The notes under the pieces: model-generated
Seen by the model: only the letters and a program-made list of their open reading frames with translations
Database searches by the model: none
Told to the model about the DNA's origin: nothing
Program-made: the position numbers and the translations under genes
In this document: one piece after another, positions 1-64,000 of the stretch
Layout of the letters: each line of letters begins with the position of its first letter
Numbering within the stretch: the first letter of the stretch is position 1
Assembly: GCA_944392965.1 (NCBI GenBank)
Contig: CALXYM010000004.1
Span: 62,001-126,000, forward strand
From: an uncultured Spirochaetaceae bacterium
Lineage (GTDB): Bacteria > Spirochaetota > Spirochaetia > Sphaerochaetales > Sphaerochaetaceae
Direction of reading: 5' to 3'
DNA length: 64,000 nucleotides

Positions 1-516
1 GGTCTCAACTATGCAGCACTGCGCTACTTCAATGCTGCCGGTTATGATACCGAAGGAAGAATGCTGGGCTTGGAAAGGAATCCTGCAAACCTCATTCCTG
101 TCGTAATGGAAGCAGCATGTGGAATGAGGCCAAACGTCCTTATCTTCGGTAACGACTACCCCACCGATGATGGAACGGGTGTAAGGGACTATGTTCATGT
201 GACGGACCTTGCGGATGCCCATGTGAAAGCTGCTGATTACATCTGTACAAATAACAAGAACCTCGTTGTCAATCTCGGAAGTGAGAAAGGTCTGTCAGTA
301 ATGCAGATAGTAGAGGCGGCAAGGAGAATCACGGGAAGAGAGATTCCTGCAATCATAAGTCCCAGGAGACCGGGAGATCCAGCAAAACTCGTTGCGACAT
401 CATCATATGCGAAAAAGGAGATAGGATGGAGTGCGAAATACAGTGACCTGGATACCATCATAAGCTCCACATGGAAAGTTTATGAGGCAAACATAAAGGA
501 AAAAAGAGGGAAATAA
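1..516 (+). CDS. galE: UDP-glucose 4-epimerase, 5'-truncated by window edge
   Basis: The C-terminal 171 residues of an extended short-chain dehydrogenase/reductase sugar epimerase are present; the reading frame is open from base 1, so the start lies outside the window. Visible hallmarks are LRYFNAAG near the left edge, the substrate-binding stretch leading to NLIPVVMEA, the GNDYPTDDGTGVRDYVHV segment and the DLADAH helix, all typical of GalE. The family interconverts UDP-glucose and UDP-galactose using bound NAD in the cytoplasm. The Rossmann NAD motif and the catalytic Ser/Tyr/Lys are upstream and cannot be checked. A hairpin terminator follows directly, so the gene ends its transcript. A related UDP-hexose or UDP-GlcNAc epimerase remains possible. 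Confidence 0.9.
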   Translation, partial: GLNYAALRYFNAAGYDTEGRMLGLERNPANLIPVVMEAACGMRPNVLIFGNDYPTDDGTGVRDYVHVTDLADAHVKAADYICTNNKNLVVNLGSEKGLSVMQIVEAARRITGREIPAIISPRRPGDPAKLVATSSYAKKEIGWSAKYSDLDTIISSTWKVYEANIKEKRGK

Positions 517-524
517 CCTCAAAG

Positions 525-556
525 AGGAAGGCTTAAAGGCCTTCCTTTTCTTTTTC
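525..556 (+). terminator. Rho-independent terminator of galE
   Basis: An 8-bp stem AGGAAGGC/GCCTTCCT with a 6-nt loop is followed by a T-rich run. It lies 9 bases after the galE stop codon. Confidence 0.85.
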
Positions 557-617
557 ATTAATTTTCCCCTTTCAAATTTATGAAAATATGAATTACATTT
601 GTTTACCATTTCCCTTA

Positions 618-646
618 TTGATATTTTAACCTCTATACATAATAAT
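618..646 (+). promoter_or_regulatory. Possible sigma70 promoter for the ygeX gene
   Basis: TTGATA (618-623) and AATAAT (641-646) are separated by 17 bases just upstream of the diaminopropionate ammonia-lyase gene. The implied leader is very short, so this is tentative. Confidence 0.3.
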
Positions 647-665
647 TTCTCTCAGAGGAACAGAA

Positions 666-1904
666 ATGAGCAACGATAGGGATTTTGAATACATCGTAAG
701 AACAAAGAAAAAAGATTTTACAAAAGCTGATGAGCTTTTCAACATAAAGTACGCGCGTCGTGCCCGTGCTTTTCACCGCCAGATACCAGGGTATAAGATG
801 ACAAGTCTGAAAAGTCTCTCAAACCTCGCAAATATGATTGGACTTGAAGGAATATACATAAAGGATGAGTCGGAAAGACTTCATCTCAATTCATTCAAGG
901 TGATGGGAGGAAGTTTTGCCATCGCACGTTTCATCCAGAAAAAACTGAATCTGACGGATGACCAGCTCTCATATGAATACCTTGTGAGTCCTGAGTGTCA
1001 TGAGAAGATAAAGGACATGACGTTCGCCTCAGCAACTGACGGCAATCATGGAAGGGGTATTGCATGGGCATCAATGAAACTCGGATTGAAATGCGTGATC
1101 TACGTACATAAGTACACGAGCCAAGCGAGAATCGATGCGATCAGGAATTATGGTGCGAAAGTCGTTGTCGTAGATGGAAACTATGATGATGCAGTAAGAA
1201 AGATCGCGGAAGATGCGGAAGAATATGGATGGCAGATAATAAGCGACACATCATGGCCTGGTTATGAGGAGATACCGACCTGGATCATGCAGGGATATAC
1301 GACAATAATGCTTGAGGCACAGGAAGAGTTCGCGGGAATTGGAATCAAAAGACCGACACACGTCTTCGTACAGGCAGGAGTCGGAGCCCTGGCCGCAGCC
1401 ACCATCGGCTTCTATGCTTCCCTTTTCAAGGAGGATCCTCCTAAATTCATAGTAGTAGAGCCGGATAAAGCCGCCTGTGTCTTTGAAACAGCAAAATACA
1501 ACGATGGAGAACTGCATAATATCACGGGAGATCTGGATACGATCATGGCAGGCCTCGCATGCGGAGAAGCAAGCCCAATCGCATGGAGCGTACTTGACGG
1601 TACCGTTGATGCATTCATCAAAGTGCCTGACTATACAGCTGCAAGGGGAATGAGGATTCTTGCCGTTCCTCTGAAAGGTGATCCATTTGTAATCTCAGGA
1701 GAAAGTGGTGCGGTAACCCTTGGTGCACTGTATTCCATAATGACGGAGAGTGGTTCAGAAGGTCTTAGATCTGTTCTTGGACTAAATGAGAAATCGAACG
1801 TATTCTTGATCAACTCCGAAGGAAATACCGATCCCATCCATTTCAGGCAGATAATATGGGATGGTTTGGATAACGTACCTAAGAACTATCTTACAAGGAA
1901 ATAA
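666..1904 (+). CDS. ygeX: 2,3-diaminopropionate ammonia-lyase
   Basis: This 412-residue fold-type II PLP enzyme matches the YgeX/DpaL family (about 400 residues), which splits 2,3-diaminopropionate into pyruvate and two ammonia. The PLP lysine is in NSFKVMGGSFA (about K78). The SATDGNHGRG loop binds the cofactor phosphate region, and VQAGVGALAAA is a second glycine-rich phosphate loop. An AGAGGA ribosome site lies about 7 bases before the ATG. The gene is monocistronic here, between the galE terminator and its own terminator at 1971. In gut bacteria ygeX belongs to an anaerobic purine/uric acid catabolic set, and other members of that set (ygeY, ssnA, ygfK) lie about 43 kb away in this window, so it may serve the same pathway. 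Confidence 0.93.
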   Translation: MSNDRDFEYIVRTKKKDFTKADELFNIKYARRARAFHRQIPGYKMTSLKSLSNLANMIGLEGIYIKDESERLHLNSFKVMGGSFAIARFIQKKLNLTDDQLSYEYLVSPECHEKIKDMTFASATDGNHGRGIAWASMKLGLKCVIYVHKYTSQARIDAIRNYGAKVVVVDGNYDDAVRKIAEDAEEYGWQIISDTSWPGYEEIPTWIMQGYTTIMLEAQEEFAGIGIKRPTHVFVQAGVGALAAATIGFYASLFKEDPPKFIVVEPDKAACVFETAKYNDGELHNITGDLDTIMAGLACGEASPIAWSVLDGTVDAFIKVPDYTAARGMRILAVPLKGDPFVISGESGAVTLGALYSIMTESGSEGLRSVLGLNEKSNVFLINSEGNTDPIHFRQIIWDGLDNVPKNYLTRK

Positions 1905-1970
1905 GACACAGGAATTATATTTATTCTGGTGGCATCATTATCATGGCAGATGACATGATGAGGGGAAAAG

Positions 1971-1998
1971 GAGATCCTAAGAGGTCTCTTTTTCTTTT
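1971..1998 (+). terminator. Terminator after ygeX
   Basis: A GAGATC/GGTCTC stem (one G-U pair) with a 6-nt loop is followed by a T-rich tail TTTTTCTTTTCT. Confidence 0.65.
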
Positions 1999-2140
1999 CT
2001 GACTGAACTATCGGAATTTCAGGGCATCAGGTAGTTCCTGCTTTCCACTCTGATTAGAACAACAATCTTTTTCTGAAAAAGATGCCTTATTCGCAATTAA
2101 CTATTACAAAATATAGAAAACAAGATAACCACAATTAATA

Positions 2141-2172
2141 AAAAAGCAACTCGTTACCAAGTAACAAGTTGC
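2141..2172 (-). terminator. Terminator of tRNA-Asn
   Basis: Read on the minus strand, a 12-bp arm pair (GCAACTTGTTAC / GTAACGAGTTGC, one mismatch) is followed by TTTTTT, immediately 3' of the tRNA. Confidence 0.85.
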
Positions 2173-2177
2173 TTGTG

Positions 2178-2250
<73 letters not shown>

Positions 2251-2473
2251 ATATTAATTCAGATACCTTAAACACCTAATCCTTACATTACTGCAAGATA
2301 AGGTTTATTTCGACCCTTATTCAAGCCTACTCTTTCGATACCTCTTCCGGGTGTGCCAATGGGGTGAACCAAGGCTTTGTCACACCGTGTGCCATCCGCT
2401 TCGTGAATCATTAATCCACTCCTCTTCAGCACAAGGAAGGTTATACATCATTTCAATTATATTGTCTAGTGGC

Positions 2474-2495
2474 TTTAATTAAAATTTAATTAAAA
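2474..2495 (+). repeat. Two tandem copies of TTTAATTAAAA
   Basis: An 11-bp near-palindromic, AT-rich unit is repeated twice head to tail in a gene-free stretch (2251-2646) upstream of tRNA-Asn. I see no other feature in that stretch. Confidence 0.5.
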
Positions 2496-2646
2496 TATAT
2501 TAGGTTTTATTTGATTCAATCATGCTCAGTATTCACCATGCAAGAGTATCGATACCGGGGTGGAATGGCTTGGGCAGCGACAATGCAGAACAGCCGTCAT
2601 TGGAAGGCATATACGAAGAAGCTTTTTGGCGATACATGATTCTCCG

Positions 2647-2960
2647 TTACATATACGCAAACGCTTCAGGAAAGGCCGTCTTCAACGAGTCAAGATCATA
2701 TTTGGTTTTCCTTTTCGATATCTTCCTGACCTTGAGCACGCCGCTGCGTGTAAGGGTGTTGAGACGGTGAGTATCAATGTCTGGGCATGCGTTTTTCAGG
2801 TGAGGTAGCGGGATCTTTTCAAGTCCTCCTTATCCTCTCCACCAGCTCGTCCTGAGCCTCCATCATGGTCTCCAATATCGGCATCTGACTTCTGACATCA
2901 AAAGCAGTAGTTTCCTGTTAACGTCTCCATAATGCCGAATTACCACGTGAGGCTTCGTGA
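2647..2960 (-). pseudogene. Decayed gene remnant with winged-helix-like C-terminus
   Basis: Minus-strand codons in two frames read as one protein if a frameshift near 2830 is repaired. The upstream part contains SQMPILETMMEAQDELVERI. The downstream part contains DTHRLNTLTRSGVLKVRK, then TKYDLDSLKTAFPEAF and a stop at 2647. The second part looks like a winged-helix DNA-binding tail. I cannot name the family; a Fic-type or regulator C-terminus is only a guess. The rest of 2251-3046 shows no intact gene. The short plus-strand frames over this segment lack a ribosome site and look like shadows. Confidence 0.35.
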
Positions 2961-3047
2961 CCATCACGGTTATGGGTGGTATGGATTGAATAGCCAGGAG
3001 GTAGATGTGCGATTGCAGCGTATTCTCACTGTTTTAACAAATATATA

Positions 3048-3075
3048 TTGACTATATATATTTTTGATATATACT
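3048..3075 (+). promoter_or_regulatory. brnTA promoter and probable operator
   Basis: TTGACT (3048-3053) and TATACT (3070-3075) are separated by 16 bases. The spacer and flanks form an AT-rich inverted repeat (ATATATA around TTGAC, then TATATAT). BrnA-type antitoxins bind their own promoter, so this symmetry is a candidate operator. Confidence 0.65.
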
Positions 3076-3096
3076 AATAAAGATGGAAATTGAAAG

Positions 3097-3405
3097 ATGA
3101 CAATCGAATACTACGGATTCGAATGGGACGAAGAGAAGAACAAAAGGAACCTCAAAAAACATGGAATCATGTTCGAGGAGGCTGTACTCGTATTCAACGA
3201 TCCGTTCCTCCTTGAAAAATACGACGTCCTGCATTCCTCCGGAGAGGATCGTTTCTCAGGAATTGGAAGAATCAGGGGTTTCTTTGTAACATTCGTCTGT
3301 TATGCGGACAGGAACGGTAAAATACGCATGATATCGGCCAGAAAGGCCACAGGAAAAGAGGTAAAGGAATATGAAAGACACAGAAAGAACCTACAGGCAG
3401 ATTGA
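3097..3405 (+). CDS. brnT: BrnT-family toxin (ribonuclease)
   Basis: This is a 102-residue protein of the BrnT family (type II toxin, RelE-like RNase fold), whose members cut mRNA and are neutralised by BrnA. Diagnostic segments are FEWDEEKNKRNLKKHG at residues 8-23, FEEAVLVFNDP, the GRIRGFFVTFVCY strand and RMISARKATGKEVKEYE near the C-terminus; the RxISARKA segment carries active-site residues in the family. The order toxin then antitoxin, with a 35-base overlap with the next gene, is the standard brnTA layout. It sits in an accessory patch beside an IS remnant and a tRNA, which suggests acquisition by transfer. Confidence 0.9.
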   Translation: MTIEYYGFEWDEEKNKRNLKKHGIMFEEAVLVFNDPFLLEKYDVLHSSGEDRFSGIGRIRGFFVTFVCYADRNGKIRMISARKATGKEVKEYERHRKNLQAD

Positions 3406-3670
3406 TTTTCCTCCTCTTACAGAGGAGCAGAAGAAGCGTCTTGAAGCAGTCAAGTCCAAGAAGGACGAGGATATCGATATCAACGACATTCCAGAGGTCG
3501 ATTTCTCCGATGCGTCCTTCTTCTATGCGGTGAAAGTGCCGAAGAAAAAAATATACACCTCGATTTCAGTAGACAATCTCGAATGGCTCAAAAAAGGAGG
3601 GAAGGGATACCAGCAGAGGCTAGACAACGTGATTCGGTGGGCAAGGTCTAACAACTGCCCCTTGATCTGA
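3371..3670 (+). CDS. brnA: BrnA-family antitoxin
   Basis: A 99-residue protein whose C-terminal half matches the BrnA antitoxin family, a ribbon-helix-helix DNA-binding and toxin-neutralising protein. The motif KVPKKKIYTSISVDNLEWLK is followed by the conserved GKGYQQRLDNVIRWA. The N-terminal half is acidic and probably wraps the toxin. The start at 3371 is chosen because AGAGGTAAAGG precedes it at 8-13 bases; this gives a 35-base overlap with brnT and implies translational coupling. It probably represses its own promoter at about 3048-3075. Confidence 0.88.
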   Translation: MKDTERTYRQIDFPPLTEEQKKRLEAVKSKKDEDIDINDIPEVDFSDASFFYAVKVPKKKIYTSISVDNLEWLKKGGKGYQQRLDNVIRWARSNNCPLI

Positions 3671-3761
3671 TTTCCTGGATCAGATATAGGCCTGTTGCAA
3701 ATGATATGCTTCCCTCAAATAGGACAGAGAAAAACAAAACTACTTGGAGAGGAGTTTTCAT

Positions 3762-4143
3762 ATAGGAAGGAAAGCCAAGATCTCAACTGATGCAAAGATT
3801 AGACACGACAAACGGTTCATAGCACGGAGAAATTAGTCGGAACGAGGCAGCAAGGAAATGAGGCGTCAGTGAGCGGACATTTGAGGTCTGGGTTGCGAAA
3901 TGCAAGGCAGAAAATTCAAAAGGGCTTTATACACAAAAACAGAACAAGAAGTACCCTGAATGGCTTAAGAAGGAAGCTATCGAGGAATATCTCAATGGAG
4001 GTGTTTCTCTTGTTTCAATCTGCGAGAAATATGCAATCGCCTCTCTCCATCCTCTCAGAAACTGGACAAAGGAATATAATGCTCATGGGAAGCTGAAATC
4101 CAGTAGCGGAGGAAGTAGGATGAAGGGCTTAATAATTTCTTAA
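3762..4143 (+). pseudogene. IS3-family transposase orfA remnant
   Basis: The plus strand reads as a helix-turn-helix OrfA protein interrupted by a frameshift near 3830 and an in-frame TGA. Recognisable pieces are KRFIAR, EISRNEAARK, then (after the TGA) GVSERTFEVWVAKCKAEN, KYPEWLKKEAIEEYLNGG and VSICEKYAI, ending SLHPLRNWTKEYNAHGKLK with a stop at 4143. The GVSERTFEVW and SICEKYAI segments are two helix-turn-helix units as in IS3/IS150-type OrfA. No orfB or terminal inverted repeats were found, so it is a dead fragment. Confidence 0.75.
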
Positions 4144-4171
4144 TCGCTGGGGTACTACCCTAAACCCAGTA

Positions 4172-4711
4172 CTATCGGATATAGGCTTTCCTCGTTGCAA
4201 CAGGTATTGCAAGTTCAGGTGAATATGCCTTCTGTAAAAGCATGATGAGGGAAGAGAAAGCAAAAAGAATATCATTGTCAATAGAAGGTGAAGTATTCCT
4301 GTATTCCTCTTTCATCTCATCGAGTGAACTCCCGATATCACGCCGGATGAGCAATTCATCCTGATTTAAAAGTTTCCGTGCAATCCTCTTTTCCCATGCG
4401 ACATGTTCCTTGATATTCCCATCAAAGCCAGATGTATGAGGATAGGTAAAGGAATCGACGATGTAATGAGCCGTCCTTCCTGCCTTGTAGAAATCGGATA
4501 TACCCCAGAACGGAAGAGCTTCCAGCTCCTTCAAGGATGAAAGAATATATGGGCGTACCCTATTCTCTCCATGTCCCTTTATATAAGTGAATACATTCAG
4601 ATCGGGCTCCACCGATCCATAGATGAAAGCGAGACGTTCCAATTCCCCATGAAATTGAAAAAGGGTATCAAACGTATACATGGCAATTTTGATGTGACTT
4701 TTCTTATCCAA
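4172..4711 (-). CDS. Zinc-dependent phospholipase C-like protein
   Basis: This 179-residue protein belongs to the zinc-dependent phospholipase C/D superfamily domain found in many anaerobes. The metal-binding pattern is visible as HGELERLAFIYGSVEPDLN at residues 20-38 (the conserved GSVEPDLN run) and GRTAHYIVDSFTYPHT at about 98-113, an HxxxD pair followed by another His. No signal peptide is seen, so it is probably cytoplasmic. The true substrate is unknown. It is monocistronic, flanked by the IS remnant and a 237-base AT-rich spacer (4712-4948) in which I see nothing. Confidence 0.75.
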   Translation of the reverse strand: MDKKSHIKIAMYTFDTLFQFHGELERLAFIYGSVEPDLNVFTYIKGHGENRVRPYILSSLKELEALPFWGISDFYKAGRTAHYIVDSFTYPHTSGFDGNIKEHVAWEKRIARKLLNQDELLIRRDIGSSLDEMKEEYRNTSPSIDNDILFAFSSLIMLLQKAYSPELAIPVATRKAYIR

Positions 4712-4948
4712 AATTCGTACTCCTGAAAAAAAGTATCAGAAAAAATAGAAAATTAAAAATGAAGGGAATATAAACAAAATATTAAATAACCAGATATCTG
4801 AATCTTCATACACCTTCTATCGTGGAATCTTTCTATTATTCTTTCTTCTGTCATAAATTCTCACAGGAATACCATATAACATGAGATGAATAAAATTAGC
4901 AATGGATAACTATTAAAAAACTGAAAATCTACCTTACCTATTATCTTT

Positions 4949-6067
4949 CTAACGTTTCAGAAAAAAGCATAACGCATTTACAGCATTGACATCTCCCTTC
5001 ATCTCCGTCTCTATTTCCTCCGATATTATATACCTGTATTCCGCTTTTATATCCCTGAGGGCTTCCAGTCTTGAATTAATGTCCTCTCCTCTGTTGACCA
5101 CCTGATAGATTTCTTTCTCATAATCAGAAAATGCTATGAAATCTGCTTCTATGCCATAATAAAGGCTGTCTGAACGTCTGAGCAGCTCAATGGCGACCAT
5201 GTTCTCCAGCATCATAGGATTATCATCACACTGACTCAGATGATTAAGAAAATAGTTATCCGTCATATAGTATTTTCTCCCATCCGTGAGGAACTCATCA
5301 TTCTTCTCATCATATCCGGTAATGCTTGCTATGATATTCATGTCCTCAAGAGATGAGAGGATATCTTTTACAAGTCTTTTCTCCATTCTCATCTTGAATG
5401 AAATATCATCTACAGAGAGGATTCTACCGATATTGCAAGCTATAAGGATAAGAATACTTTCAGTAAGGGAGCGGGCAATCCCCTTCTCTTTCTTTATATA
5501 GTTCTTTATCTCCCCTATCCTATCCAGACAGACACTGAAATAAACCTGCTCAGAATGATTCTTCCCTATTACGGCGATATCATTCAATGATTTCTTGAAT
5601 ACATCATACAGCTCGGTCGTTCCAAGATATCGGAATATCGAGCATTCCCTGTATTCAGAGAAAGAAAGGGGATATAAGGGAAAAAAGTTTATGCAAACAG
5701 ATGTACCGCTTCTATCAGTCACAAAGGATGAAGACCTGCAGGTCGCATATATGGATGCATTGAAAAATCTTGCAAGGTAGAGTATGAAATCAGTCTTTTC
5801 TCTGCTCTCATCAATGTCATCCACAAGAAAAAAAGAACGGGGATGAAAAAAGAAATCATCAGATGTATCAAAAGCTCTTTTAAACTCATCAAAAGAACCA
5901 GCATCTATAATTCTTACATTAGCCCTTCCTGCAGAGCAGAGAAGTTCTTCATAAAGAAGATGTAATAAAGTTGTTTTTCCTGATCCTCTGCCACCCCTGA
6001 TGAGCTTAAGCCCCCTGACCTCCCTGGCTCTCATCAGTCGCTGAATATACAAAGCCCTTTTTAACAT
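4949..6067 (-). CDS. AAA ATPase of the DUF4143-like family
   Basis: A 372-residue P-loop ATPase. Walker A is GGRGSGKT at residues 25-32, Walker B is FFLVDDID at about 79-86, and a sensor-like YATCRSS follows. The centre looks like a winged helix (ISFKMRMEKRLVKDILSSL), and the C-terminus has a PD-(D/E)XK-like nuclease vestige: EADFIAFSDYEKEIYQVVNR. This architecture is shared with the DUF4143 ATPases, whose role is unknown. A second member of the same broad group is at 52584-53873, with a different Walker A (GVKWCGKT). The family is often found in accessory DNA of spirochaetes and Bacteroidetes. Confidence 0.75.
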   Translation of the reverse strand: MLKRALYIQRLMRAREVRGLKLIRGGRGSGKTTLLHLLYEELLCSAGRANVRIIDAGSFDEFKRAFDTSDDFFFHPRSFFLVDDIDESREKTDFILYLARFFNASIYATCRSSSFVTDRSGTSVCINFFPLYPLSFSEYRECSIFRYLGTTELYDVFKKSLNDIAVIGKNHSEQVYFSVCLDRIGEIKNYIKKEKGIARSLTESILILIACNIGRILSVDDISFKMRMEKRLVKDILSSLEDMNIIASITGYDEKNDEFLTDGRKYYMTDNYFLNHLSQCDDNPMMLENMVAIELLRRSDSLYYGIEADFIAFSDYEKEIYQVVNRGEDINSRLEALRDIKAEYRYIISEEIETEMKGDVNAVNALCFFLKR

Positions 6068-6146
6068 ATGTAAATATTATAGGAGATTATAGTGGATAAT
6101 GCAAAAAAATCGGCTATCGGGCATTAATATGTTTTCCTTTTGGCAT

Positions 6147-6173
6147 AAAAAAGGACGCGACATGCGCGCCCTT
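6147..6173 (-). terminator. Terminator of the 5'-nucleotidase gene
   Basis: On the minus strand, AAGGGCGCG/CGCGTCCTT (one G-U pair) with a short loop is followed by TTTTTT, about 20 bases after the stop codon. Confidence 0.85.
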
Positions 6174-6192
6174 TATAAAGATTCAACAAAAC

Positions 6193-7974
6193 TCAGTTTG
6201 CTGGTGGATAGAGTTCTGCAAGATAATCAACGAATACCTCGTTAAGAACCCTTCCTTCCTGAAGAATGCGACCGAACATCGTATAGCCATCTCCACCGGC
6301 GGCCATGAAATCGTTTGTTGCAACCGTGTATGTCGCAGCTCTGTCGATAGGCTCACCGTCAAGAAGGACCTCGCTGATTCTCTCTCCAGCAGGAGCAGAT
6401 TCTGAATATACCACCTGGAGATCCGTCTGAGAGAACGCACCATTAGTCTCAGGGAGCATTGAATATCCATGCTCAAGAGCCTGGTAGATCTCATCTTCTG
6501 TAATCTCACATACGGTCACGATATTGGTAAATGGAAGAACGCTGTTCACTTCTCCGAGGGTCACATCTCCGGCTGGAAGGCTAGCCCTGATACCACCACC
6601 GTTTATAATGGTAAAATCTGCACCGGTTTCAGCTGTTATCGCATCACAGATCAAAGCAGAAAGATTTGTTTTTCTCGTTCTGACATGCTCCCTCTCTCCA
6701 TCAAGATCGGTAGGAATCGTAGCAACAACCTCTCCAAAACGGGCCTCTATAGCCTGATTAACATTTTCAATATAGGCGGCAACAGTCGGATCATCTGGAA
6801 CTTCCGTGATTCCATACTGTTTTGCAAGATCACTATTAAGTGGATCAAGGACATCGGAACTGGAAATCAGGAATGCATTCTCAGATGCAACCTCTCCATT
6901 CTTAACGAGGATATCTACAACTCCGACATTCTGCATATACTCGCCTGCAGATACGATGAGCGTGCCGTTCACGTAGTTATCACCAGAGAGTACGCTGTGA
7001 CTGTGTCCATCAACGAAGAGATCTATTCCATCAATATTCTCGCAAATGATCGTACTTGTAAGACCACTTTCGCCATCTGCAACAGATCCAATGTGTCCAA
7101 GAACGATGACGTAATCAGAGATCTCATGAGCAAGATCGATGGCAGCCTGAGCATTTTCATAGATTACAGGATTATCAAATTCGACACCTTCTGTATTCTT
7201 CGGATGGCTCTTTGTCTTAGTATCAGGAGTTGTCAGACCAATGACACATACCCTGAAACCGTTGAAGTCATAGAGCTGATAGGGCTGAAGGAGGAGATTA
7301 CCATTCTCATCAGTGATGTTGGCAGAAAGGACCTTCAGATCAGAAACGCTTTCAGCCTCTTTTGTAAGAGAGAGTATGTTGTCTGTTCCATAATTGAAAT
7401 CATGGTTGCCAGGAACAACTGCATCATAACCGGTCATGACAAGAAGATCTCCGATAGTCTCACCATTAAAGAGGTTTGCAAAATTTGTTCCATGAGTGAC
7501 ATCTCCAGCATCAAGAACAAGGACATTATTGGTTATAGAGCGTGCCGTCTTGATCATCGTTGCAAGTTTTGCATACCCTATTGAATTATCCTCGCCTGCT
7601 GTGACACGGGCATGAACATCGTTGGTATGGACGATGAAGAGATCAAAAACCTCATCTCCCTGTGTATTCTTAACAATTGGAGTAACTCCGAATGGGTACT
7701 CTGATTCCACCGCCTCTGCTGGAGCTGCGACATCAGAAGCCGCATTCTCTTCCATCTCTGGAGCCGGTGCTGGTGCTGGTGCTGGTGCTGGAGCAGGAGC
7801 CGGTGTAGGTGCAGGACTAGGAGCCTCTGCGGCAGGTGCTGCAGCGGGAACCACTATCTCAGGAACCGATTCTACAGTGCTCGTGGTGCTACATCCAACT
7901 AAAGCTAAAGCCAGTAAAGCGACAAGAGCAATGGAAACTATCTTAGAAAAACGCTTCACGTTATTCCTCCTCAT
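6193..7974 (-). CDS. 5'-nucleotidase/metallophosphoesterase lipoprotein
   Basis: A 593-residue exported enzyme. Residues 1-28 form a lipoprotein signal ending in the lipobox LVGC. An Ala/Pro linker of (AP) repeats follows (about residues 42-70), then an acidic stretch. The metallophosphoesterase domain has FIVHTNDVHAR, DAGDVTHGTNF, VVPGNHDFNYG, VLGHIG and DGHSHSVL, which supply the dinuclear metal ligands. The 5'-nucleotidase C-terminal domain has INGGGIRASLPAGDVTLGE. The family hydrolyses nucleotides and UDP-sugars outside the cytoplasmic membrane to salvage nucleosides. It is monocistronic with its own terminator. In a cell that degrades purines, this enzyme could supply nucleosides; that link is inference. 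Confidence 0.92.
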   Translation of the reverse strand: MRRNNVKRFSKIVSIALVALLALALVGCSTTSTVESVPEIVVPAAAPAAEAPSPAPTPAPAPAPAPAPAPAPEMEENAASDVAAPAEAVESEYPFGVTPIVKNTQGDEVFDLFIVHTNDVHARVTAGEDNSIGYAKLATMIKTARSITNNVLVLDAGDVTHGTNFANLFNGETIGDLLVMTGYDAVVPGNHDFNYGTDNILSLTKEAESVSDLKVLSANITDENGNLLLQPYQLYDFNGFRVCVIGLTTPDTKTKSHPKNTEGVEFDNPVIYENAQAAIDLAHEISDYVIVLGHIGSVADGESGLTSTIICENIDGIDLFVDGHSHSVLSGDNYVNGTLIVSAGEYMQNVGVVDILVKNGEVASENAFLISSSDVLDPLNSDLAKQYGITEVPDDPTVAAYIENVNQAIEARFGEVVATIPTDLDGEREHVRTRKTNLSALICDAITAETGADFTIINGGGIRASLPAGDVTLGEVNSVLPFTNIVTVCEITEDEIYQALEHGYSMLPETNGAFSQTDLQVVYSESAPAGERISEVLLDGEPIDRAATYTVATNDFMAAGGDGYTMFGRILQEGRVLNEVFVDYLAELYPPAN

Positions 7975-8113
7975 AAAAATATTGTGAATTTAGGTCTGAA
8001 CCGCTTAAAAGTATAATATCACAGTGTCAAAGCAATTCATATTAAAAATATGGGTTTGATGTTAAATTTATGAGAAGAGAGACATGGAAAAAGTAAACTA
8101 ACTGTTACAAAAT

Positions 8114-8140
8114 AAAAAAACCTGTACACTGTGGTACAGG
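8114..8140 (-). terminator. Terminator of the 56-residue gene
   Basis: On the minus strand, CCTGTAC/GTACAGG with a 6-nt loop is followed by seven T residues, 24 bases after the stop at 8164. Confidence 0.88.
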
Positions 8141-8163
8141 CTTACATCTTAAATGAACTCAAA

Positions 8164-8334
8164 TTACATCAAGTCCTTTGGCTTTCTGGCTGTGTTACCA
8201 GTCTTTTCGCAGTAAGCGACATGGCGAAGCCTGCCATTCTCGAATACGCTCTTCATCTTGATAGCGCCGCCCCATCTGCTCATTAAAACCTTGGCACCTT
8301 CACGGTGTGCGTTCTTTGATACGTTACCTGCCAT
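8164..8334 (-). CDS. Small basic protein of unknown function (56 aa)
   Basis: A 56-codon gene that reads MAGNVSKNAHREGAKVLMSR, then WGGAIKMKSVFENGRLRHVA, YCEKTGNTARKPKDLM and stop. It is surely expressed: a perfect GGAGGAAG ribosome site sits 7-8 bases before the ATG, a near-consensus promoter (TTGACA, 17-base spacer, TACTAT) lies at 8377-8405, and a strong terminator follows. The protein is basic with one Cys, one Trp and no membrane segment. Size, charge and strong signals recall a ribosomal or nucleoid-associated protein, but I do not recognise the family. Confidence 0.8.
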   Translation of the reverse strand: MAGNVSKNAHREGAKVLMSRWGGAIKMKSVFENGRLRHVAYCEKTGNTARKPKDLM

Positions 8335-8376
8335 ATATAATCTTCCTCCGCGTAGAAATAGACAAAATCTTCAACT

Positions 8377-8405
8377 ATAGTACTAAACTACAGGGTAATT
8401 GTCAA
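8377..8405 (-). promoter_or_regulatory. Strong sigma70-type promoter of the 56-residue gene
   Basis: On the minus strand, TTGACA (8405-8400) and TACTAT (8382-8377) are separated by exactly 17 bases. The remaining gap up to the tRNA terminator at 8655 is AT-rich with no gene that I can see. Confidence 0.8.
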
Positions 8406-8654
8406 ACCTATGTACTTATAACACTAAAATAAAGCAACATCAAGATGTCAACGATCCTCAAAGTTTCAACTTAAACATTACTGAAAAAAATATTTCTTAA
8501 TTATTTGAGTTTAAGTTTTATAGCAAAACCTGATGTTCATCCATCACCTATTCAAGGAATTTACTCTTATACACAATAACGACCATCAGAGTAATTTATT
8601 TTATTATAAATAATTATTAGCATAGATCGCGCATATAAAAGTTAAAGACATTAA

Positions 8655-8684
8655 CAAAAAAAACTCCTTATAATAAAAGGAGTT
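8655..8684 (-). terminator. Terminator of tRNA-Thr
   Basis: On the minus strand, AACTCCTT/AAGGAGTT with a 7-nt loop is followed by a run of T residues. Confidence 0.85.
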
Positions 8685-8700
8685 ACAGTAAAATAAAAAA

Positions 8701-8774
8701 AGCCCCCTGTCGGATTCGAACCAACGACCCCGAGATTACAAATCACGTGCTCTGGCCAGCTGAGCTAAGGAGGC
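8701..8774 (-). tRNA. tRNA-Thr (TGT)
   Basis: A 74-nt cloverleaf lies on the minus strand. The acceptor stem is GCCTCCT/AGGGGGC, the D-arm is TAGCTCAGCTGGCCAGAGC, the anticodon loop is TTTGTAA with anticodon TGT, and the T-arm contains GGTTCGAATCC. CCA is not encoded. Confidence 0.97.
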
Positions 8775-8875
8775 ATTATTAATACAACGACAGTAAAATA
8801 GCAATTTTGGAAAACATTTGCAAGTCCTTTTACATGTTTTCTTTATAAAGTTGCAAATCTTTATCGTTTTTCGAG

Positions 8876-8915
8876 ATGAAAACAGGACCCGCCACGTCTC
8901 TGGAGCAGGTCCTGT
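8876..8915 (-). terminator. Terminator of the secreted repeat-protein gene
   Basis: An 8-bp stem ACAGGACC/GGTCCTGT with an 18-nt loop sits 16 bases after the stop codon at 8931. On the minus strand it is followed by TTTTC. Confidence 0.7.
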
Positions 8916-8930
8916 AGTCGCGATCTGTAG

Positions 8931-10094
8931 TTATTTTGACATTATGGTGAAGTCATTCTGCCATGTATTTCCATCACCGTCTGTTATCGTGATGGTAAGA
9001 GGAATCTCCCTGGAGCTCTCCGTTCCTGTATATACCACACGGGTAGAGACAGTTCCGATACCACCGCTAGGAAGTCTTCTGAAATAGAGGGTATCAGTCA
9101 GGATGGACAGATCGCTGTCTGAACTGGAAATGTTCACCTCAAGGTTCTTGAAATCCTCATTTCCCGTATTCTCCACATTGAATGAGAGGGTTACCTGAGT
9201 ATTCGTAGGCAACGTGGAATAAGGCAGTGTCCTCACATTCGATATCTTCAGAGAGGCATAAAGCGCTTCAAACTGGGCACCATTACCTCGTACGGTATAT
9301 GTTTCCGCTTCTGGTCCAATGAACTCACCCGTAGTCGGATCATACCATCCGATGAACACACGGCCATCTCCATTCTCAGGAACTGCGGGAACTGTAATCT
9401 CATAACCTGCAGAGACGTTCTCACTCGTCTCGTTGATACCGCTTACGTCATCTTTGAACGTTACTGCATTACGCCAGATAGCATAGAGGGTCTGATCAGT
9501 AAGAGGCATTGTGATTGTCTGTCCCGCACTATAGGTCGCCTCATCCTTTGTCACTCCCCAGCCAACAAGCTGTCCAAGATTATTGGAATTTGCTCCAATT
9601 GCTTCCTGATCAGGAAGTGTCACCTCATCTCCGGGTTTGACGCTCACGCTCGAGCGATAGCTGTATGAGTAATTATCCCCACTTGCCGAATAATCCAAAG
9701 TAAGGCGAGGCCTGTAATACTGGCTTACTCCGTAAAGCCATGTCGCGTCTGCCAATGCATCCTCTGGGCTCTCCTCCACGATCAAGGCAAGAAGTGCATC
9801 GCTCTGTTCCTTTGTGATAGTATATCCTGCCAGGGTTCTAAGATCATTTCTGGCTTCGATATACAAATCCATATTATTCTTTTCAAATGCTTTCTCCATC
9901 GACTTATTCGCACTTGAAAGCTCATCACTGAGCCTCTTTTCAAGATCTGAATAACTGTTGATCGCACCATCTAAATCCCCATTTTCAACCGCAGCAGAGA
10001 ATTCCTGGTACAGGTCCTGGGCCGATGCGGCGAACAACAGCGTACATGAGAGAGCTAATATCAGTAATACTGAGACAAATCTTTTAGCTTTCAT
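8931..10094 (-). CDS. Secreted InlB-type repeat protein
   Basis: A 387-residue exported protein with an N-terminal signal peptide (LLILALSCTLLFAASA, cleaved near residue 25). Residues 26-115 are helical with heptad-like Glu/Leu spacing. Two units resembling the Listeria-Bacteroides (InlB B) repeat follow: GDEVTLPDQE to LVGWGVTKDEATYSAGQT then LYAIW, and YEITVPAVPENGDG to FIGWYDPTTGEF. The C-terminal 110 residues look like an immunoglobulin-like beta domain (LSFNVENTGNEDFKNLEVNI). Such proteins act at the cell surface in adhesion or envelope assembly; the specific role is unknown. AGAAGGAG lies before the ATG. It is monocistronic. Confidence 0.75.
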   Translation of the reverse strand: MKAKRFVSVLLILALSCTLLFAASAQDLYQEFSAAVENGDLDGAINSYSDLEKRLSDELSSANKSMEKAFEKNNMDLYIEARNDLRTLAGYTITKEQSDALLALIVEESPEDALADATWLYGVSQYYRPRLTLDYSASGDNYSYSYRSSVSVKPGDEVTLPDQEAIGANSNNLGQLVGWGVTKDEATYSAGQTITMPLTDQTLYAIWRNAVTFKDDVSGINETSENVSAGYEITVPAVPENGDGRVFIGWYDPTTGEFIGPEAETYTVRGNGAQFEALYASLKISNVRTLPYSTLPTNTQVTLSFNVENTGNEDFKNLEVNISSSDSDLSILTDTLYFRRLPSGGIGTVSTRVVYTGTESSREIPLTITITDGDGNTWQNDFTIMSK

Positions 10095-10164
10095 AATTTC
10101 TGCTCCTTCTTAATTAATAATATCGGACAGAAAAATGACGATAGAGTGAACTCAATATGTCAAA

Positions 10165-11451
10165 TTATTGTTTCTTTTGGGAATATTCCCTATATAAAAG
10201 GGAGATTATGCGGATGCCGTTCCTCACAATCTCGTCATCTGCCGAATAATTGAGCCTCAGGCATCTATTATAATGAGGATGTGGATATGCCTCTCCCCTC
10301 CTCTGTTCTTCAGAGCCATAGAAGGAGTACTCTCCGGGTACAGTTATCACACCCTTCTCTTTCAATTTCTGATAGAACTCTATGCTGCTGATCGTAAGCT
10401 GAGGCAGATAGAGCCAGATAAAGATACTACCCTCACTCCTGTGATAGAAGTACTCTGTTCCTTCAAAATAAGTATTTATATATTCTTGGCATTTTTCTGA
10501 TTTTGCCTTATAAAACGGCATAACGGCATTTCGGGATATCTCTGCCAGAACTCCGGATGCAATCAGATCCCCTGTAAGGGCCTGCCCGAATGAGCCGGCG
10601 GTAAGACTTACGATGGCATTAATATTAGAAAGGGCTTCTATGATATCCTTTCTGGCAATCACGATTCCCGTACGGATCGACGGAAGGCCTATCTTTGAGA
10701 GGCTCATGGAGAGAACGATGTTCTCATTCCACATGATATTCGCCTCAGAAAAGATAATCGAAGGGAATGGAAGTCCATAGGCGTTATCCACTATAAGAGG
10801 AATGGAATGTTTTTCTGCCTCATCAGAGAGGAAAGAGACCTCATCGTCCGTAAGGACATTACCACTTGGATTGGTAGGACGGGAGAATGCAATAGCACCC
10901 ACATCATCATGTTCATCAAGATAAGCACTGACAGCTTCCTTGTCGAGAATATACTTGAAAGTGTGATCTTCATAATATTCCAATTTTGATGGAATACTTC
11001 TCATCATATCCTTATATATTCCCTGATCAGCATAACCGACATACTCGGGCATCAGAGGAAAGAGTATCTTCTTATCCCTGTTTCCACATCTGCCGCCAAA
11101 AAGATTGAAAAGGAAGAACATCGACATCTGACTGCCGCTTGTGACGGCTATGTTCTTCTCTGTTATATTCCAAGAGTAACGGGCAGAGAAATAAGAGGCA
11201 AGCATCCTTAAGAACGCCATCCTTCCCTGGGGTGCGTCATAGGCGGAAATCACAGAAAGAAACTCCTTCTCAGAGAGCATCCTTTCCATTCTCCTCTCAT
11301 AAAGCTCTTCCACCTCTTTTATGCGTGCAGGATTGCCTCCTCCCAGAGGATATGGAGTGACACCCTCTGGAAGAGGACGACCGAGGTCGTCCATCAGGGA
11401 AAGGATTCCTGATCTCTCTGTAAGCTTCTTTCCTAAATCCGAAATTTCCAT
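10165..11451 (-). CDS. avtA: Valine-pyruvate transaminase-like aminotransferase
   Basis: A fold-type I PLP aminotransferase of the AvtA group, which moves the amino group between alanine and 2-oxoisovalerate. It shows the family N-terminus LTERSGILSLMDDLG, the LGGGNPARI loop, SGSQMSMFF, SRPTNPSGNVLT, DNAYGLPFPS and the PLP-lysine region SMSLSKIGLPSIRTGI. I start it at the Met at 11451 (MEISDLGKKL) because the family begins there; the frame is open to 11532, but that extension is a hydrophobic Phe run overlapping the divergent gene. The ribosome site is weak. It is divergent from the MATE pump with about 80 bases between starts. Confidence 0.85.
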   Translation of the reverse strand: MEISDLGKKLTERSGILSLMDDLGRPLPEGVTPYPLGGGNPARIKEVEELYERRMERMLSEKEFLSVISAYDAPQGRMAFLRMLASYFSARYSWNITEKNIAVTSGSQMSMFFLFNLFGGRCGNRDKKILFPLMPEYVGYADQGIYKDMMRSIPSKLEYYEDHTFKYILDKEAVSAYLDEHDDVGAIAFSRPTNPSGNVLTDDEVSFLSDEAEKHSIPLIVDNAYGLPFPSIIFSEANIMWNENIVLSMSLSKIGLPSIRTGIVIARKDIIEALSNINAIVSLTAGSFGQALTGDLIASGVLAEISRNAVMPFYKAKSEKCQEYINTYFEGTEYFYHRSEGSIFIWLYLPQLTISSIEFYQKLKEKGVITVPGEYSFYGSEEQRRGEAYPHPHYNRCLRLNYSADDEIVRNGIRIISLLYREYSQKKQ

Positions 11452-11530
11452 ATCCGAATAATAGGCTTTTGCCGTTTCATTTTTCAAGACTGATGACAAA
11501 GAGAAAAAAAAGAATATAATAGCGTTTGCC

Positions 11531-12889
11531 ATGGCAAAGATAGATTTAGCAAAGGATAAACTGATTCCACTGTGTCTACGCTTGAGTATTCCGACAGCAA
11601 TCTCACAGGCTGTGCAGGTTCTCTATGCGATAGTGGACAGAATGTATATTGGACATATAGAAGAGATAGGCACCGTCGCGCTCTCCGCGGTTGGGATAGC
11701 ATCCCCTATCACATCGCTGGTCAGTTCTTTCAGCGTCCTCATCGGACTAGGAGGAGCGCCTATAATGGCGATGAGGCTTGGAGGTGGTGAAAAAGAGAGG
11801 GCTGAGGACGTACTTTCAGTAGCACTGTATCTTCTCATTGCCATTTCCCTGATTCTTACACCACTCTTCTTCTTTTTAAGGAATCCACTGCTCTCCCTCT
11901 TTGGGGCAACAGAATCGAACATCTCATATGCATCAACATATCTAGGATGGTATCTTGCAGGAACGCCGTTCATCATCATTGCAACTGGACTTTCAAGTTA
12001 TTTGATCAACCAGGGCCAGAGCAAGAAGGCAATGATTGCCGTACTGACGGCAACGGTATTCAACGTCGTTCTTGATCCCCTTTTCATATTCGTATTCAAC
12101 ATGGATGTGAAAGGAGCAGCTATCGCGACGGTAATAAGTCAGATTGTACAGTTTGCCCTTACCATATATTTCATCACACGCAAAAACCTGATGCTTCCTC
12201 TCCGACTGAAAAAGGCATCGGGAATCGGGCCCCTCATCATTAAGATTGTCAAATTCGGCATCTCGCCGTTCATCATCATTGCAACAGACAGTCTTCTCAT
12301 GATCCTTTTAAACACGATGCTCTCCCGATTTGGAGGTCAAAATGCAGATCTGCTTATAACAGCATCAGCGATTATTCAATCCTTCCATCTGCTGGTGATG
12401 AATCCACTTGGAGGAATAACCGCGGGCTGTCAGGGACTTTTAAGCTATAACTACGGGGCAGGAAACAGCGAAAGGGTAAGAAAAGGTGCTATGATAGCAC
12501 AGACGTATGCGGTCATATACTCAATACTGATGTTCACTCTGATCTACCTGTTCGCAGAGGACCTTGTAATGCTCTTCACAACGGATAGGTACGTAGCAGA
12601 GTACAGTGCCCATTATCTCAGGATATTCGAGATGATGATAATCCCACTTGCATTCCAGTACAGTAACGTTGACGCTTTCACAGCCCTTGCGGAGGTCCGG
12701 TTCTCCCTGCCTCTCTCACTTGAGAGGAAGATCATATTCCTTATTTCAATAATAACGCTTCCTCAGCTGCTAGGCGCAGAGAGCGCATTCTATGCAGAAC
12801 CGATTGCCGACCTCATCAGCGGAATCGTATCAACCAGTCTGTTTTGGACACAGCTAAAAAAGATACTCTCAAAACGGAAAAGCATCTAA
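11531..12889 (+). CDS. MATE-family multidrug/sodium antiporter
   Basis: A 452-residue integral membrane protein with twelve predicted helices. The N-terminal half begins LIPLCLRLSIPTAISQAVQV and includes DRMYIGHIEEIGTVALSAVG; the inter-half segment NVVLDPLFIFVFNMDVKGAA is the classic MATE signature. The family exports cationic drugs or metabolites against a Na+ or H+ gradient. The 3' end overlaps the convergent aroH stop by 4 bases. The substrate cannot be told from sequence. Confidence 0.9.
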   Translation: MAKIDLAKDKLIPLCLRLSIPTAISQAVQVLYAIVDRMYIGHIEEIGTVALSAVGIASPITSLVSSFSVLIGLGGAPIMAMRLGGGEKERAEDVLSVALYLLIAISLILTPLFFFLRNPLLSLFGATESNISYASTYLGWYLAGTPFIIIATGLSSYLINQGQSKKAMIAVLTATVFNVVLDPLFIFVFNMDVKGAAIATVISQIVQFALTIYFITRKNLMLPLRLKKASGIGPLIIKIVKFGISPFIIIATDSLLMILLNTMLSRFGGQNADLLITASAIIQSFHLLVMNPLGGITAGCQGLLSYNYGAGNSERVRKGAMIAQTYAVIYSILMFTLIYLFAEDLVMLFTTDRYVAEYSAHYLRIFEMMIIPLAFQYSNVDAFTALAEVRFSLPLSLERKIIFLISIITLPQLLGAESAFYAEPIADLISGIVSTSLFWTQLKKILSKRKSI

Positions 12890-13251
12890 TTGGCATAATC
12901 GGGGCGGAGCACCTCTGCCCCGTTTATGTAAACATGACGAACGGGAGACCTCTCCTCATGTACGACCTGGACAAGAACCCGTATAACCTTCTTAAGGCCA
13001 CCTGATATCTCAGCTTCAGCGACACAGAAAAGCGGTGTTTTACCTGCAAGACCCGTCTGGCGGAACGAGGCTGCGGCATTCTTGCTCTTCAGATCCCCAG
13101 TCTGAGAAAAGAGGACGAACGCAACGTCATCCTCACTGAGGGCATTCTCCCTGTAAAGGGTCTCCATCAGATCCTTCACGCCACTGTCGATATCCTTAGG
13201 ATTGTCAAAGGGAATACAGCAGGCCCCCCTGACGGCATATACGTTCTTCAT
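12886..13251 (-). CDS. aroH: Monofunctional chorismate mutase, AroH type
   Basis: At 121 residues it matches the Bacillus-type trimeric AroH, which converts chorismate to prephenate for Phe and Tyr synthesis. Visible are VYAVRGACCI at the start (active-site Arg), LMETLYRENAL, DVAFVLFSQTGDL and the RVLVQVVHEERSPVRHVYINGA strand and loop near the C-terminus. It is the last gene of a three-gene run (thiN, membrane protein, aroH) with overlaps of 7 and 4 bases. Confidence 0.9.
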   Translation of the reverse strand: MKNVYAVRGACCIPFDNPKDIDSGVKDLMETLYRENALSEDDVAFVLFSQTGDLKSKNAAASFRQTGLAGKTPLFCVAEAEISGGLKKVIRVLVQVVHEERSPVRHVYINGAEVLRPDYAN

Positions 13252-13598
13252 AAATTGACTCCTATATCAAGTCCTGAACCGTTCAAATGGACAACAAGGT
13301 CAAAAAGAAAAGAGAGGACGAAGTATGCAAAAAGACGCAAAAGAGTAAGCAGAAGAGGCTCCAATGCAAGAACCCTGCTCATAAGACTGATATGCAGCGA
13401 GGCGAATATGAGATAAAGCCCCTCAAGAACGATCGTCCACCCAAGAGCTGATGAGAGTGCGACAAGAAGATCGTACAACACTGGGCTCATATCCAGATGC
13501 AGGAAAAGGAAGAAGAGGAAACAGAGGGCGACATAAAGCACGGTTATATAAGTATGCACCCTCGATGAGAAGGCTATCAGTCTCCTATAATTCAACAT
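13248..13598 (-). CDS. Small membrane protein, unknown
   Basis: A 116-residue hydrophobic protein with three likely membrane helices (about residues 15-35, 38-65 and 78-102). It overlaps thiN by 7 bases upstream and aroH by 4 bases downstream, so it is translated with them. I do not recognise the family, and its conservation next to thiN or aroH is not known to me. Confidence 0.7.
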   Translation of the reverse strand: MLNYRRLIAFSSRVHTYITVLYVALCFLFFLFLHLDMSPVLYDLLVALSSALGWTIVLEGLYLIFASLHISLMSRVLALEPLLLTLLRLFAYFVLSFLFDLVVHLNGSGLDIGVNL

Positions 13599-14221
13599 AA
13601 TTCAATTTTAGCTCCACGCTGGAAAAAGTCCATACCAAAACGAATCAAGAGGGGTGCAGATGATGAAATACTTATCGTATCCTCCCTTGTCCTGTTTGAA
13701 AGTGACATGAAGGAAAGAGAGACTATCCTCTCTTTAAGATCCCAGACAAGACCGGAGGTACTTACAACCGCAGCAGATGAGATATCCGCAGGAAAGAAGG
13801 AGAGTCCTGTCCCCTTCTCCATCCTGGCCTTGAAGCAAGAAGAGGAGAATATGACGTCCTCCCTCGTAAGCCAGAGCCTTGGAGGCATATACTCATGGAA
13901 CGCGGAGAGGATTGAGATCATATGATCAAGCCTGCCTTCACCACCCCCGATAAGATCATACGCCCCTTTTACCTCTTTGAGAGCAAGAACAAAGTCACTA
14001 TCGTCCTTATCATGCGGGCATGGAATGAATCCCTTTGCAATCAGCTCAGAACGCAAGGCTGTCGAGTCCATATCTCCAAGCACCATATCCGGTTCAACTC
14101 CCAGGGCTTTTGCCCTGTCATAACCACTGTCTGCAGCGATGATTCGCGAATACCCATGCAAATTCAAAAATGAGATGTCCTCTGGTCCTTTACCACCTAT
14201 GAAAATCAAGGTTTTATCCAT
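13592..14221 (-). CDS. thiN: Thiamine pyrophosphokinase
   Basis: A 209-residue enzyme that makes thiamine diphosphate from thiamine and ATP. Catalytic-domain motifs are AADSGYDRAKALG, VLGDMDST, CPHDKDDSDFVLAL and GGGEGRLDHM, which bind Mg-ATP. The C-terminal beta domain (about residues 125-209) binds thiamine and is less conserved, ending in SNRTREDTISISSS. It is the first gene of the thiN-membrane protein-aroH run. No TPP riboswitch was seen in the 77 bases before it. Confidence 0.92.
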   Translation of the reverse strand: MDKTLIFIGGKGPEDISFLNLHGYSRIIAADSGYDRAKALGVEPDMVLGDMDSTALRSELIAKGFIPCPHDKDDSDFVLALKEVKGAYDLIGGGEGRLDHMISILSAFHEYMPPRLWLTREDVIFSSSCFKARMEKGTGLSFFPADISSAAVVSTSGLVWDLKERIVSLSFMSLSNRTREDTISISSSAPLLIRFGMDFFQRGAKIELC

Positions 14222-14298
14222 TTTTATTTTCTCCTTGAATAGCCGTCAATTCCAATCTACCATATTTATGATAACTAAAAAATTCGGAGGATACTATT

Positions 14299-15594
14299 AT
14301 GGATAGGTCAATTTTAGGTATCAGGAGTGCAGATATACTCTTGCCGAAGGATGGTATAGATCTTGAGAAATGGGCAACCGTAGCCTGTGACCAGTACACA
14401 TCAGAGCCTGAATACTGGGTTGATGTGGAAAAACTAGTCGGAGAAGATCCTTCCACGTTCAGAATAACCTTTCCCGAGGTCTATCTTGAGAAAGAAGGAA
14501 AAGAGAAGAGAATCAGAAACATAGTCGATACAATGAAAAAATACATGCAGGAGGGAATCTTTAAGGAATATAAAGATTGCTTCATCCTCGTAAGAAGGAC
14601 ATGCGAGGGGAAAAGCAGATATGGCCTGATGGCTGCCCTTGATCTTGAAAAATATGATTACAGCAAAGATTCAAAAAGCCTTATAAGGGCTACAGAGGGA
14701 ACCATACTTGAGAGAATCCCCCCTCGCAAGGAGATAAGAAAGGATGCACCGCTTGAGTTACCACATATCATGGTCCTCATAAGTGATGAGGAAAGGAGCG
14801 TGATAGAGCCTTTCAAGGATGAACTTGATAAACTTGAAAAAATCTATGACACGGAGCTGATGAAGGAAGGAGGACATCTCGAAGGATATCTGATTGATAA
14901 GCAAGAGGATAAGGAGAGGATATACGGGGCTTTTGAAACCCTTTATGCGAAGCTTGACAAGAGCAATCCCCTGCTCTTTGCAATGGGAGACGGGAATCAC
15001 AGTCTTGCCACGGCAAAAAGCTGCTGGGAAGATATAAAACAGAATCTGAGCGAGGAGGAAAGGGAGGAGCATCCTGCACGTTTTGCCCTCGTGGAGATTG
15101 AGAACATTTATGATGAGGCTCTTCTTTTTGAACCCATTCATCGCGAATTCTTCTCACTTTCAAAAGAACGTTTTGAAGAGGAGGTACAGAAATACGCGAG
15201 AAGTCTCTTTATAAAGAAGGTGGATACGGTTGATGAGCTAATCAATGAGATAAACGGGAAGAAAGGACTCTTCTTCGGTCTTTCCGCAGGTGGAGAGCTC
15301 TATGCTGTTGAGGCAAAGGGTACAGAATACTTCCTCTCCGCATCCCTCATGCAGGCCGTGATTGACTCTCTCAAGAAGGAGAATGTGTGTCAGATAGACT
15401 ACATACATGGAGTAGATGTCACCATAAAGCTCTCGAAGGAGGGGCAGAACATAGGAATAATCCTGCCCGATGTTGACAAGTCAACATTCTTCGAGACCGT
15501 CATTAAAGAAGGAAGTTTCCCTCGCAAGACCTTCAGCATAGGACATGCAAACGAGAAACGTTACTACATGGAAGCCAGAAAGATCACAGAATGA
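14299..15594 (+). CDS. DUF1015-family protein
   Basis: A 431-residue protein that covers the whole DUF1015 family. It begins with RSADILLPKDGIDLEKWATV and ACDQYTSEPEYW, and carries the strictly conserved AMGDGNHSLATAK at about residues 229-241, plus DYIHGVD near the C-terminus. The family is widespread in anaerobes and spirochaetes and is annotated as uncharacterised; I do not assign a reaction. GGAGGA lies before the ATG. The 3' end overlaps the convergent tsaC by 11 bases. Confidence 0.85.
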   Translation: MDRSILGIRSADILLPKDGIDLEKWATVACDQYTSEPEYWVDVEKLVGEDPSTFRITFPEVYLEKEGKEKRIRNIVDTMKKYMQEGIFKEYKDCFILVRRTCEGKSRYGLMAALDLEKYDYSKDSKSLIRATEGTILERIPPRKEIRKDAPLELPHIMVLISDEERSVIEPFKDELDKLEKIYDTELMKEGGHLEGYLIDKQEDKERIYGAFETLYAKLDKSNPLLFAMGDGNHSLATAKSCWEDIKQNLSEEEREEHPARFALVEIENIYDEALLFEPIHREFFSLSKERFEEEVQKYARSLFIKKVDTVDELINEINGKKGLFFGLSAGGELYAVEAKGTEYFLSASLMQAVIDSLKKENVCQIDYIHGVDVTIKLSKEGQNIGIILPDVDKSTFFETVIKEGSFPRKTFSIGHANEKRYYMEARKITE

Positions 15595-16144
15595 TGCCAT
15601 GGGGGTCAAAGGCCCCCATTCTTAATATCTTGTAAGGCCTCTCACTCATGTCGACAATCGTTGAGGCAGTGCCTCCACTGCATTCTGCCCTCACGATAAA
15701 ATCAAGAATACCGTTGAATACCGACTGGACATCTTCAAATGTGAGGAGACTTCTTTCCCCTGAGATATTCACGCTTGTAGAGAACACGGGACCTGTCATC
15801 TCAAGAATACGGAGCATAAAAGGATCAGCAGGGACCCTCACTGCGTGTGTTCTTCCATCTTCCCCCCTTAATATCGCGGTCAGAGGTGCGGGATAGACAT
15901 CAAAAAGAACAGGAGGTACATCAAGTGGTGCCTTCCGCAGATCATCAAGAGTGATGAGTGTTATAAGGTTCTTATTCTGTGGCCGCCTCTTTATTTCATA
16001 GATCCTATCCTCATTTTTCTTGTTGACACGTGCGGATATCCCGTAGATCGTATCACAGGGAACAGCTCCTACCTCATCAGAGAGGATAAGAGATGCTATC
16101 AGCTCAATGGAATCTTCATTTTTCTCTATTATCCGGCTTTCCAT
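15584..16144 (-). CDS. tsaC: Threonylcarbamoyl-AMP synthase (Sua5/YrdC family)
   Basis: A 186-residue protein of the single-domain YrdC/TsaC type, which makes threonylcarbamoyl-AMP for the t6A37 modification of ANN-reading tRNAs. Key segments are VGAVPCDTIYGISARV, the KRRPQNKNLITLI substrate loop, AVRVPADPF and STSVNISGE. Two tRNAs decoding ANN codons (Asn, Thr) lie in this same window. The start overlaps the upstream membrane-protein gene by 29 bases. Confidence 0.9.
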   Translation of the reverse strand: MESRIIEKNEDSIELIASLILSDEVGAVPCDTIYGISARVNKKNEDRIYEIKRRPQNKNLITLITLDDLRKAPLDVPPVLFDVYPAPLTAILRGEDGRTHAVRVPADPFMLRILEMTGPVFSTSVNISGERSLLTFEDVQSVFNGILDFIVRAECSGGTASTIVDMSERPYKILRMGAFDPHGIIL

Positions 16145-16547
16145 TTTTTCTTCTCCTTACATATAAATCGGCTATGAAAGTTATAGCAGATGCCAAACAA
16201 AGACCTATGAAAGCGATTAAAGACATAGACAGAGGTCTAAATCTCTCATATGGAACATCATTCGTATCATAAGAGGTATTTAGCTCAGCTTCATTTACCT
16301 CACTTACGGCTATTATCTTCTCCCCGTTCAAGGGTAAAAAATTCTCCGAAAGGAGGGTCCTCTCTCCCTCAGCTCTGAGCATGTCTATTTCAGCCCTTTT
16401 TCTTTCAATATCCGAGTCCAGATTCTCGGCGTATTTCCTAAGATCCCGATTCACCATGTAACCATTCGAGGAGAAAAGTGTTACAAGTATTGAAAATATT
16501 ATGACGAAACTTAGGATGAAAGTGAGCAATTTCGTTCTTGCTAACAT
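16116..16547 (-). CDS. Two-helix membrane protein with coiled coil, unknown
   Basis: A 143-residue protein with a membrane helix at residues 7-27, a charged coiled-coil-like stretch NRDLRKYAENLDSDIERKRA (about 33-70) and a second membrane helix at about 108-128, then a basic tail. The topology resembles division or envelope proteins with an extracytoplasmic coiled coil, but a FtsB/DivIC assignment is not supported because of the second helix. It is co-transcribed with tsaC (29-base overlap). Confidence 0.65.
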   Translation of the reverse strand: MLARTKLLTFILSFVIIFSILVTLFSSNGYMVNRDLRKYAENLDSDIERKRAEIDMLRAEGERTLLSENFLPLNGEKIIAVSEVNEAELNTSYDTNDVPYERFRPLSMSLIAFIGLCLASAITFIADLYVRRRKNGKPDNREK

Positions 16548-16740
16548 CTTATTTCTTAGTTTATAATATTCTTTGATTTAACATGCAATAGACTTGTATG
16601 AGGTAGAATTTGGGGCATTATGGCATCATAAGGATATTATCATACGGCTTATGGTATGTTGGAGTGAACTTAATCTGTATGAAAATATGGAGAGGGTTCG
16701 GGCTCTCTTGGGAGCCTTATGAACATCACCGGAGGAAATA

Positions 16741-17778
16741 GTGTCAAAATCTACAAGTTCCCTGAAACTCATTATTTCTAGCGTGGTTATATCTGCTATT
16801 GTTCTTGGAATATTCGCAGTTATATTCCTGCTCTATCTGGTTCCATCTTACCAGATTTCAAATGATAGCATCTATAATGGTCTCATCAGATTCTTCCCGG
16901 TACTCATCGGACTGATTCTTATCCAGATAGGCATCATAGTCGGAAGAAGAAACGATACTAATGATGATAAAGCCGATATGCTTCCCCCAAATGCTTATGA
17001 CAAGCCTCTCTATCAGGAAGCAAAAGACGATCCAAGCGTTTCGGAAACCGTGGATTACACGAAGTTTGAAAAGACGGAAGGCAAAGAGGAAAGTGTCACA
17101 ATAAAGGAAGTACCTGTTGAAGTCGTGAAAGAGGTGATTAAGGAAGTACCTGTTGAGGTCGTCAAGGAGGTTGTCCGCGAAGTTCCTGTAGAGGTGATTA
17201 AAGAGGTAGTAAAAGAAGTACCAGTTGAAGTCATCAAGGAAGTTCCAGTGGAGAAACCTAGTGAGACCACCAACACGATTGAAGTCGAGGTACCTATCGA
17301 GGTCATCAGGGAAGTCCCGGTAGAGATCGTCAGAGAGGTTGAGAAGCCGGTCGAGAAGATTGTTGAGAAAGTTGTAGAAGTACCTGTTGAGGTAATAAAG
17401 GAAGTTCCTGTAGAGGTTGAAAAGGAAGTTATAAAAGAAGCAACTACTGGCAGTGCCGTAGCTACAGAGCCGAAATATCTGAATCTTACAGAGACGATTG
17501 ATGAGGAGATTGAAGCAGCAAAGAGTCTCGGCTATGATCTTTCAGTTGTCGCAATAAAGGCAAGAGAAGGACTTACGAGCATGCAGATCGAGGAATTCTT
17601 CGGAGAGGATACCCTCGCATTCGATGCCGATAACGGTAATATCTACGTGGTTCTTCCTCTGTACAATGAAAGTGAAGCAAGGTATGCACTGAGAATGTAT
17701 GAGCCTATCGCAGTCGTACAGTACAAGGAAGGTAATGCCGAAAAACTGTTAAAAACACTTGAAAAAGCATTAAAATAA
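16741..17778 (+). CDS. Membrane-anchored protein with EVPVEV repeats
   Basis: A 345-residue protein starting at GTG with GGAGGA seven bases upstream. Two membrane helices are at about residues 10-33 and 50-70. Residues about 120-235 are built from a degenerate 8-12 residue unit with core KEVPVEVIKEV, an alternating charged/hydrophobic, Pro-spaced pattern that likely forms an extended rigid rod. A compact C-terminal domain (about 245-345) starts LNLTETIDEEIEAAKSLGYD. Similar EVPVE spacers occur in cell-surface and scaffold proteins; the function is unknown. A GGCTC/GAGCC hairpin at 16701-16716 sits just before the ribosome site and could modulate translation. A terminator follows at 17800. Confidence 0.75.
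   Translation: MSKSTSSLKLIISSVVISAIVLGIFAVIFLLYLVPSYQISNDSIYNGLIRFFPVLIGLILIQIGIIVGRRNDTNDDKADMLPPNAYDKPLYQEAKDDPSVSETVDYTKFEKTEGKEESVTIKEVPVEVVKEVIKEVPVEVVKEVVREVPVEVIKEVVKEVPVEVIKEVPVEKPSETTNTIEVEVPIEVIREVPVEIVREVEKPVEKIVEKVVEVPVEVIKEVPVEVEKEVIKEATTGSAVATEPKYLNLTETIDEEIEAAKSLGYDLSVVAIKAREGLTSMQIEEFFGEDTLAFDADNGNIYVVLPLYNESEARYALRMYEPIAVVQYKEGNAEKLLKTLEKALK
17107..17450 (+). repeat. Coding tandem repeat (KEVPVEV units)
   Basis: A degenerate DNA repeat of about 24-36 bases (GAAGTACCTGTTGAGGT-type core, about ten copies) encodes the Pro-Val-Glu repeat of the preceding protein. Variation sits mostly at third codon positions, which points to selection on the protein rather than recent duplication. 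Confidence 0.85.
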
Positions 17779-17799
17779 AAACTACGTTTTCTCACTTTT

Positions 17800-17828
17800 A
17801 TCCTTCCTCTCACGGGGAAGGATTTTTT
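17800..17828 (+). terminator. Terminator between convergent genes
   Basis: A stem ATCCTTCC/GGAAGGAT with an 8-nt loop is followed by six T residues, 22 bases after the repeat-protein gene. It abuts the stop codon of the convergent RNase Z gene. Confidence 0.85.
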
Positions 17829-18750
17829 AATCCTTTAATGGGATATCGAAACGCATCCTGTCTCGGGTAAGAATCGTATTGGGGAATATGTTCCTTGCCT
17901 CAGCCTCAAGGATTTTAAGCTCCTCTTTCGAATAACGTGGAGAATAATGCTGCAAACAGAGCATGCCGACATTTCCATCCAGAGCAACCTGAGCAGCTTC
18001 CCCTGCAGTCATATGCTTCTTGCTGTGGGCATCCTCCTTCAAGGATTCATCAAACATCCCTTCACAGAAGAGGATATCACTGTCTTTCACGAATTCAGCT
18101 ATCTCTGGGAAATATGCAGTATCCGTAATATAACTGTATTTCCTTCCTTTCCTCTCTCCTCCCATGACGGCATTGCTTCTTACGACACGTCCATCAGGAA
18201 GGGTTACATCTTCCCCTCTCTGCAATCTACCCCACAGGGGACCTTTGGGAACGCCAAGGGCCTCAGCCTTATCAGGGAAGAACTCTCCCCTCCTCTTCTC
18301 CTCTATGAGGGCATAGCCGAAACAGGGTTTCGTATGATGCAAGGGGAAAGCATGGACGCTGAACTCAGGACGGCTCATCACAAGCCCCTTCTCAACAGGG
18401 ATAACCCTTATCTCGTAGTTGATATACATGTCAAGGAGCTTCCTGTTCTGTTCCACATAGTCCTTCAGTTTCTCCGGTCCGTAGATGTAAAGAGGAGCAT
18501 CCCTGTCAACCTGGCTGGAGAGCATCAGAATCCCGGGCAGTCCCGTGACATGGTCTGCATGCATATGGGAGATGAATATAGCATCTATCTTCTTCCACTT
18601 GAGGTTCAGCATTTTCAGTGATACCTGAGTACCCTCCCCCGCGTCAAATAAGAAAAGCTCTCCATCCCGTCTTACGAGAGAAGAGGTCAAAAACCGCCCG
18701 GGAAGGGGCATCATACCACTTGTACCTATGCTGAATACTTCAAAGTTCAT
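17827..18750 (-). CDS. rnz: Ribonuclease Z (tRNA 3'-processing)
   Basis: A 307-residue metallo-beta-lactamase-fold nuclease. It has the metal motif ISHMHADHVTGLPG, LFDAGEGTQVSL near the N-terminus, HHTKPCFGYALIE (exosite-adjacent), SYITDTAYFP and the C-terminal CLQHYSPRY. RNase Z removes 3' trailers from tRNA precursors. That fits tRNAs here that lack an encoded CCA. It lies 33 bases downstream of the long minus-strand operon, so it may be read through from it. Confidence 0.93.
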   Translation of the reverse strand: MNFEVFSIGTSGMMPLPGRFLTSSLVRRDGELFLFDAGEGTQVSLKMLNLKWKKIDAIFISHMHADHVTGLPGILMLSSQVDRDAPLYIYGPEKLKDYVEQNRKLLDMYINYEIRVIPVEKGLVMSRPEFSVHAFPLHHTKPCFGYALIEEKRRGEFFPDKAEALGVPKGPLWGRLQRGEDVTLPDGRVVRSNAVMGGERKGRKYSYITDTAYFPEIAEFVKDSDILFCEGMFDESLKEDAHSKKHMTAGEAAQVALDGNVGMLCLQHYSPRYSKEELKILEAEARNIFPNTILTRDRMRFDIPLKD

Positions 18751-18783
18751 CTAAGAAAATATAACAGAAGGAGCAGTATTTTT

Positions 18784-19929
18784 CTACTCAGAGGATAATA
18801 TGTTCATAATGCTTACCGTACTCTTTCCCCTTAAAGCAACGGAAAGGCTCAGATAAGAGAAAAGAAGAAGGAGAATATTCAGTAATAGAAGGCTTGGGAC
18901 AGGAACGATGATGTCGAAGGATGTAAGATATGCGTCCAGGGCAGCAAATCCTTTTCTTGATAGGGCTGAGAGTATGGAAGGAGTGAAAAGAGAGAATAAT
19001 AGGGATAACACAAGCCCAATAAGGACGGCAAGGATGACAACGGACATCGTTATCCTCACATACATCCTCTTTATCTCTTTATGACTCATGCCTGAAAGAT
19101 ATAATAAAGCAATATCTCTGGCATCCCTGTCTATATAGGAAAAAGAGATGTTGCCTGCGAAAAACGAGGCAAGAAGAGCAAGAAGCACGAACACCCCGTA
19201 AAGAACGGTAACACTGAGGTTGAGGTTATCGTAGATGGGGGCATAGAGTGTCTTATAAGAGATAGCAGCATACCCTGATGCGATGAGAGATGTAAGTGTC
19301 ACATCAAGATCATCATGATTGAAAAGGACAATCTCCGTATATTCACTCCCATTTAAAGCTGAGAAGGGCACATAGCAGAGACTCTGGTCGAATTCCGTAT
19401 ATCCTGAATCATAAATACCTACAACCGTTGCGAGAATCGGCCTAGACCTCGTCCTGTCCTCCTCATATATGAGGATTGAGAACCTGTCAGAGAAGAAAAG
19501 CTCCAGTTCGGAAGCAATCTTATCGCTTATTATGACAGGATTGATGACATCCTGAGCTGAGGAGTACTCAAGATGAAGCAGTTTTATCCTCTCTGAGGTG
19601 AAATATGAAGAGAAATCGACACCTTTCAAATAAAGCGGCATGCTCCCTGCTTCACTGAAAGAGAGTGATCCTGCTTCACGTACATGGAACACGTCAGCCT
19701 CGACATCGCCTTCGTAATGTCCTTCTATCCGGATATCCCCAGCTCCGAGCTGAATCAGTATGTTCTCTATTCCAGAGGTCATGCTGAGGATGAATATGAG
19801 AGAAAAATTAAGGATGAATGAGACAAGCAGAACCAGAAGAGCGGGAGAGATTACCGACGCCTTGTACCTGAAAGGCATTGAGAGGCCAATCTTCCTCTTC
19901 ATGTAAAAAGAAAGATCAGAGCTTTTCAA
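18784..19929 (-). CDS. ABC transporter permease, FtsX/LolC type (second)
   Basis: A 381-residue permease with one N-terminal membrane helix (about 27-50), a large extracytoplasmic domain (about 55-245) and three C-terminal helices with the FtsX-domain pattern (ARDIALLYLSGMSHKEIKRM is the cytoplasmic coupling loop). With the ATPase and the other permease it forms a LolCDE-like exporter, a family that extracts lipoproteins or supports envelope processes. It overlaps the ATPase gene by 14 bases and is the last gene of the long operon. Confidence 0.85.
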   Translation of the reverse strand: MKSSDLSFYMKRKIGLSMPFRYKASVISPALLVLLVSFILNFSLIFILSMTSGIENILIQLGAGDIRIEGHYEGDVEADVFHVREAGSLSFSEAGSMPLYLKGVDFSSYFTSERIKLLHLEYSSAQDVINPVIISDKIASELELFFSDRFSILIYEEDRTRSRPILATVVGIYDSGYTEFDQSLCYVPFSALNGSEYTEIVLFNHDDLDVTLTSLIASGYAAISYKTLYAPIYDNLNLSVTVLYGVFVLLALLASFFAGNISFSYIDRDARDIALLYLSGMSHKEIKRMYVRITMSVVILAVLIGLVLSLLFSLFTPSILSALSRKGFAALDAYLTSFDIIVPVPSLLLLNILLLLFSYLSLSVALRGKSTVSIMNILSSE

Positions 19930-20587
19930 GAATTCCCCCTTTCAGGACATACCTGTTTTCCGTCTTCCTGCTCAGGTCCACATCATGAGTAACGATGATG
20001 AATGCCTTTCCTGACAGGAAAGGGCTTGAGAAAAGAAGATTCTCCACTGAAGCCTTAGATTCCTCATCAAGACTACCAGTAGGCTCATCAAGAAAGATCA
20101 AACCTGCACCACTTGAAACGGCGCGGGCTATCGCAGTCCGCTGCCTCTCCCCTCCAGAAAGCTCCTTCGGACGATGATGCATCCTCTCCCCCAGTCCGAC
20201 ACTTTCAAGAAGCGATTCAGCCCTCTCCCGGGCCTCCTTCCTGCTAAATCCCGCGATGCTTAAAGTGAGCAAGATATTTTCAAGGGCTGAGAAATCCTCG
20301 AAGAGCAATGAGTTCTGGAATACGAAACCTATGGATTTCCGTCTCAGCTGTACTAAATCGGAAGGGGTGAAATCATCACTGTCCTTTCCGTAATAACATA
20401 TCTTTCCTCCACTCTTTTTATCTAGGAGTGCAAGGAGATTCAACAGGGTACTCTTACCGCTACCACTTTTTCCCACTATGGAACAGCTCTCTCCTTCCTT
20501 AATGGAGAAATCAAGTCCCTTTATTATCTCAAGATCTCCATAGCTCTTTCTTAAATCCATAGCTTCCAGAATCACGGTATTATCCAT
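19916..20587 (-). CDS. ABC transporter ATPase, LolD type
   Basis: A 223-residue nucleotide-binding subunit. Walker A is VGKSGSGKST, the Q-loop is FVFQNSLLF, the ABC signature is LSGGERQRTAIARAV and Walker B is LIFLDEPTGSLDE. The size and the absence of extra domains match the LolD/MacB-type ATPases that power FtsX-like permeases. It lies between the two permease genes with overlaps of 14 and 8 bases, so the three proteins form a complex. Confidence 0.93.
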   Translation of the reverse strand: MDNTVILEAMDLRKSYGDLEIIKGLDFSIKEGESCSIVGKSGSGKSTLLNLLALLDKKSGGKICYYGKDSDDFTPSDLVQLRRKSIGFVFQNSLLFEDFSALENILLTLSIAGFSRKEARERAESLLESVGLGERMHHRPKELSGGERQRTAIARAVSSGAGLIFLDEPTGSLDEESKASVENLLFSSPFLSGKAFIIVTHDVDLSRKTENRYVLKGGILEKL

Positions 20588-21647
20588 GCATGACCTCCAT
20601 TATGCTTCTTTTCTCATCCTTCTTATAGAGGGCAAGGAATATCGTGAACGCTGTGATGATGAAAAAGACTATGCTCACCACGAAGAAAAGGCCGTAGTCT
20701 ATGTACATCGTAGCGTGATATCCTGCTAATAACCGTAAAATATGGGAAAAGAGTACTATTCCAATCTCCTGCAGCACGATGGCAAGAAGCAGTCCGGAAA
20801 AGAGGATCAGGAGAAAGGATGATATGAATATGAAGTAAGTCTTCCCTCTGGTACAACCTATGATCAGAAGTTCCAGGCGTTCTTTCTTCTTGTTCTTCAA
20901 GAATATCCTCACCTCCCCCCGTATTTCCACATAGACGATGACAAGAAGGATGGCAAGGACCATGAACATCATGATATTCTCCAGAGCAAAAGCGGAATAG
21001 AGAGTACTCTCACTCTCTTTCCAGGTCCTGAATGAGGTAAAACCCGCATTTTCCAGAGGAGAGGTGTCATCAGTACCTTTGACTGCGACATACTCCTTCG
21101 CATCCGCAGGAGCGCCTTCATAAGGCATGAAAGCATGCATGTTATCAAATTCACCGGAAAGGGCCGTGTAATAGACACCACTCGGGACGATGCTGAGGTT
21201 AACAGGAATGCTCCGTCCTCCACGCCGTGTTAGTGTGGAGAAATCAACCGTCTCAGATGGCATTCTCATATAAAACCCATATGGTACCAGAAGGGATGAT
21301 CCTGATCCAAAGAGCACGTTTACTCCCCCTTTGTATCCATCATCGACATATCTTATGTTAAACGCCTCCCCGTTTAAAAGAGCATACCCCTCCTTGTAAT
21401 GGAACACGGTATACCCAGGATACAGAGCACTGACATCCGCCAGAGAAGCATCCTCTACAATGATATCAAAACTCCTGATATCCCTTATCAGTGTAAAACG
21501 GGAGGACTGAAGCATATCCATCACGGCCAGGATGATCATGAGCACCGCCATGCTGAGAGCAAAGGAGAGGGCTATCTTGACAGAAGATGCCCGATGCCTG
21601 TTAAAGCGTGAGAATGAATATCTTCTTATAAGAGTGAAGGTGTTCAT
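20580..21647 (-). CDS. ABC transporter permease, FtsX/LolC type (first)
   Basis: A 355-residue permease with the same layout as its partner: a helix at about 27-46, an extracytoplasmic region up to about residue 215, and three C-terminal helices. The coupling loop is KNKKKERLELLIIGCTRGKT. The two permeases are diverged from each other, which suggests a LolC/LolE-like heterodimer. It overlaps the upstream secreted-protein gene by 4 bases (ATGA-type), so they are probably translated together. Confidence 0.82.
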   Translation of the reverse strand: MNTFTLIRRYSFSRFNRHRASSVKIALSFALSMAVLMIILAVMDMLQSSRFTLIRDIRSFDIIVEDASLADVSALYPGYTVFHYKEGYALLNGEAFNIRYVDDGYKGGVNVLFGSGSSLLVPYGFYMRMPSETVDFSTLTRRGGRSIPVNLSIVPSGVYYTALSGEFDNMHAFMPYEGAPADAKEYVAVKGTDDTSPLENAGFTSFRTWKESESTLYSAFALENIMMFMVLAILLVIVYVEIRGEVRIFLKNKKKERLELLIIGCTRGKTYFIFISSFLLILFSGLLLAIVLQEIGIVLFSHILRLLAGYHATMYIDYGLFFVVSIVFFIITAFTIFLALYKKDEKRSIMEVMHG

Positions 21648-22531
21648 GTAAACGTCCTTATATTCCTTATCGTCCTGCCATCCATGTCATAGCTGATTAT
21701 CGCATAAAGTTTTCCATCCTGGTAGCGGTTTTCCTGAACACCTTCATCGCTGTATTCCACTGTTCTTAAAAGAATTCCATCCGTGAGGTACTCCACTTCT
21801 TTCAGAACCGATGACTCATAGCGTCTAATAATTTCCGATGAGGATGAGACGCTTCTCTCCTCCGCAAGCTCTCCATCCTCATCATAGGAGTAAGTTGTGA
21901 TAAGATCCCCTTCAACGGCTTTAAGCAGTCTTCCATTTCCAGAATATGTACGTTCCACACCATCATCCTCAAACACAGTCACACTACCATCATCGTTTCT
22001 GGTAACGTTGCCCTCTCCGATTGTCTGAACGATATTGACATCATCCTGGATCATGTATTCCCCTCCGCCGTCGGAGAAATAAAAGGAATCATCATTGAAT
22101 ATGAAGCTGTTCGTGAGACTATCCACACGGACAAGGTTCTTATCCGAATCATAATAATATGAAGAGAACTGTATGATCTCATCCCCCCTAGAAAGAGACG
22201 AGGAGAGAAGAAGACCGCTCTCTGAATAGTTGTTGCGTCTTACCTCCTCTCCTCGTGATTCCCCTATGATACGGTTCTCATCATCAAGCTGATAAACTGT
22301 CTCCTCACCCTGTTCTGTTATCACATACCCCCCATCGGTAAGGACTTTCCGTCTCACTTCTACGCCGTCATGGTACAATATCTCGTTTCCATTCTGAACG
22401 GAAAGCTCATAGCCGGAGGATGTGAGAGCATCCTTTTCATCCAAGGCCATGGCAAGAGCATTGCTTTCGTAAACCATAGCAAAGGCATAAAGGGGTAGTG
22501 AAAGCATGAGAAGGACAAGGAACTTTCTCAA
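21644..22531 (-). CDS. Secreted beta-repeat protein, unknown
   Basis: A 295-residue protein with a signal peptide (LVLLMLSLPLYAFA, cleaved near residue 18) and no lipobox Cys. The mature part is made of short beta-hairpin repeats of the YD/MORN-like kind, e.g. GEGNVTRNDDGSVTVFEDDG and TTYSYDEDGELAEERS, at roughly 20-residue spacing. It overlaps ftsY by 4 bases and the first permease gene by 4 bases, so it may be a periplasmic partner or client of the LolCDE-like exporter. I do not recognise a named family. Confidence 0.7.
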   Translation of the reverse strand: MRKFLVLLMLSLPLYAFAMVYESNALAMALDEKDALTSSGYELSVQNGNEILYHDGVEVRRKVLTDGGYVITEQGEETVYQLDDENRIIGESRGEEVRRNNYSESGLLLSSSLSRGDEIIQFSSYYYDSDKNLVRVDSLTNSFIFNDDSFYFSDGGGEYMIQDDVNIVQTIGEGNVTRNDDGSVTVFEDDGVERTYSGNGRLLKAVEGDLITTYSYDEDGELAEERSVSSSSEIIRRYESSVLKEVEYLTDGILLRTVEYSDEGVQENRYQDGKLYAIISYDMDGRTIRNIRTFT

Positions 22532-23412
22532 TTAAGGCCTACCAGAGCGTTTAAGAACTCTTCCTTGTCAAAAGGCCTGATATCATCATAGCCTTCTCCT
22601 GTACATACGAATGCAATAGGAACATCAAGAAGCTTTCCTATCTGCACAAGAGCCCCTCCCTTTGCAAGGCTGTCATACTTCGTAAGGATTATTCCCGAAA
22701 GGGGAACAACCTGATTGAAAAGCATGGCCTGAGAAAGCCCGTTCTGGCCTGTCGTCGCATCTATGACGAGAAAACGATAATAGTTCTCCTCCTTGATGCC
22801 CTTCGCTTTTATGACCTTGTCTATCTTTCCCAGCTCCTTCAACAGGTTCTCCTTGTTATGCATTCTTCCTGCTGTATCCACAAGGATAAGATTCTCCCCC
22901 TGGGCCCGTGCACTGGTGATCGCATCAAAAACGACAGCCCCCGGATCTGATCCGGTCTTCTGCTTCACTATTCTCATGTTCAGCCTGGAAGCATGTATCT
23001 CCAGCTGATCGACAGCAGCGGCACGGAACGTATCCGCGGCTGCAAGAAGAACGTGATTGCCCTTCTTTGTATACATCTTTGCAAGTTTTGCTATTGTCGT
23101 GGTCTTTCCAACACCGTTCACCCCGAGCATCATGAAAACACTCGGATCCTCACTCGATCTGCTGACAGGGGGATCAAGAGTTTTCAAATATGGTGATAAA
23201 AGGCTCTTCATGAGACTCTGGAGATCCTCACTCGTAGCCTTCTCCTCCTTGGCCTTCTTTCTCAGGGCCTCAGTTATCTCCTCGGTAAGCCTTGCACCGA
23301 GATCCCCCTCGATAAGAGTATCCTCCAGTTCCTCGAAAAAGGACTCATCTATCTTTCTAGTCGTGAAAAGACTTTTCAACTTTTCACCGAATTTCTTAAA
23401 GAATGCCATCAC
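22528..23412 (-). CDS. ftsY: Signal recognition particle receptor
   Basis: A 294-residue SRP-type GTPase that docks ribosome-SRP complexes at the membrane. The N domain is residues 1-85. The G domain shows GVNGVGKTTTIAKLA, the DTFRAAAVDQL segment, DTAGRMHNKENL, ILTKYDSLAKGG and a C-terminal ALVGLN. The acidic A domain of the E. coli protein is absent, as in many other phyla; the short basic start FFKKFGEKLKSLF could bind lipid. It is co-transcribed with prfB and envelope genes. Confidence 0.95.
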   Translation of the reverse strand: MMAFFKKFGEKLKSLFTTRKIDESFFEELEDTLIEGDLGARLTEEITEALRKKAKEEKATSEDLQSLMKSLLSPYLKTLDPPVSRSSEDPSVFMMLGVNGVGKTTTIAKLAKMYTKKGNHVLLAAADTFRAAAVDQLEIHASRLNMRIVKQKTGSDPGAVVFDAITSARAQGENLILVDTAGRMHNKENLLKELGKIDKVIKAKGIKEENYYRFLVIDATTGQNGLSQAMLFNQVVPLSGIILTKYDSLAKGGALVQIGKLLDVPIAFVCTGEGYDDIRPFDKEEFLNALVGLN

Positions 23413-23417
23413 TCCTC

Positions 23418-24656
23418 CTAAATTCCATATCCCAGCGCATCCCTATATTCAAAGAGCGCGGTAACCGTTCTTATAAGCTCCACCACACTTACTCCCCTTG
23501 CTATTGTAGAGACCGGAGTAAGATTCAGTGAATAGATATCTGATACTACATCAACGGCAACTGAAGCACCATATGTTAAGAGAGTCACGAGAAGATGCGT
23601 ATAGAACTCCCCCTTCTTATCCTCAAGGCGGGCCGGATCATAAAGCGAGGACGGCAGAAGAGCTGCAACAACGCTATGCTCCCCCTCGTCCGACTGGATT
23701 GTCCTCGTCTCGTAACCATCCTTGTTGACGATCAGAGAGAAGGGATAGGTCGTTTCACTGACATATCCATTCATTACTTTCTCTCCCTGATAGTATATCT
23801 CATCCGTATATGGAATGGTAGAGATAAAAAGAGGTACGCTCCTGACCTTTTCAAGCTCATACTCTATTATCTCAATGTTCTCATCCACCATCACATCAAG
23901 AGTGAGCGGAATGAAGGATGGACTGGATATCTCCAGATGCCTGAGTCCGAACGGCAGGACCATGTACTCACCGTATCGCTCAGCAGCATTTCCATCCACA
24001 CTCACACTCGCCATCGTGTTGCCGTTCAGCCGAGCAAGTGCGTATAGTCCACCTCTGTAACGCAGAAGAAGATAGGATAGTATCTCCTGCTGAGCATCAC
24101 TCTCAACATATTCAGAGAACAGAAAATGGAAAATCCTCTGCCCTTCAAGATATATTTCAACCGAATAGAGACCATCTTCTTCCCTGACACTTATATAATA
24201 AAGCTCATCGAGATCATATAACAGCTTCGTATATGCCAGTGCAGCCTCATCGGAGGATGCTATGAAAGCGACGTCCTCATCGGAAGGAGAAAGGGGGACG
24301 ATCTCAACCTCATAAGATGAGGTGTCCACACTCTGAGGAGAGAGAGTGGATACATCTGCCTCCCTCCTTATGAGATCCGAAACTTCCTTCTCCCAGTCCA
24401 TCTGAGCATTCTCCTCATCCCTTTTTACAGCCTGAGAGAGGAGATCCTCATTGCCGATCTCTCTTGCTGCGAATTCGATAAGACGGGGAAAATTCTCCAC
24501 GTACGGAACCGGAGCCTCCGAATCCGTGACAATTCCCACCCTGTAGGACGCGGCACTAAGGGAGGGAATCAGGAAAAAAAATATCAACAGGAGAAGAAAA
24601 TTACTCCTCTTTCTGCCAGTGAAGATAGCTTTCGATAAAGTCATCAATATCCCCAT
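23418..24656 (-). CDS. Exported envelope protein with PEGA-like domain
   Basis: A 412-residue protein with an N-terminal membrane/signal segment (SNFLLLLIFFFLIPSLSAAS, residues 18-37). Residues about 195-320 contain strands typical of PEGA-like beta domains (ASVSVDGNAAERYGEYMVLP and TYPFSLIVNKDGYETRTI). A hydrophobic stretch at about 350-380 may be membrane-associated. The frame begins inside the end of prfB: the ATG at 24656 gives a 56-base overlap, and a second ATG at 24644 is equally possible. Neither has a strong ribosome site, so translation is probably coupled to prfB termination. Function unknown. Confidence 0.65.
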   Translation of the reverse strand: MGILMTLSKAIFTGRKRSNFLLLLIFFFLIPSLSAASYRVGIVTDSEAPVPYVENFPRLIEFAAREIGNEDLLSQAVKRDEENAQMDWEKEVSDLIRREADVSTLSPQSVDTSSYEVEIVPLSPSDEDVAFIASSDEAALAYTKLLYDLDELYYISVREEDGLYSVEIYLEGQRIFHFLFSEYVESDAQQEILSYLLLRYRGGLYALARLNGNTMASVSVDGNAAERYGEYMVLPFGLRHLEISSPSFIPLTLDVMVDENIEIIEYELEKVRSVPLFISTIPYTDEIYYQGEKVMNGYVSETTYPFSLIVNKDGYETRTIQSDEGEHSVVAALLPSSLYDPARLEDKKGEFYTHLLVTLLTYGASVAVDVVSDIYSLNLTPVSTIARGVSVVELIRTVTALFEYRDALGYGI

Positions 24657-25699
24657 CCATGACAGCCTGGATGTTTCCCGTACTGTAATTGGTACGATGA
24701 TCCTTCACCAGAGTATAAGGCTGGAAAACGTAGCTTCTTATCTGGCTACCCCATGCGATGTCCTTCTTTGCAATCGCATTCTTCTCCTTCTCCTTCTCCC
24801 TTTCCCTCTGGTAGTACTCATATAGCTTACTTCTGAGCATCTTGAATGCCATCTCCTTATTCATGAGCTGGCTCCGCTCATTCTGACACTGTACGACTAT
24901 CCCCGTGGCATAGTGAGTGATTCTCACAGCACTGTCGGTCTTATTGACATGCTGACCGCCAGCTCCTCCCGCACGGTATGTATCAAGACGGTAATCCTCT
25001 GGTTTGATGTCTATCTCGATATTATCATCGACCTCAGCAGAGCAGTACACGCTAGAAAAGGATGTGTGTCGCCTCTTTTGCGCATCAAAGGGGCTGATCC
25101 TCACAAGACGGTGAACTCCAGCCTCTCCCTTGAGATAGCCGAAAGCATAAGGCCCATCAACCTTGATGGTCACACTCTTGATTCCTCCCTCGTTCTCCTC
25201 CATATCGAGGATCTCACTCTTGAAACCATGCCTTTCAGTCCACCTGAGATACATCCTCATAAGCATGCTTGCCCAGTCGGATGCCTCCGTACCGCCGGCT
25301 CCTGAGTGTATCGAGAGATAGAGGTTGTTCCTGTCGAACTCCCCATCGAGGAGGGTCTTTGTCTTTAGAGGCTTGAACTTTTCTGAAAGAGCTGTGATCT
25401 GGGCCTCAAGCTCAGCTCTCAGGTCCTCATCATCTTCGGCACTGTAAAGTTCTATGAGCTCTCCAAGCTCATCTATTTCCCCGATGATCTCCTTCCATGG
25501 ATAATAACTGTCCTTGAGCGCGTTGAGTCTCTGGTAAGTCTTCTCCGCAGCATCCTTGTCATTCCAGAAATCTGGAGAGAGGGTCTTCTCCTCTTCCTCT
25601 TTTATCTTATTCTCAACCCCGCTCTCTTCAAAGACGCCTCCATACTTGGTAGGCTTCTTCTTTTACGGTATCAAATTCTGCTCTGTTCTCTAAAAACAT
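24601..25699 (-). CDS. prfB: Peptide chain release factor 2, programmed +1 frameshift
   Basis: The gene is in two frames. The ATG at 25699 (AAGGAG upstream) gives a 23-residue start ending in CTT and then TGA at 25630-25628. A +1 shift there continues into the main frame down to 24601, for 365 residues in all, the same as E. coli RF2. The main frame has SIHSGAGGTEASDWASML, the RF2-specific SPF tripeptide (RISPFDAQKRRHTS) that reads UGA/UAA, and the RAGGAGGQHVNKTDSAVR loop with GGQ, which triggers peptide release. The frameshift makes synthesis depend on low RF2. Any annotation that begins at an internal Met misses the first third. Confidence 0.95.
25628..25640 (-). other. RF2 autoregulatory frameshift site
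   Basis: On the minus strand the sequence is GGAGG CGT CTT TGA A: a Shine-Dalgarno-like GGAGG three bases before the slippery CTT and the in-frame stop TGA. The spacing is as in the E. coli prfB site (AGGGGG TAT CTT TGA C), but the base after TGA is A rather than C. Confidence 0.93.
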
Positions 25700-25703
25700 A
25701 ATA

Positions 25704-27536
25704 TCACTCCTTACTTTTATTCTCTGTGCTTCTGAGTATCAGCTTGAACATGAAGCTCTCGCCCTTTTTCCCAGAGAAGGGAAAAGAGAACGTAAACTTG
25801 TTATATAGGTTAAAGCTCTCCTTGCCAAGTACCGTGAACTGGCTCTGCTTACGTACATCCTGTTTCACAGAAAATGGGCTTGTGCTGGTAAACACGAGCT
25901 GAACATCACTTCTCTCACTGAAAGCCCTCATCGTCTTTATATTATCAAGGGAACCGAGAAGCATTGCCCTGTTCTGTTCCTGACTCAGGTTAAGCTGGTC
26001 GGGAAGCATCAGAAAGCAGTTGAGGGAATATATGGCATCCGAGGCATCCTCTTTCAACGTCAATACGCTCTCAAGACTGAAAGTCTGATTCCTTAGCTTA
26101 TAATGTTTCTCAAGATTGAAAGGAAGGGTATCCTCCTTCAAAGAGAAGAGGTAATCACTCCTAGTCTTATTGAGCACCTCAACAGCGAATTTATGATGTT
26201 TGCTCTTGAATATTCTACCATTTAGTGTGATGGTATCGGAGAAGGAATGCTTCATGCTCCTGATCTCTGTGCCCTTCTCAAATTGGGATTTCGCGTCTAT
26301 CACGTTCATGAGCTTATCCATCAGGTCAAACTCGATTACAGAACCACCAAAGGGAGAATAGACTGTGGTGAAGTTCTGGTTACGGGAAAAATAATTACCC
26401 TCCCCATAGTCCTCAAGTTCCGCCTCCGCGGGAAGAGCCATCTCACTAGCGGTATAAAGCATCTTCTCAACATTCAAAAGAGAGTGCCAGAAAATCTCCC
26501 TCTCACTCGTTCTGAGCGGTCCGCACTGGGGATCGAATAGGAAGAGAGGACCTGAACCCGCATTTGCGATATGATCCTCACAGAACCTCTTTATGTCCCT
26601 ATCCTTTTTGAACGAGGAAAGAGCGTCACTGACATAAAAGAGCCTGTTCAGGAGATAACGATTCGTCCCGTCCTTGACGAATATCTCATTGAAAGACGAA
26701 AGACCAAGTGTGGAAGCATCCCTTCCATACCATCCCGAATCAAGATAACATGGTCCTCTGGCCTCGAATTCGGAGACGTTTATCAGCGTCCCTTCTCTCT
26801 TCTTCACGAGATCAACGATGAAGGGGAAAAGGGCTGAAGCATCCTCATCATCTTCTACAGAGAGGGCCATTCCCTGCAAAAGCTGGTCAAGATTGATGAA
26901 GAGAAAAACATCCTCATCATCACCAAGCGAAGAAATCATATCCTCCACACCTTTTTTCAGGATGGAGAAACTTATCTCTGCCTGTGCGTATTTTGATATC
27001 AGGGAAGAAAGCACATCGGAAATCGGAATGATCTTGATTCTCTTTCCCAATTCGTTCATGATCGAGCATTCATGGAAGAGCACGCTCTTGCTCGTGGCCT
27101 TATAGCTGGAGATTGCAACGGAGGAGAGGGCACAGTTGGAGAGCGTGGATATGAACTGAGGAGACCAGATCTGACCATAGAAGAATGCCGTATGGGCCTT
27201 GCTTCCGTATGTCTTTCGAATGAATGTCGTCATCTTCTCTATCTGCCGTCCCCTGTCTTTTGGAAGGTTAAGCCCGATTATCGATTGACTGTAGCTGCCG
27301 CTGAGGATCTCCAAATCTCCCCTCTTGCAGAGTGCGGAGAGTAACATGTTAATCTCAGGATTGAAGCTCTCGAAATACTTCATCACCCCACTCGACTGAT
27401 AGAGGTTGAACCTCACTCCTTCACTGTTATAGAGGAAACGGAGAACAGGCTGGTATATGAGTGAAAGCGCCCGTTTAAAAGCGGGCGCGGGAGCTGAATT
27501 ACTAAGCGTCGTATACATGCCTAGTGCTACTTTCAC
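25704..27536 (-). CDS. Glycoside hydrolase family 57-like protein (4-alpha-glucanotransferase homologue)
   Basis: A 610-residue protein whose N-terminal half has the layout of GH57 alpha-glucanotransferases: LGMYTTLSNS at the start, FNLYQSSGVMKYFESFNPEI, RGDLEILSGSYSQSIIGLN and GRQIEKMTTFIRK. The C-terminal half (about 330-610) is the beta-rich region of the DUF1925/1926 type. GH57 enzymes rebuild alpha-1,4-glucans. Oddity: the segment that should carry the catalytic nucleophile (Trp-x-Pro/Thr-Glu) reads FFYGQIWSPQF, with Gln, and the HQP motif at the N-terminus is missing. It may be inactive or a divergent regulator. It sits between rnfB (3-base gap) and prfB (4-base gap). Confidence 0.6.
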   Translation of the reverse strand: MKVALGMYTTLSNSAPAPAFKRALSLIYQPVLRFLYNSEGVRFNLYQSSGVMKYFESFNPEINMLLSALCKRGDLEILSGSYSQSIIGLNLPKDRGRQIEKMTTFIRKTYGSKAHTAFFYGQIWSPQFISTLSNCALSSVAISSYKATSKSVLFHECSIMNELGKRIKIIPISDVLSSLISKYAQAEISFSILKKGVEDMISSLGDDEDVFLFINLDQLLQGMALSVEDDEDASALFPFIVDLVKKREGTLINVSEFEARGPCYLDSGWYGRDASTLGLSSFNEIFVKDGTNRYLLNRLFYVSDALSSFKKDRDIKRFCEDHIANAGSGPLFLFDPQCGPLRTSEREIFWHSLLNVEKMLYTASEMALPAEAELEDYGEGNYFSRNQNFTTVYSPFGGSVIEFDLMDKLMNVIDAKSQFEKGTEIRSMKHSFSDTITLNGRIFKSKHHKFAVEVLNKTRSDYLFSLKEDTLPFNLEKHYKLRNQTFSLESVLTLKEDASDAIYSLNCFLMLPDQLNLSQEQNRAMLLGSLDNIKTMRAFSERSDVQLVFTSTSPFSVKQDVRKQSQFTVLGKESFNLYNKFTFSFPFSGKKGESFMFKLILRSTENKSKE

Positions 27537-27539
27537 ATC

Positions 27540-28331
27540 CTACCTCTCTACTATGCACTTCTTAGGACAGATCTCCATGGCCTTAGCCGCATTTGCCTGA
27601 TCAAGTGCACAGTTGTTATATGAAAGGAAATTATCCACTTTGAACGGAGAATTTTCAACCTTTAATTCACACATTTTGCATCCAATGCATCCTGCCTGGC
27701 AATATGTGCGCACTTTAGCACCACTCTCATGGTTGTTGCATGCGACAAGATATTTAGCACTGTAAGGAACCATTCTGATGACTCCGTTAGGGCATACCTT
27801 CGTACATTTCTTACAGCCTATGCACTTTTCTTTATCAACGACAAGGTTACCTTTCTCATTACGGCTTATCGCGCCAACAGGGCAGACGTTCATGCAGGAA
27901 CCAAGATGAAGACATCCCTCCTTGCATCCGTTGGGCCCTCCAAGAAGAAGCGATGCCGCATTACAGTCGCTCATACCCTTGTAATCATACTCAGTCAATG
28001 TGACATCCTTAGAGCCCTGACAGAAGATGAAGGCAACTTCCTTCTCCTTAGCCTCGACCTTTATTCCAAGGATCTCTCCCATTTTCCTTGCGAGCTCTGC
28101 TCCACCGGGGCTACAAAGACCGGCCTCAGCCTCCCCTTTGTAAACAGCCTCTGCATATGCGGAACAGCCTGCAAAACCACAACCGCCACAGTTTGCACCG
28201 GGCATCACGGCTTCAAGCTCTTCAAGTTTCTCGTCCTTCTCTACCTTAAGTTTTCCTTCTGCGAACTGCAGTCCTATTCCAAGCACGAGACCTAGGACTG
28301 CGATTACGATGAATGCCAAGAATATAGCCAT
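27540..28331 (-). CDS. rnfB: Rnf complex subunit B (iron-sulfur)
   Basis: A 263-residue subunit with one N-terminal membrane helix, then the [4Fe-4S] motif MPGANCGGCGFAGCSAYAEA and two ferredoxin-type clusters (CIGCKKCTKVCPNG preceded by CMNVCPVGAI) plus a further Cys set CIGCKMCELKV. It takes electrons from reduced ferredoxin and passes them to the rest of the complex. It is the last Rnf gene (order C-D-G-E-A-B), which is the common order in Clostridia and spirochaetes. Confidence 0.95.
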   Translation of the reverse strand: MAIFLAFIVIAVLGLVLGIGLQFAEGKLKVEKDEKLEELEAVMPGANCGGCGFAGCSAYAEAVYKGEAEAGLCSPGGAELARKMGEILGIKVEAKEKEVAFIFCQGSKDVTLTEYDYKGMSDCNAASLLLGGPNGCKEGCLHLGSCMNVCPVGAISRNEKGNLVVDKEKCIGCKKCTKVCPNGVIRMVPYSAKYLVACNNHESGAKVRTYCQAGCIGCKMCELKVENSPFKVDNFLSYNNCALDQANAAKAMEICPKKCIVER

Positions 28332-28343
28332 CTCTCTCCTCCC

Positions 28344-28937
28344 TTATGCCAAGTGCAGATTGGTAATCAAACTGCTGTCGAATCCCATGAACGCAAGAGC
28401 CATGAGGCTTGCGGAAATGAATGCGATTGGAACACCTCTGAATACCTTTCTCACCGGAGTCATTTCAAGTTTTTCCCTTATATTACTCATGAGAATGATA
28501 GCAAGCGTGAATCCAAGACCGGCTGCAATTCCCGCGGTAAAAGACTCCAGAAGATTGTAGCCCTCATCAATGTTGATGATTGCAATACCGAGGACGGCAC
28601 AGTTCGTCGTGATGAGAGGGAGATAGATACCAAGCGCCTGATAGAGCGCAGGACTCATCTTCTTGATGACCATCTCAACAAGCTGCACCAGAGCGGCAAT
28701 TACGAGAATAAATGCGATCGTCCTGAGATATTCAAGCTCGAACGGCACTAAAAGGAACGTGTGAACCGCATAGCAGACGACGGATGCGATGCCTGTTACA
28801 AACGTCACCGCGATTCCCATTCCTATGGCACTCTCGCTGTTCTTACTTACTCCGATGAACGGGCATAGTCCCATGAACTGTACCAAGATGAAGTTCTGGA
28901 TGAATATATATGTTATAAGAATTCCAATATAGCTCAT
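28344..28937 (-). CDS. rnfA: Rnf complex subunit A
   Basis: A 197-residue integral membrane subunit with six helices and the conserved half-site FILVQFMGLCPFIGVSKN in helix 1 and LITTNCAVLG in helix 4, whose cysteines ligate a membrane-embedded iron-sulfur centre shared with RnfE. It overlaps rnfE by 4 bases. Confidence 0.95.
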   Translation of the reverse strand: MSYIGILITYIFIQNFILVQFMGLCPFIGVSKNSESAIGMGIAVTFVTGIASVVCYAVHTFLLVPFELEYLRTIAFILVIAALVQLVEMVIKKMSPALYQALGIYLPLITTNCAVLGIAIINIDEGYNLLESFTAGIAAGLGFTLAIILMSNIREKLEMTPVRKVFRGVPIAFISASLMALAFMGFDSSLITNLHLA

Positions 28938-29560
28938 TTCTTCCCCCTAGAACTCTTCCACTGGAAGAATGCCTTCAGATAGCCCATTACAAGAAGGGCT
29001 CCGCTGGCAAGTGTGAGTACTCCGATCGGAGACTCGTTGAGAAGAGGTATCTCGATGACTCCATCAAATCCACCGACGGCGAAAAGAGTGATCGTACCAC
29101 TTCCCAGAACCTCTCTTATAAGGGAGATAAGAGTAAGAGACATGGTAAATCCCACTCCCATTCCAATTCCATCCAGAGCACTGTCAAGTACTGTGTTCTT
29201 GTTTGCGAAAGCCTCCGCACGACCAAGGATTATACAGTTTACCACGATCAAAGGCAGGTAAACGCCAAGAGCCGAATAAACAGAGGGGACATATGCATGA
29301 AGTACCATCTCTACGATTGTAACGAACGAGGCGATGATTACGATGTATGACGGTATTCTTATCGTATCGGGTATGATCTTTCTCAGTGCTGAAATCGCCA
29401 TATTCGAGAAAGTCAATACGAAGATTACACTCAATCCCATCCCAAGGGCATTCGAGACCTGAGTAGAGACTCCTAGGGTCGGACACATTCCAAGCATGAT
29501 TATAAATGTAGGATTCTCTTTGAAAAGACCTTTCGTGAGTTCCTTCATATGTGCACTCAT
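28934..29560 (-). CDS. rnfE: Rnf complex subunit E
   Basis: A 208-residue paralogue of RnfA with six helices. It shows FIIMLGMCPTLGVSTQVSNA and LIVVNCIILGRAEAFA, the Cys-containing inverted-topology motifs that pair with RnfA. It overlaps rnfG by 4 bases and rnfA by 4. Confidence 0.95.
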   Translation of the reverse strand: MSAHMKELTKGLFKENPTFIIMLGMCPTLGVSTQVSNALGMGLSVIFVLTFSNMAISALRKIIPDTIRIPSYIVIIASFVTIVEMVLHAYVPSVYSALGVYLPLIVVNCIILGRAEAFANKNTVLDSALDGIGMGVGFTMSLTLISLIREVLGSGTITLFAVGGFDGVIEIPLLNESPIGVLTLASGALLVMGYLKAFFQWKSSRGKK

Positions 29561-30111
29561 ACTCCACCTCCTAAGCTCTTAGCAAGTTCGCTACCGTTAC
29601 GAAGTGCCGTGGAGACCCCTGTAAACGTAACAGTTGCACCACTTACCGCAGCCGCATCATCGGCAGAAAGATCTGAGGATGTGACTGGCAGCGGATTCTC
29701 TCCTCCAAGACCACGGAACATATCCATGTACCAGGAGTTCTCAGCATTCTTTCCAAGTCCCGGAGTTTCACTGTTCGTCGTAAGCTGTGCACTTATAAGT
29801 TCCCCATCCGGGTAATAGGATGCGATTATCGTCATCGCGCCACCGTAACCATTAGCATTCAGTTCGAAGACATAGCCGGCAACCTCATCCCCATCGAGAA
29901 TCGTATATGCGACATTTGCATTAGGAGTATCGATTGCAACCTCATCTCCGACCGTGTACTCACCTGCAGCAACCGCAAGAGCTGCCTCCCTTTCCCTGAT
30001 CAGATTCTCCGCGATTACTGGAGCCGTTACACTGTTCACGATTCCACATAGTCCTGCGGAAACCGCACAGATAAGGAAGAGGATGATTCCGGTTTTCATT
30101 ATCTCTTTCAT
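29557..30111 (-). CDS. rnfG: Rnf complex subunit G (FMN-binding)
   Basis: A 184-residue subunit with one N-terminal membrane helix (about 8-28) and an extracytoplasmic FMN-binding domain. The covalent flavin motif SGAT is in DDAAAVSGATVTFTGVSTAL; FMN attaches to its Thr in this family. The residues GLGKNAENSWYMDMF precede it as in other RnfG proteins. It overlaps rnfD and rnfE by 4 bases each. Confidence 0.94.
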   Translation of the reverse strand: MKEIMKTGIILFLICAVSAGLCGIVNSVTAPVIAENLIREREAALAVAAGEYTVGDEVAIDTPNANVAYTILDGDEVAGYVFELNANGYGGAMTIIASYYPDGELISAQLTTNSETPGLGKNAENSWYMDMFRGLGGENPLPVTSSDLSADDAAAVSGATVTFTGVSTALRNGSELAKSLGGGV

Positions 30112-31181
30112 ACCTTCTCCCCCTTCTTTTTCTTCTCAGGTTTTACATAACCGAACTTCTTCGGCCTTATATAACGGTCAATCGTCGGGGTGATGATGTT
30201 CATAAGGAGAATCGCTATCGAAACTCCCTCAGGAAGAGATGCGAAATACCTTATGAGGAATGTGAAAAAACCACAGCCTATGGCATATATGATCTGACCT
30301 TTCCTGCTTGTGGGGCTTGTTACCCAGTCGGTGGCCATGAAGAATGCACCGAGCATGAGTCCTCCTGTTAATACAGGAAGAATCACTTCTCCCCCAAAGA
30401 GGCCCATTCCACGAGGAAGGCCCCCGAATATCCAGCTGAGAAGGGCAAAAGAGCCAATGTAGATCACAGGAACATGCCATGTGATTATATGTTTAGCAAT
30501 CAAGAAGATTCCACCAAGGAGAAGCAGGAATGCACTTACCTCGCCAATACAGCCTGCGATGTTTCCAAAGAATGCATCTATCACATACCCGCTTATACCG
30601 GTGGCATCCTCAATGCCGGATGCAAAATGACTCATGGCAACGGAAGCAGAAGAAAGGATATCGACATTGCTTCCGCTAGCTCCGGAAGAGACAGAAGTCT
30701 TAATCGCAGAGAGCATTGTCGCACTTGAAAGAGCATCCGTCGGATGATAGACGAAACGGGGAACGATAAAGGTACTCATCGCACTTGAGAAAGAGAAGAA
30801 AACGAACACCCTTCCTGCAAGAGCCGGGTTCATCCAGTTACATCCAAGACCTCCGAACGTCCACTTGACAACGGCTATGGCGAATATTGATGCGATAACC
30901 GGAATGTAAAGAGGAACGAGAGGACTCATATTCATTCCAATGAGAAGTCCCGTGACGATAGCTGAATAGTCCTTCAGCGTGTTCTCCTTGCTTACAAGAC
31001 CAAGCAGATACTCGACAAGAACCGACGATCCAACAGATACGAGAAGTACAAGAAGAGCCCTCAGACCGAAAGCGAAAACGCCCCATATGGCCGATGGAAG
31101 CAGGGCAATAATGACATACAGCATCGCCTTATCCGTTGATAAGGATGAATGCACGTGTGGGCTGACCGATACAGTTTTCAT
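30108..31181 (-). CDS. rnfD: Rnf complex subunit D (FMN-binding)
   Basis: A 357-residue membrane subunit of the NqrB/RnfD family with about nine helices. Conserved GLGCNWMNPALAGRVFVF is present. The flavinylation site of the family (SGAT) is here DALSSATMLSAI, so the Thr at about residue 155 is kept while the Gly is Ser. It forms the core through which electron flow drives Na+ or H+ export. It overlaps rnfC and rnfG by 4 bases. Confidence 0.94.
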   Translation of the reverse strand: MKTVSVSPHVHSSLSTDKAMLYVIIALLPSAIWGVFAFGLRALLVLLVSVGSSVLVEYLLGLVSKENTLKDYSAIVTGLLIGMNMSPLVPLYIPVIASIFAIAVVKWTFGGLGCNWMNPALAGRVFVFFSFSSAMSTFIVPRFVYHPTDALSSATMLSAIKTSVSSGASGSNVDILSSASVAMSHFASGIEDATGISGYVIDAFFGNIAGCIGEVSAFLLLLGGIFLIAKHIITWHVPVIYIGSFALLSWIFGGLPRGMGLFGGEVILPVLTGGLMLGAFFMATDWVTSPTSRKGQIIYAIGCGFFTFLIRYFASLPEGVSIAILLMNIITPTIDRYIRPKKFGYVKPEKKKKGEKV

Positions 31182-32491
31182 TTCACCTTCCTCCCCATCT
31201 TCTTACCAAGTTTGAAACCCTGTACCAGTGGGATATGTGACGGACAGGAGAAGGCACAACAGCCACATTCCTTGCAGTCCATCAGACCATAATCCATAGC
31301 AGCCTGATAGTTTCCATATTTGATATTCCTGAACATCTTGTTAGGCATGAGCCCCATCGGACAGTGCTCAACGCACTTTCCACATGAGACGCATGGCATG
31401 CTCGTCTTGTCATCCATGATTGGAAGGGCGAGAAGTCCACCCGTACCTTTTGTAGTCGGAGTATCTTCCAAGGCAAAAGCAAAACCCATCATGGGACCAC
31501 CTGAGATCAGCTTGTTGATGTCATCTTTTAGCCCTCCGGCGAAAGCATAGAGGTCCGAGGCTTTCACTCCGATCGGAGCGAGGACATTCTTTGGATTTTT
31601 GACACTCTCTCCAGTAACGGAGACGACCCTGTCTATCAACGGCTTATGATGGACAACCGCCTCATAGACGGCATAGCACGTGCTTATATTCGCAACAACA
31701 GCCCCGATATCCAGAGGAAGTTTTCCACTCGGGACTTCCCTGCCGATCGTGGCCTTTAAAAGCTGCTTCTCATCACCCTGTGGATATTTTACTTTCAGGG
31801 CAACCACCTCAATGGGGTAAGAGAGAGTGCTTATCCTCTCTTCAAGTTTCTTAACAGCGTCCATCTTGTTCATCTCGACGCCGATCATGATCTTCTCAGG
31901 TTTAACGATCCTGGAGATTATCATGATACCCTCAAGGACCTTGTCTGTACGTTCAAGCATCGTCCTGTAATCGGATGTCAGATAGGGTTCACACTCTACC
32001 CCGTTCACGACAAGGGCATCCACCTTCTTATCCTTAGGAATAGAGAACTTCACATGCGCAGGGAAGGTAGCACCACCCATACCGACGATTCCCATATCCT
32101 TGACAATCTTCAATAACTCCTCCGAAGAGAGGGAGTCATAATCATAGACGGCATCAAACATGCCGTCATCCTGCGTTTCATCCACCTTTATTACAAGGCA
32201 GTCGGCCACAGCACCATTTGCAAGGCGTACGCTCCTGACATCAGTGACAGTACCATCCACAGGGGAATGGACGTTGGCAGAGATGAAGGAGGACGCAGCA
32301 CCTACGAGTTCTCCCCTTTTCACGCTATCTCCCTTCTTCTTAAGGCAGGTTGCGGGCGCTCCTAAGTGCTGTGACATGGATAAAAGCAGCTCTCCTGGAA
32401 GTGGCAGCTTTTCTATTTTTGAATCCTTAGAAAGCTCCTTCCTGTCAAGAGGATGCACACCACCCCTCTTGAACGTGGAAATTCGGCTCAT
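31178..32491 (-). CDS. rnfC: Rnf complex subunit C (NADH/ferredoxin oxidoreductase)
   Basis: A 437-residue peripheral subunit with the Rossmann-type NADH and FMN region (GIVGMGGATFPAHVKF, VNGVECEPYLTSDYR) and two [4Fe-4S] motifs near the C-terminus, CVSCGKCVEHCPMG and CKECGCCAFSCPSHIPL. It exchanges electrons with NAD. It is the first gene of the long operon; the promoter should lie in the 213-base gap to the divergent gene at 32705, which is AT-rich, and I could not define its boxes. Confidence 0.95.
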   Translation of the reverse strand: MSRISTFKRGGVHPLDRKELSKDSKIEKLPLPGELLLSMSQHLGAPATCLKKKGDSVKRGELVGAASSFISANVHSPVDGTVTDVRSVRLANGAVADCLVIKVDETQDDGMFDAVYDYDSLSSEELLKIVKDMGIVGMGGATFPAHVKFSIPKDKKVDALVVNGVECEPYLTSDYRTMLERTDKVLEGIMIISRIVKPEKIMIGVEMNKMDAVKKLEERISTLSYPIEVVALKVKYPQGDEKQLLKATIGREVPSGKLPLDIGAVVANISTCYAVYEAVVHHKPLIDRVVSVTGESVKNPKNVLAPIGVKASDLYAFAGGLKDDINKLISGGPMMGFAFALEDTPTTKGTGGLLALPIMDDKTSMPCVSCGKCVEHCPMGLMPNKMFRNIKYGNYQAAMDYGLMDCKECGCCAFSCPSHIPLVQGFKLGKKMGRKVK

Positions 32492-32704
32492 ATTTACTCC
32501 TTTGTTTAGCTTGATTGATGATTTATTTTAAGACAAACTTTAGGGATATGCAAATTCAAATATCCTTTAAATGTGGGAAAAACCAATCTTTTGCCCATAT
32601 TATTTGAAAAAGCTAAAATCTTATCGATAATTCATTATCTTTTAGAGAGAAAAAAAGACGTGTTCATTTGACCTACATGATGAATACGTTTTAATATATA
32701 CCTT

Positions 32705-33559
32705 ATGAATCGATTCTTCAAATTCGCGTTCAGCAAGCTCAACGGGGTAAAGGTATATGCCCTTGTAGGACGCTCAGGAACGGGAAAGAGCTATCATAGC
32801 AAGCTGGTCGCGGCGAAATACAGGATTGACTTGATAATAGACGATGGCCTCCTGATAAAGGGAGATAAGATATTAGCAGGACACTCAGCAAAGAGGGATC
32901 CGAACTTCATCAGCGCGGTACGTACCGCAGTATTCGATGATGATGAGCACCGTGACCAGGTGATGAACGCCCTTTTAAAAGAGAAATACAAGAAAATCCT
33001 CATAATTGGAACGAGTGAGAAGATGATCGGAAAGATCACGAAACGCCTTGAGCTTCCACCCGCAGAGAAGATAATACACATAGAGGATGTGGCAAGTCCG
33101 GAGGAGATCGAGACTGCGATGAGGATACGCTTTACCGAGGGCAAGCACGTCATCCCCGTACCCAGTATCGAGATCACGAGAAGCTATCCCCAGATAGTGT
33201 ATGACTCCATGAAGATACTCAAAAAGAACAGTGCTCCGGGAAAGAAGCAGAGTTATGAAAAGACAATAGTGCGTCCTGAGTTCTCCCGACCTGACAAAGA
33301 TGAGATATCGGAAGAGGCCATAACACAGATGGTGAAACATGCGATCGGGGACTACGACCCCGTAATAAAGGTGAAAAAAGCCCGTGGCGTGAAAAACAGC
33401 GACTCCACCTACTCCATCTATGTCACACTGCAACTTCCGCTAAGGCACTACATGAGTACAACGATATCGGATTTGCAGGAATACATCACCGAATGTCTGG
33501 AGAAATACGGTGGAATACTGCTGAAAAACGTCTCCATTGAAATAGAGGAATGGGGTTAG
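32705..33559 (+). CDS. P-loop ATPase with Asp23-like C-terminal domain
   Basis: A 284-residue protein with a clean Walker A motif GRSGTGKS at residues 22-29 and a following strand-rich domain (KKILIIGTSEKMIGKI). Residues about 200-284 resemble the Asp23/alkaline-shock fold: YSIYVTLQLPLRHYMSTT, then DLQEYITECLEKYGG and VSIEIEE. The combination is seen in spirochaetes and Firmicutes as an uncharacterised protein. The 3' end overlaps the convergent pcnB by 4 bases. No membrane segment. Function unknown; a nucleotide-dependent envelope or stress role is speculation. Confidence 0.65.
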   Translation: MNRFFKFAFSKLNGVKVYALVGRSGTGKSYHSKLVAAKYRIDLIIDDGLLIKGDKILAGHSAKRDPNFISAVRTAVFDDDEHRDQVMNALLKEKYKKILIIGTSEKMIGKITKRLELPPAEKIIHIEDVASPEEIETAMRIRFTEGKHVIPVPSIEITRSYPQIVYDSMKILKKNSAPGKKQSYEKTIVRPEFSRPDKDEISEEAITQMVKHAIGDYDPVIKVKKARGVKNSDSTYSIYVTLQLPLRHYMSTTISDLQEYITECLEKYGGILLKNVSIEIEEWG

Positions 33560-34806
33560 AGATCATGGCTCTCTGCAAGGCTTGAGACATTCTCAAGCCC
33601 CTCGTCATAACCCTTTGCCCCCGTAGGCAGCTTCTGCTTGCGCGTTTTTCTCGGCTTCTTGGATTTCGAGAGCTCCTCAGGAGCTGCATTCTTCCTTCCC
33701 ATGTTCTTTCCTGGCTTCTTACCTTGTATGGTGGCAGCCGCAGCCTTATTCTTGGCCTTGCTCCTGTAGCCCATCTCGTCAAGGATTATCTCCGCAGATT
33801 TCTCTATCTCATAATTGGGAGGAGTCATGGGAGAGATGAATACCTTTATCTCCCTATACACCTCTTTCACCCTCTCTTCCTGACTCATCGATTCGGGATT
33901 GTCCAGAACGATTAGAGGTTTTAATAGGCGTGCAAAGATCACTGCCCTATCAACGGTCTCACCTTCATTCTTCGCCCCTTTAACATATTCATCCATCTCA
34001 CTAAGAGCTTTCTGTATTTCTGGATAACCTATATATACGGAGAGACATGGAAGAAGATATGGAAGTAGCTTATATTTATCCATCTCAAGAAAGATCCCCT
34101 TTGCAGAGGCCGACGTGAGAATCTTGCCAACCTCCTCAGTGAGTCTTGAAGTAGAGACATGGGAAAGGTTCATGGAATTTTTGCGTATTGCACGGCGAAC
34201 ATCCCATTTAAGGGAGAAGCCGGTAGTTACATGATACTTTATCGCCCTTATCATGCGCACTGGATCCTCAGAGAACGAATAAGAGAGGGGAATCAGACTG
34301 CGGAGCCTTCTTCTCTTGAAATCCTCCATGGCGTTGTTGAAATCAAGAAGCTGTCCGTTCTGAGGATTATAGTAGAGACTGTTTATCGAGAAATCCCTGC
34401 GCTTGGCATCCTGCTCTACAGTTCCAAAGATGTTGTTGTTCCCCTCCTCGAAGTTCTCCTCATCACTTCTGAACGTGGTTACCTCTATGATCTTATCATG
34501 GTTGAAATATAAGTGGACGATTCTGAAACGGCGTCCGATTATCCTGGCATTCCAGAAAAGTTTCTGGACCTGACGTGGTGAGAGACTCGTGGCGATATCG
34601 AAATCCTTTGGTTTGCGGCCAAGTAGCATGTCCCTTACCGCACCACCGACGATATACGCCTCCGCCCCCTGTGCCTGCATTTTTCTTATAGCCCATAGAG
34701 CATCTTTGTCTATCTGGCTGTTCCTTACGGTATGTTCCTTAGATGAATATATTTTTGCAACGACGACTTCCCTGCCGCCTTCGGTCTTATATCGGGTAAA
34801 CATCAT
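33556..34806 (-). CDS. pcnB: Poly(A) polymerase / CCA-adding-like nucleotidyltransferase
   Basis: A 416-residue class II nucleotidyltransferase of the PcnB branch. It has AYIVGGAVRDMLLGRKPKDF, the DFDIAT metal-binding Asp pair, RRFRIVHLYF, RRDFSINSLYY and the EDPVRMIRAIKY motif. PcnB adds poly(A) tails that promote RNA decay; a CCA-adding role cannot be excluded by sequence alone and would matter because the tRNAs here lack CCA. I use the ATG at 34806. The frame is open to a TTG at 34839, but the family begins near MMFTRYKT. The last 60 residues are Lys/Arg-rich (KPRKTRKQKL), an RNA-binding tail. Confidence 0.88.
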   Translation of the reverse strand: MMFTRYKTEGGREVVVAKIYSSKEHTVRNSQIDKDALWAIRKMQAQGAEAYIVGGAVRDMLLGRKPKDFDIATSLSPRQVQKLFWNARIIGRRFRIVHLYFNHDKIIEVTTFRSDEENFEEGNNNIFGTVEQDAKRRDFSINSLYYNPQNGQLLDFNNAMEDFKRRRLRSLIPLSYSFSEDPVRMIRAIKYHVTTGFSLKWDVRRAIRKNSMNLSHVSTSRLTEEVGKILTSASAKGIFLEMDKYKLLPYLLPCLSVYIGYPEIQKALSEMDEYVKGAKNEGETVDRAVIFARLLKPLIVLDNPESMSQEERVKEVYREIKVFISPMTPPNYEIEKSAEIILDEMGYRSKAKNKAAAATIQGKKPGKNMGRKNAAPEELSKSKKPRKTRKQKLPTGAKGYDEGLENVSSLAESHDL

Positions 34807-34867
34807 GTCTATTCTATTGAATAGCAAAAAGCCTTTCAAGATATGGATAGATGCACGTTAGGGAGAA

Positions 34868-34896
34868 AGGAAAGAGGCGACCGATGGCCGCCTCTT
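34868..34896 (-). terminator. Terminator of the lipoprotein gene
   Basis: On the minus strand AAGAGGCGGCC/GGTCGCCTCTT with a 2-3 nt loop is followed by TTTCCTTTC, directly after the stop codon at 34900. Confidence 0.75.
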
Positions 34897-34899
34897 CTC

Positions 34900-35370
34900 T
34901 TAGGTGTTATAACTGATCACATAGTCTTTCTTATTCAACGTCACACGATCTTCATTTCCATCACTGCTTGCATCAATTGAGAAGATATAGTCATCAACTC
35001 CGATGCGTCCGGAAATGGAGACTATGCTTGGTGAGGAGAATTTAGCCGTACCCCAGAAGCGGACCTGGATGCCATTATCATCATACTTTTCACCGGGAAT
35101 GGTAATCTCCTTTCCTAGATAGTCTTCACCTTCTTTACTCTTTATGTATTTTTCTGAGATAAAGACTGCATTCCTGAAAAGATTTTCAGCAGCAGACTCT
35201 TCCGTCATTTCAGGATAACCAGTACTCCTGCTTGCGATGAAATCACTGACAGTTCCCCTCTCCTCAGGAAGAAGGCTGTCCCCTTTTTCCCCGCCCATGC
35301 CAGGACTGCAAGAAAAGGCCAGCAGGGCAAAAAACAATATTGCTGAGATTCTGATAATCTTAATTTTCAT
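34900..35370 (-). CDS. Small lipoprotein, unknown
   Basis: A 156-residue lipoprotein with a type II signal (ISAILFFALLAFSC, lipid-modified Cys near residue 20). The start at 35370 is chosen for AAGGAGC eight bases upstream; an open frame continues to 35472 but would hide the signal peptide. The mature protein has a beta-rich region (QVRFWGTAKFSSPSIVSISG). I do not recognise a family. Its terminator is at 34868, and it is monocistronic. Confidence 0.75.
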   Translation of the reverse strand: MKIKIIRISAILFFALLAFSCSPGMGGEKGDSLLPEERGTVSDFIASRSTGYPEMTEESAAENLFRNAVFISEKYIKSKEGEDYLGKEITIPGEKYDDNGIQVRFWGTAKFSSPSIVSISGRIGVDDYIFSIDASSDGNEDRVTLNKKDYVISYNT

Positions 35371-35647
35371 AATACTGCTCCTTATCGGATTTATTGATAG
35401 ATTCCCATAGTTTGGAATTAAAATCCCAAAACCGTGGATTTGCTGCATGAATACAATTAAAATATGATGCATGTCAAGAGATTTCCTGACATTTTCAAAA
35501 CTATTCCCATTTTTGAAATATAACCTTATATAACATGATATTACTTCAATTCATTTCAGTAATTCTCAGTATACTATGAAACATGGAAAACACTCCCTTG
35601 ATAGACTTACAGCATGCTATTGTTATATTATGATTTTGGAGGACCAG

Positions 35648-36931
35648 ATGATAGATCCAATAGTATTAAAAGGTTTCAGGGACAGCCTTCCTAAGGAGGA
35701 GATTCCCAAGAAGAATATAGAAAGAAAGCTCGAGAACGTCTTTGAGAAATTCGGGTTCGTACCTATAGACACGCCCGTTCTTGAATACGAATCAGTTCTG
35801 CTAGGAAAAGGTGGCGGAGAGACGGACAAGCAGATATTCCACTTTGAGGATAACGGAGGTAGAAAGGTCGCAATGCGCTTTGACCTTACCGTTCCTTTCG
35901 CACGCTTTCTCGCACTGCATCATGCAGAGCTTCCCATTCCTTTTAAAAGATACCACATTGCAAAGGCATGGAGAGGGGAAAATCCACAGAAGGGAAGATA
36001 TAGGGAGTTCATACAGTGTGATTTCGACATCGTAGGAGCAGACAGTGCGGAAGCTGATTTTGAAATACTCTCACTCATGTACGCGTCCTTCAACTCTCTT
36101 GATATCAGAAATGTCACATTCCATGTGGCTAACAGGGCCCTTTTCAACGACTTTCTTGCAACTGTCGGAATAGAGGACAAGAGTATTGAGGTGCTCCGTG
36201 CTGTCGATAAGCTGAGAAAGATAGGAAAAGATGAAGTGAGAAAGATCCTTCTTGATATCACAGGAGATGAGGAGAAGAGTAATCTCATCATCTCATACAT
36301 CACAAGCGGAGAAGGAAAGGACTTCATCGCAACCCTTGATTCAATCGTCGCCCTCATCGGAAGGGAAACTGAGAATTCTGAGAGAATGAGGAAGATTTAC
36401 TCATATCTGAAGGAAAATGGAATTGAGTCTTTCTATGTATATGATCCATCAATCACAAGAGGGCTCGATTATTATACGGGAATAGTCTATGAAACATTCC
36501 TCAATGATTTTGAGGCGATTGGTTCAGTGTGTTCAGGTGGTAGATATAACAATCTGGCTTCCCTTTATACGAAGGAGGTGCTCCCAGGAGTCGGTGCATC
36601 CATCGGACTTGACAGGCTTCTTGCCGCACTCACGGAACTTAACAGCCCGCTTGTAAAAGATTCGAACAGTGCAAACGTTGTCGTTTTTTATAAGAAGGGA
36701 GAAGAAGAGAAAGCTCTGAAAACGGTGTTCGAGCTTAGGATGAAGGGACTGAGGACGGATCTCTACCTCCTGCCTGATAAGAAGGCGAAGGCCCAGTATG
36801 AATATGCGGAGAAGCTCTCGATACCATTCGCACTTAGTTTCGCAGATGGAAACTATATGGTGAAAAATCTGAAAACAAGGGAGAGTGTTGAGACTAATTC
36901 CCTGTTAAGGGTGGTGGAGCTTTGCCAATAG
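35648..36931 (+). CDS. hisS: Histidyl-tRNA synthetase
   Basis: A 427-residue class II synthetase that charges tRNA-His. It shows VLKGFRDSLPKEE at the start, motif 2 region MRFDLTVPFARF, the ENPQKGRYREFIQCD strand, the histidine-specific TRGLDYYTGIVYETF and motif 3 VGASIGLDRLLAAL, then an anticodon-binding domain from about residue 330. The start is the ATG at 35648, which has TTGGAGGAC upstream; the in-frame ATGs at 35576 and 35630 add residues absent from the family. The next gene starts 10 bases before the stop. Confidence 0.95.
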   Translation: MIDPIVLKGFRDSLPKEEIPKKNIERKLENVFEKFGFVPIDTPVLEYESVLLGKGGGETDKQIFHFEDNGGRKVAMRFDLTVPFARFLALHHAELPIPFKRYHIAKAWRGENPQKGRYREFIQCDFDIVGADSAEADFEILSLMYASFNSLDIRNVTFHVANRALFNDFLATVGIEDKSIEVLRAVDKLRKIGKDEVRKILLDITGDEEKSNLIISYITSGEGKDFIATLDSIVALIGRETENSERMRKIYSYLKENGIESFYVYDPSITRGLDYYTGIVYETFLNDFEAIGSVCSGGRYNNLASLYTKEVLPGVGASIGLDRLLAALTELNSPLVKDSNSANVVVFYKKGEEEKALKTVFELRMKGLRTDLYLLPDKKAKAQYEYAEKLSIPFALSFADGNYMVKNLKTRESVETNSLLRVVELCQ

Positions 36932-39375
36932 ATTTCTATTCCCTTCCCGTATATCAGAACAAAGAGGAGATACTTAAAGCTCTCCGAGAAAACCAGGTAA
37001 TCGTAATCGAAAGTCCCACAGGAAGCGGTAAGACCACACAGCTTCCGCTCATCCTGAGGGAAGATGGTTACGATAAGAGGGGGATAATCGGTATCACACA
37101 GCCAAGGCGCATCGCAACCTTGTCTGTTACGGAGTTCATAAAAAAACAGATCGGAGATGAGAGATCTTATGCCGCCTATAAGATGAGGTTCGCAGACACA
37201 TCCTCTCCAGAGACACGGATAAAAGTGATGACGGACGGCATACTCCTGCAGGAAGTCAAGGCCGATCCCCTACTCTCAAAATACTCCGTGATAATGGTTG
37301 ATGAGGCTCATGAGAGAAGTTTGAATATCGATTTCATCCTGGGATTACTGAAAGAGATAATCGCAAAGCGGAATGATCTCAAGATTGTCGTCTCCTCTGC
37401 AACGATAAACACGGGCACATTCAGCCGTTTCTTCTTCAATGCCCCTATAATCTCAATAGATGCAAAAACCTACCCTATCGCAGTGAATTACATGCCCCTA
37501 AGACTGATGAGGGACAAGGAAGAGGAATACTACAAGAAAATAGATGAGATCATCTACAGGGATAAAAAGAACAACCCCGGTGATGTGCTGATCTTTCTCC
37601 CTGGCGAGGCTGAGATAAAAGGCCTGATAGAAACGCTTAAAACCTCAGAACATTCATCCCACTATCAGATATACCCCTTGTACGGAAGGCTGAGCAAGGA
37701 GGAACAGGAGAGGGTATTCACCCCGACGAAGGAGGGAAAGATAAAAATCGTCGTAGCAACGAATATCGCGGAGACGAGCATTACAATAGATGGGATCACG
37801 ACAGTAATCGATTCCGGGCTTGCAAAGGTGAACTACTATAACCAGAAGGACTTCACATCAGCACTCATAGAACAGACGATCTCCAGAAGTTCTGCAAACC
37901 AGAGGAAAGGAAGAGCAGGAAGGACGAGGGCCGGAGTATGCTATCGTCTTTACAGCGAAGCTGATTTCAAAGCCCGTCCTGAATATGCAGAAGAGGAGAT
38001 TCTTCACTCAGACCTTGCGGAAGTCGCACTGAGAATGAGTGAACTCGGAATATACAACTATGAGACGTTTCCATTCATTACCCCGCCAAAGGCCAATGGT
38101 CTGAAAAGTGCAGAAGAGACGCTCAGGATAATCAATGCTATAAACGCGGATCACACGCTGACGAATATCGGTGAGATGATGATAAAATTCCCCCTACTCC
38201 CTCGTCTTTCACGAGTAATAGTGGAATCGATAATGAACTACCCCTCCGTCATGGACGAGGTTCTGGTGGCCGTGAGCACACTTTCGACAAGACAGGCATA
38301 TGTCATGCCCATCGGAGAAGAGTATGAGGCAAGGAATGCACATAAGGCATTTCAGAACCAAAAGTATGGGGATTTCATAGGAATGCGTACGATGTTCGAT
38401 GCTTATAAGAGTCTCAACACGAAGGAAGAAAGAGCATCCTTTTCAAAGACCCATTATTTAGACATGCAGACCCTTGACGAGATTCAGAACATCCATAAAC
38501 AGCTTTCTGAACAGATCTCAGAGGAAGGAATATACATCGGGCACGGGGGTTCCATCGATGAGTATTTCTCATGCCTGATCGCAGGACTGAGGCAGTATGT
38601 TGCAAAAAAGGAGGACAATTACAGCTATAAGACCATAACGGCCGACAGAATCTACATACATCCCGGATCATCCTGGTTCAAGATCCTACCTGAGTATATC
38701 CTCGCAGGAGAGATCGTGAAAACGAGTAAAATGTATGCACGTACGGTGAGTCCCGTTCAAAAGCAGTGGATAGACAGGGTTGATCCTTCGCTCATAAACG
38801 AGCTGAAAGGAATCAGAAAGCACGATAAGAAACAAAAGAAGGGAGAGAAGGCAATCAAGAAGTCAGAGGCAGTATCGAGCGATGACATGCTTTCCTCTCT
38901 CAAGACCATCAGCATAGGGAAGAAGAAATATTATGTACTTCCCATCTCTGACATCTCCAGGATAAGCAATGTCAATAAGAACACGAAGTTCTACATAGAA
39001 ATAGATACGCATCTTTCGAGAAATCCTGTAAAGGCATCCAGATTAAAGGATATGAGACTTATAAAAGGTGAGAAAGTGCTGAAAGGAAAAGATGCGAAGA
39101 AGAGTGTCAATTTTCTTGAGGATGCTGAAGGACTTGATTACATGCTTTCAAAACTGCTCTTCGTTCCGGTTGAGACATCAAAAATGAATTATGACATCCT
39201 GGGAATCAGCCTTAACGGAAATAATGCCACGATGGTTCCTTATAAGAGCATAGTCGAGGCGGCAGAAGAGACTCTCTCTTCCCTCTATGAAATGGTGGAA
39301 CTCATTCCAAAGAGAAAGAAGAACCTCTTTAGAAAGATATATCCTTATATAGAGCAGATTGAGGATTTCCTGTGA
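36922..39375 (+). CDS. hrpA: DEAH-box ATP-dependent RNA helicase (HrpA/HrpB type)
   Basis: An 817-residue SF2 helicase. Walker A is SPTGSGKTT (about 31-39), the DEAH box is at 127-130, SSATINTGTF is motif III, and ATNIAETSITIDGITTVIDSG and QRKGRAGRTRAG are motifs V and VI. The HA2/ratchet region and an OB-like region follow. Size is nearer HrpB, but the motif set is closer to HrpA, so the symbol is provisional. The start is TTG at 36922 with GGTGGAG upstream, overlapping hisS by 10 bases. Residues about 640-720 contain a Lys-rich insert (HDKKQKKGEKAIKK). Confidence 0.88.
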   Translation: MPIDFYSLPVYQNKEEILKALRENQVIVIESPTGSGKTTQLPLILREDGYDKRGIIGITQPRRIATLSVTEFIKKQIGDERSYAAYKMRFADTSSPETRIKVMTDGILLQEVKADPLLSKYSVIMVDEAHERSLNIDFILGLLKEIIAKRNDLKIVVSSATINTGTFSRFFFNAPIISIDAKTYPIAVNYMPLRLMRDKEEEYYKKIDEIIYRDKKNNPGDVLIFLPGEAEIKGLIETLKTSEHSSHYQIYPLYGRLSKEEQERVFTPTKEGKIKIVVATNIAETSITIDGITTVIDSGLAKVNYYNQKDFTSALIEQTISRSSANQRKGRAGRTRAGVCYRLYSEADFKARPEYAEEEILHSDLAEVALRMSELGIYNYETFPFITPPKANGLKSAEETLRIINAINADHTLTNIGEMMIKFPLLPRLSRVIVESIMNYPSVMDEVLVAVSTLSTRQAYVMPIGEEYEARNAHKAFQNQKYGDFIGMRTMFDAYKSLNTKEERASFSKTHYLDMQTLDEIQNIHKQLSEQISEEGIYIGHGGSIDEYFSCLIAGLRQYVAKKEDNYSYKTITADRIYIHPGSSWFKILPEYILAGEIVKTSKMYARTVSPVQKQWIDRVDPSLINELKGIRKHDKKQKKGEKAIKKSEAVSSDDMLSSLKTISIGKKKYYVLPISDISRISNVNKNTKFYIEIDTHLSRNPVKASRLKDMRLIKGEKVLKGKDAKKSVNFLEDAEGLDYMLSKLLFVPVETSKMNYDILGISLNGNNATMVPYKSIVEAAEETLSSLYEMVELIPKRKKNLFRKIYPYIEQIEDFL

Positions 39376-39401
39376 TTATTTGTTTTTAATTCAATGTGTT
39401 G

Positions 39402-39433
39402 AAAAAAAGAGCCGGAATCCCGGCTCTCATATT
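39402..39433. terminator. Bidirectional terminator between convergent genes
   Basis: A perfect 8-bp stem AGAGCCGG/CCGGCTCT with a 4-nt loop is flanked by seven A residues on the left and a T-rich tail on the right, so it can stop transcription from both strands. Confidence 0.92.
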
Positions 39434-39439
39434 TTTAAA

Positions 39440-40576
39440 CTACTCTGTTAAAAGACTCTCAAGCGTAGCAACCTGTTCTGCGCTCAGTCCTACCTGGGTT
39501 GTAAGATACACCTCAGCAACAGACTTCAGAGCGGATTCTGGGAATGGTCGCCCGTTTATGGTTGTAAAGAAATCTCGGATGATGGAGCTGATGGCATCAT
39601 ACCTCTCTGTCCCCTCCTCTACACCATAATAATTCTCATAACTCGTCATGTAGTCCTTTACGATCTCATCCATGCTCGCACCTGCAAGCGCCTCTAAAAG
39701 AGCACTTACCATTCCTGCCCTGTCCTTGCCTTCATTACAATGGATTAATACAGGGCCGACAGGATCAGCGAGAATGAATTCAATACCTTCTTTCAGTTTT
39801 GCCTTGAAATCATCCGTACGGAAATCAACACCCATTCCAAGAAGAACAACATCGCCATTCTCATAGAGCGTAGCATAGTATGAATTAGGATCAATCGTCA
39901 TTAAAAGAGTATCCTCCGTGTCTGCGAGGTTGACCACCTTTCTTATACCGACCTCCTTGGCAAGAGCATCCGCATAAGGAGCTCTCGCATCACCGAGGGC
40001 AGGATTGCATGAGCGGTAGATCATGTTCTCATTGAGATTGCCACCGCTGAGAGCTCTGAAATTAGCAAATACCTCATCGCTTGCGTAGTCATCCCTGTTA
40101 TCCGTCCTCTCAAGATGCCTTATCTCATACTCACCGAGATATCCACCTTTCTCAGAGAGTGTAATCGACATAGTTGAACCGACTCCAACACCGTAGGTAT
40201 TTGCAAAATCCGCATAGGAAAGAGCAACCTCAACATTCTCTCCATCGACCTTCACAAGAGGATTCCCGTTATCAACATCGGAATAGCTTGTCACAATCGG
40301 TGCTGCGACTGTCTGTCCGTTGACTTCGATATTCACGATATCCCCAAGTGCGAACTCCTCAGCATAATCGGAGACAAGAAGATCAAGATACGTGTTACCA
40401 TATCTGGAAACTTCGATTATTGTTCCAACTATTCCTTCAGACTTTTCCGTCTCCTCCTGCGTAACAGCAGGTGTAGCTACAACAGGCTCCTTATCAACCT
40501 TCTCATCAACATTCACAGTAGCACAGGAAGAGAAGATTAACAGAACCGATAATAGCAAGATAAAAAATTTCTTCAT
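39440..40576 (-). CDS. Tyrosine/dual-specificity phosphatase lipoprotein
   Basis: A 378-residue exported protein. A lipoprotein signal (FFILLLSVLLIFSSC) is followed by a Thr/Glu linker and a SAM-hydroxide adenosyltransferase-like beta region (residues about 55-150), then a Tyr_phosphatase3-type domain. Its catalytic P-loop is LIHCNEGKDRAGM (CX5R) with RSCNPALGDARAPYADAL upstream. Such secreted phosphatases act on phosphotyrosine or phosphoinositides outside the cell. The start at 40576 has AAAGGAGA upstream; the frame is open to 40654. An extracellular role is inferred from the signal. Confidence 0.85.
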   Translation of the reverse strand: MKKFFILLLSVLLIFSSCATVNVDEKVDKEPVVATPAVTQEETEKSEGIVGTIIEVSRYGNTYLDLLVSDYAEEFALGDIVNIEVNGQTVAAPIVTSYSDVDNGNPLVKVDGENVEVALSYADFANTYGVGVGSTMSITLSEKGGYLGEYEIRHLERTDNRDDYASDEVFANFRALSGGNLNENMIYRSCNPALGDARAPYADALAKEVGIRKVVNLADTEDTLLMTIDPNSYYATLYENGDVVLLGMGVDFRTDDFKAKLKEGIEFILADPVGPVLIHCNEGKDRAGMVSALLEALAGASMDEIVKDYMTSYENYYGVEEGTERYDAISSIIRDFFTTINGRPFPESALKSVAEVYLTTQVGLSAEQVATLESLLTE

Positions 40577-40675
40577 TCTATTCTCCTTTCTTAATGAGAT
40601 TATTTTAGCACTAAAAACAGGATTTAATGCAAAAATTAAATTGTCTGCCTGCACCCCACGATTTATAATCTATGC

Positions 40676-42022
40676 ATGAATTACAACATAGAAGATCAAG
40701 CATATCCAATACCTGAAAATATAGAAAACTGCATAAAGGCGGGCTATCTTGCAGATGCAAAGATCCTGATTGATAACTATCTGGGGAAAAATATTCCTTC
40801 TGCACTCAGACAGCGGCTTCTGATAGAAAAGGAGATAATGCATAGAAGAGCCTCCTATTACAGCTTCCGCTATGAGGAAGCCGAAAGAGAACTGGAAAAG
40901 AATTTCAAGAAATATGAAAGAGGGATGCTCAAGCACTTTCTCCAAGATGGACTCCTGGAATGGGCTTACATCAACGGAGAGCTGAGGATAGAGGGTAAGC
41001 TCATCGCAAATGCTGCAAAGCGCTGCGACATTCTCAGAGATGGAAACACATATGATTATGATCTGAAAAGAAGAGACGCATTCATCTCCCTGATAAAAGA
41101 TAAAAAAGAAGTAAAAGCAGATATAACTGTTAAAGAAACTATAAAATTAAATAATAATTCCAAAATCGGAAGAAATATACATGTGAACTTACCATTATCA
41201 AAGGAAATACCAGAAAGGATCTCAGATGTGAGAATACTATCTCATTCTGAATCACTGACCGAGATCGATTCTGTGAATGCTGCCATGAGGACAGTGGTAT
41301 TTGAAAAGAAAGCAGAGAAAGATGATGAGTTCTCCATAACCTTCTCATATACGGTGAAAGAAGAGCTCAGATCTTTTCCTCAGGACGGGGGATTCATAGA
41401 AGAAGGTCTGGACGAGTATCTGAAAGAGGAGCTTCCCCATATAAGATTCACCCCATATCTGAGAAAACTGGAAGAGGAGATCACCAAGGGAAAACACACT
41501 CCAAAGGAGAAGGCAGAAGCGATATATTATTGGATAACAGAGAACGTGAGATACTCCTTCGTCCGACCCTATGCAACGATAAACAACATTGCAGAGTATG
41601 CGGCAACATCACTAAAAGGAGATTGTGGGGTACAATCGATACTTTTCATCACTCTTTCGAGGATCGCAGGGATTCCTGCACGATGGGAGTCAGGCTGGTA
41701 TGTCACACCGGAGGAGATATACAACCATGACTGGGCAGCCTTGAACATCTCAGGAACATGGTATCCCGTGGACTGCTCATTCGGAGGTGGTGCATTCCGT
41801 GAGGGTAACAGGGAAAGACAGGAGCATTACTTTGGAAATCTTGATATATTCAGAATGATTGCAAATACCTCCTGCTCTCACCCCCTTACAGGAAAGAAGG
41901 CATATAGCCAGGATCCCACGGACAACCAGAAAGGAGAAGTGGAAATAGATGGAGTATCCCTGATAGACGGTTATGAGATAAAAAGGGAGGTCATCTCATT
42001 CTTGACAGAAAAAAGCAGGTAG
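40676..42022 (+). CDS. Transglutaminase-like cysteine protease-fold protein
   Basis: A 448-residue protein with a transglutaminase-like core in the C-terminal half. The catalytic Cys is in LKGDCGVQSILFITLSRIAG, the His in YNHDWAALNISGTWY and the Asp in VDCSFGGG. The N-terminal 200 residues are helical, then beta-rich (DEFSITFSYTVKEE), as in transglutaminase proteins with an immunoglobulin-like front. No signal peptide. It is divergent from the phosphatase gene, with about 99 bases between starts. The likely activity is peptide cleavage or amide cross-linking; the substrate is unknown. Confidence 0.85.
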   Translation: MNYNIEDQAYPIPENIENCIKAGYLADAKILIDNYLGKNIPSALRQRLLIEKEIMHRRASYYSFRYEEAERELEKNFKKYERGMLKHFLQDGLLEWAYINGELRIEGKLIANAAKRCDILRDGNTYDYDLKRRDAFISLIKDKKEVKADITVKETIKLNNNSKIGRNIHVNLPLSKEIPERISDVRILSHSESLTEIDSVNAAMRTVVFEKKAEKDDEFSITFSYTVKEELRSFPQDGGFIEEGLDEYLKEELPHIRFTPYLRKLEEEITKGKHTPKEKAEAIYYWITENVRYSFVRPYATINNIAEYAATSLKGDCGVQSILFITLSRIAGIPARWESGWYVTPEEIYNHDWAALNISGTWYPVDCSFGGGAFREGNRERQEHYFGNLDIFRMIANTSCSHPLTGKKAYSQDPTDNQKGEVEIDGVSLIDGYEIKREVISFLTEKSR

Positions 42023-42035
42023 AATACCTACCTGC
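42009..42035 (-). terminator. Terminator of the gltS-like gene
   Basis: On the minus strand a perfect 8-bp stem GCAGGTAG/CTACCTGC with a 5-nt loop is followed by T6. The arm overlaps the stop codon of the convergent transglutaminase gene. Confidence 0.85.
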
Positions 42036-42049
42036 CATACAATAAGTAA

Positions 42050-43456
42050 TCAGATATTATCCTTTAAAAAGAGGCCTCCGCGTTTGAAAGCCCTCTTTCC
42101 GGCAAGAATCCTATATGCGATAAGACAAGAAAGCGTATAAATGAAGGTGAGAGCCATCATGGCATACATCAGTTCCGGCCTGTTCTGAGCATAACTGTAT
42201 GCGGGAAGATTCGCACAAAGGATTATGGGAATTACAAGGAAGAACACCACCCCTGTAGAATAGACGTAATCCGTGGAAGCAGGGCTTTTGAACTCGGGAT
42301 CAACAACGCGAAGAAGAGCAAGACCGGTAGGTAGTGTTCCTGTGGCTGTTCCAAAGAGAAGAAGCATCCGGAAGAACTGGTAATCCTTAAAAAGCCTTGA
42401 GCAATACCATGGAAGGATGAAGCAGGTTATGAGTATTCCCAAGATGGACAAAAGAAGGATAGGAAGCCAGTAGCGGGTAATTGCCACAATGCTTATCGCA
42501 CCAAGACTTGCAGCAACCGTAAGATCCACGGCCAGTCCGTTTATCCTGTTCATGGTCCCGTTGTCGATAGTATAATTGATACCAAGTCTCGTCATCACCA
42601 TGCGAACAAAGGAAGCAACAAATACACTGAATATGAAGTTGACACCCCAGAGGCTGTTCATGAGCTCCTCTGCAAGGGCTCCGAATGGAGAGAGAATGAT
42701 TCCAAGAAGAGTAAGAAGAGCCCAGGAGAGAAGATAGCAGAAGAATATCAAGGCAATGTGATATGTAAGAGAGTCTATGCTCTCACTCTCCGTCGTTGAA
42801 TATGAGGCTTCGCCTCTTTCACCTTTTTTCAGGAATCCAGTCCCTTCTCCCTTTCTTATCTCATCAGCAACGGACTTTTCAACCCATCCACGCTTGAGGC
42901 CAATATTTATGAGGATGACGCCACCGACAGATCCTACCAGAAAGCCGATTGCGGCCATGCAAAGTCCTACGGAAGTAGCTCCCTCGAAGCCCAGGCTTTC
43001 CCATGGAAGGCTCATTGAATAAGCCTGTCCAGGACCGAGTTCAAAGCCCAGAGGAAGGCTCAGAGCTATTGCAGGAAAGAGATCAGGCATCACAGTCCTA
43101 GTGAGGATGAATACCAAAAGAAGAGCAAGAAAACACTGAAGCCCATACTGGGCGACGATGGAAACGGTCCCCTCAGCTACCACGCCTTTTCGCTTCTCCG
43201 TATTCTTATCACCAGTACGGAGCATCGTCGCAATAAACGATATGTTCAACAGATGGTAGACCAGGTCTCCGAGAAAATCAGCACTAAGGCCGAAGTGCGG
43301 AGCTATATAGTTATAGAATACCAGCATCATCGCACCTGCAATTATGGAAGAAGGAATCAAGAAACGCTGTAAAAACCGTATACGGGATCTGAGAAATGCA
43401 CCAAGAAGAAGCATTCCAGATATGATTCCAAGATGGATTATGTATTCAAAATTCAT
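42050..43456 (-). CDS. gltS: Sodium/glutamate symporter family protein
   Basis: A 468-residue, ten- to twelve-helix carrier of the GltS (ESS) family, which brings glutamate in with Na+. It keeps IALSLPLGFELGPGQAYSMS and the second-half repeat GTATGTLPTGLALLRVVDPE. It is longer than E. coli GltS (401 residues) owing to a hydrophilic insert at about residues 175-215 and an N-terminal extension. The start at 43456 has GGAGGT eight bases upstream. In this context it could use the Na+ gradient from Rnf; the substrate is inferred from family. Confidence 0.85.
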   Translation of the reverse strand: MNFEYIIHLGIISGMLLLGAFLRSRIRFLQRFLIPSSIIAGAMMLVFYNYIAPHFGLSADFLGDLVYHLLNISFIATMLRTGDKNTEKRKGVVAEGTVSIVAQYGLQCFLALLLVFILTRTVMPDLFPAIALSLPLGFELGPGQAYSMSLPWESLGFEGATSVGLCMAAIGFLVGSVGGVILINIGLKRGWVEKSVADEIRKGEGTGFLKKGERGEASYSTTESESIDSLTYHIALIFFCYLLSWALLTLLGIILSPFGALAEELMNSLWGVNFIFSVFVASFVRMVMTRLGINYTIDNGTMNRINGLAVDLTVAASLGAISIVAITRYWLPILLLSILGILITCFILPWYCSRLFKDYQFFRMLLLFGTATGTLPTGLALLRVVDPEFKSPASTDYVYSTGVVFFLVIPIILCANLPAYSYAQNRPELMYAMMALTFIYTLSCLIAYRILAGKRAFKRGGLFLKDNI

Positions 43457-43511
43457 CGACAGAACACCTCCAGAAGTCTTATTTGTCACTCTTGTGACGA
43501 ATCGGATATAG

Positions 43512-44696
43512 TTAATAGTCCTTATTAAGTTTTAACCACTCAAAATACAAATCCTGATAAATCAAAGTACTCTCCTTCCCTTTTAAACGGAAACGGTAAA
43601 GTATTCCCTTATGGTAGAACTCCACGGTATATTTTGCGCAGATTATCATGGATTCGATTTCAGAAAAGGGAAAAACGTATTCCTCTATCTCTTTTGTTTT
43701 AAAAACGATTCTGTCAGGGAAAGCAGAGAGTTTGAAATCCTTTGAAATCGGGACATTCCGACCCTTCTCTCCTCTCTGGAAGAGTATACCATTTCCATCA
43801 GGGAACAGCTGAGTATCAACTGGAGCTTTCAAGAGGGATGAAAGCATAGACCTTTCCTTCTCATGATATTCAGCCAAGGAAATGCTTTTCCCCTCTGCTA
43901 CCAGATCATAATATCCATTGACCTCATATTTCTTCATGCATCTGGAACAGACGACATATGTTCCCTCAGAATGCATGGTAGCAAATGATCCGCAGGAAGA
44001 ACAGGCATAAACAACCCGCTCAATTCCTTCTGCCTGCACGGAACTGTCATAGTATTCCAGACCTTTTTCCTTCTGCCATGCGGTGGTGTCAAAACTGAGG
44101 TTATCCGAGACGATCTTTACAAGCTCAGGCAGACTCGATCCTTTTATCTCATCAGGAGTGAGAACTTTCTTAACCGTCAGATAGACTTTTCCTCTACGTT
44201 CCTTCTGGCTCCATCTCGGTTTCTTAGAAAAACCTCCCTCGATATTAATGAACACCGTGGGGACCTTGAAAAGCCGCACGAGCTTAGCAGTTGCCTCCGT
44301 GATATCCATCATCCGCCCATCCCATGTTCTCGTACCTTCAGGGAAAAGACCGACGACATCACCGTTTTTCAAAGCACTTGAAATGCTACGGATCGTTTCG
44401 AGATCGCTTCTACCCTGAGTCTTAGGAATTGCCTGAACCCAGTGACGGAGAAGAAAAGAAGGAATTTTCATCTTAAAAAGGTAGGCACCAGCAACCCATC
44501 TTATATGCAAAGGAAAACGTGCGGATATGAAAAAGGGATCTAAAGTATGTACATGATTAGAAAAAACAATAGCAGGCCCCCCCATAAGGGAGTCAAGCTT
44601 CTCCTCTCCTCTGAAATCAAGACCGTATCTTAATTTCAGATAATTCCCATAAAAAGGCCTGAGAATATATCTCATGGCCATCGGCATCTTGCTCAT
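43512..44696 (-). CDS. Acyltransferase (PlsC-like) with zinc ribbon and C-terminal domain
   Basis: A 394-residue protein. The first 200 residues are a glycerophosphate-type acyltransferase: FSNHVHTLDPFF supplies the NHx4D motif, FPEGTRTWDG the substrate-binding arginine, and VPTVFINIEGG a third block. Unlike ordinary PlsC (about 240 residues), it carries a zinc ribbon (CSSCGSF, then CSRCMKKY, about 240-265) and a C-terminal beta-domain resembling a PH fold (ESMIICAKYTVEFYHKGILY). The start at 44696 has GAAGGGGAT upstream. It probably makes phosphatidate or a related lipid at the membrane; the tail's role is unknown. Confidence 0.8.
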   Translation of the reverse strand: MSKMPMAMRYILRPFYGNYLKLRYGLDFRGEEKLDSLMGGPAIVFSNHVHTLDPFFISARFPLHIRWVAGAYLFKMKIPSFLLRHWVQAIPKTQGRSDLETIRSISSALKNGDVVGLFPEGTRTWDGRMMDITEATAKLVRLFKVPTVFINIEGGFSKKPRWSQKERRGKVYLTVKKVLTPDEIKGSSLPELVKIVSDNLSFDTTAWQKEKGLEYYDSSVQAEGIERVVYACSSCGSFATMHSEGTYVVCSRCMKKYEVNGYYDLVAEGKSISLAEYHEKERSMLSSLLKAPVDTQLFPDGNGILFQRGEKGRNVPISKDFKLSAFPDRIVFKTKEIEEYVFPFSEIESMIICAKYTVEFYHKGILYRFRLKGKESTLIYQDLYFEWLKLNKDY

Positions 44697-44779
44697 GTTG
44701 CTATCCCCTTCGTACAAGTTATCATGATAAATCGCATCTAGTCTACAATAGGGAAAGAGAAGGATGTTATTTTTAAAGT

Positions 44780-44808
44780 AAAAAACAACGGGCTCCTGAG
44801 AGCCCATT
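44780..44808 (-). terminator. Terminator of the ygfK-ssnA-ygeY operon
   Basis: On the minus strand AATGGGCTC/GAGCCCGTT (one G-U pair) with a 4-nt loop is followed by GTTTTTT, 20 bases after the ygeY stop codon. Confidence 0.85.
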
Positions 44809-44828
44809 GCAGTCCAGTTAACAAATCG

Positions 44829-46052
44829 TTAATTTATCTTTTTCTCCAGGGCATATGGAAGGAGTGCATAGAACCCGGAGCATATTACAAGATCCTCAAC
44901 CCTGTTGATCTCGTTCGGAGCGTGTGCCTGCGCCTCATCTCCCGGACCGAAACCGATGGCAGGAATCTTATGGCGTCCCGTGGTAGCAACACAGTTCGTA
45001 CTGAACGTCCACTTATCAACAACAGGATCCTTCGCATACAACGCCTTATAATCGTTTATTGCAGCCTGTACAAGTTCATGGCTCTCAGGAATCTTCCATG
45101 TCGGGAAGTAAAGCTCCTGAGAGTACTCCTTGTTCGTCCAGCCTATCTTCTCATAGTTCGGCATCTCCACAATGATGGAATCAGGATCATCTCCTGTGGC
45201 CTCACTGACATACTTTCTAACCTGGCTGATCGCAAGATCGGCATCTTCTCCCCATGTGAGCCTTCTGTCGAGATAGAGCATTGCATAATCAGCAACCGCA
45301 CACTGTGAAGGACCCTTCACATCCATCTGGCTTACAGTAATCGTACCCTTGCCAAGGAAATTATCCTCATCCGGTTGCAGATCCTCATTCAGCTTTTCTA
45401 TCGCAAGGGCAGCACGAGCAGCCTTATAAGCTGCGGAGACTCCACGCTCAGGGGCAGAACCATGACAAGAGATACCTCTCAGGATTACCCTTATCTCCAT
45501 CCTTCCCCTGTGGCCACGATAGATTCTACAGCTTGTAGGCTCTGTAGATACAACAAGATCTGGTTTGAAGTTTTCCTCCTCAATCAGGTACTTCCAGCAC
45601 ATACCATCACAATCCTCTTCCATGACGGTGAATGTGAAGTAAACAGTATATTCACCACCATAACCAAGCTCTTTAAGGATACGTCCGGCAGTTATCATGC
45701 TGGCAGCACCTCCTTTCTGATCGCTTGCACCACGACCGTGAACCAGACCATCTTTTATCTCACCTGAGAACGGATCAAAGTTCCAGTTCTTCATATTTCC
45801 AACTTCAACGGTATCGATATGGGCATCAAATGCTATCTTCTTAGGACCGTTTCCGACCCTTCCTACAACAGAACCTAATCCATCGATATATACCTCATCA
45901 AAACCCGCTTCCTTGCAAAGTTCTACTATGAGGCGACAGACATCCTCCTCTTTTGAAGAATAGCTCTTAGTTCTTACGAGTTTTGAAAGGTTCTCCGCCG
46001 TATATGAGCGGTACTTCTCAGCTAAATCACGAATCTTTTCAGTTATTCCCAT
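44829..46052 (-). CDS. ygeY: YgeY-type M20 hydrolase
   Basis: A 407-residue M20 zinc peptidase-fold hydrolase of the YgeY type (the family annotated as selenium-metabolism-linked). Metal and catalytic residues lie in AFDAHIDTVE, GRGASDQKGG, VMEEDCDG and STEPT; the lid domain contains GHRGRMEIRVILRGISCHGS. Close family members are found in the anaerobic purine and uric-acid catabolism cluster. It is the last gene of the ygfK-ssnA-ygeY operon, 10 bases after ssnA. The exact substrate is not settled; an amide or carbamoyl intermediate is likely. Confidence 0.92.
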   Translation of the reverse strand: MGITEKIRDLAEKYRSYTAENLSKLVRTKSYSSKEEDVCRLIVELCKEAGFDEVYIDGLGSVVGRVGNGPKKIAFDAHIDTVEVGNMKNWNFDPFSGEIKDGLVHGRGASDQKGGAASMITAGRILKELGYGGEYTVYFTFTVMEEDCDGMCWKYLIEEENFKPDLVVSTEPTSCRIYRGHRGRMEIRVILRGISCHGSAPERGVSAAYKAARAALAIEKLNEDLQPDEDNFLGKGTITVSQMDVKGPSQCAVADYAMLYLDRRLTWGEDADLAISQVRKYVSEATGDDPDSIIVEMPNYEKIGWTNKEYSQELYFPTWKIPESHELVQAAINDYKALYAKDPVVDKWTFSTNCVATTGRHKIPAIGFGPGDEAQAHAPNEINRVEDLVICSGFYALLPYALEKKIN

Positions 46053-46062
46053 AACATTCCTC

Positions 46063-47403
46063 CTACTTTATCCTATCTGCTTTTTTCCAAAGCCTCTTCG
46101 CACACTCCCTGCTCTTGGCATAGATCTCATCCGCATCAATATCGCAGAACTTCTTATCCTTGAGAACAGTCTTACCATTTATTATCACAGTATCTACCGA
46201 ATTGCTGCTTATTCCCCATACGAAATGGGTAGCCGCGTTCTTCTTTACAAGAGGTGTCGGAGCATCATAATCAAGAAGAACAAGATCAGCCTTGTAACCT
46301 TCTTTTATCCGACCAAGCTTGAAGCGGGAAGAGAACGCGCTCTCAACAAGAGCGTTTCCCCTGTTAAGAATCTTAAGGAAATCAGCGGGCCACATCGCAC
46401 CCCCATCATCCTTATGCTTGAAGAATGCGATCTTGATCTCCTCAAACATGTTACCACCACAGCCATCCGTACCAAGGACAAGCTTATCGATATCTCTAAG
46501 ATGCCTGTTGTAACCGACATGGTTGTTCATATTGCTCCTCGGATTATGCGCAAAGAAGCATTTTCTCTCATTGAGAAGCTCAATTTCTGAATCATAGAGG
46601 TACAGGCCATGTACAAGGAGGCTTCTCTCATTCAAGAGGTCAAAATCATCAAGCCTCTCCACGATATCCTTCGCATATCTGTGATGAGAATAGACCTGAT
46701 CATACTTATCCTCAGCGATGTGGATATGGATACCTCTTCCCGTCTCCTCCTCTGCGCCTTTAAGCATCACCATTCCCTCATCGGGAATCGTGAACGGGGC
46801 ATGCGCTCCTATCATGGCCTCGACAAGAACATCCTTCTTCTCCTTCAGTTCCTCATCGACCTCTTTTGCAAATCGTATGTTCTCTCTTACCCCGTCTCGA
46901 ATCTCATCCATGCCACGATTTCTGTCCGTCACCTCATAGCATGTCACTCCACGGATTCCGACTTCTCTCATTCCTTTTGCTATCACTGAAAGAGAGCCGT
47001 CGATGAACGACGGGGATGCATGATGATCCACGACACTGGTAGTGCCTGCCTTGATCGCATCCAGGGAACAGATGAGGGATGAGTAATATGTACTCTCCTC
47101 ATCAAGAGCCCTATCCAGACGCCACCACCACTCTCTCAGGACTTCGATGAAATCCCGCTGAGGATTTGAATCGATGAGCATTCCCCTCGAAAGCCCTGAA
47201 TAATAATGGTGATGGGCACACACATTGCCCGGGATCAGGGTCTTACCGCTTCCATCGATAATACACTCTGCCTTGACATCCAGGTTCACCCCGATCTTCT
47301 TGATCTCACTCTTTTCGATATAGACATCCTGCCCCTCTGTAACCGTATATGGGGGTTTAGTCTCGAAAAGACGCACGTTTCTTATCAATATGCTCATACT
47401 CAC
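46063..47403 (-). CDS. ssnA: SsnA-type amidohydrolase
   Basis: A 446-residue amidohydrolase-superfamily enzyme of the SsnA group. Metal ligands are visible in VCAHHHYYSGLSRG, the HIHIAEDKYD strand, LVHGLYL and GTDGCGGNMFEE; the family is close to guanine deaminase and chlorohydrolases. It overlaps ygfK by 4 bases and precedes ygeY. In gut bacteria ssnA co-occurs with ygfK and ygeX in purine catabolism, where it is thought to open or deaminate a ring intermediate. The exact reaction is inferred, not shown. Confidence 0.9.
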   Translation of the reverse strand: MSMSILIRNVRLFETKPPYTVTEGQDVYIEKSEIKKIGVNLDVKAECIIDGSGKTLIPGNVCAHHHYYSGLSRGMLIDSNPQRDFIEVLREWWWRLDRALDEESTYYSSLICSLDAIKAGTTSVVDHHASPSFIDGSLSVIAKGMREVGIRGVTCYEVTDRNRGMDEIRDGVRENIRFAKEVDEELKEKKDVLVEAMIGAHAPFTIPDEGMVMLKGAEEETGRGIHIHIAEDKYDQVYSHHRYAKDIVERLDDFDLLNERSLLVHGLYLYDSEIELLNERKCFFAHNPRSNMNNHVGYNRHLRDIDKLVLGTDGCGGNMFEEIKIAFFKHKDDGGAMWPADFLKILNRGNALVESAFSSRFKLGRIKEGYKADLVLLDYDAPTPLVKKNAATHFVWGISSNSVDTVIINGKTVLKDKKFCDIDADEIYAKSRECAKRLWKKADRIK

Positions 47404-50400
47404 TCCTCCACTGGACCAAGCAGGTAATGATAGCTTGTAAATATCTCGTCAATGAGCATCTCAAGCTCAGCAGGAAGTCCGTCTACCACAACAAGGCCAT
47501 CCTTATCAAAAGAACCAGAGAGGACTTCTCCTTCATAGCGGACTGAGAGGAACTGACCATCATAGAAGAAGCCATCGTTCGTGCTCTTCTCAAAATCCTC
47601 CCTCAAGCTGAAAATGGTGAACTTCTTCCTGTATGGGCCTCCAGAGTACGGACAGAACGTCTCACAGTTTCCGCACTCGTTACAGTATGCATCGAGGTGA
47701 ACGATTTCGAACGGATCGGAGAACGCTTCCCAGGATCTCATATCTATGGCGACATTTGCCCTGTTTGGACAGACATCCACACACTTGGAACAGAGATATG
47801 AACACTCAAGACAGCGTGAGGCCTCACGTTTGAAGAACTCATCATCAGAGAGGGTAAGATCAGATTGTACAAGATGTCTCTTCTTCTCAATGAGGGAAGC
47901 AAAATACTCATCTTCAGCCGCTCTCAGCTCCTCATCATCTTCATCTACATCATCATCTTCTTCATCGTGATGATGTCCGCAAGAACATTCTTCTCCCTCT
48001 TCATGATAGTGGTGATGTCCACAAGAGCACTCCTCACCCTCCTCATGGTGATGGTCACAGGAACACTCATCCTCATCTTCTTCCTCACTCTCGATGATAT
48101 CATCATAAACTTCATCAATAGCCTTTTCGACAGCTTCTCTCGCAGATGCAATGCATTCAACCACGGTACTAGGCCCTGTCATGGCATCTCCGATGAGGAA
48201 TACCCCATCCTCTTCCGCATTATAAGAGAGCTCTCTAAGATCCTCATCGCTCACAGCTTCCCCTATTGCAAGAATCAGGTAGTCACAAGGAATTGTTGCA
48301 CTCTCTCCTGTATCAACAGGACGCCTTCTTCCAGACTCATCCTTCTCACCCAAGGCCATCTTATTCATCGTAAGGAGACCGTCTTTGAAATCGACAGGAT
48401 TATTAAGCCAATTGAAACGAACTCCTTCCTTAAGAGCTTCCTCATACTCTTCCCTGTCGGCAGGCATCTCAGAGAAACTGCGTCTGTACACGATATCAAC
48501 AGTATCAACACCACCGCATCTCTTTGCAGCCCGGGCTGCATCCATCGCGGTATTTCCTGCACCGATGACTACGACATGGGATCCCAGAAGCGTCGATCCA
48601 TCTTTTTTCAAACGCCGGAGGAAACTCACAGCACTCTCACGCCTTCCGTTACCACTGATCGAGATATTCTTTGATTTCTCCGCACCAATTGCGACAAAGA
48701 CGTATTCAAAACCTTCCGCTTTAAGTTCCGAGATACTCTTATGACTGTTAAAGTGGAAGGTCACACCGTTCTCTTCTATGAATGCAACATCCGCATCTAT
48801 GACCTTGGAAGGAATCCTGAACTCGGGAATCGTACTTCTGCAGACACCTCCTGCACTCTCATCCTTCTCGAAAACGGACACATCGAATCCTGCACGGCGG
48901 AGGAAGAATGCAGCAGACAGTCCTGCCGGACCGGCTCCTATGACAGCGGCCTTCACATCCCCATCCTCAGGCTTCTCCCAAAGTTCCTTCTTATATTCCT
49001 CAAAAGCGGAAGAGGCAAGTCTCTTTTTAACTTCCCTGATCTTAACCGCCCCCTCATAATCCTTCCTTGTACAATGGTTCTGGCATTCATGACTGCATAT
49101 CCAGCCTGTTATATTCGGAAGAGCGTTATCCAGATAGATGAGGGCAAGAGCCTCGGCTTTCCTTCCCTCCGCAGCAAGATTCACATAATCAGGAATCATC
49201 TGGTGGATTGGACATGACTCCACGCATGGAGCGACAAAACAATCCAGGAGAGGAAGGGGTGTGCCAATCTTCACGCTGCCCATCCCTTTATAATCCTTTG
49301 AGGAGAACTCCTTCGGATCTTTTGCCTTCGTGCACAGCACTTCAAGTTTTCCTACATCTATACCGTTACAATCCCAGGAAGGGAGGGATGATAGTATTCT
49401 CGCATCCTCAGAAAGCCTATAATACCCACCGGGCTGCAGAAGATCGGTTGCAACGGTTATCGGGCGAATTCCAGTCTCGAAAAGCTCTTTTATATTTAAG
49501 GCATTCGCTCCTCCGGAATATGAGATCGGAAGACTACCGGAGAACTCTTTTGACAGTTTTAAAGCGACACTTAAAGAAAGTGGCATAAGAGCACGGCCTG
49601 ACATGTACATCTCATCTCCAGGCAGTACCCCCTGATTGTTCACAGACCCAAGCGTGTTAGTAAGCTTTACTCCAAAGCCCCGCCCCTTCTCCTTTGCCAG
49701 TTTCATAAGACGCTTAAGCATTGCAATAGCATCATCGTACTGCAAATCATGCTCAAAACTCTCCCTCTTAAGAGTCAAGTATCCATAACCGAGACCATCG
49801 AGGATTGAACGAACCTCATCATAACCGAGAAGAGTCGGATTAAGCTTAACGAAGGTATCAAGACCTTTTTCTGTGAGCATATAGGTACAGATAGCCTCAA
49901 TCTCCTTTGGAGGGCATCCATGCATCGTTGAAAGGGTAACAGAGGGGGATATGACATGGCTTATCTTATCGAGATTCTTTAAGACACTCTCTTCCTTACC
50001 CTCGTATATCGTTCCTTCGAATATCTTATCCTCCATCATCACCTTAAGAGAGGATTTGTAGGCTTCAAAAAACTCGCTCTTGCGGGCATCCATCATGGAG
50101 GAGATGAACCTCTCCATCTTCTCACTCTTAATTCCCTCAAGATTATATCCGACGGACATGTTGAATATGAATGAAGGACCTGTCCAGTTATCATGGCTAA
50201 GAATATCGAGCACATGTACGACAAACCATGCTTTCAGATACTCGTCATACGCTTTTTCCAGACTCAGCTCGGTAGACCATTCGGTATTGTATCCCTCATC
50301 ACGGGCGTCAATGCAAGGCTTGGCTATCTCAAGACTATCAAGAATCTGTACAGTCTTAAGCTCTATGAACCTTGCCCCTGCTAGGTAACTTGTTATTATG

Positions 50401-50603
50401 TTCTGTGAAAGCTGTGTATGGGGACCAGCGGCAGGCCCGAGAGGGGTTCTCGCACTCTGAGAAAACACCTTTATGCTCTTTTTATCATCATCAGAGAAGA
50501 ACATCTCCTTCTTAAGCCCGAATATGCTTCCTTGATTCCTCAACTCCCCCGTAATTCTTTCAAATAATTCCTCAAACGGTACAGGTCGCATTATGTCTGC
50601 CAT
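47400..50603 (-). CDS. ygfK: YgfK-type multidomain flavoprotein with His/Cys-rich insert
   Basis: A 1067-residue protein, about 35 longer than E. coli YgfK. Domains in order: a dihydroorotate-dehydrogenase-like region (residues 1-430); a GltD-like iron-sulfur start (DCFVAPCVESCPIHQMIPDY); FAD-binding AAVIGAGPAGLSAAFFLRR; a pyridine-nucleotide site VVVIGAGNTAMDAARAA; and C-terminal [4Fe-4S] motifs CLECSYLCSKCVDVCP and CNECGNCETFCP. It is annotated as a putative selenate reductase subunit, but its co-occurrence with ygeX/ssnA places it in purine catabolism as an electron-transfer enzyme. Residues about 839-890 are an inserted acidic His/Cys repeat: ECSCDHHH, ECSCGHHHYH, ECSCGHHH, with runs of Asp/Glu. 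That insert looks metal-binding. First gene of the operon. Confidence 0.93.
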   Translation of the reverse strand: MADIMRPVPFEELFERITGELRNQGSIFGLKKEMFFSDDDKKSIKVFSQSARTPLGPAAGPHTQLSQNIITSYLAGARFIELKTVQILDSLEIAKPCIDARDEGYNTEWSTELSLEKAYDEYLKAWFVVHVLDILSHDNWTGPSFIFNMSVGYNLEGIKSEKMERFISSMMDARKSEFFEAYKSSLKVMMEDKIFEGTIYEGKEESVLKNLDKISHVISPSVTLSTMHGCPPKEIEAICTYMLTEKGLDTFVKLNPTLLGYDEVRSILDGLGYGYLTLKRESFEHDLQYDDAIAMLKRLMKLAKEKGRGFGVKLTNTLGSVNNQGVLPGDEMYMSGRALMPLSLSVALKLSKEFSGSLPISYSGGANALNIKELFETGIRPITVATDLLQPGGYYRLSEDARILSSLPSWDCNGIDVGKLEVLCTKAKDPKEFSSKDYKGMGSVKIGTPLPLLDCFVAPCVESCPIHQMIPDYVNLAAEGRKAEALALIYLDNALPNITGWICSHECQNHCTRKDYEGAVKIREVKKRLASSAFEEYKKELWEKPEDGDVKAAVIGAGPAGLSAAFFLRRAGFDVSVFEKDESAGGVCRSTIPEFRIPSKVIDADVAFIEENGVTFHFNSHKSISELKAEGFEYVFVAIGAEKSKNISISGNGRRESAVSFLRRLKKDGSTLLGSHVVVIGAGNTAMDAARAAKRCGGVDTVDIVYRRSFSEMPADREEYEEALKEGVRFNWLNNPVDFKDGLLTMNKMALGEKDESGRRRPVDTGESATIPCDYLILAIGEAVSDEDLRELSYNAEEDGVFLIGDAMTGPSTVVECIASAREAVEKAIDEVYDDIIESEEEDEDECSCDHHHEEGEECSCGHHHYHEEGEECSCGHHHDEEDDDVDEDDEELRAAEDEYFASLIEKKRHLVQSDLTLSDDEFFKREASRCLECSYLCSKCVDVCPNRANVAIDMRSWEAFSDPFEIVHLDAYCNECGNCETFCPYSGGPYRKKFTIFSLREDFEKSTNDGFFYDGQFLSVRYEGEVLSGSFDKDGLVVVDGLPAELEMLIDEIFTSYHYLLGPVEE

Positions 50604-50655
50604 CGCTTTTCTCCTATCAATTTAATTCTACCTTATTAAAAGTAACTGTCAATCA

Positions 50656-50681
50656 AAATGTTGCAACAAACTGCAACATTT
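50656..50681. promoter_or_regulatory. Inverted repeat upstream of ygfK
   Basis: Perfect 9-bp arms AAATGTTGC / GCAACATTT are separated by 8 bases, 53-78 bases before the ygfK start. This symmetry and position fit a transcription factor operator. Confidence 0.55.
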
Positions 50682-50847
50682 GAAGCACAATTTTCAATAT
50701 TTTTTACTTTATTTTTGCAGATAATTCGCAGTAGTCTATCATCCAAAAACAATAGGACCAATACCTAAATATTACATCTCTCAATTCCAAGATATGTATT
50801 TTATAATCTCCCATCCTACAACTTGGAAAACTAAAGATATCCCAGTA

Positions 50848-50861
50848 TTGATAAGAATCGG
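50848..50861 (+). promoter_or_regulatory. FNR/CRP-like half-matched site
   Basis: TTGATAAGAATCGG fits the FNR-type consensus TTGAT-N4-ATCAA at eight of ten positions. It lies between ygfK and the divergent ferredoxin gene. Tentative. Confidence 0.3.
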
Positions 50862-50905
50862 TTTATATTTCACTTATTTTATTTTTTTAGAGAGTTCTCT
50901 ATTTT

Positions 50906-50921
50906 TGTTGTTTTTACAACA
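50906..50921. promoter_or_regulatory. Inverted repeat upstream of the ferredoxin gene
   Basis: A perfect TGTTGT-N4-ACAACA symmetry lies 56 bases before the ferredoxin start. Its half-site TGTTG is shared with the repeat at 50656, so one regulator could act on both promoters. The rest of the 373-base gap (50604-50976) is AT-rich and I see nothing else in it. Confidence 0.5.
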
Positions 50922-50976
50922 TAATTTTCACATTGGATAAAGTACAATATCCATATAAATATCAAGGAGAAACAAG

Positions 50977-51663
50977 ATGATCAGAAAAATTGTAAACATA
51001 GATGAAAAGAAATGCACCGGCTGTGGTGCCTGTGTATCTGCATGCCATGAGGGGGCCATCGCAATGGTAAATGGGAAGGCAAAGCTCATAAGGGATGATT
51101 ACTGCGACGGCCTTGGAGACTGTCTTCCCTCCTGCCCTGCTGATGCCATTATGATAATTGAAAGAGAAGCCCTCTCTTATGATGAGGAGGCTGTTAAAGA
51201 GGCCCATAATCAGAAGAAAACAGATTCATGCGGATGCCCCGGTTCCATGGCAAAAGAAGTAAAAAGAGAGGATGAAAGACCTATCCATTCCCATTTTACT
51301 GAGAGCAGGCTTTCCAACTGGCCAGTTCAAATCAAACTTGTACCAGTAAGTGCACCTTATTTCAATGGAGCAGATCTGCTCATAGCGGCAGACTGTACGG
51401 CATATGCCTATGGATCCTTCCATGAGAAGTTCATGAGAAACAGGATTACCCTCATAGGTTGTCCGAAGCTGGATGGGATAGATTACACGGAAAAGCTTGC
51501 CTCGATAATCCTTGCAAATGAGATAAACTCTGTGACAGTGACACGAATGGAGGTACCTTGCTGTGGAGGTCTTGAAATGGCGGTAAGGAAAGCACTTGAA
51601 ATAAGTGGGAAGAATATACCGCTCTCCGTTATCACGCTTTCAACTGAGGGGAGAATCCTTTGA
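50977..51663 (+). CDS. Ferredoxin-type 4Fe-4S protein
   Basis: A 228-residue protein with two N-terminal [4Fe-4S] clusters (CTGCGACVSACHEGA and CDGLGDCLPSCPADA, the second irregular) and a C-terminal domain with CGCPGS, DCTAYAYG, a LIGCPKLDG strand and VPCCGGLE. The C-terminal part is typical of iron-sulfur proteins encoded beside hybrid-cluster and anaerobic redox systems. AAGGAG lies before the ATG. It is divergent from ygfK and overlaps the next gene by one base, so both may feed electrons to the same pathway. The partner reaction is unknown. Confidence 0.8.
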   Translation: MIRKIVNIDEKKCTGCGACVSACHEGAIAMVNGKAKLIRDDYCDGLGDCLPSCPADAIMIIEREALSYDEEAVKEAHNQKKTDSCGCPGSMAKEVKREDERPIHSHFTESRLSNWPVQIKLVPVSAPYFNGADLLIAADCTAYAYGSFHEKFMRNRITLIGCPKLDGIDYTEKLASIILANEINSVTVTRMEVPCCGGLEMAVRKALEISGKNIPLSVITLSTEGRIL

Positions 51664-52130
51664 TGAACGAAAAGAAAGGACAACTGCTTTCAGCTCTTAT
51701 CGGACTGGCACGCGCAAGTGAGAATAATGAATGTAAACTGACAGAGGATACGGATCGCATCGTCACAGACTCACTTGTCACACTCGCAGAAGAGGATATA
51801 AACACCCGTGTACTTGAATATCTCCTACTGAATATTAAAAAGGAGAAAAAGCGTCTTGTGCCAGACTGTTTCAACTGCTCATCCCCTTGTGGAAGGACAA
51901 AAGATTATGATTTATCACTGATGAAAAAGGACGGAGATATAATAAGGAAACTCAAAACGGAACTGATTTCTTCTCTTATTCAGATTGCGAAGAACTCTTC
52001 TGGGAGGAAATCAACATCCTATCTTTATAAGGGGTTATATTATATGGGGCTTACAGATGTGACTAAGGGATTTCTCACATATTTTATAGATGAAGTGAAA
52101 GCCATCATAGCCCTATCTTCACAGTCATAA
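51663..52130 (+). CDS. Helical cysteine-containing protein, unknown
   Basis: A 155-residue mostly helical protein with a central DCFNCSSPCGRTKDYDL cluster (about residues 67-83). That CxxC-x3-C arrangement and the flanking helices resemble the N-terminal helical bundle of hybrid-cluster (hydroxylamine reductase) proteins, but no catalytic domain follows. The start is the ATG at 51663, which overlaps the TGA of the ferredoxin gene and has GGGGAGA upstream. It is translationally coupled to the ferredoxin and may be its small partner. Confidence 0.65.
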   Translation: MNEKKGQLLSALIGLARASENNECKLTEDTDRIVTDSLVTLAEEDINTRVLEYLLLNIKKEKKRLVPDCFNCSSPCGRTKDYDLSLMKKDGDIIRKLKTELISSLIQIAKNSSGRKSTSYLYKGLYYMGLTDVTKGFLTYFIDEVKAIIALSSQS

Positions 52131-52142
52131 TGCTGTCCCAAA

Positions 52143-52480
52143 CTATATTCTCCTGATTATCTTCAGCATGGTCGTAATGTCCTCACTTGCCATGGCTACT
52201 TTCGATTTCTCAATCAGAATATTGCCTCCCGTCATTATGTAAGATGGCATTATCCTGATTTCGGCCTTTTAACTGCATTCGTAACATATATGCCCAAATC
52301 CAATATATCCTCCATGAATGATACATGAACTCCTGCAGCCTGAAAAAGAGAGATTGCTGCTCTCTGGTAATCGGATTTTTCCCCTCCATAGAAATCATCA
52401 GAAGGATTGGAAGGAACCACCTCGTTTATCATGATCGCTTTAATCTGAAGAGGATCAATTTCCACATCGTTTATATACAT
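52143..52480 (-). pseudogene. Uracil-DNA glycosylase superfamily gene with internal deletion
   Basis: The first part (52480-52250) reads KAIMINEVVPSNPSDDFYGG, then ISLFQAAGVHVSFMEDILDL and GIYVTNAVKRPKSG before a TAA: the N-terminal half of a uracil-DNA glycosylase-like protein. In another frame the next codons read MPSYIMTGGNILIEKSKVAM and SEDITTMLKI, the family's C-terminus (PSYIMTGG), ending at 52143. The middle of the protein is missing, so a deletion of several tens of codons joined the two parts out of frame. Confidence 0.75.
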
Positions 52481-52583
52481 GCCATTTTTTAATTCCGACT
52501 CTTACTTCAAGTTCTCTCCTGATATTCATGATATACCCTCGAATCATCAATTAACATTTAACTAAACAAAAGAAATCGTATGC

Positions 52584-53873
52584 TTAAGGAGCCAAAAGTG
52601 AAATAGGTACTTCATAAACACCATCATCTCTTAGTCTGGCATATTTTCCAGCTGTTATCACCATCATAAAAGAGGGCTCCTTCATGTGCATATAATCCAT
52701 CTTTTCCTTTATTTTTATAAGATTCTTTGCTCCCTCATCGATTCGCTTAGGATCAAAAAGTTTTACTTCGAACATTGCCCAGCGTTGATCCCTCAATTCC
52801 ATTACGGCATCCGCTTCAAGGCCTTTCGAATCTCTATAATGATAGATGGAAGCATTCAATGCACTTCCATATACCCGTAAATCTTTAATTACGAATGACT
52901 CAAAAAGAAATCCAAACGTTCTAAAATCTTTTAACAAGACGCTAGGAGAAAGTCCAAGGGAAGCTACTGCAAGTGAAGGTTCAGAAAACTGTCTTGTTGG
53001 ACTTCCTTGAACACGTACTTTTGATCTCACATAAGGGGACCAAGCATCTACATCCTCTGTTATGAACATCGATTCGAGTAATGAAAGGTATTTAATCAAT
53101 GTATCGTCATTGAATAAGACATCCTCACTTTGGCTCATATCCTTTCTTATCAGACTTCGAGAGGCCTGGGTAGAAATATTCCTAGAATAAGAACGGATCA
53201 ATCTTCTCACATCACTTGGATTTTTTCTCAATCCAAGTTCCTCCATTTTCCTTTGAACATCTATATTTATCAATTCATCAAGCAGAACATAAGGAATTTC
53301 TAACGCATCTTCATCACTGTCATCAATACAGGCTGGCCATCCTCCCTTACATAATGCTAAAGCGACATCTTCCAAAGTACGATCTGAATGCTCACTGATA
53401 TACTGCTTACCATCATCAAATAATTTAGAAAGAGATATTTTACCATAAGAAAAACCAGTTTCGAAGGAGCTCATTGTATGCATTGTGAGGTTTGCAATAC
53501 GTCCAAACCCTGAATGAAAAATCTCTTTTCTCTCATTCTCATCAAGGGGAGTGGAAGAACCTGTCAGTATAAACTGTCCTCTTTTTCCTCTCGCATCAAC
53601 CTCTCTTCTTACAGCATCCCAAAGCCGTGGGGCATTCTGCCATTCATCAATAAGCAACGGAGCTTCCCTGTTGAGAATCTCAGAAGGCATGGTGTTGGCG
53701 AATTTAATAAAATCCTTTCCCTCTTCTGAATTATCAAGACATACCTCTGAATTTGAAACTTGCCTAGCCGATGTCGTCTTTCCACACCATTTAACCCCTG
53801 TAACTAAAACTGCACCCGACAGCCTTAACAGTTTTTTTAATTGCTGGTCAGACACTCTTTCCTTATAATCCAT
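52584..53873 (-). CDS. DUF4143-family AAA ATPase
   Basis: A 429-residue ATPase. Walker A is GVKWCGKT (about 26-33, with the family's usual WCGKT), Walker B is LLIDEWQNAP, and ILTGSSTPL is the sensor region. DUF4143 follows from about residue 190, and the end has the nuclease-like DSKGLEADAVMEL and AMFEVKLF (the D-ExK pattern). These proteins are widespread in accessory DNA and their function is unknown. Three exact-length 23-bp repeats lie 32 bases upstream (53905-53973). It is monocistronic, between the broken glycosylase gene and the permease. Confidence 0.85.
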   Translation of the reverse strand: MDYKERVSDQQLKKLLRLSGAVLVTGVKWCGKTTSARQVSNSEVCLDNSEEGKDFIKFANTMPSEILNREAPLLIDEWQNAPRLWDAVRREVDARGKRGQFILTGSSTPLDENERKEIFHSGFGRIANLTMHTMSSFETGFSYGKISLSKLFDDGKQYISEHSDRTLEDVALALCKGGWPACIDDSDEDALEIPYVLLDELINIDVQRKMEELGLRKNPSDVRRLIRSYSRNISTQASRSLIRKDMSQSEDVLFNDDTLIKYLSLLESMFITEDVDAWSPYVRSKVRVQGSPTRQFSEPSLAVASLGLSPSVLLKDFRTFGFLFESFVIKDLRVYGSALNASIYHYRDSKGLEADAVMELRDQRWAMFEVKLFDPKRIDEGAKNLIKIKEKMDYMHMKEPSFMMVITAGKYARLRDDGVYEVPISLLAP

Positions 53874-53904
53874 GAGAAAATTATAAGTGATGTTTTTTTT
53901 TCTG

Positions 53905-53973
53905 TCTAGTACGGAACTTTTTCCATATCTAGTACGATATTTTCACCATATCTAATACGAAACTTTTCCCATA
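53905..53973 (+). repeat. Three tandem 23-bp direct repeats before the DUF4143 gene
   Basis: Units at 53905-53927, 53928-53950 and 53951-53973 each start TCTA(G/A)TACG and end CCATA, with an A/T-rich centre. They are contiguous with no spacer. The minus-strand gene starts at 53873, so the array covers its promoter region and could be a set of binding sites. Confidence 0.9.
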
Positions 53974-54001
53974 TTAGGTTTAAAATATTGTTTTATAGGG
54001 T

Positions 54002-55309
54002 TTATTTGTCGTCTTTAGGTAATATTAGATTAAGAATGATAGCAACTAAGGTTGCGATTACTACAGGAGAAGAGGCAAAGACCATTGTAACCCATTCTGG
54101 AAACTGGGAGAGAGATTCGCTTACTTGGCTGACCCCCATGCCTAGAGCGGCGGAAAGTCCGACTATCGAGGTATTGCGGTAACTCATTGGCTGCATCGCG
54201 ACAAGTTTCATTCCCGTCATCGCAATGGAAGCAAAAACGCTTACAGTCGCACCTCCAAGCACGCACTGGGGAATCGTAGTCAGGAGTGCTGAAAATTTAG
54301 GAACCAGTCCTGCAATAAGAAGCATAATGGCTGTAAGGGATAACACTTTCCTGTTAACAACTTTAGTAGAAGAAACTATTCCTACATTCTGGGAATATGT
54401 GGCATTCGGCAACCCTCCAAAGAGGGAAGAGAGCACATTCGTAACACCAAAGCCTATGATACCACCTCTTAGCTCATCTCCAGATGGTTCCCTCTCTAGT
54501 CCACCGATGGTAGTCGCGGACATGTCCCCTATCGCCTGCACAGCATTAATCGCAAAAAGAACAGAGATAGCAAGAGTAGATGAGAATTCAAACTTTATTC
54601 CAAAAGGTGCGATTTCAGGAAGAGAGAAAAGACTCGCAGTTCCAACCGCAGACATGTCTACCATGCCGAAGAAAGAGGAGAGGATGTATCCTGCCACTAT
54701 TCCAAGAAGTATGGAGGCAAGTTTCAGCATTCCTTTTCCAAAGTGATTCAGTACTGTAACACAGATGAGCGTGAATATGGAGACAACCCAGTTCTGCCAG
54801 CTACCGAAATTCACACTCCCGCTTCCTCCAGCCATATAGCTTATCGCAGTCGGATAGAGAGAAAGACCTATCGTGAATACGACGGTTCCCGTGATAAGAG
54901 GTGGAAAAAGTTTCTGTATCCTCTTTGCAAATACTCCGATGATTATGGCGACGACTCCTCCAATAAGTTGAGCTCCAAAGATCTCAGCGATTCCAAATCT
55001 GACTGCAATGCTCTGCATTGTCGCAAGATATGCAAAACTGACACCCATTATGACAGGAAGCCTTGCACCACATATACGTGTAATACCAAACAGCTGTAAA
55101 AGCGTGGAGAGAGCAGCACATACAAGAGAGGACTGGATGAGCAGGATTCTGGAGGCACTATCAAGACCTGCGACAGCAGAGACGATGATCGCGGGCGTCA
55201 CACAGCCTACGATCATGGCAACCAGATGCTGAAGGGCAAGGGGAAAAGAATATTTCAAAGGAGGAAGGTGTCCATCCATTTCAAAAAGCAGGTTATTCTC
55301 ATCGCTCAT
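54002..55309 (-). CDS. NCS2-family purine (xanthine/uric acid) permease
   Basis: A 435-residue transporter of the NCS2 family (14 helices). Signature residues are HLVAMIVGCVTPA in helix 1, the GNFGSWQNWVVSIF-like segment, the substrate motif LFGGLPNATYSQNVGIVSST and PQCVLGGATVSVF. NCS2 members import xanthine, uric acid or uracil with H+. Close proximity to ygfK-ssnA-ygeY suggests a purine. It is downstream of a decayed region and monocistronic. Which purine it carries cannot be told from sequence; uracil is the main alternative. Confidence 0.87.
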   Translation of the reverse strand: MSDENNLLFEMDGHLPPLKYSFPLALQHLVAMIVGCVTPAIIVSAVAGLDSASRILLIQSSLVCAALSTLLQLFGITRICGARLPVIMGVSFAYLATMQSIAVRFGIAEIFGAQLIGGVVAIIIGVFAKRIQKLFPPLITGTVVFTIGLSLYPTAISYMAGGSGSVNFGSWQNWVVSIFTLICVTVLNHFGKGMLKLASILLGIVAGYILSSFFGMVDMSAVGTASLFSLPEIAPFGIKFEFSSTLAISVLFAINAVQAIGDMSATTIGGLEREPSGDELRGGIIGFGVTNVLSSLFGGLPNATYSQNVGIVSSTKVVNRKVLSLTAIMLLIAGLVPKFSALLTTIPQCVLGGATVSVFASIAMTGMKLVAMQPMSYRNTSIVGLSAALGMGVSQVSESLSQFPEWVTMVFASSPVVIATLVAIILNLILPKDDK

Positions 55310-55432
55310 GGTGTAAGTATAACATGCACTTTTAAAGAACGGACAAAGAAATTACAAACAGGCAACGGACATGGATATAAAATGATCCAACATTAACTTG
55401 CGTGCACCTGAATTACGATTTAAACTATTTCC

Positions 55433-56002
55433 ATGATTGAAAAAAGAGCGTATGAGAAGGCCTCGCTGGAGGTCATGGAAATCGATTCAGAGGAGTTCTT
55501 GAAAGGGGAATACGGAGAAGATGCGAAAGCGAAAATTCTCAGGATAATCGAAATAGAGGCCCCGATTACGGAATCATTACTCGCAAAAAGGCTCATAAAC
55601 AGTTACGGAATAAAAAGGCTGGGATCAAGCCTCTCTGATTACTTTTCCTCCCTGATAAAGGAACTGGAGGAAGAAGGGAAGCTGAAAATGGAAGCCGTTG
55701 CGGGTGAGAACGTGTTCCATAAGAATGATGATTCTTCCTACTTCCGCCCTACCCCTGAGGATCCGGAGGAGATAAGATACTCATACCAGATACCGGTCTC
55801 AGAAGCCCTTAACGTAATAACCTATATTCTTGAGACAACGGGAAAGAAATACACGAAGAAGGCCCTGCTTGTTGAGTTTTCCAAGGAACTCGAATATCAG
55901 AGGAAAGGTAGCCAGGTAGTCTCTCTATTCAATAAGGCTTTTGAGGAGGGAAAGAAGAGAGGAGTGATTAGGAAAAACAGCAGTGGTAAATTCTCTCTTT
56001 GA
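55433..56002 (+). CDS. DUF3320-like winged-helix protein
   Basis: A 189-residue protein whose centre resembles the DUF3320 domain found at the end of some superfamily I DNA/RNA helicases: IIEIEAPITESLLAKRL, then SYGIKRLGSSLSDYFSSL and a second winged-helix-like repeat at residues about 120-189. No helicase is present here, so it is an orphan domain. No signal peptide. It lies between the divergent permease (123 bases upstream) and the PLP-protein promoter. Role unknown. Confidence 0.6.
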   Translation: MIEKRAYEKASLEVMEIDSEEFLKGEYGEDAKAKILRIIEIEAPITESLLAKRLINSYGIKRLGSSLSDYFSSLIKELEEEGKLKMEAVAGENVFHKNDDSSYFRPTPEDPEEIRYSYQIPVSEALNVITYILETTGKKYTKKALLVEFSKELEYQRKGSQVVSLFNKAFEEGKKRGVIRKNSSGKFSL

Positions 56003-56066
56003 ATATTGTTTAGAATAGAAAGGAAAAACTTCTTTATACCTAAAAATATGCTTCAAAATCTTTTCC

Positions 56067-56096
56067 TTTACACAGTTTTTCATCATCAGTTATACT
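56067..56096 (+). promoter_or_regulatory. Promoter of the PLP-protein/thrC pair
   Basis: TTTACA (56067-56072) and TATACT (56091-56096) are separated by 18 bases. AAGGAG is at 56106-56111 and the ATG at 56119. Confidence 0.65.
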
Positions 56097-56118
56097 TATG
56101 CGTATAAGGAGATTCTCT

Positions 56119-57582
56119 ATGCTGATCAACCTTGATATCAAACCTGAAATCAGAAAGAAGAACGTAGCTCGTTGTAAGGAGAAAGGGATCAAGCTCCCTA
56201 CCTTCAAGGAGATGATAAACCCGAAGCTCATAAAAAAAGATGTCCTGGATAAACTTAAGGACACGGGGCTGTGGGATGTTAATCCGGTAAACCTATACAG
56301 AATTAACTGGCATAATGAGAGAAAAGAAAAAGGCGGTCTGTTTGGCGGCGTCAACTATATTGAGATTCCAAGAGAGATAACGGGAACAAAGGCCCGCATA
56401 TTCGCACTTGCTGGAAAATTCTTCCCTTGTGGAGTTCATAAGGTAGGAGCTACATACTCATGTCTGGCTCCGGCTCTTGTGACAGGAAACTTTGATGCGG
56501 TTGAACAGCAGGCAGTCTGGCCAAGTACAGGTAATTACTGCAGAGGTGGTGCATACAACTCCGCACTCCTTGGATGCAAGAGCATCGCGATCCTGCCTGA
56601 GGACATGAGTCAGGAAAGATTCAACTGGCTTAAGACCGTCGCAGGAGAGATAATAGCAACCCCAGGCTGTGAGTCAAACGTAAAAGAGATATTCGATAAA
56701 TGTCATGAACTGGATGCTGAAAGAGGAGCACATATCGTCATCTTCAACCAGTTCGAGCAGTTCGAGAACTACCTATGGCACTATGAGGTAACGGGAGCCG
56801 CGATACTCGAGGTACTCAATGAGCTCAATATTAAGGCAGAAAGCGTAAAAGGATACGTCTCAAGTACTGGAAGTGGTGGAACACTTGCCGCAGGTGACCA
56901 TCTGAAAGAGGTCTATCCGAACATCAAGATAGGAGCTGGAGAGGCATTGCAGTGCCCTACCCTGCTGAGAAACGGATTTGGCGCACACAGAATCGAGGGA
57001 ATCGGAGACAAGCACGTGCCATGGATTCACAACGTGAGGAATACGGACATGGTGCTCTCGATTGATGACCAGGACTGCATGGACACCTATCGCCTCTTCA
57101 ATGAGAAAGAAGGCATCGAGTATCTTAAGAAGCAGGGACTTACGGAAAACCAGATATCTGACCTCTCCCTGTTCGGAATCTCCGGAATAGGAAACCTACT
57201 CGGTGCGATAAAGATGGCAAAGTACTATGAGATGGATGAGGACGATGTTGTATTCACGATCCTCACCGACAGCTCGGTGATGTACACATCCCGTCTTGCA
57301 GAGCTTACTGCACAGCAGGGAGCGTTCACGGAGATGGAAGCTGCAAAAGTACACGCCGCGGCCCTCATGCATCAGGGAATCGACAATGCCCTTGAGCTCG
57401 GATATTACGACAGGCTTAGAATCCACAACCTCAAATACTACACATGGGTTGAACAGCAGGGTAAGACCTATGAGGAGCTTAACAGGCAGTGGTACGATAA
57501 GAGTTACTGGAAGAGTATTCCTCAGCTCACAGATAAGATCGATAAGCTTATCGAAGATTTCAACAGCGATATCGATAAATAA
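56119..57582 (+). CDS. PLP-dependent cysteine-synthase-like enzyme
   Basis: A 487-residue fold-type II PLP protein. The PLP lysine is in CGVHKVGATYSCLAPA (about K108). STGNYCRGG is the asparagine/phosphate loop, VSSTGSGGTLAAG the second phosphate loop and ILTDSSVMYTSRL a C-terminal block. It is longer than cysteine synthase (about 320) and belongs to an uncharacterised group seen with anaerobic amino-acid and purine gene sets. I use the ATG at 56119 because AAGGAG precedes it; the in-frame ATG at 56098 is less likely. A 42-base gap with no terminator leads into the next PLP gene. The substrate is unknown: a diamino acid or O-activated serine are candidates. Confidence 0.75.
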   Translation: MLINLDIKPEIRKKNVARCKEKGIKLPTFKEMINPKLIKKDVLDKLKDTGLWDVNPVNLYRINWHNERKEKGGLFGGVNYIEIPREITGTKARIFALAGKFFPCGVHKVGATYSCLAPALVTGNFDAVEQQAVWPSTGNYCRGGAYNSALLGCKSIAILPEDMSQERFNWLKTVAGEIIATPGCESNVKEIFDKCHELDAERGAHIVIFNQFEQFENYLWHYEVTGAAILEVLNELNIKAESVKGYVSSTGSGGTLAAGDHLKEVYPNIKIGAGEALQCPTLLRNGFGAHRIEGIGDKHVPWIHNVRNTDMVLSIDDQDCMDTYRLFNEKEGIEYLKKQGLTENQISDLSLFGISGIGNLLGAIKMAKYYEMDEDDVVFTILTDSSVMYTSRLAELTAQQGAFTEMEAAKVHAAALMHQGIDNALELGYYDRLRIHNLKYYTWVEQQGKTYEELNRQWYDKSYWKSIPQLTDKIDKLIEDFNSDIDK

Positions 57583-57624
57583 ATCAGATGCCGGGGCCTC
57601 CCCGGCATTATTCAAGAGGTTAAG

Positions 57625-58845
57625 ATGAGATTCAAATATGTATGCTCGGACTGTGGTGCGGTCTATGAGACAGATGAAATAATGTACCTCTGCCCGAAAT
57701 GCAGCAAGGACAACGATGGAAAAACCTTCTCGAAAGGGAATCTCATAGTTGAACTGAGCGATGAGGTTCTGAGAAAAGCGAAGGAAAAGGAACACGTAAG
57801 GGCTGAAGACTTCTACCCATATGAAACAAAAGATGAGGATGCATATCCCGTTGGGATCACACCACTTGTAAAAGCTAGAAGACTCAATGAGAGAAGCGGA
57901 CTGAAAAACACGTTCTACAAGATGGATAGCCAATTAATATCGGGATCTTTCAAGGACAGGGCAAGCTATCTAGTCGCGCAGCAGGCAAAAGCACATGGGG
58001 AGAAGAGGATAGCCCTTGCTTCAACGGGAAACGCGGGGGCCGCGATGAGTGCAGTCGGTGCAGCCCTTGGACTAGACATAGTACTCTTTGTTCCTGAAAG
58101 TGCTCCCATAAATAAGCTAATGCAGTCCGTTCTCTACGGGGCACATGTGATTCCTGTGAAAGGAAGCTATGATGATGCGTTCGCCCTCTCAATCGAATAT
58201 ACCAAAACTTTCGGCGGAATAAACCGTAACACGGCATATAATCCAATGACGATAGAGGGGAAGAAGAGTATCTCAATCGAGCTCTTCGAACAGATGGGAA
58301 GGAAAGCTCCCGATGCGGTTTATGTCCCTGTAGGAGACGGGTGCATCATTGCCGGTGTCGCAAAGGGGTTCATAGACCTCAAGAGAGCTGGACTTATAGA
58401 CACCCTGCCCCATCTCATATGTTCCCAGAGTGTTAAATCCAATGCGATATCGAAAGCATTCAAGGATGGTAAATTCCTGCCGGTAAAGGCCACAACAAGG
58501 GCCGACAGCATCTCTGTCGGACTTCCGGCGAACGGTAGGATGGCAGTCAGATACATAAAAGAGAGCGAGGGATGGTGCGTCGAAGTCGAGGATGAGGATA
58601 TCCTGAATGCACAACTGGAGCTTGCCCATGATGCGGGGCTTCTCGTAGAACCGGCTGCCGCCTGTGCATATGCCGCATATAAAAAGGATGCTGATAACAT
58701 CAGGAGAAAACTTGGAAAGGATGCATCCATCGTGGTACTCCTTACAGGTACGGGCTTTAAGGATATGGCGGCATTCGATGGAAAAGTAAGACTACCAGAG
58801 GCCATCGATCCTACGCTGGAAGCGGTCAGGGAAATACATTTTTAA
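57625..58845 (+). CDS. thrC: Threonine synthase homologue
   Basis: A 406-residue fold-type II PLP enzyme of the threonine-synthase group. An N-terminal zinc ribbon has Cys 7, 10, 23 and 26. The PLP lysine is in LISGSFKDRAS (about K110), LASTGNAGAAMSAVGA is the phosphate loop, VPVGDGCIIAGVAKG a second block and VVLLTGTGFKDM the C-terminal loop. True ThrC converts phosphohomoserine to threonine. No hom or thrB is nearby, and its partner gene is another PLP enzyme, so a role in catabolism is equally possible. It is 42 bases after the upstream PLP gene. Confidence 0.8.
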   Translation: MRFKYVCSDCGAVYETDEIMYLCPKCSKDNDGKTFSKGNLIVELSDEVLRKAKEKEHVRAEDFYPYETKDEDAYPVGITPLVKARRLNERSGLKNTFYKMDSQLISGSFKDRASYLVAQQAKAHGEKRIALASTGNAGAAMSAVGAALGLDIVLFVPESAPINKLMQSVLYGAHVIPVKGSYDDAFALSIEYTKTFGGINRNTAYNPMTIEGKKSISIELFEQMGRKAPDAVYVPVGDGCIIAGVAKGFIDLKRAGLIDTLPHLICSQSVKSNAISKAFKDGKFLPVKATTRADSISVGLPANGRMAVRYIKESEGWCVEVEDEDILNAQLELAHDAGLLVEPAAACAYAAYKKDADNIRRKLGKDASIVVLLTGTGFKDMAAFDGKVRLPEAIDPTLEAVREIHF

Positions 58846-58863
58846 ACAATACTGAACTAAAAG

Positions 58864-59271
58864 ATGGAAGCCGTTGCAAAATTAATAAAAAGGATATTTT
58901 ACCAATTCATGCGGATTGAGGGAACGGACATAGATACGGCATTCCGCATGATCTATTCGTCAGAGTTCTACGAAAGGCTGACTGCAGCGCCGTCAGCTGT
59001 GCACGAATACTCCGACTACTGGGCTTACGACTGGATAGCAAGGGAGAACGGAATCGAGCCGAAAACTCCGGTCGAATGCCGCAAGACGGGAATAGATCCC
59101 GACAACGTCGTGGCCGCCTGCATACTATTCGAAGAAATCCGAAAAGATATGAACGCAGACCCCGCAATGTTGGCTCTCAGGTTTTCAAAACTCGAAATCT
59201 TCACTGGTCTTTTAAGCAACTCGATGAGCACTGACGGAGCAAGAGAAAGGCTCTCCTCAATCAAAAGATGA
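58864..59271 (+). CDS. Hypothetical helical protein
   Basis: A 135-residue helical protein (IKRIFYQFMRIEGTDIDTAF, then YSDYWAYDWIARENGIEPK) with no signal or membrane segment and no recognised domain. The ribosome site is weak. Its TGA stop overlaps the ATG at 59268 of the KptA-like gene, so the two form a unit. The pairing of a small helical protein with a tRNA-modifying-enzyme-like fold could be a toxin-antitoxin pair, but there is no direct support. Confidence 0.55.
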   Translation: MEAVAKLIKRIFYQFMRIEGTDIDTAFRMIYSSEFYERLTAAPSAVHEYSDYWAYDWIARENGIEPKTPVECRKTGIDPDNVVAACILFEEIRKDMNADPAMLALRFSKLEIFTGLLSNSMSTDGARERLSSIKR

Positions 59272-59287
59272 AAAAAAAAGGGGGGGG
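59271..59287 (+). repeat. Homopolymer tract A9 followed by G8
   Basis: Nine A residues (59271-59279) run directly into eight G residues (59280-59287), immediately after the first ATG of the KptA-like gene and 13 bases before the second. Such runs slip during replication. Confidence 0.9.
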
Positions 59288-59300
59288 AAGGCACTTAACG

Positions 59301-59777
59301 ATGACTGACCAGGAACTCACCAGATTCTCAAAGACGATATCATACCCTCTCCGCCATGACCCGATATCGTTCGGTCTTTCGCTATCCGATGACGGCTCGG
59401 TGCCTGTTGACGACTTGCTTGAAGGCATTTCAAAGGCGAAGTACCGTACGTTCACGGAAAATGATCTGGATATGCCGGGGAAGAAGCGCTTCATCATCGA
59501 GGACGGAATGATACGGGCCTACTACGGGCATGCAGTCGACTGCGAGGACTACTACGAGACCGATGAAGAGGATCTTGCCGACATCCAGAAAAAGAGCACG
59601 GAGGACCTCACAACGGACGATCTCGGGGAATATCTGGAAGGCCTCATCCCACACGAGGAGCTGGAAAATCTCGTCCTGGACAGCGTCATTTCATTGCTGA
59701 AGGATGTCGGAAGGGTGACCATCGGAGGTTTCGCTGGACACTCGGACTTCCCTCTTTTATTTCTTTGTGACATCTAA
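59301..59777 (+). CDS. KptA/Tpt1-like RNA 2'-phosphotransferase, C-terminally truncated
   Basis: The first half of a KptA (RNA 2'-phosphotransferase) domain is clear: LTRFSKTISYPLRHDPISFG, then GSVPVDDLLEGISKA, KKRFIIEDGMIRAYYGHAVD. The family's second half (the HGT and NAD-binding HLS motifs) is absent; instead the protein continues with acidic helices and ends at 59777 (159 residues). The enzyme would be inactive as a phosphotransferase, so this may be a broken or repurposed copy. Two starts are possible: the ATG at 59268, which reads across the A9G8 tract, and the ATG at 59301, for which the G tract with AAGG forms a ribosome site. I use the second. Confidence 0.55.
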   Translation: MTDQELTRFSKTISYPLRHDPISFGLSLSDDGSVPVDDLLEGISKAKYRTFTENDLDMPGKKRFIIEDGMIRAYYGHAVDCEDYYETDEEDLADIQKKSTEDLTTDDLGEYLEGLIPHEELENLVLDSVISLLKDVGRVTIGGFAGHSDFPLLFLCDI

Positions 59778-60114
59778 AATTATAGCAGAAAGGCTTGCTT
59801 TTTTCTATGCTGGAACACATCAATTCCCGAATTAATTCATTTTATTGCAATGAATTATCTGTCTTTTCCCCTGACAGCAGAAAACATACATCTTGAATCA
59901 AGACGACCATCCAGTCATCATCGACCTATGAAAAATCAGGATACCGTACACAGCTCTTGACGAAATCTTCTTGAGGCTATCTGATCCCGTAATCATCTCA
60001 GTTATAAAAATATTTTCCTCGTTTTTTCAACATTTCTCATCCTCTGGGGAATGAATTGATTTTACAGAATCGGATTTATGTCAATAACTGATTTTCTGAT
60101 AACAAATAACTATT

Positions 60115-60134
60115 GAGAAAATACACATTTTCTC
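60115..60134. promoter_or_regulatory. Inverted repeat before the dehydratase activase gene
   Basis: A perfect GAGAAAAT-N4-ATTTTCTC symmetry ends 39 bases before the ATG at 60174. It may be an operator. The rest of 59778-60114 has no gene that I can see; it is AT-rich. Confidence 0.45.
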
Positions 60135-60173
60135 TTTTCAAAATCAACATAATCCATTATTTTTCTATCTGTT

Positions 60174-63080
60174 ATGTTGAAGATTGGAATTGACGTAGGC
60201 TCTACTACGATGAAGGTAGTAGCCGTTGATGAGAATTTTAAACCGATATACAGCGCATATGAGCGCCATTATTCAGAGATATTCAAAAGAGCGGCGAAAA
60301 TGCTTCAGGACGCTCTCGAAAAAATAGGTGATCAGGAAGTGGAGGTATCCCTTTCAGGTTCTGCGGGAATGGGGTTAAGCGAGAAATCGGGTATTCCGTT
60401 CGTCCAGGAGGTATACGCCACCCGTACCGCGGTCAAGAAATATCTTCCAGATACGGATGCAGTAATCGAGCTCGGAGGAGAAGATGCGAAGATCCTCTTT
60501 CTCAGTCACGGACTTGAAGTGAGAATGAATGGAACCTGTGCAGGTGGAACGGGAGCGTTCATAGATCAGATGGCGACGCTTCTGGGAATCTCAATGAACG
60601 ACATCGACCGTCTTGCAGATGGTGCGACAGAGATATACACAATTGCATCAAGGTGCGGCGTATTCGCAAAATCAGATATCCAGCCACTTATAAACCAGGG
60701 AGCAAGAACAGAAGACATTGCGGCATCCATACTTGTCGCAGTGGTTAACCAGACCATAGCAGGCCTTGCACAGGGAAGGAAGATTGAGGGGAACGTGGTT
60801 TACCTTGGAGGTCCTCTCACCTTCATAAAGAACCTGAGAAAGCACTTTGACGAGGCTCTCAAGACCACAGGAACATGTCCGGAGAATTCCCTGTATTATG
60901 TCGCACTTGGTACAGCGCTCTCCCCAGGAGGAAGGAAAACGACGCTGAAGGCGTTAATTGACGAGATAGGATCGCTAAAAGGCAGCGGGGATTATGTTAA
61001 ACTTCCAGCACTTTTCAAGGACCGTAATGAATATGAGAAATTCTTAGAGCGTCATAAGAGGGCAACTGTGGAGATGACCAATCCCCTGACCTACCGGGGA
61101 GAGGCGTTCCTTGGAATAGATGCGGGAAGTACGACGATAAAATGTGCACTCATCGATAAAGATGAGAAGATGCTCCTCTCCCGCTACAGCCCGAACAACG
61201 GTAACCCCGTGCAGGCGATAGCAAGCTTCTTGAACAGCGTGTATGATGACTATCCGGATATCATAATACGTGCGAGCGCTTCCACAGGCTACGGGGAAGA
61301 GCTACTGAAAACCGCGTTCAACCTTGATTACGGTCTTGTAGAGACACAGGCACATTTCCTTGGGGCAAAGCACTTCAGGAAGGATGTGGATTTCATCATC
61401 GATATCGGAGGCCAGGACATCAAGTGTTTCAAGATCCGCGATGGTGCCATTGATGACATCTTCCTTAATGAGGCATGTTCCTCTGGCTGTGGATCATTTT
61501 TGCAGACATTCGCAAACGCACTTGGAAAATCGAGTCAGGAATTCGCAGAGCTTGCAATTGACTCAAAAGCCCCTGTTGATCTCGGATCAAGATGCACGGT
61601 ATTCATGAACAGCTCTGTCAAGCAGGCACAGAAAGACGGAGCAAGCATTGAGGATATATCCGCAGGTCTTGCTATCAGCGTCGTAAAGAACGCCCTTTAC
61701 AAGGTCATCAGGGCCCAGAGCAAGGATGCCCTGGGAGAGAACATCGTCGTACAGGGAGGAACATTCCTCAATGATGCCGTTCTCCGCGCGTTCGAAATGG
61801 AACTTGAAAGAGAGGTCATACGTCCTGAGATCGCCGGACTGATGGGAGCTTTCGGAGCTGCACTCTATGCAAAGAGGATGAAGGAGAAGGATCAGACTCC
61901 ATCCTCGATAATAACAAAGGAGGAGCTGAGAGAACTCAATCCGAGGATCAAGAGTGTACGCTGTGGAGGCTGTAATAACCACTGCCTCCTGACAATCAAC
62001 GACTTCGGCCTCTCTAGACGGCTAATAAGCGGTAACAGGTGTGAGAAGCCTATTACGGGAATAAAGAAAGAAGAGACGAGCGAGAATAACCTCTATATGT
62101 ATAAGCAGGAGCTTTTAAAGGGTTATATGACGAGGAAGGCTGAGAACAGAAGGAGAAGGCTTGGCCTGCCTCTCGCCCTCGGAATGTATGAGCTCCTTCC
62201 CTTCTATCAGACACTTTTCGAGAATCTTGGGTATGAGACCGTGGTATCTCCGTTCTCCGACAGGGCACTGTACATATCAGGACAGGCTTCAATCCCTTCT
62301 GATACCGTGTGTTTCCCTGCAAAGTTGATGCATGGTGCAATTGAGTACCTGAAGAAACAGAAGGTGGACATGATCTTCATCCCAGCCTCCTCCTATAATG
62401 TGGATGAGGAAAAGGGAACGAACCATTTCAACTGTCCCATCGTAGCCTATTATGGAGAGGTCATCAGAGGAAACCAGGATCTGGAAGGAATACCCCTTGC
62501 CCTGCCCTACCTCTCCCTTGAGAATCCGAAAGTATTTGCAAAGAGGATCGCAGATACGTTCAGCCTCGATAAGAAAGAGGTTTTCAAAGCAACGAAGAAA
62601 GCATTTACGGAACTTGAGCTTTATCACAAGAAGGTAATTGCCAAAGGTGAGAAGATCATGGAAAAGGCAAGAAAGGAAGGACGGCACATCATAGTGCTCT
62701 CAGGTAGGCCATACCACGTTGATCCTGAGATCAACCATGGTATAGACCGTCTGCTTGTAAGTCTTAATGCCTCCGTCATCACCGAAGACAGCATAAGTTA
62801 CAAGACGGAGAAAAGGGATGTGGGTGTCCTGAATCAATGGACATATCATGCACGTCTTTATGATGCCGCACATTATATCGCGGATAAGAAGGACATGGAC
62901 CTTGTCCAGCTCGTCTCCTTCGGCTGTGGCCTTGATGCGGTCACGACCGATGAGGTGAGAGATATCCTGCGCTCAGAGGACAAGATATACACGCAGATAA
63001 AGATCGATGAGATAACAAACCTCGGAGCTGTAAAGATCAGGTTAAGAAGCCTTTTTGCCGCAATGGAGATGAAGGAATAA
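60174..63080 (+). CDS. 2-hydroxyacyl-CoA dehydratase activase, duplicated and fused
   Basis: A 968-residue protein with two BadF/BcrA-type ATPase copies. Copy one (about 1-255) begins GIDVGSTTMKVVAVD and has NGTCAGGTGAFIDQMATLLG; copy two (about 305-560) begins GIDAGSTTIKCALID and has NEACSSGCGSFLQTF. Each keeps the Cys pair that holds a [4Fe-4S] cluster (the CAGG/CSSG Cys and SRCGVF/SRCTVF). A DUF2229-type domain follows (about 660-910, e.g. SDTVCFPAKLMHGAIEYL). Such proteins use ATP to drive one electron into 2-hydroxyacyl-CoA dehydratases. Fusion of two activase copies with DUF2229 is known in clostridia and spirochaetes; the dehydratase-type part here is a separate gene that starts on the last base of the stop codon. 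Confidence 0.88.
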   Translation: MLKIGIDVGSTTMKVVAVDENFKPIYSAYERHYSEIFKRAAKMLQDALEKIGDQEVEVSLSGSAGMGLSEKSGIPFVQEVYATRTAVKKYLPDTDAVIELGGEDAKILFLSHGLEVRMNGTCAGGTGAFIDQMATLLGISMNDIDRLADGATEIYTIASRCGVFAKSDIQPLINQGARTEDIAASILVAVVNQTIAGLAQGRKIEGNVVYLGGPLTFIKNLRKHFDEALKTTGTCPENSLYYVALGTALSPGGRKTTLKALIDEIGSLKGSGDYVKLPALFKDRNEYEKFLERHKRATVEMTNPLTYRGEAFLGIDAGSTTIKCALIDKDEKMLLSRYSPNNGNPVQAIASFLNSVYDDYPDIIIRASASTGYGEELLKTAFNLDYGLVETQAHFLGAKHFRKDVDFIIDIGGQDIKCFKIRDGAIDDIFLNEACSSGCGSFLQTFANALGKSSQEFAELAIDSKAPVDLGSRCTVFMNSSVKQAQKDGASIEDISAGLAISVVKNALYKVIRAQSKDALGENIVVQGGTFLNDAVLRAFEMELEREVIRPEIAGLMGAFGAALYAKRMKEKDQTPSSIITKEELRELNPRIKSVRCGGCNNHCLLTINDFGLSRRLISGNRCEKPITGIKKEETSENNLYMYKQELLKGYMTRKAENRRRRLGLPLALGMYELLPFYQTLFENLGYETVVSPFSDRALYISGQASIPSDTVCFPAKLMHGAIEYLKKQKVDMIFIPASSYNVDEEKGTNHFNCPIVAYYGEVIRGNQDLEGIPLALPYLSLENPKVFAKRIADTFSLDKKEVFKATKKAFTELELYHKKVIAKGEKIMEKARKEGRHIIVLSGRPYHVDPEINHGIDRLLVSLNASVITEDSISYKTEKRDVGVLNQWTYHARLYDAAHYIADKKDMDLVQLVSFGCGLDAVTTDEVRDILRSEDKIYTQIKIDEITNLGAVKIRLRSLFAAMEMKE

Positions 63081-64000
63081 TGCCACAGTTTACAAAAGAG
63101 ATGAGGAAGGAAGGCTGGACGATAGTCATTCCAAACATGTCTGAGATACATTTCGACATAATAAAGAGGATCTTTGAAAACTACGATATGAAGGTCCTGC
63201 TTCTTGAGAATAATGATCCCAGCCTCATAAATGAAGGACTTAAATATGTCCATAACGACATGTGCTATCCATGCCTACTCGTCATCGGACAGATGCTTGA
63301 TGCGATAAAAAGGGGCCTTGTGGACAAGGACCACTGTGCTCTTGCAATCTCCCAGACGGGAGGAGGATGCAGGGCATCCAATTACTATTTCCTCCTTGTG
63401 AAAGCTCTGAAAAGAGCCGGACTGGAGAATATCCCTGTAATATCATTCAACCTTCAGGGAATGAACTCTAATCCCGGTCTGAGAATCACAAAGATGATGA
63501 TTCTCCAGGCATTCACCGCCCTGATCTACGGAGACATGCTCATGATGGTCTCAAACCAGACAAGGCCATATGAGATCAACAAGGGGGATACCGACAGGCT
63601 TGTCGCGAAATGGACGGATGAGCTTGGAAGGCGCTATGCGAAGAACAGAGGATATTTCGGACACCATATGAGGGAGAACCTTAACAGGATAAGTGATGAG
63701 TTCGCCGCAATAAAACAGGACAGGAGACCGAAGGTCAGAGTCGGTGTCGTCGGGGAGATTTATATGAAATACTCCCGGCTTGGGAATAATAACCTCAAGG
63801 ATTTCCTTGAGAGCCAGGACTGCGAGGTGATGCTTCCTCCGATGCTCGGTTTCGTATTCTATGGATTCACGAACGGAATCCATGACTCTGAGTTCTATGG
63901 GGGTAGAAAGAAGTACAGCTTCATCATCAAGAACATAGTGATGCCCTATCTTGAACGCTTTGAGCGCTGGATGATCGAAGCGATCGAGCGCCATGATATC
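63080..64000 (+). CDS. 2-hydroxyacyl-CoA dehydratase-type protein, cut by window edge
   Basis: The first 307 residues of a HgdB/FldB-type subunit are visible; no stop occurs before base 64000. It contains HNDMCYPCLLVIGQM (cluster-ligand cysteines), ISQTGGGCRASNYYFLLVKA and VGVVGEIYMKYSRLGNNNL. The ATG overlaps the activase stop (TAATG), so the two are translated together. In most relatives this part is fused to the activase; here it is separate. It probably acts with the activase on a 2-hydroxyacyl-CoA or an unknown radical substrate. The missing C-terminus prevents a firmer call. Confidence 0.83.
   Translation, partial: MPQFTKEMRKEGWTIVIPNMSEIHFDIIKRIFENYDMKVLLLENNDPSLINEGLKYVHNDMCYPCLLVIGQMLDAIKRGLVDKDHCALAISQTGGGCRASNYYFLLVKALKRAGLENIPVISFNLQGMNSNPGLRITKMMILQAFTALIYGDMLMMVSNQTRPYEINKGDTDRLVAKWTDELGRRYAKNRGYFGHHMRENLNRISDEFAAIKQDRRPKVRVGVVGEIYMKYSRLGNNNLKDFLESQDCEVMLPPMLGFVFYGFTNGIHDSEFYGGRKKYSFIIKNIVMPYLERFERWMIEAIERHDI

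Follow-up and report, generated by a model that had tools for sequence, protein, structure and literature searches.

A Cys/His-rich acidic linker in the YgfK protein of one spirochaete clade and its possible role as a metal-binding arm

We analyzed a 64,000-nucleotide stretch of an uncultured Spirochaetaceae genome (the window), the minus strand of which carries ygfK (47400..50603), the gene for a 1067-aa flavin and 4Fe-4S enzyme. The protein matches the YgfK profile TIGR03315 over its full length (residues 2-1062), with 1279 bits versus a curated cut-off of 835.3, and Pfam places Pyr_redox_2 at residues 552-807, along with a Fer4_20 match. Directly downstream on the same strand lies ssnA (46063..47403; NF005540/TIGR03314), which encodes a metal-dependent amidohydrolase and has a 4-nt overlap of its GTG start with the ygfK stop, as judged from the ORF coordinates, followed by ygeY (44829..46052; NF009555, TIGR03526), an M20-type hydrolase gene belonging to the same gene run. 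We take SsnA and YgeY to be zinc-dependent, judging from what is usual for their respective families, amidohydrolase and M20, and from the ZnCl2 in the assay buffer of the E. coli system. Upstream of ygfK, a divergent pair on the plus strand (50977-52130) encodes a two-cluster ferredoxin-like protein of 228 aa and a second product, 156 aa long, for which no family match was found. YgfK of E. coli is an NAD(P)H-dependent yanthine reductase to which SsnA couples; in the assay, which contained 1 mM ZnCl2, product was obtained only with the amidohydrolase SsnA present, and the Fe-S clusters could be reconstituted in vitro (PMC12507026).

The window protein and E. coli YgfK are full-length homologues with about 52% identity, equal domains and an ssnA neighbour, but they differ in a linker that comprises 12 residues, no Cys and one His in E. 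coli, versus 64 residues, 6 Cys and 10 His here. Alignment with YgfK homologues delimits this lineage-specific linker to residues 831-894 (47922..48113, minus strand), with the sequence EVYDDIIESEEEDEDECSCDHHHEEGEECSCGHHHYHEEGEECSCGHHHDEEDDDVDEDDEELR. Thirty-two of its residues are Asp or Glu, and it contains three C-S-C-[G/D]-H-H-H units: CSCDHHH at residues 847-853 (48045..48065), CSCGHHH at 859-865 (48009..48029) and a second CSCGHHH at 873-879 (47967..47987), all on the minus strand. Thus, an earlier interpretation made from the window sequence alone (the sequence-only reading), which had described a Cys-His repeat insert of three units set among acidic residues, with six Cys and at least nine His, between the FAD domain and the C-terminal clusters of YgfK and with no known counterpart in the E. 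coli protein, is correct in each of these particulars. Compared to the remainder of YgfK, the linker is enriched in Cys (binomial P = 0.004) and in His (P = 4e-8), and none of 100,000 shuffles of its residues produced three CxCxHxH units. The three units share their peptide and differ in silent third positions, and the underlying DNA repeat, with a period of 42 bp and 2.2 copies, is only about 80% identical. Likeness in peptide combined with unlikeness in silent bases is indicative of conservation of the protein sequence, not of recent DNA copying; a recent tandem duplication of DNA as the origin of the units is therefore ruled out.

The structural setting was examined in an AlphaFold2 model built from a 39-sequence alignment (mean pLDDT 87, pTM 0.82). 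DSSP applied to this model assigns one helix to residues 814-844 (48072..48164, minus strand) and another to residues 884-909 (47877..47954, minus strand); both are confident and form the arms of a helical hairpin ahead of the C-terminal 4Fe-4S domain, with the insert as its tip. The loop between them, residues 846-885 (47949..48068, minus strand), has pLDDT < 50 and is thus predicted to be disordered, as in known disordered metal-binding Cys/His segments. The C-terminal 4Fe-4S cysteines, C931-C945 and C974-C984 (residues 931-984; 47652..47813, minus strand), follow the insert, and these Fe-S ligands occupy invariant columns of the 39-sequence alignment, whether the insert is present or absent. 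The cysteines of the insert are therefore additional to the core ligands, and the possibility that they substitute for lost Fe-S ligands is rejected. Foldseek related the redox core of YgfK to Nfn, GltD-like and dihydropyrimidine dehydrogenase structures. For the insert, a phmmer search of a 46-aa segment against the PDB gave only a chance match (E = 0.16).

YgfK homologues were collected from relatives of the source genome, from public genome contigs and from plasmid-collection records (E. coli, Enterococcus faecalis and Collinsella aerofaciens). The insert site spans 9-12 residues in the latter three species and likewise in Vibrio, Photobacterium, Serratia, Hafnia, Aeromonas and Citrobacter, and 11-14 residues in several more distant spirochaetes. 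In a tree of the core protein, from which the insert columns were excluded, all Cys/His linkers fall within one spirochaete clade of 69 rows (SH-aLRT 100), the members of which include Sphaerochaeta, Pleomorphochaeta, Bullifex (among them Bullifex porci, L058, whose linker has both Cys and His) and the genus of the window itself; 'Candidatus Ornithospirochaeta' MAGs are among the close matches listed for YgfK. It should be noted that this tree was built quickly, without the mixture model, and that some of its long branches join one another; support is strong for the large clade but not for the exact placement of L006 and L103. The extended linker is thus shared beyond the source genome, yet is not universal in YgfK, and presence in every YgfK, which the sequence-only reading had named as grounds for dismissing its proposal, was not observed. 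One Bacillota and one Actinomycetota protein were compared, and both were without the insert. The gene neighbourhood does not predict the insert, because ssnA adjoins ygfK in species with and without it.

Within the clade, 67 of the 69 proteins have an acidic linker of 36-81 residues that is rich in Cys and/or His and variable in copy number, up to five units with 12 Cys and 14 His (L036). The ligands are Cys only in eight loci (L019, L024, L048, L083, L085, L088, L090 and L091) and His only in one (L076). The remaining two proteins (L059 and L103) have acidic linkers of 25-26 residues with neither Cys nor His, so that an acidic extension may have come first and the metal ligands later, or these two may have lost the ligands. 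In 16 close pairs, changed Cys/His codons comprised 49 synonymous and 22 non-synonymous cases, i.e., a synonymous fraction of 0.69, compared to a neutral expectation of at most 0.33 for one-step codon changes at Cys and His. Against this expectation, P is 9e-10, or 2e-6 when 13 gapped positions are taken as changes; the direction is clear, although the P values are optimistic because low-complexity sequences, when aligned in pairs, tend to be matched at identical residues. The prevailing arrangement of the cysteines is CxC, which accounts for 153 of 293 pairs of adjacent Cys, with Gly as the commonest next residue. Judging from these alignments, the predominance of synonymous changes indicates that the ligand residues of the linker are conserved.

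Similar arrays occur on unrelated proteins. A pattern search of 60 relatives pointed to a TPR protein, encoded in a conserved run with what we take, from reading the translations, to be tsaE- and tsaB-like genes, that ends in an acidic CxCGHHH or CCHHH array. The source-genome copy, beside the tsaE-like gene and outside the window (G000:C4:29086-30489; L153 2087-3490), has CCHHH-type units in a tail with 10 Cys and 25 His. The tail is present in all full-length genus members read and missing in three class-level relatives read, and the protein matched TPR families only. A third host of a Cys/His tail is an unrelated minus-strand frame of 471 codons from the same family but a different genus (L222; G088), which ends in HCHCHDHEGEGCGCHHDHEDGHCHCHE. 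In addition, a ZntA-like, Zn/Cd-type P-type ATPase of a related spirochaete (L129, L155; G058) has a long His-rich N-terminus that repeats CSCGHDH. Within the source genome, YgfK and the TPR protein were the only coding arrays recovered with the patterns applied; the other matches examined there were short frames without an array, which speaks against a spread of the motif throughout that genome. A literature search on the repeat motif or on metal binding in Sphaerochaeta returned nothing relevant.

Several known systems resemble parts of this arrangement. Bacterial metallothioneins include short Cys/His segments with CxC spacing. The YgfK linker is likewise short and CxC-spaced but is not a free-standing protein, and no metallothionein family was found in full-length YgfK at Pfam E <= 0.001. 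The N-terminal units of the L129 ATPase (CSCGHDH/CSCGHEH) are nearly identical to the YgfK unit, although the ATPase is a membrane metal exporter unrelated to YgfK. The SlyD tail has no fixed structure, abounds in His, Cys, Asp and Glu and differs between species; it binds several Ni or Zn ions, up to 7 in the case of Ni (PMC7055735). The YgfK linker is also rich in these four residues, predicted to be disordered and variable among species; unlike the terminal tail of SlyD, a prolyl isomerase, it lies as a loop inside a redox enzyme and carries ordered CxC(G)HHH units. The likeness is to the tail only, as no FKBP-type prolyl isomerase domain was found in YgfK (Pfam E <= 0.001). HypB, UreG and COG0523 GTPases similarly have low-complexity metal-binding segments appended to a protein, metal binding by YgfK being presumed; their stretches are mostly His without CxC pairs, and their hosts are metal-insertion GTPases. 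His stretches on UreG or UreE are thought to be able to replace separate metallochaperones (PMC2770081), and these stretches, together with SlyD tails, make a metal store in cis plausible.

Our best explanation, offered tentatively and with somewhat less than even confidence, is that the insert is a disordered metal-binding arm resembling the SlyD tail, likely loaded with Zn(II), that acts as a local buffer serving SsnA and YgeY. A surface-exposed arm would have been inserted in the hairpin that separates the FAD/NAD(P)H domain from the C-terminal 4Fe-4S domain of an enzyme that is presumably a yanthine (2,8-dioxopurine) reductase, the activity known from E. coli YgfK. Its CxC thiolate pairs, His clusters and carboxylates would coordinate several divalent ions, most likely Zn(II), while lacking a fixed fold, like the SlyD tail, and would hold the metal near the enzyme complex. 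From there the arm could supply the hydrolases YgeY and SsnA, the latter being presumably needed to pull the unfavourable YgfK reaction forward, and could keep loose metal off the Fe-S clusters. The present data establish the insert, its confinement to one clade, its conserved ligands, its predicted disorder and the arrays on unrelated proteins; metal binding, the identity of the metal as zinc and its service to the two hydrolases are what we infer. Zinc is preferred because of the hydrolase neighbours, the ZnuA-type uptake operon (ZnuA was found in the source genome) and the similar array on the ATPase, and because HypB was not found. Retention of a Cys- and/or His-rich acidic linker by nearly the whole clade over deep divergence speaks for such an arm. 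Conversely, species without the insert also have an adjacent ssnA, and their enzymes need no arm; the Cys-only clade retains no His; and the ATPase parallel (L129) comes from another family of the class. The wide variation in copy number and ligand set (Cys-only, His-only, two with neither) also argues against one precise transfer site. ZnuA was found in 28 of 29 counted genus genomes with His-bearing linkers, and the genus genomes with Cys-only linkers (G013, G022 and G031) are without it; since the Cys-only linkers represent one clade, this joint absence of linker His and ZnuA counts as one event and is a lead only.

If the loop served solely as a protective sink, it would scavenge oxidants or toxic thiophilic metals (Cd, Cu and surplus Zn) and shield the adjacent 4Fe-4S clusters, with no delivery to SsnA. 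The loop directly precedes the 2x4Fe-4S domain, the CSCGHDH repeats occur on a ZntA/Cd-type ATPase, and a variable copy number fits a sponge; however, a single enzyme is poorly suited to cell-wide detoxification, and the same chemistry proceeds in species that lack the insert, so that we consider this alternative unlikely, albeit a serious one. Neutral low-complexity drift, in which an acidic hinge tolerates the expansion of Cys and His with no selected metal role, would account for the great variation in length and copy number and for the acidic linkers without Cys/His (L059 and L103). The synonymous excess at Cys/His codons, the retention of the linker in 67 of 69 clade members, the ordered CxC(G)HxH units and the recurrence of arrays on unrelated proteins all run counter to drift, which appears rather improbable. 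Iron loading, whereby the arm collects Fe(II) to assemble or repair the 4Fe-4S clusters of YgfK, draws on the proximity of the arm to the cluster domain and on the ability of Cys, His and carboxylates to coordinate Fe(II). Yet His-rich arrays of CxC pairs have a preference for Zn, Ni or Cu, the TPR protein with a comparable tail matched TPR families only, and no such arm was needed for the in vitro reconstitution of the clusters of E. coli YgfK (PMC12507026), leaving this explanation with little probability.

A nickel store for a nickel enzyme, as in SlyD or HypB tails, is suggested by the likeness to the SlyD tail with its up to 7 Ni (PMC7055735). HypB, however, was not found in the source genome at the profile cut-off and exceeded it in only 2 of 36 genus members (G031 and G005); a nickel store is accordingly the most improbable of these alternatives, and a supply of nickel for hydrogenase maturation is unlikely. 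The sequence-only reading had likened the insert to nickel, zinc or copper storage tails; on the present analysis the resemblance to Cys/His/acidic tails holds and a storage tail is plausible and partly supported, whereas nickel, in a hydrogenase-maturation role, is the least likely of the three metals.

Appended metal-binding low-complexity segments are already known; it is YgfK that is the unexpected host enzyme. In the anaerobic pathway of uric acid, described recently and relevant to gout, the dearomatising step falls to YgfK, and a conserved metal-binding loop in the YgfK of gut spirochaetes, if true, would link metal supply to purine breakdown. In a more speculative extension, which we regard as doubtful, Sphaerochaetaceae would spread part of their labile zinc over Cys/His-acidic arms on unrelated soluble proteins, replacing or supplementing a dedicated metallothionein, and the YgfK arm would donate zinc in cis, thereby coupling purine reduction to the zinc hydrolase SsnA. 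The natural series of linkers, from 0 to 5 repeat units and from Cys-only to His-rich, offers a probe of the role of appended metal-binding segments in their hosts. Elsewhere in the window, a minus-strand gene (54002-55309) encodes a xanthine/uracil-type permease, with TIGR00801 above and TIGR03173 just below the cut-off, which fits a purine-use region. XdhD is encoded on another contig of the source genome (G000:C7; TIGR03313, 1210.9 bits versus a cut-off of 1101.9), away from ygfK, in a locus (L152; G000:C7:34000-52000) with other molybdenum hydroxylase subunits alongside.

Follow-up and report, generated by a model that had tools for sequence, protein, structure and literature searches.

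The DUF4143 gene and its upstream repeats

The window, i.e., the whole stretch of DNA analyzed here, comprises 64,000 nucleotides of an uncultured Spirochaetaceae bacterium (GCA_944392965.1, contig CALXYM010000004.1, positions 62,001-126,000 of the forward strand). Profile matches from Pfam and PADLOC place an AAA_14-DUF4143 gene of the PADLOC type PDC-S01, coding for a 429 amino acid protein, at 52584-53873 on the minus strand. Its ATG is separated by 31 bases from an array (53905-53973) of three 23-mers that adjoin each other and start at 53905, 53928 and 53951; Tandem Repeats Finder reports this array at 53905-53974 with a period of 23, 3.0 copies, 78% matches and a score of 91. In the register that is common to the family the units lie at 53947-53969, 53924-53946 and 53901-53923 (minus strand; -96, -73 and -50 from the ATG), and 53901-53969 and 53905-53973 are one array in two registers. 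A preliminary description of this DNA had noted three contiguous units of equal length whose ends are conserved and whose A/T center varies, as both the sequence and Tandem Repeats Finder confirm, and had taken them for more than random repetition. This view was borne out, as the direct-repeat score upstream of the gene (21.3) is matched by none of 100 dinucleotide shuffles and by none of the controls, which were 114 upstream regions, all intergenic and taken from the same genome. A CRISPR array was considered and dropped: such an array has constant repeats with unique spacers, whereas the 23-mers of the window are contiguous, without unique spacers, and their free part is about 8 bp long and A-rich.

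The window protein clears the Pfam gathering scores for AAA_14 (98 bits against 28.1) and DUF4143 (53.5 bits against 27), and the PADLOC PDC-S01 model PDLC04790 matches its residues 3-427 (E 5.7e-54); no NCBIfam match was found for the three proteins searched. In the Walker A region (residues 26-33; 53775-53798, minus strand) G26, K28, G31 and K32 are invariant. The AlphaFold2 model of the protein (pLDDT 94.2) contains an ATPase core and a C-terminal sheet that bears D355, E369 and K371. In our reading of the model and of the family, the helices 219-231, 239-247 and 256-268 may form a winged helix-turn-helix, and the AlphaFold2 model together with covariation predicts a winged-helix region at residues 219-268 (53070-53219, minus strand) with residues 256-268 as the recognition helix. 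A PD-(D/E)xK-like core with E353, D355, E369 and K371 is predicted at residues 341-371 (52761-52853, minus strand) from alignment, model and covariation; among 61 sequences D355, E369 and K371 are invariant and E353 is nearly so, and these are the conserved D...(D/E)xK residues. The model of the nuclease domain (pLDDT 87.1) places residue 349 in a hairpin turn, and its best Foldseek matches include McrC, MspJI, Can2, Card1 and EndoMS, none with E below 0.001, while for residues 1-322 the structures 2qen and 2fna lead, followed by NLRs and CED-4. The protein is modeled as an ATPase with a STAND-like AAA+ core, a winged helix and a C-terminal PD-(D/E)xK-like nuclease domain.

A promoter is predicted next to the array. 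Its -35 hexamer, TAGACA (53903-53908, minus strand; a consensus match only), lies in the spacer of the last unit, and its -10 hexamer, TATAAT (53880-53885, minus strand; likewise a consensus match), follows at a distance of 17 bp. With TATAAT ending 6 bases ahead of the start codon, the mRNA of the window gene is predicted to have little or no leader. The same can be seen in the family, where the best predicted -10 falls at -15 to -10 from the ATG in 35 of 53 members, against 23 of 114 controls, and a Shine-Dalgarno-like stretch is present in 8/53 genes, against 56/114 controls. In most members the array stops at the predicted -35 or a short way upstream of it, leaving the -10 and the start uncovered, and in many genes the predicted -35 is overlapped by the last unit. 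By these consensus predictions the promoter looks leaderless, and the array reaches its -35. An RNA leader element was dropped as a candidate: transcription is predicted to start at the ATG or close to it, which would leave the array outside the transcript, on its upstream side.

Arrays before other DUF4143 genes

The genome that contains the window has 27 DUF4143 matches, two of them in the window itself. Reading of the upstream DNA revealed that many of these genes are preceded by a short tandem repeat, with a different sequence each time, and 11 of the 27 upstream regions score above all 114 controls (rank test P 1.4e-6). The repeat offsets cluster at 22-23 (or 44-46) and at 32-34 (or 66), which is about two or three DNA turns. 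When 464 kb (19% of the genome) were scanned without bias for tandem offsets of 21-25 or 31-35, 11 matches passed the score; three of them are outside open reading frames of at least 150 amino acids, and all three are directly upstream of DUF4143 genes, the window gene included. The scanned 464 kb hold eight DUF4143 genes, five of which have no array at the score of the scan. No array was detectable at the second DUF4143 gene of the window (L026; domain at about 5132-5476, minus strand, 372 amino acids), whose domain match is weak (34.8 bits). Some of the 27 copies may be decaying: one gene (L007, G000:C5:106799-107257) is broken by a TGA inside the domain, and two others (L019 and L001) appear truncated. 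In a class-level relative (G031) a single genome contains 42 DUF4143 matches.

A tree that was built with 179 nonredundant genes of this genome and its relatives indicates that the array architecture follows the subfamily, when genes scoring above the highest of the 114 controls are counted. At offsets 21-24 this is the case for 55 of 60 genes of the window type, and at offsets 31-34 for 27 of 38 genes of a type with 435-460 amino acids, for 5/9 of a third DUF4143 type and for 3/14 of a type with 385 amino acids. The canonical type reaches 9/58 at offsets 21-24 and 6/58 at 31-34; within its last 100 upstream bases an inverted repeat exceeds the control 95% point in 25 of the 58 genes and the control maximum in nine, and in a sample of the phylum, read by eye, these palindromes sit over the promoter, spacer and -10. 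We regard the link between architecture and subfamily as strong in two subfamilies and as moderate in the rest.

With a fixed threshold that was derived from 114 promoters of the own genome only and applied to genomes of other G+C, a tandem array is found at the equivalent place in 185 of 198 window-type relatives, which belong to several bacterial phyla and to the archaea. The period is 23 in 175 of these arrays, 24 in nine and 22 in one. The set consists of named genomes, further genomes of the phylum and viral contigs, after three of 201 genes were dropped for short upstream DNA. In the first set the array is present in 53 of 60 window-type genes, and the threshold is reached by 0/114 controls. 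The named organisms contribute 80 loci (Spirochaetes, Firmicutes, Bacteroidota, Actinomycetota, Fibrobacter, archaea and others), and 74 of the 78 with enough upstream DNA have an array, every one with period 23. Plasmid copies have the array in 5/5 cases inspected, of nine found, and viral contigs in 5/5 tested, of seven found; for example, two Collinsella plasmids from different countries encode proteins with 421 of 422 residues equal and carry an identical array.

Thirteen of the 198 genes are without a detectable array; at least two of these have start codons that were apparently wrongly chosen, and three come from a clade with inverted repeats. Another of the thirteen, a close ortholog (G009, 82% identical), has no array in the roughly 167 upstream bases available. 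Some clades differ in form: L225, L226, L227 and L229 have units in alternating orientation, i.e., inverted repeats that are not head to tail, and L137, L139, L141, L223 and L224 have a period of 24 bp instead of 23 bp. At L144 eight nearly identical 23-bp units were counted in the 200 bases before the start.

Unit sequences and their relation to the protein

When all arrays are set in one register, the consensus unit reads GCCAA, followed by a variable core, AA and an A-rich spacer. At positions 10-13 the copies within an array agree at 0.91-0.97 but units of different genes at only 0.34-0.61, and disagreement between genes divided by disagreement within arrays gives ratios of 6-17; at positions 17-19 this ratio is about 1, and copies within an array agree no better than the units of different genes. 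A like contrast is seen in the 27 arrays of the subfamily with 32-33-bp units, with ratios of 4.5-8.2 at five of the seven positions 8-14. This pattern is that of a putative private recognition core.

The similarity of the units tracks the identity of the proteins (Mantel r 0.70, reached in 0/2000 permutations; 53 arrays of the genus set). Between proteins that are 70-95% identical, the units are.73-.78 similar, while the 60 bases of flanking DNA that adjoin the array upstream are only.45 similar. Because most orthologs of the window gene are located at different genomic sites, this co-divergence is not mere synteny. Paralogs that share a genome form 32 pairs, with a top protein identity of 51% and a top unit similarity of 0.61; that none of these pairs exceeds 70% identity is not significant (about 0.18), since only 75 of all 1378 pairs do.

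A search of the own genome for single units, allowing up to three mismatches, returned the window array only and no second address, and the unit-pair pattern of the window occurs in 7 of 48 genus genomes, where it accompanies orthologs of the window gene or stands at one of two solo sites. The preliminary description had suggested an array of operator sites, and in this it was mostly right: the suggestion is well supported by arrays at the same place throughout the family, by their abutting a predicted promoter and by a conserved core beside a free spacer. What did not stand is the idea of one shared sequence, as other DUF4143 genes do not have the same repeat; the architecture is conserved and the letters are private to each gene. 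The array is therefore found only here as far as its letters inside the own genome are concerned, whereas its architecture is widespread. The copy number varies, with two or three units among close orthologs of the window gene.

Covariation between protein and unit was analyzed in 154 of the 185 arrays, 31 having been dropped for a weak register, a protein of at most 400 amino acids or no P-loop match. In these 154 genes mutual information points to two residues: 257, located where the predicted recognition helix begins, pairs with unit positions 12, 10 and 11, and 349, in the hairpin of the predicted nuclease domain, pairs with unit position 2. For the null, neutral evolution of the units was simulated 300 times on the protein tree; all four pairs are above its family-wise 95% point (0.285), and the best score (0.468) is above the maximum of all 300 simulations (0.399). 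At residue 257, D goes with CCG in 32/55 genes, R with ACT in 7/8, K with GG in 16/25 and N with C at position 12 in 12/16, and K at residue 349 goes with C at position 2 in 79/80. An unstratified change test also places residue 257 first of 342 columns for unit positions 11 and 12. A pair-change test on 77 independent pairs, stratified by identity, gave r 0.44 for residue 257, which is not significant over 4788 comparisons; the mutual-information test against simulations was added after this null result because it takes in which letter changes and not merely whether one does. Sliding-window partial Mantel correlations singled out no protein segment as the reading domain.

Turnover of genes and arrays

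The permease that neighbors the window gene is common to only one of seven orthologs (G045), and in flanks of up to 1.5 kb the neighbors of the window gene do not recur at the other six. Solo arrays, which lie between convergent genes and without an adjacent window-type gene, are found at L153 1482-1554 (G061) and at L150 1501-1551 (G016). At the window's permease site in G017 one unit is left and the gene is absent, and no DUF4143 remnant was found beside this leftover unit; beside the solo array of G061 there is one weak tblastn match (25% identity, E 5.6e-4). The permease site in G062 has a unit-like stretch that is followed by another ATPase-like gene, as judged by eye. Gene and array behave as one unit that comes and goes.

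Model and alternative explanations

A mechanism that fits these data, and to which we give a probability of roughly 0.75, is that the three units are a private operator array that is read by the DUF4143 protein encoded just downstream and by which this protein controls its own promoter. The array, its position, its private core, the co-divergence with the protein and the covariation with predicted DNA-reading residues were computed, and from these we infer physical binding, an oligomer on the array, autorepression and any role in defense. Self-recognition would be the best-supported reading of the sequences, and autoregulation is suggested by where the array lies, next to the promoter predicted for the gene itself. 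Most likely, one protomer would occupy each 23-bp unit, with the start of the recognition helix contacting positions 10-12 and the nuclease-domain hairpin contacting positions 1-2. The A-rich spacer would set the 23-bp register so that neighboring protomers are in touch, and the resulting oligomer, beside or over the -35, would control the gene's own, usually leaderless, promoter. With a different core sequence for every paralog, many members of the family could share one cell without mutual silencing, and gene and array could be transferred as a single cassette.

The direction of this control is a matter of judgement, and we consider repression more likely than activation. In the case of activation, which we hold to be possible but rather unlikely, the protein would sit upstream of or against the -35 and recruit polymerase, and the array would be an autoactivation switch. 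An array that mostly ends at or just upstream of the -35, with the -10 and the start left free, would suit an activator no less than a repressor; yet the last unit of many genes extends over the predicted -35 (in the window, TAGACA lies inside unit 3), and the palindromes of the canonical subfamily, which by eye cover the spacer and the -10, have the geometry of a repressor site.

Another option is that the array is mainly a recombination or nuclease target of a mobile cassette and not a transcriptional operator. Orthologs and their arrays do occupy different sites, with G045 alone of seven keeping the permease neighbor, G061 and G016 have gene-free arrays, G017 and G062 have single leftover units at the permease site, and copies are carried on plasmids and phage-like contigs. 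However, the own genome has no second array at the other end of the gene, the position relative to start codon and promoter is constant across phyla, and loss of the gene would equally leave solo arrays; altogether we find this option improbable. A separate host regulator that binds the repeats is more doubtful still. Regulators in general typically have direct repeats close to promoters, but one shared factor would be unable to read all of them because each gene's core differs; moreover, the core follows the DUF4143 protein and the residue in its recognition helix, and the window neighbors are absent at six of seven orthologs (flanks up to 1.5 kb). Finally, although some arrays are nearly perfect and long (eight copies at L144), it is hardly conceivable that they are functionless relics of replication slippage, since slippage homogenizes whole units and in these arrays a fixed core stands beside a free spacer; moreover, 175 of the 185 arrays share period 23 over several phyla, and none of 114 control promoters has such an array.

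Relation to known systems

The window protein matches PDC-S01, i.e., AAA_14 plus DUF4143 (COG1373), over its full length and in both Pfam domains. PDC-S01, in which an ATPase is joined to a PD-(D/E)xK domain, is described as the fourth most common defense of prokaryotes, with 9986 archaeal and 29,494 bacterial cases, and experimental validation is pending for most such defense candidates (PMC12988326). The words direct repeat, operator, promoter, autoregulat and upstream region do not occur in the main text of that paper. In a rumen set PDC-S01 is reported as the most frequent individual locus (PMC13356809). Searches of the open-licence literature, preprints aside, found no report of such arrays before DUF4143/PDC-S01 genes, and DUF4143 came up by name in a table row on Thermus. 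Compared with PDC-S01 as described, the new element is the private arrays, which are putatively read by the protein.

Among solved structures, the model of residues 1-307 comes closest to two archaeal STAND-type ATPases: 2qen (PAB2304; Z 14.6, 5.0 Å, 260 aligned) and 2fna (SSO1545; Z 13.5, 4.5 Å, 256 aligned). Their sequence identity to the window protein is 17%, they leave the C-terminal nuclease domain uncovered, and we know of no operator array for either of them. Iterons and origin repeats are read by initiator proteins such as Cdc6/Orc1, DnaA and RepA, and the likeness lies in an ATPase with a winged helix on short repeats; the Foldseek matches of the window protein include Cdc6/Orc1 on origin DNA (2qby). 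Unlike iterons, the DUF4143 repeats are chromosomal and stand at a fixed place before the start codon and promoter of their own gene, and one genome has many DUF4143 genes with a sequence of their own each. In autoregulated toxin-antitoxin operons and in the immunity groups of phage repressors the DNA-binding protein is self-encoded, as proposed here for DUF4143, and the operators are diversified, whereby co-resident relatives can avoid cross-regulation. In contrast to these, DUF4143 appears to be a single gene that combines ATPase and nuclease, and in the window subfamily its operators would be tandem and not paired.

A wider and more speculative proposal, which we make tentatively, is that PDC-S01/DUF4143 proteins are self-addressed ATPase-nucleases. 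Each cassette would carry an address of 2-8 tandem units as the sole place where its protein assembles. This address would then work like an immunity group that silences incoming cassettes with the same address and tolerates others by the dozen, and would hold the nuclease off until it is released, for example by invading DNA that titrates or remodels the assembly. If self-addressed reading is true, one of the most common candidate defense families would consist of orthogonal, transferable and self-regulating switches with a readable protein-DNA code. A private address for each gene also provides a biochemical handle, namely a binding DNA, changes that can be made on both sides and solo arrays as gene-free sites, by which a widespread protein family of unknown function becomes directly testable. 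The arrays offer a natural set of well over a hundred putative protein-operator pairs with a partly legible code, and possibly an explanation for the coexistence of dozens of paralogs in a single small genome.

Another PADLOC match in the window is an open reading frame of 189 amino acids with a DUF3320 domain at 55433-56002 on the plus strand, which looks like a fragment or a stand-alone end because it matches only positions 1385-1541 of the 1550 of PDC-S37.
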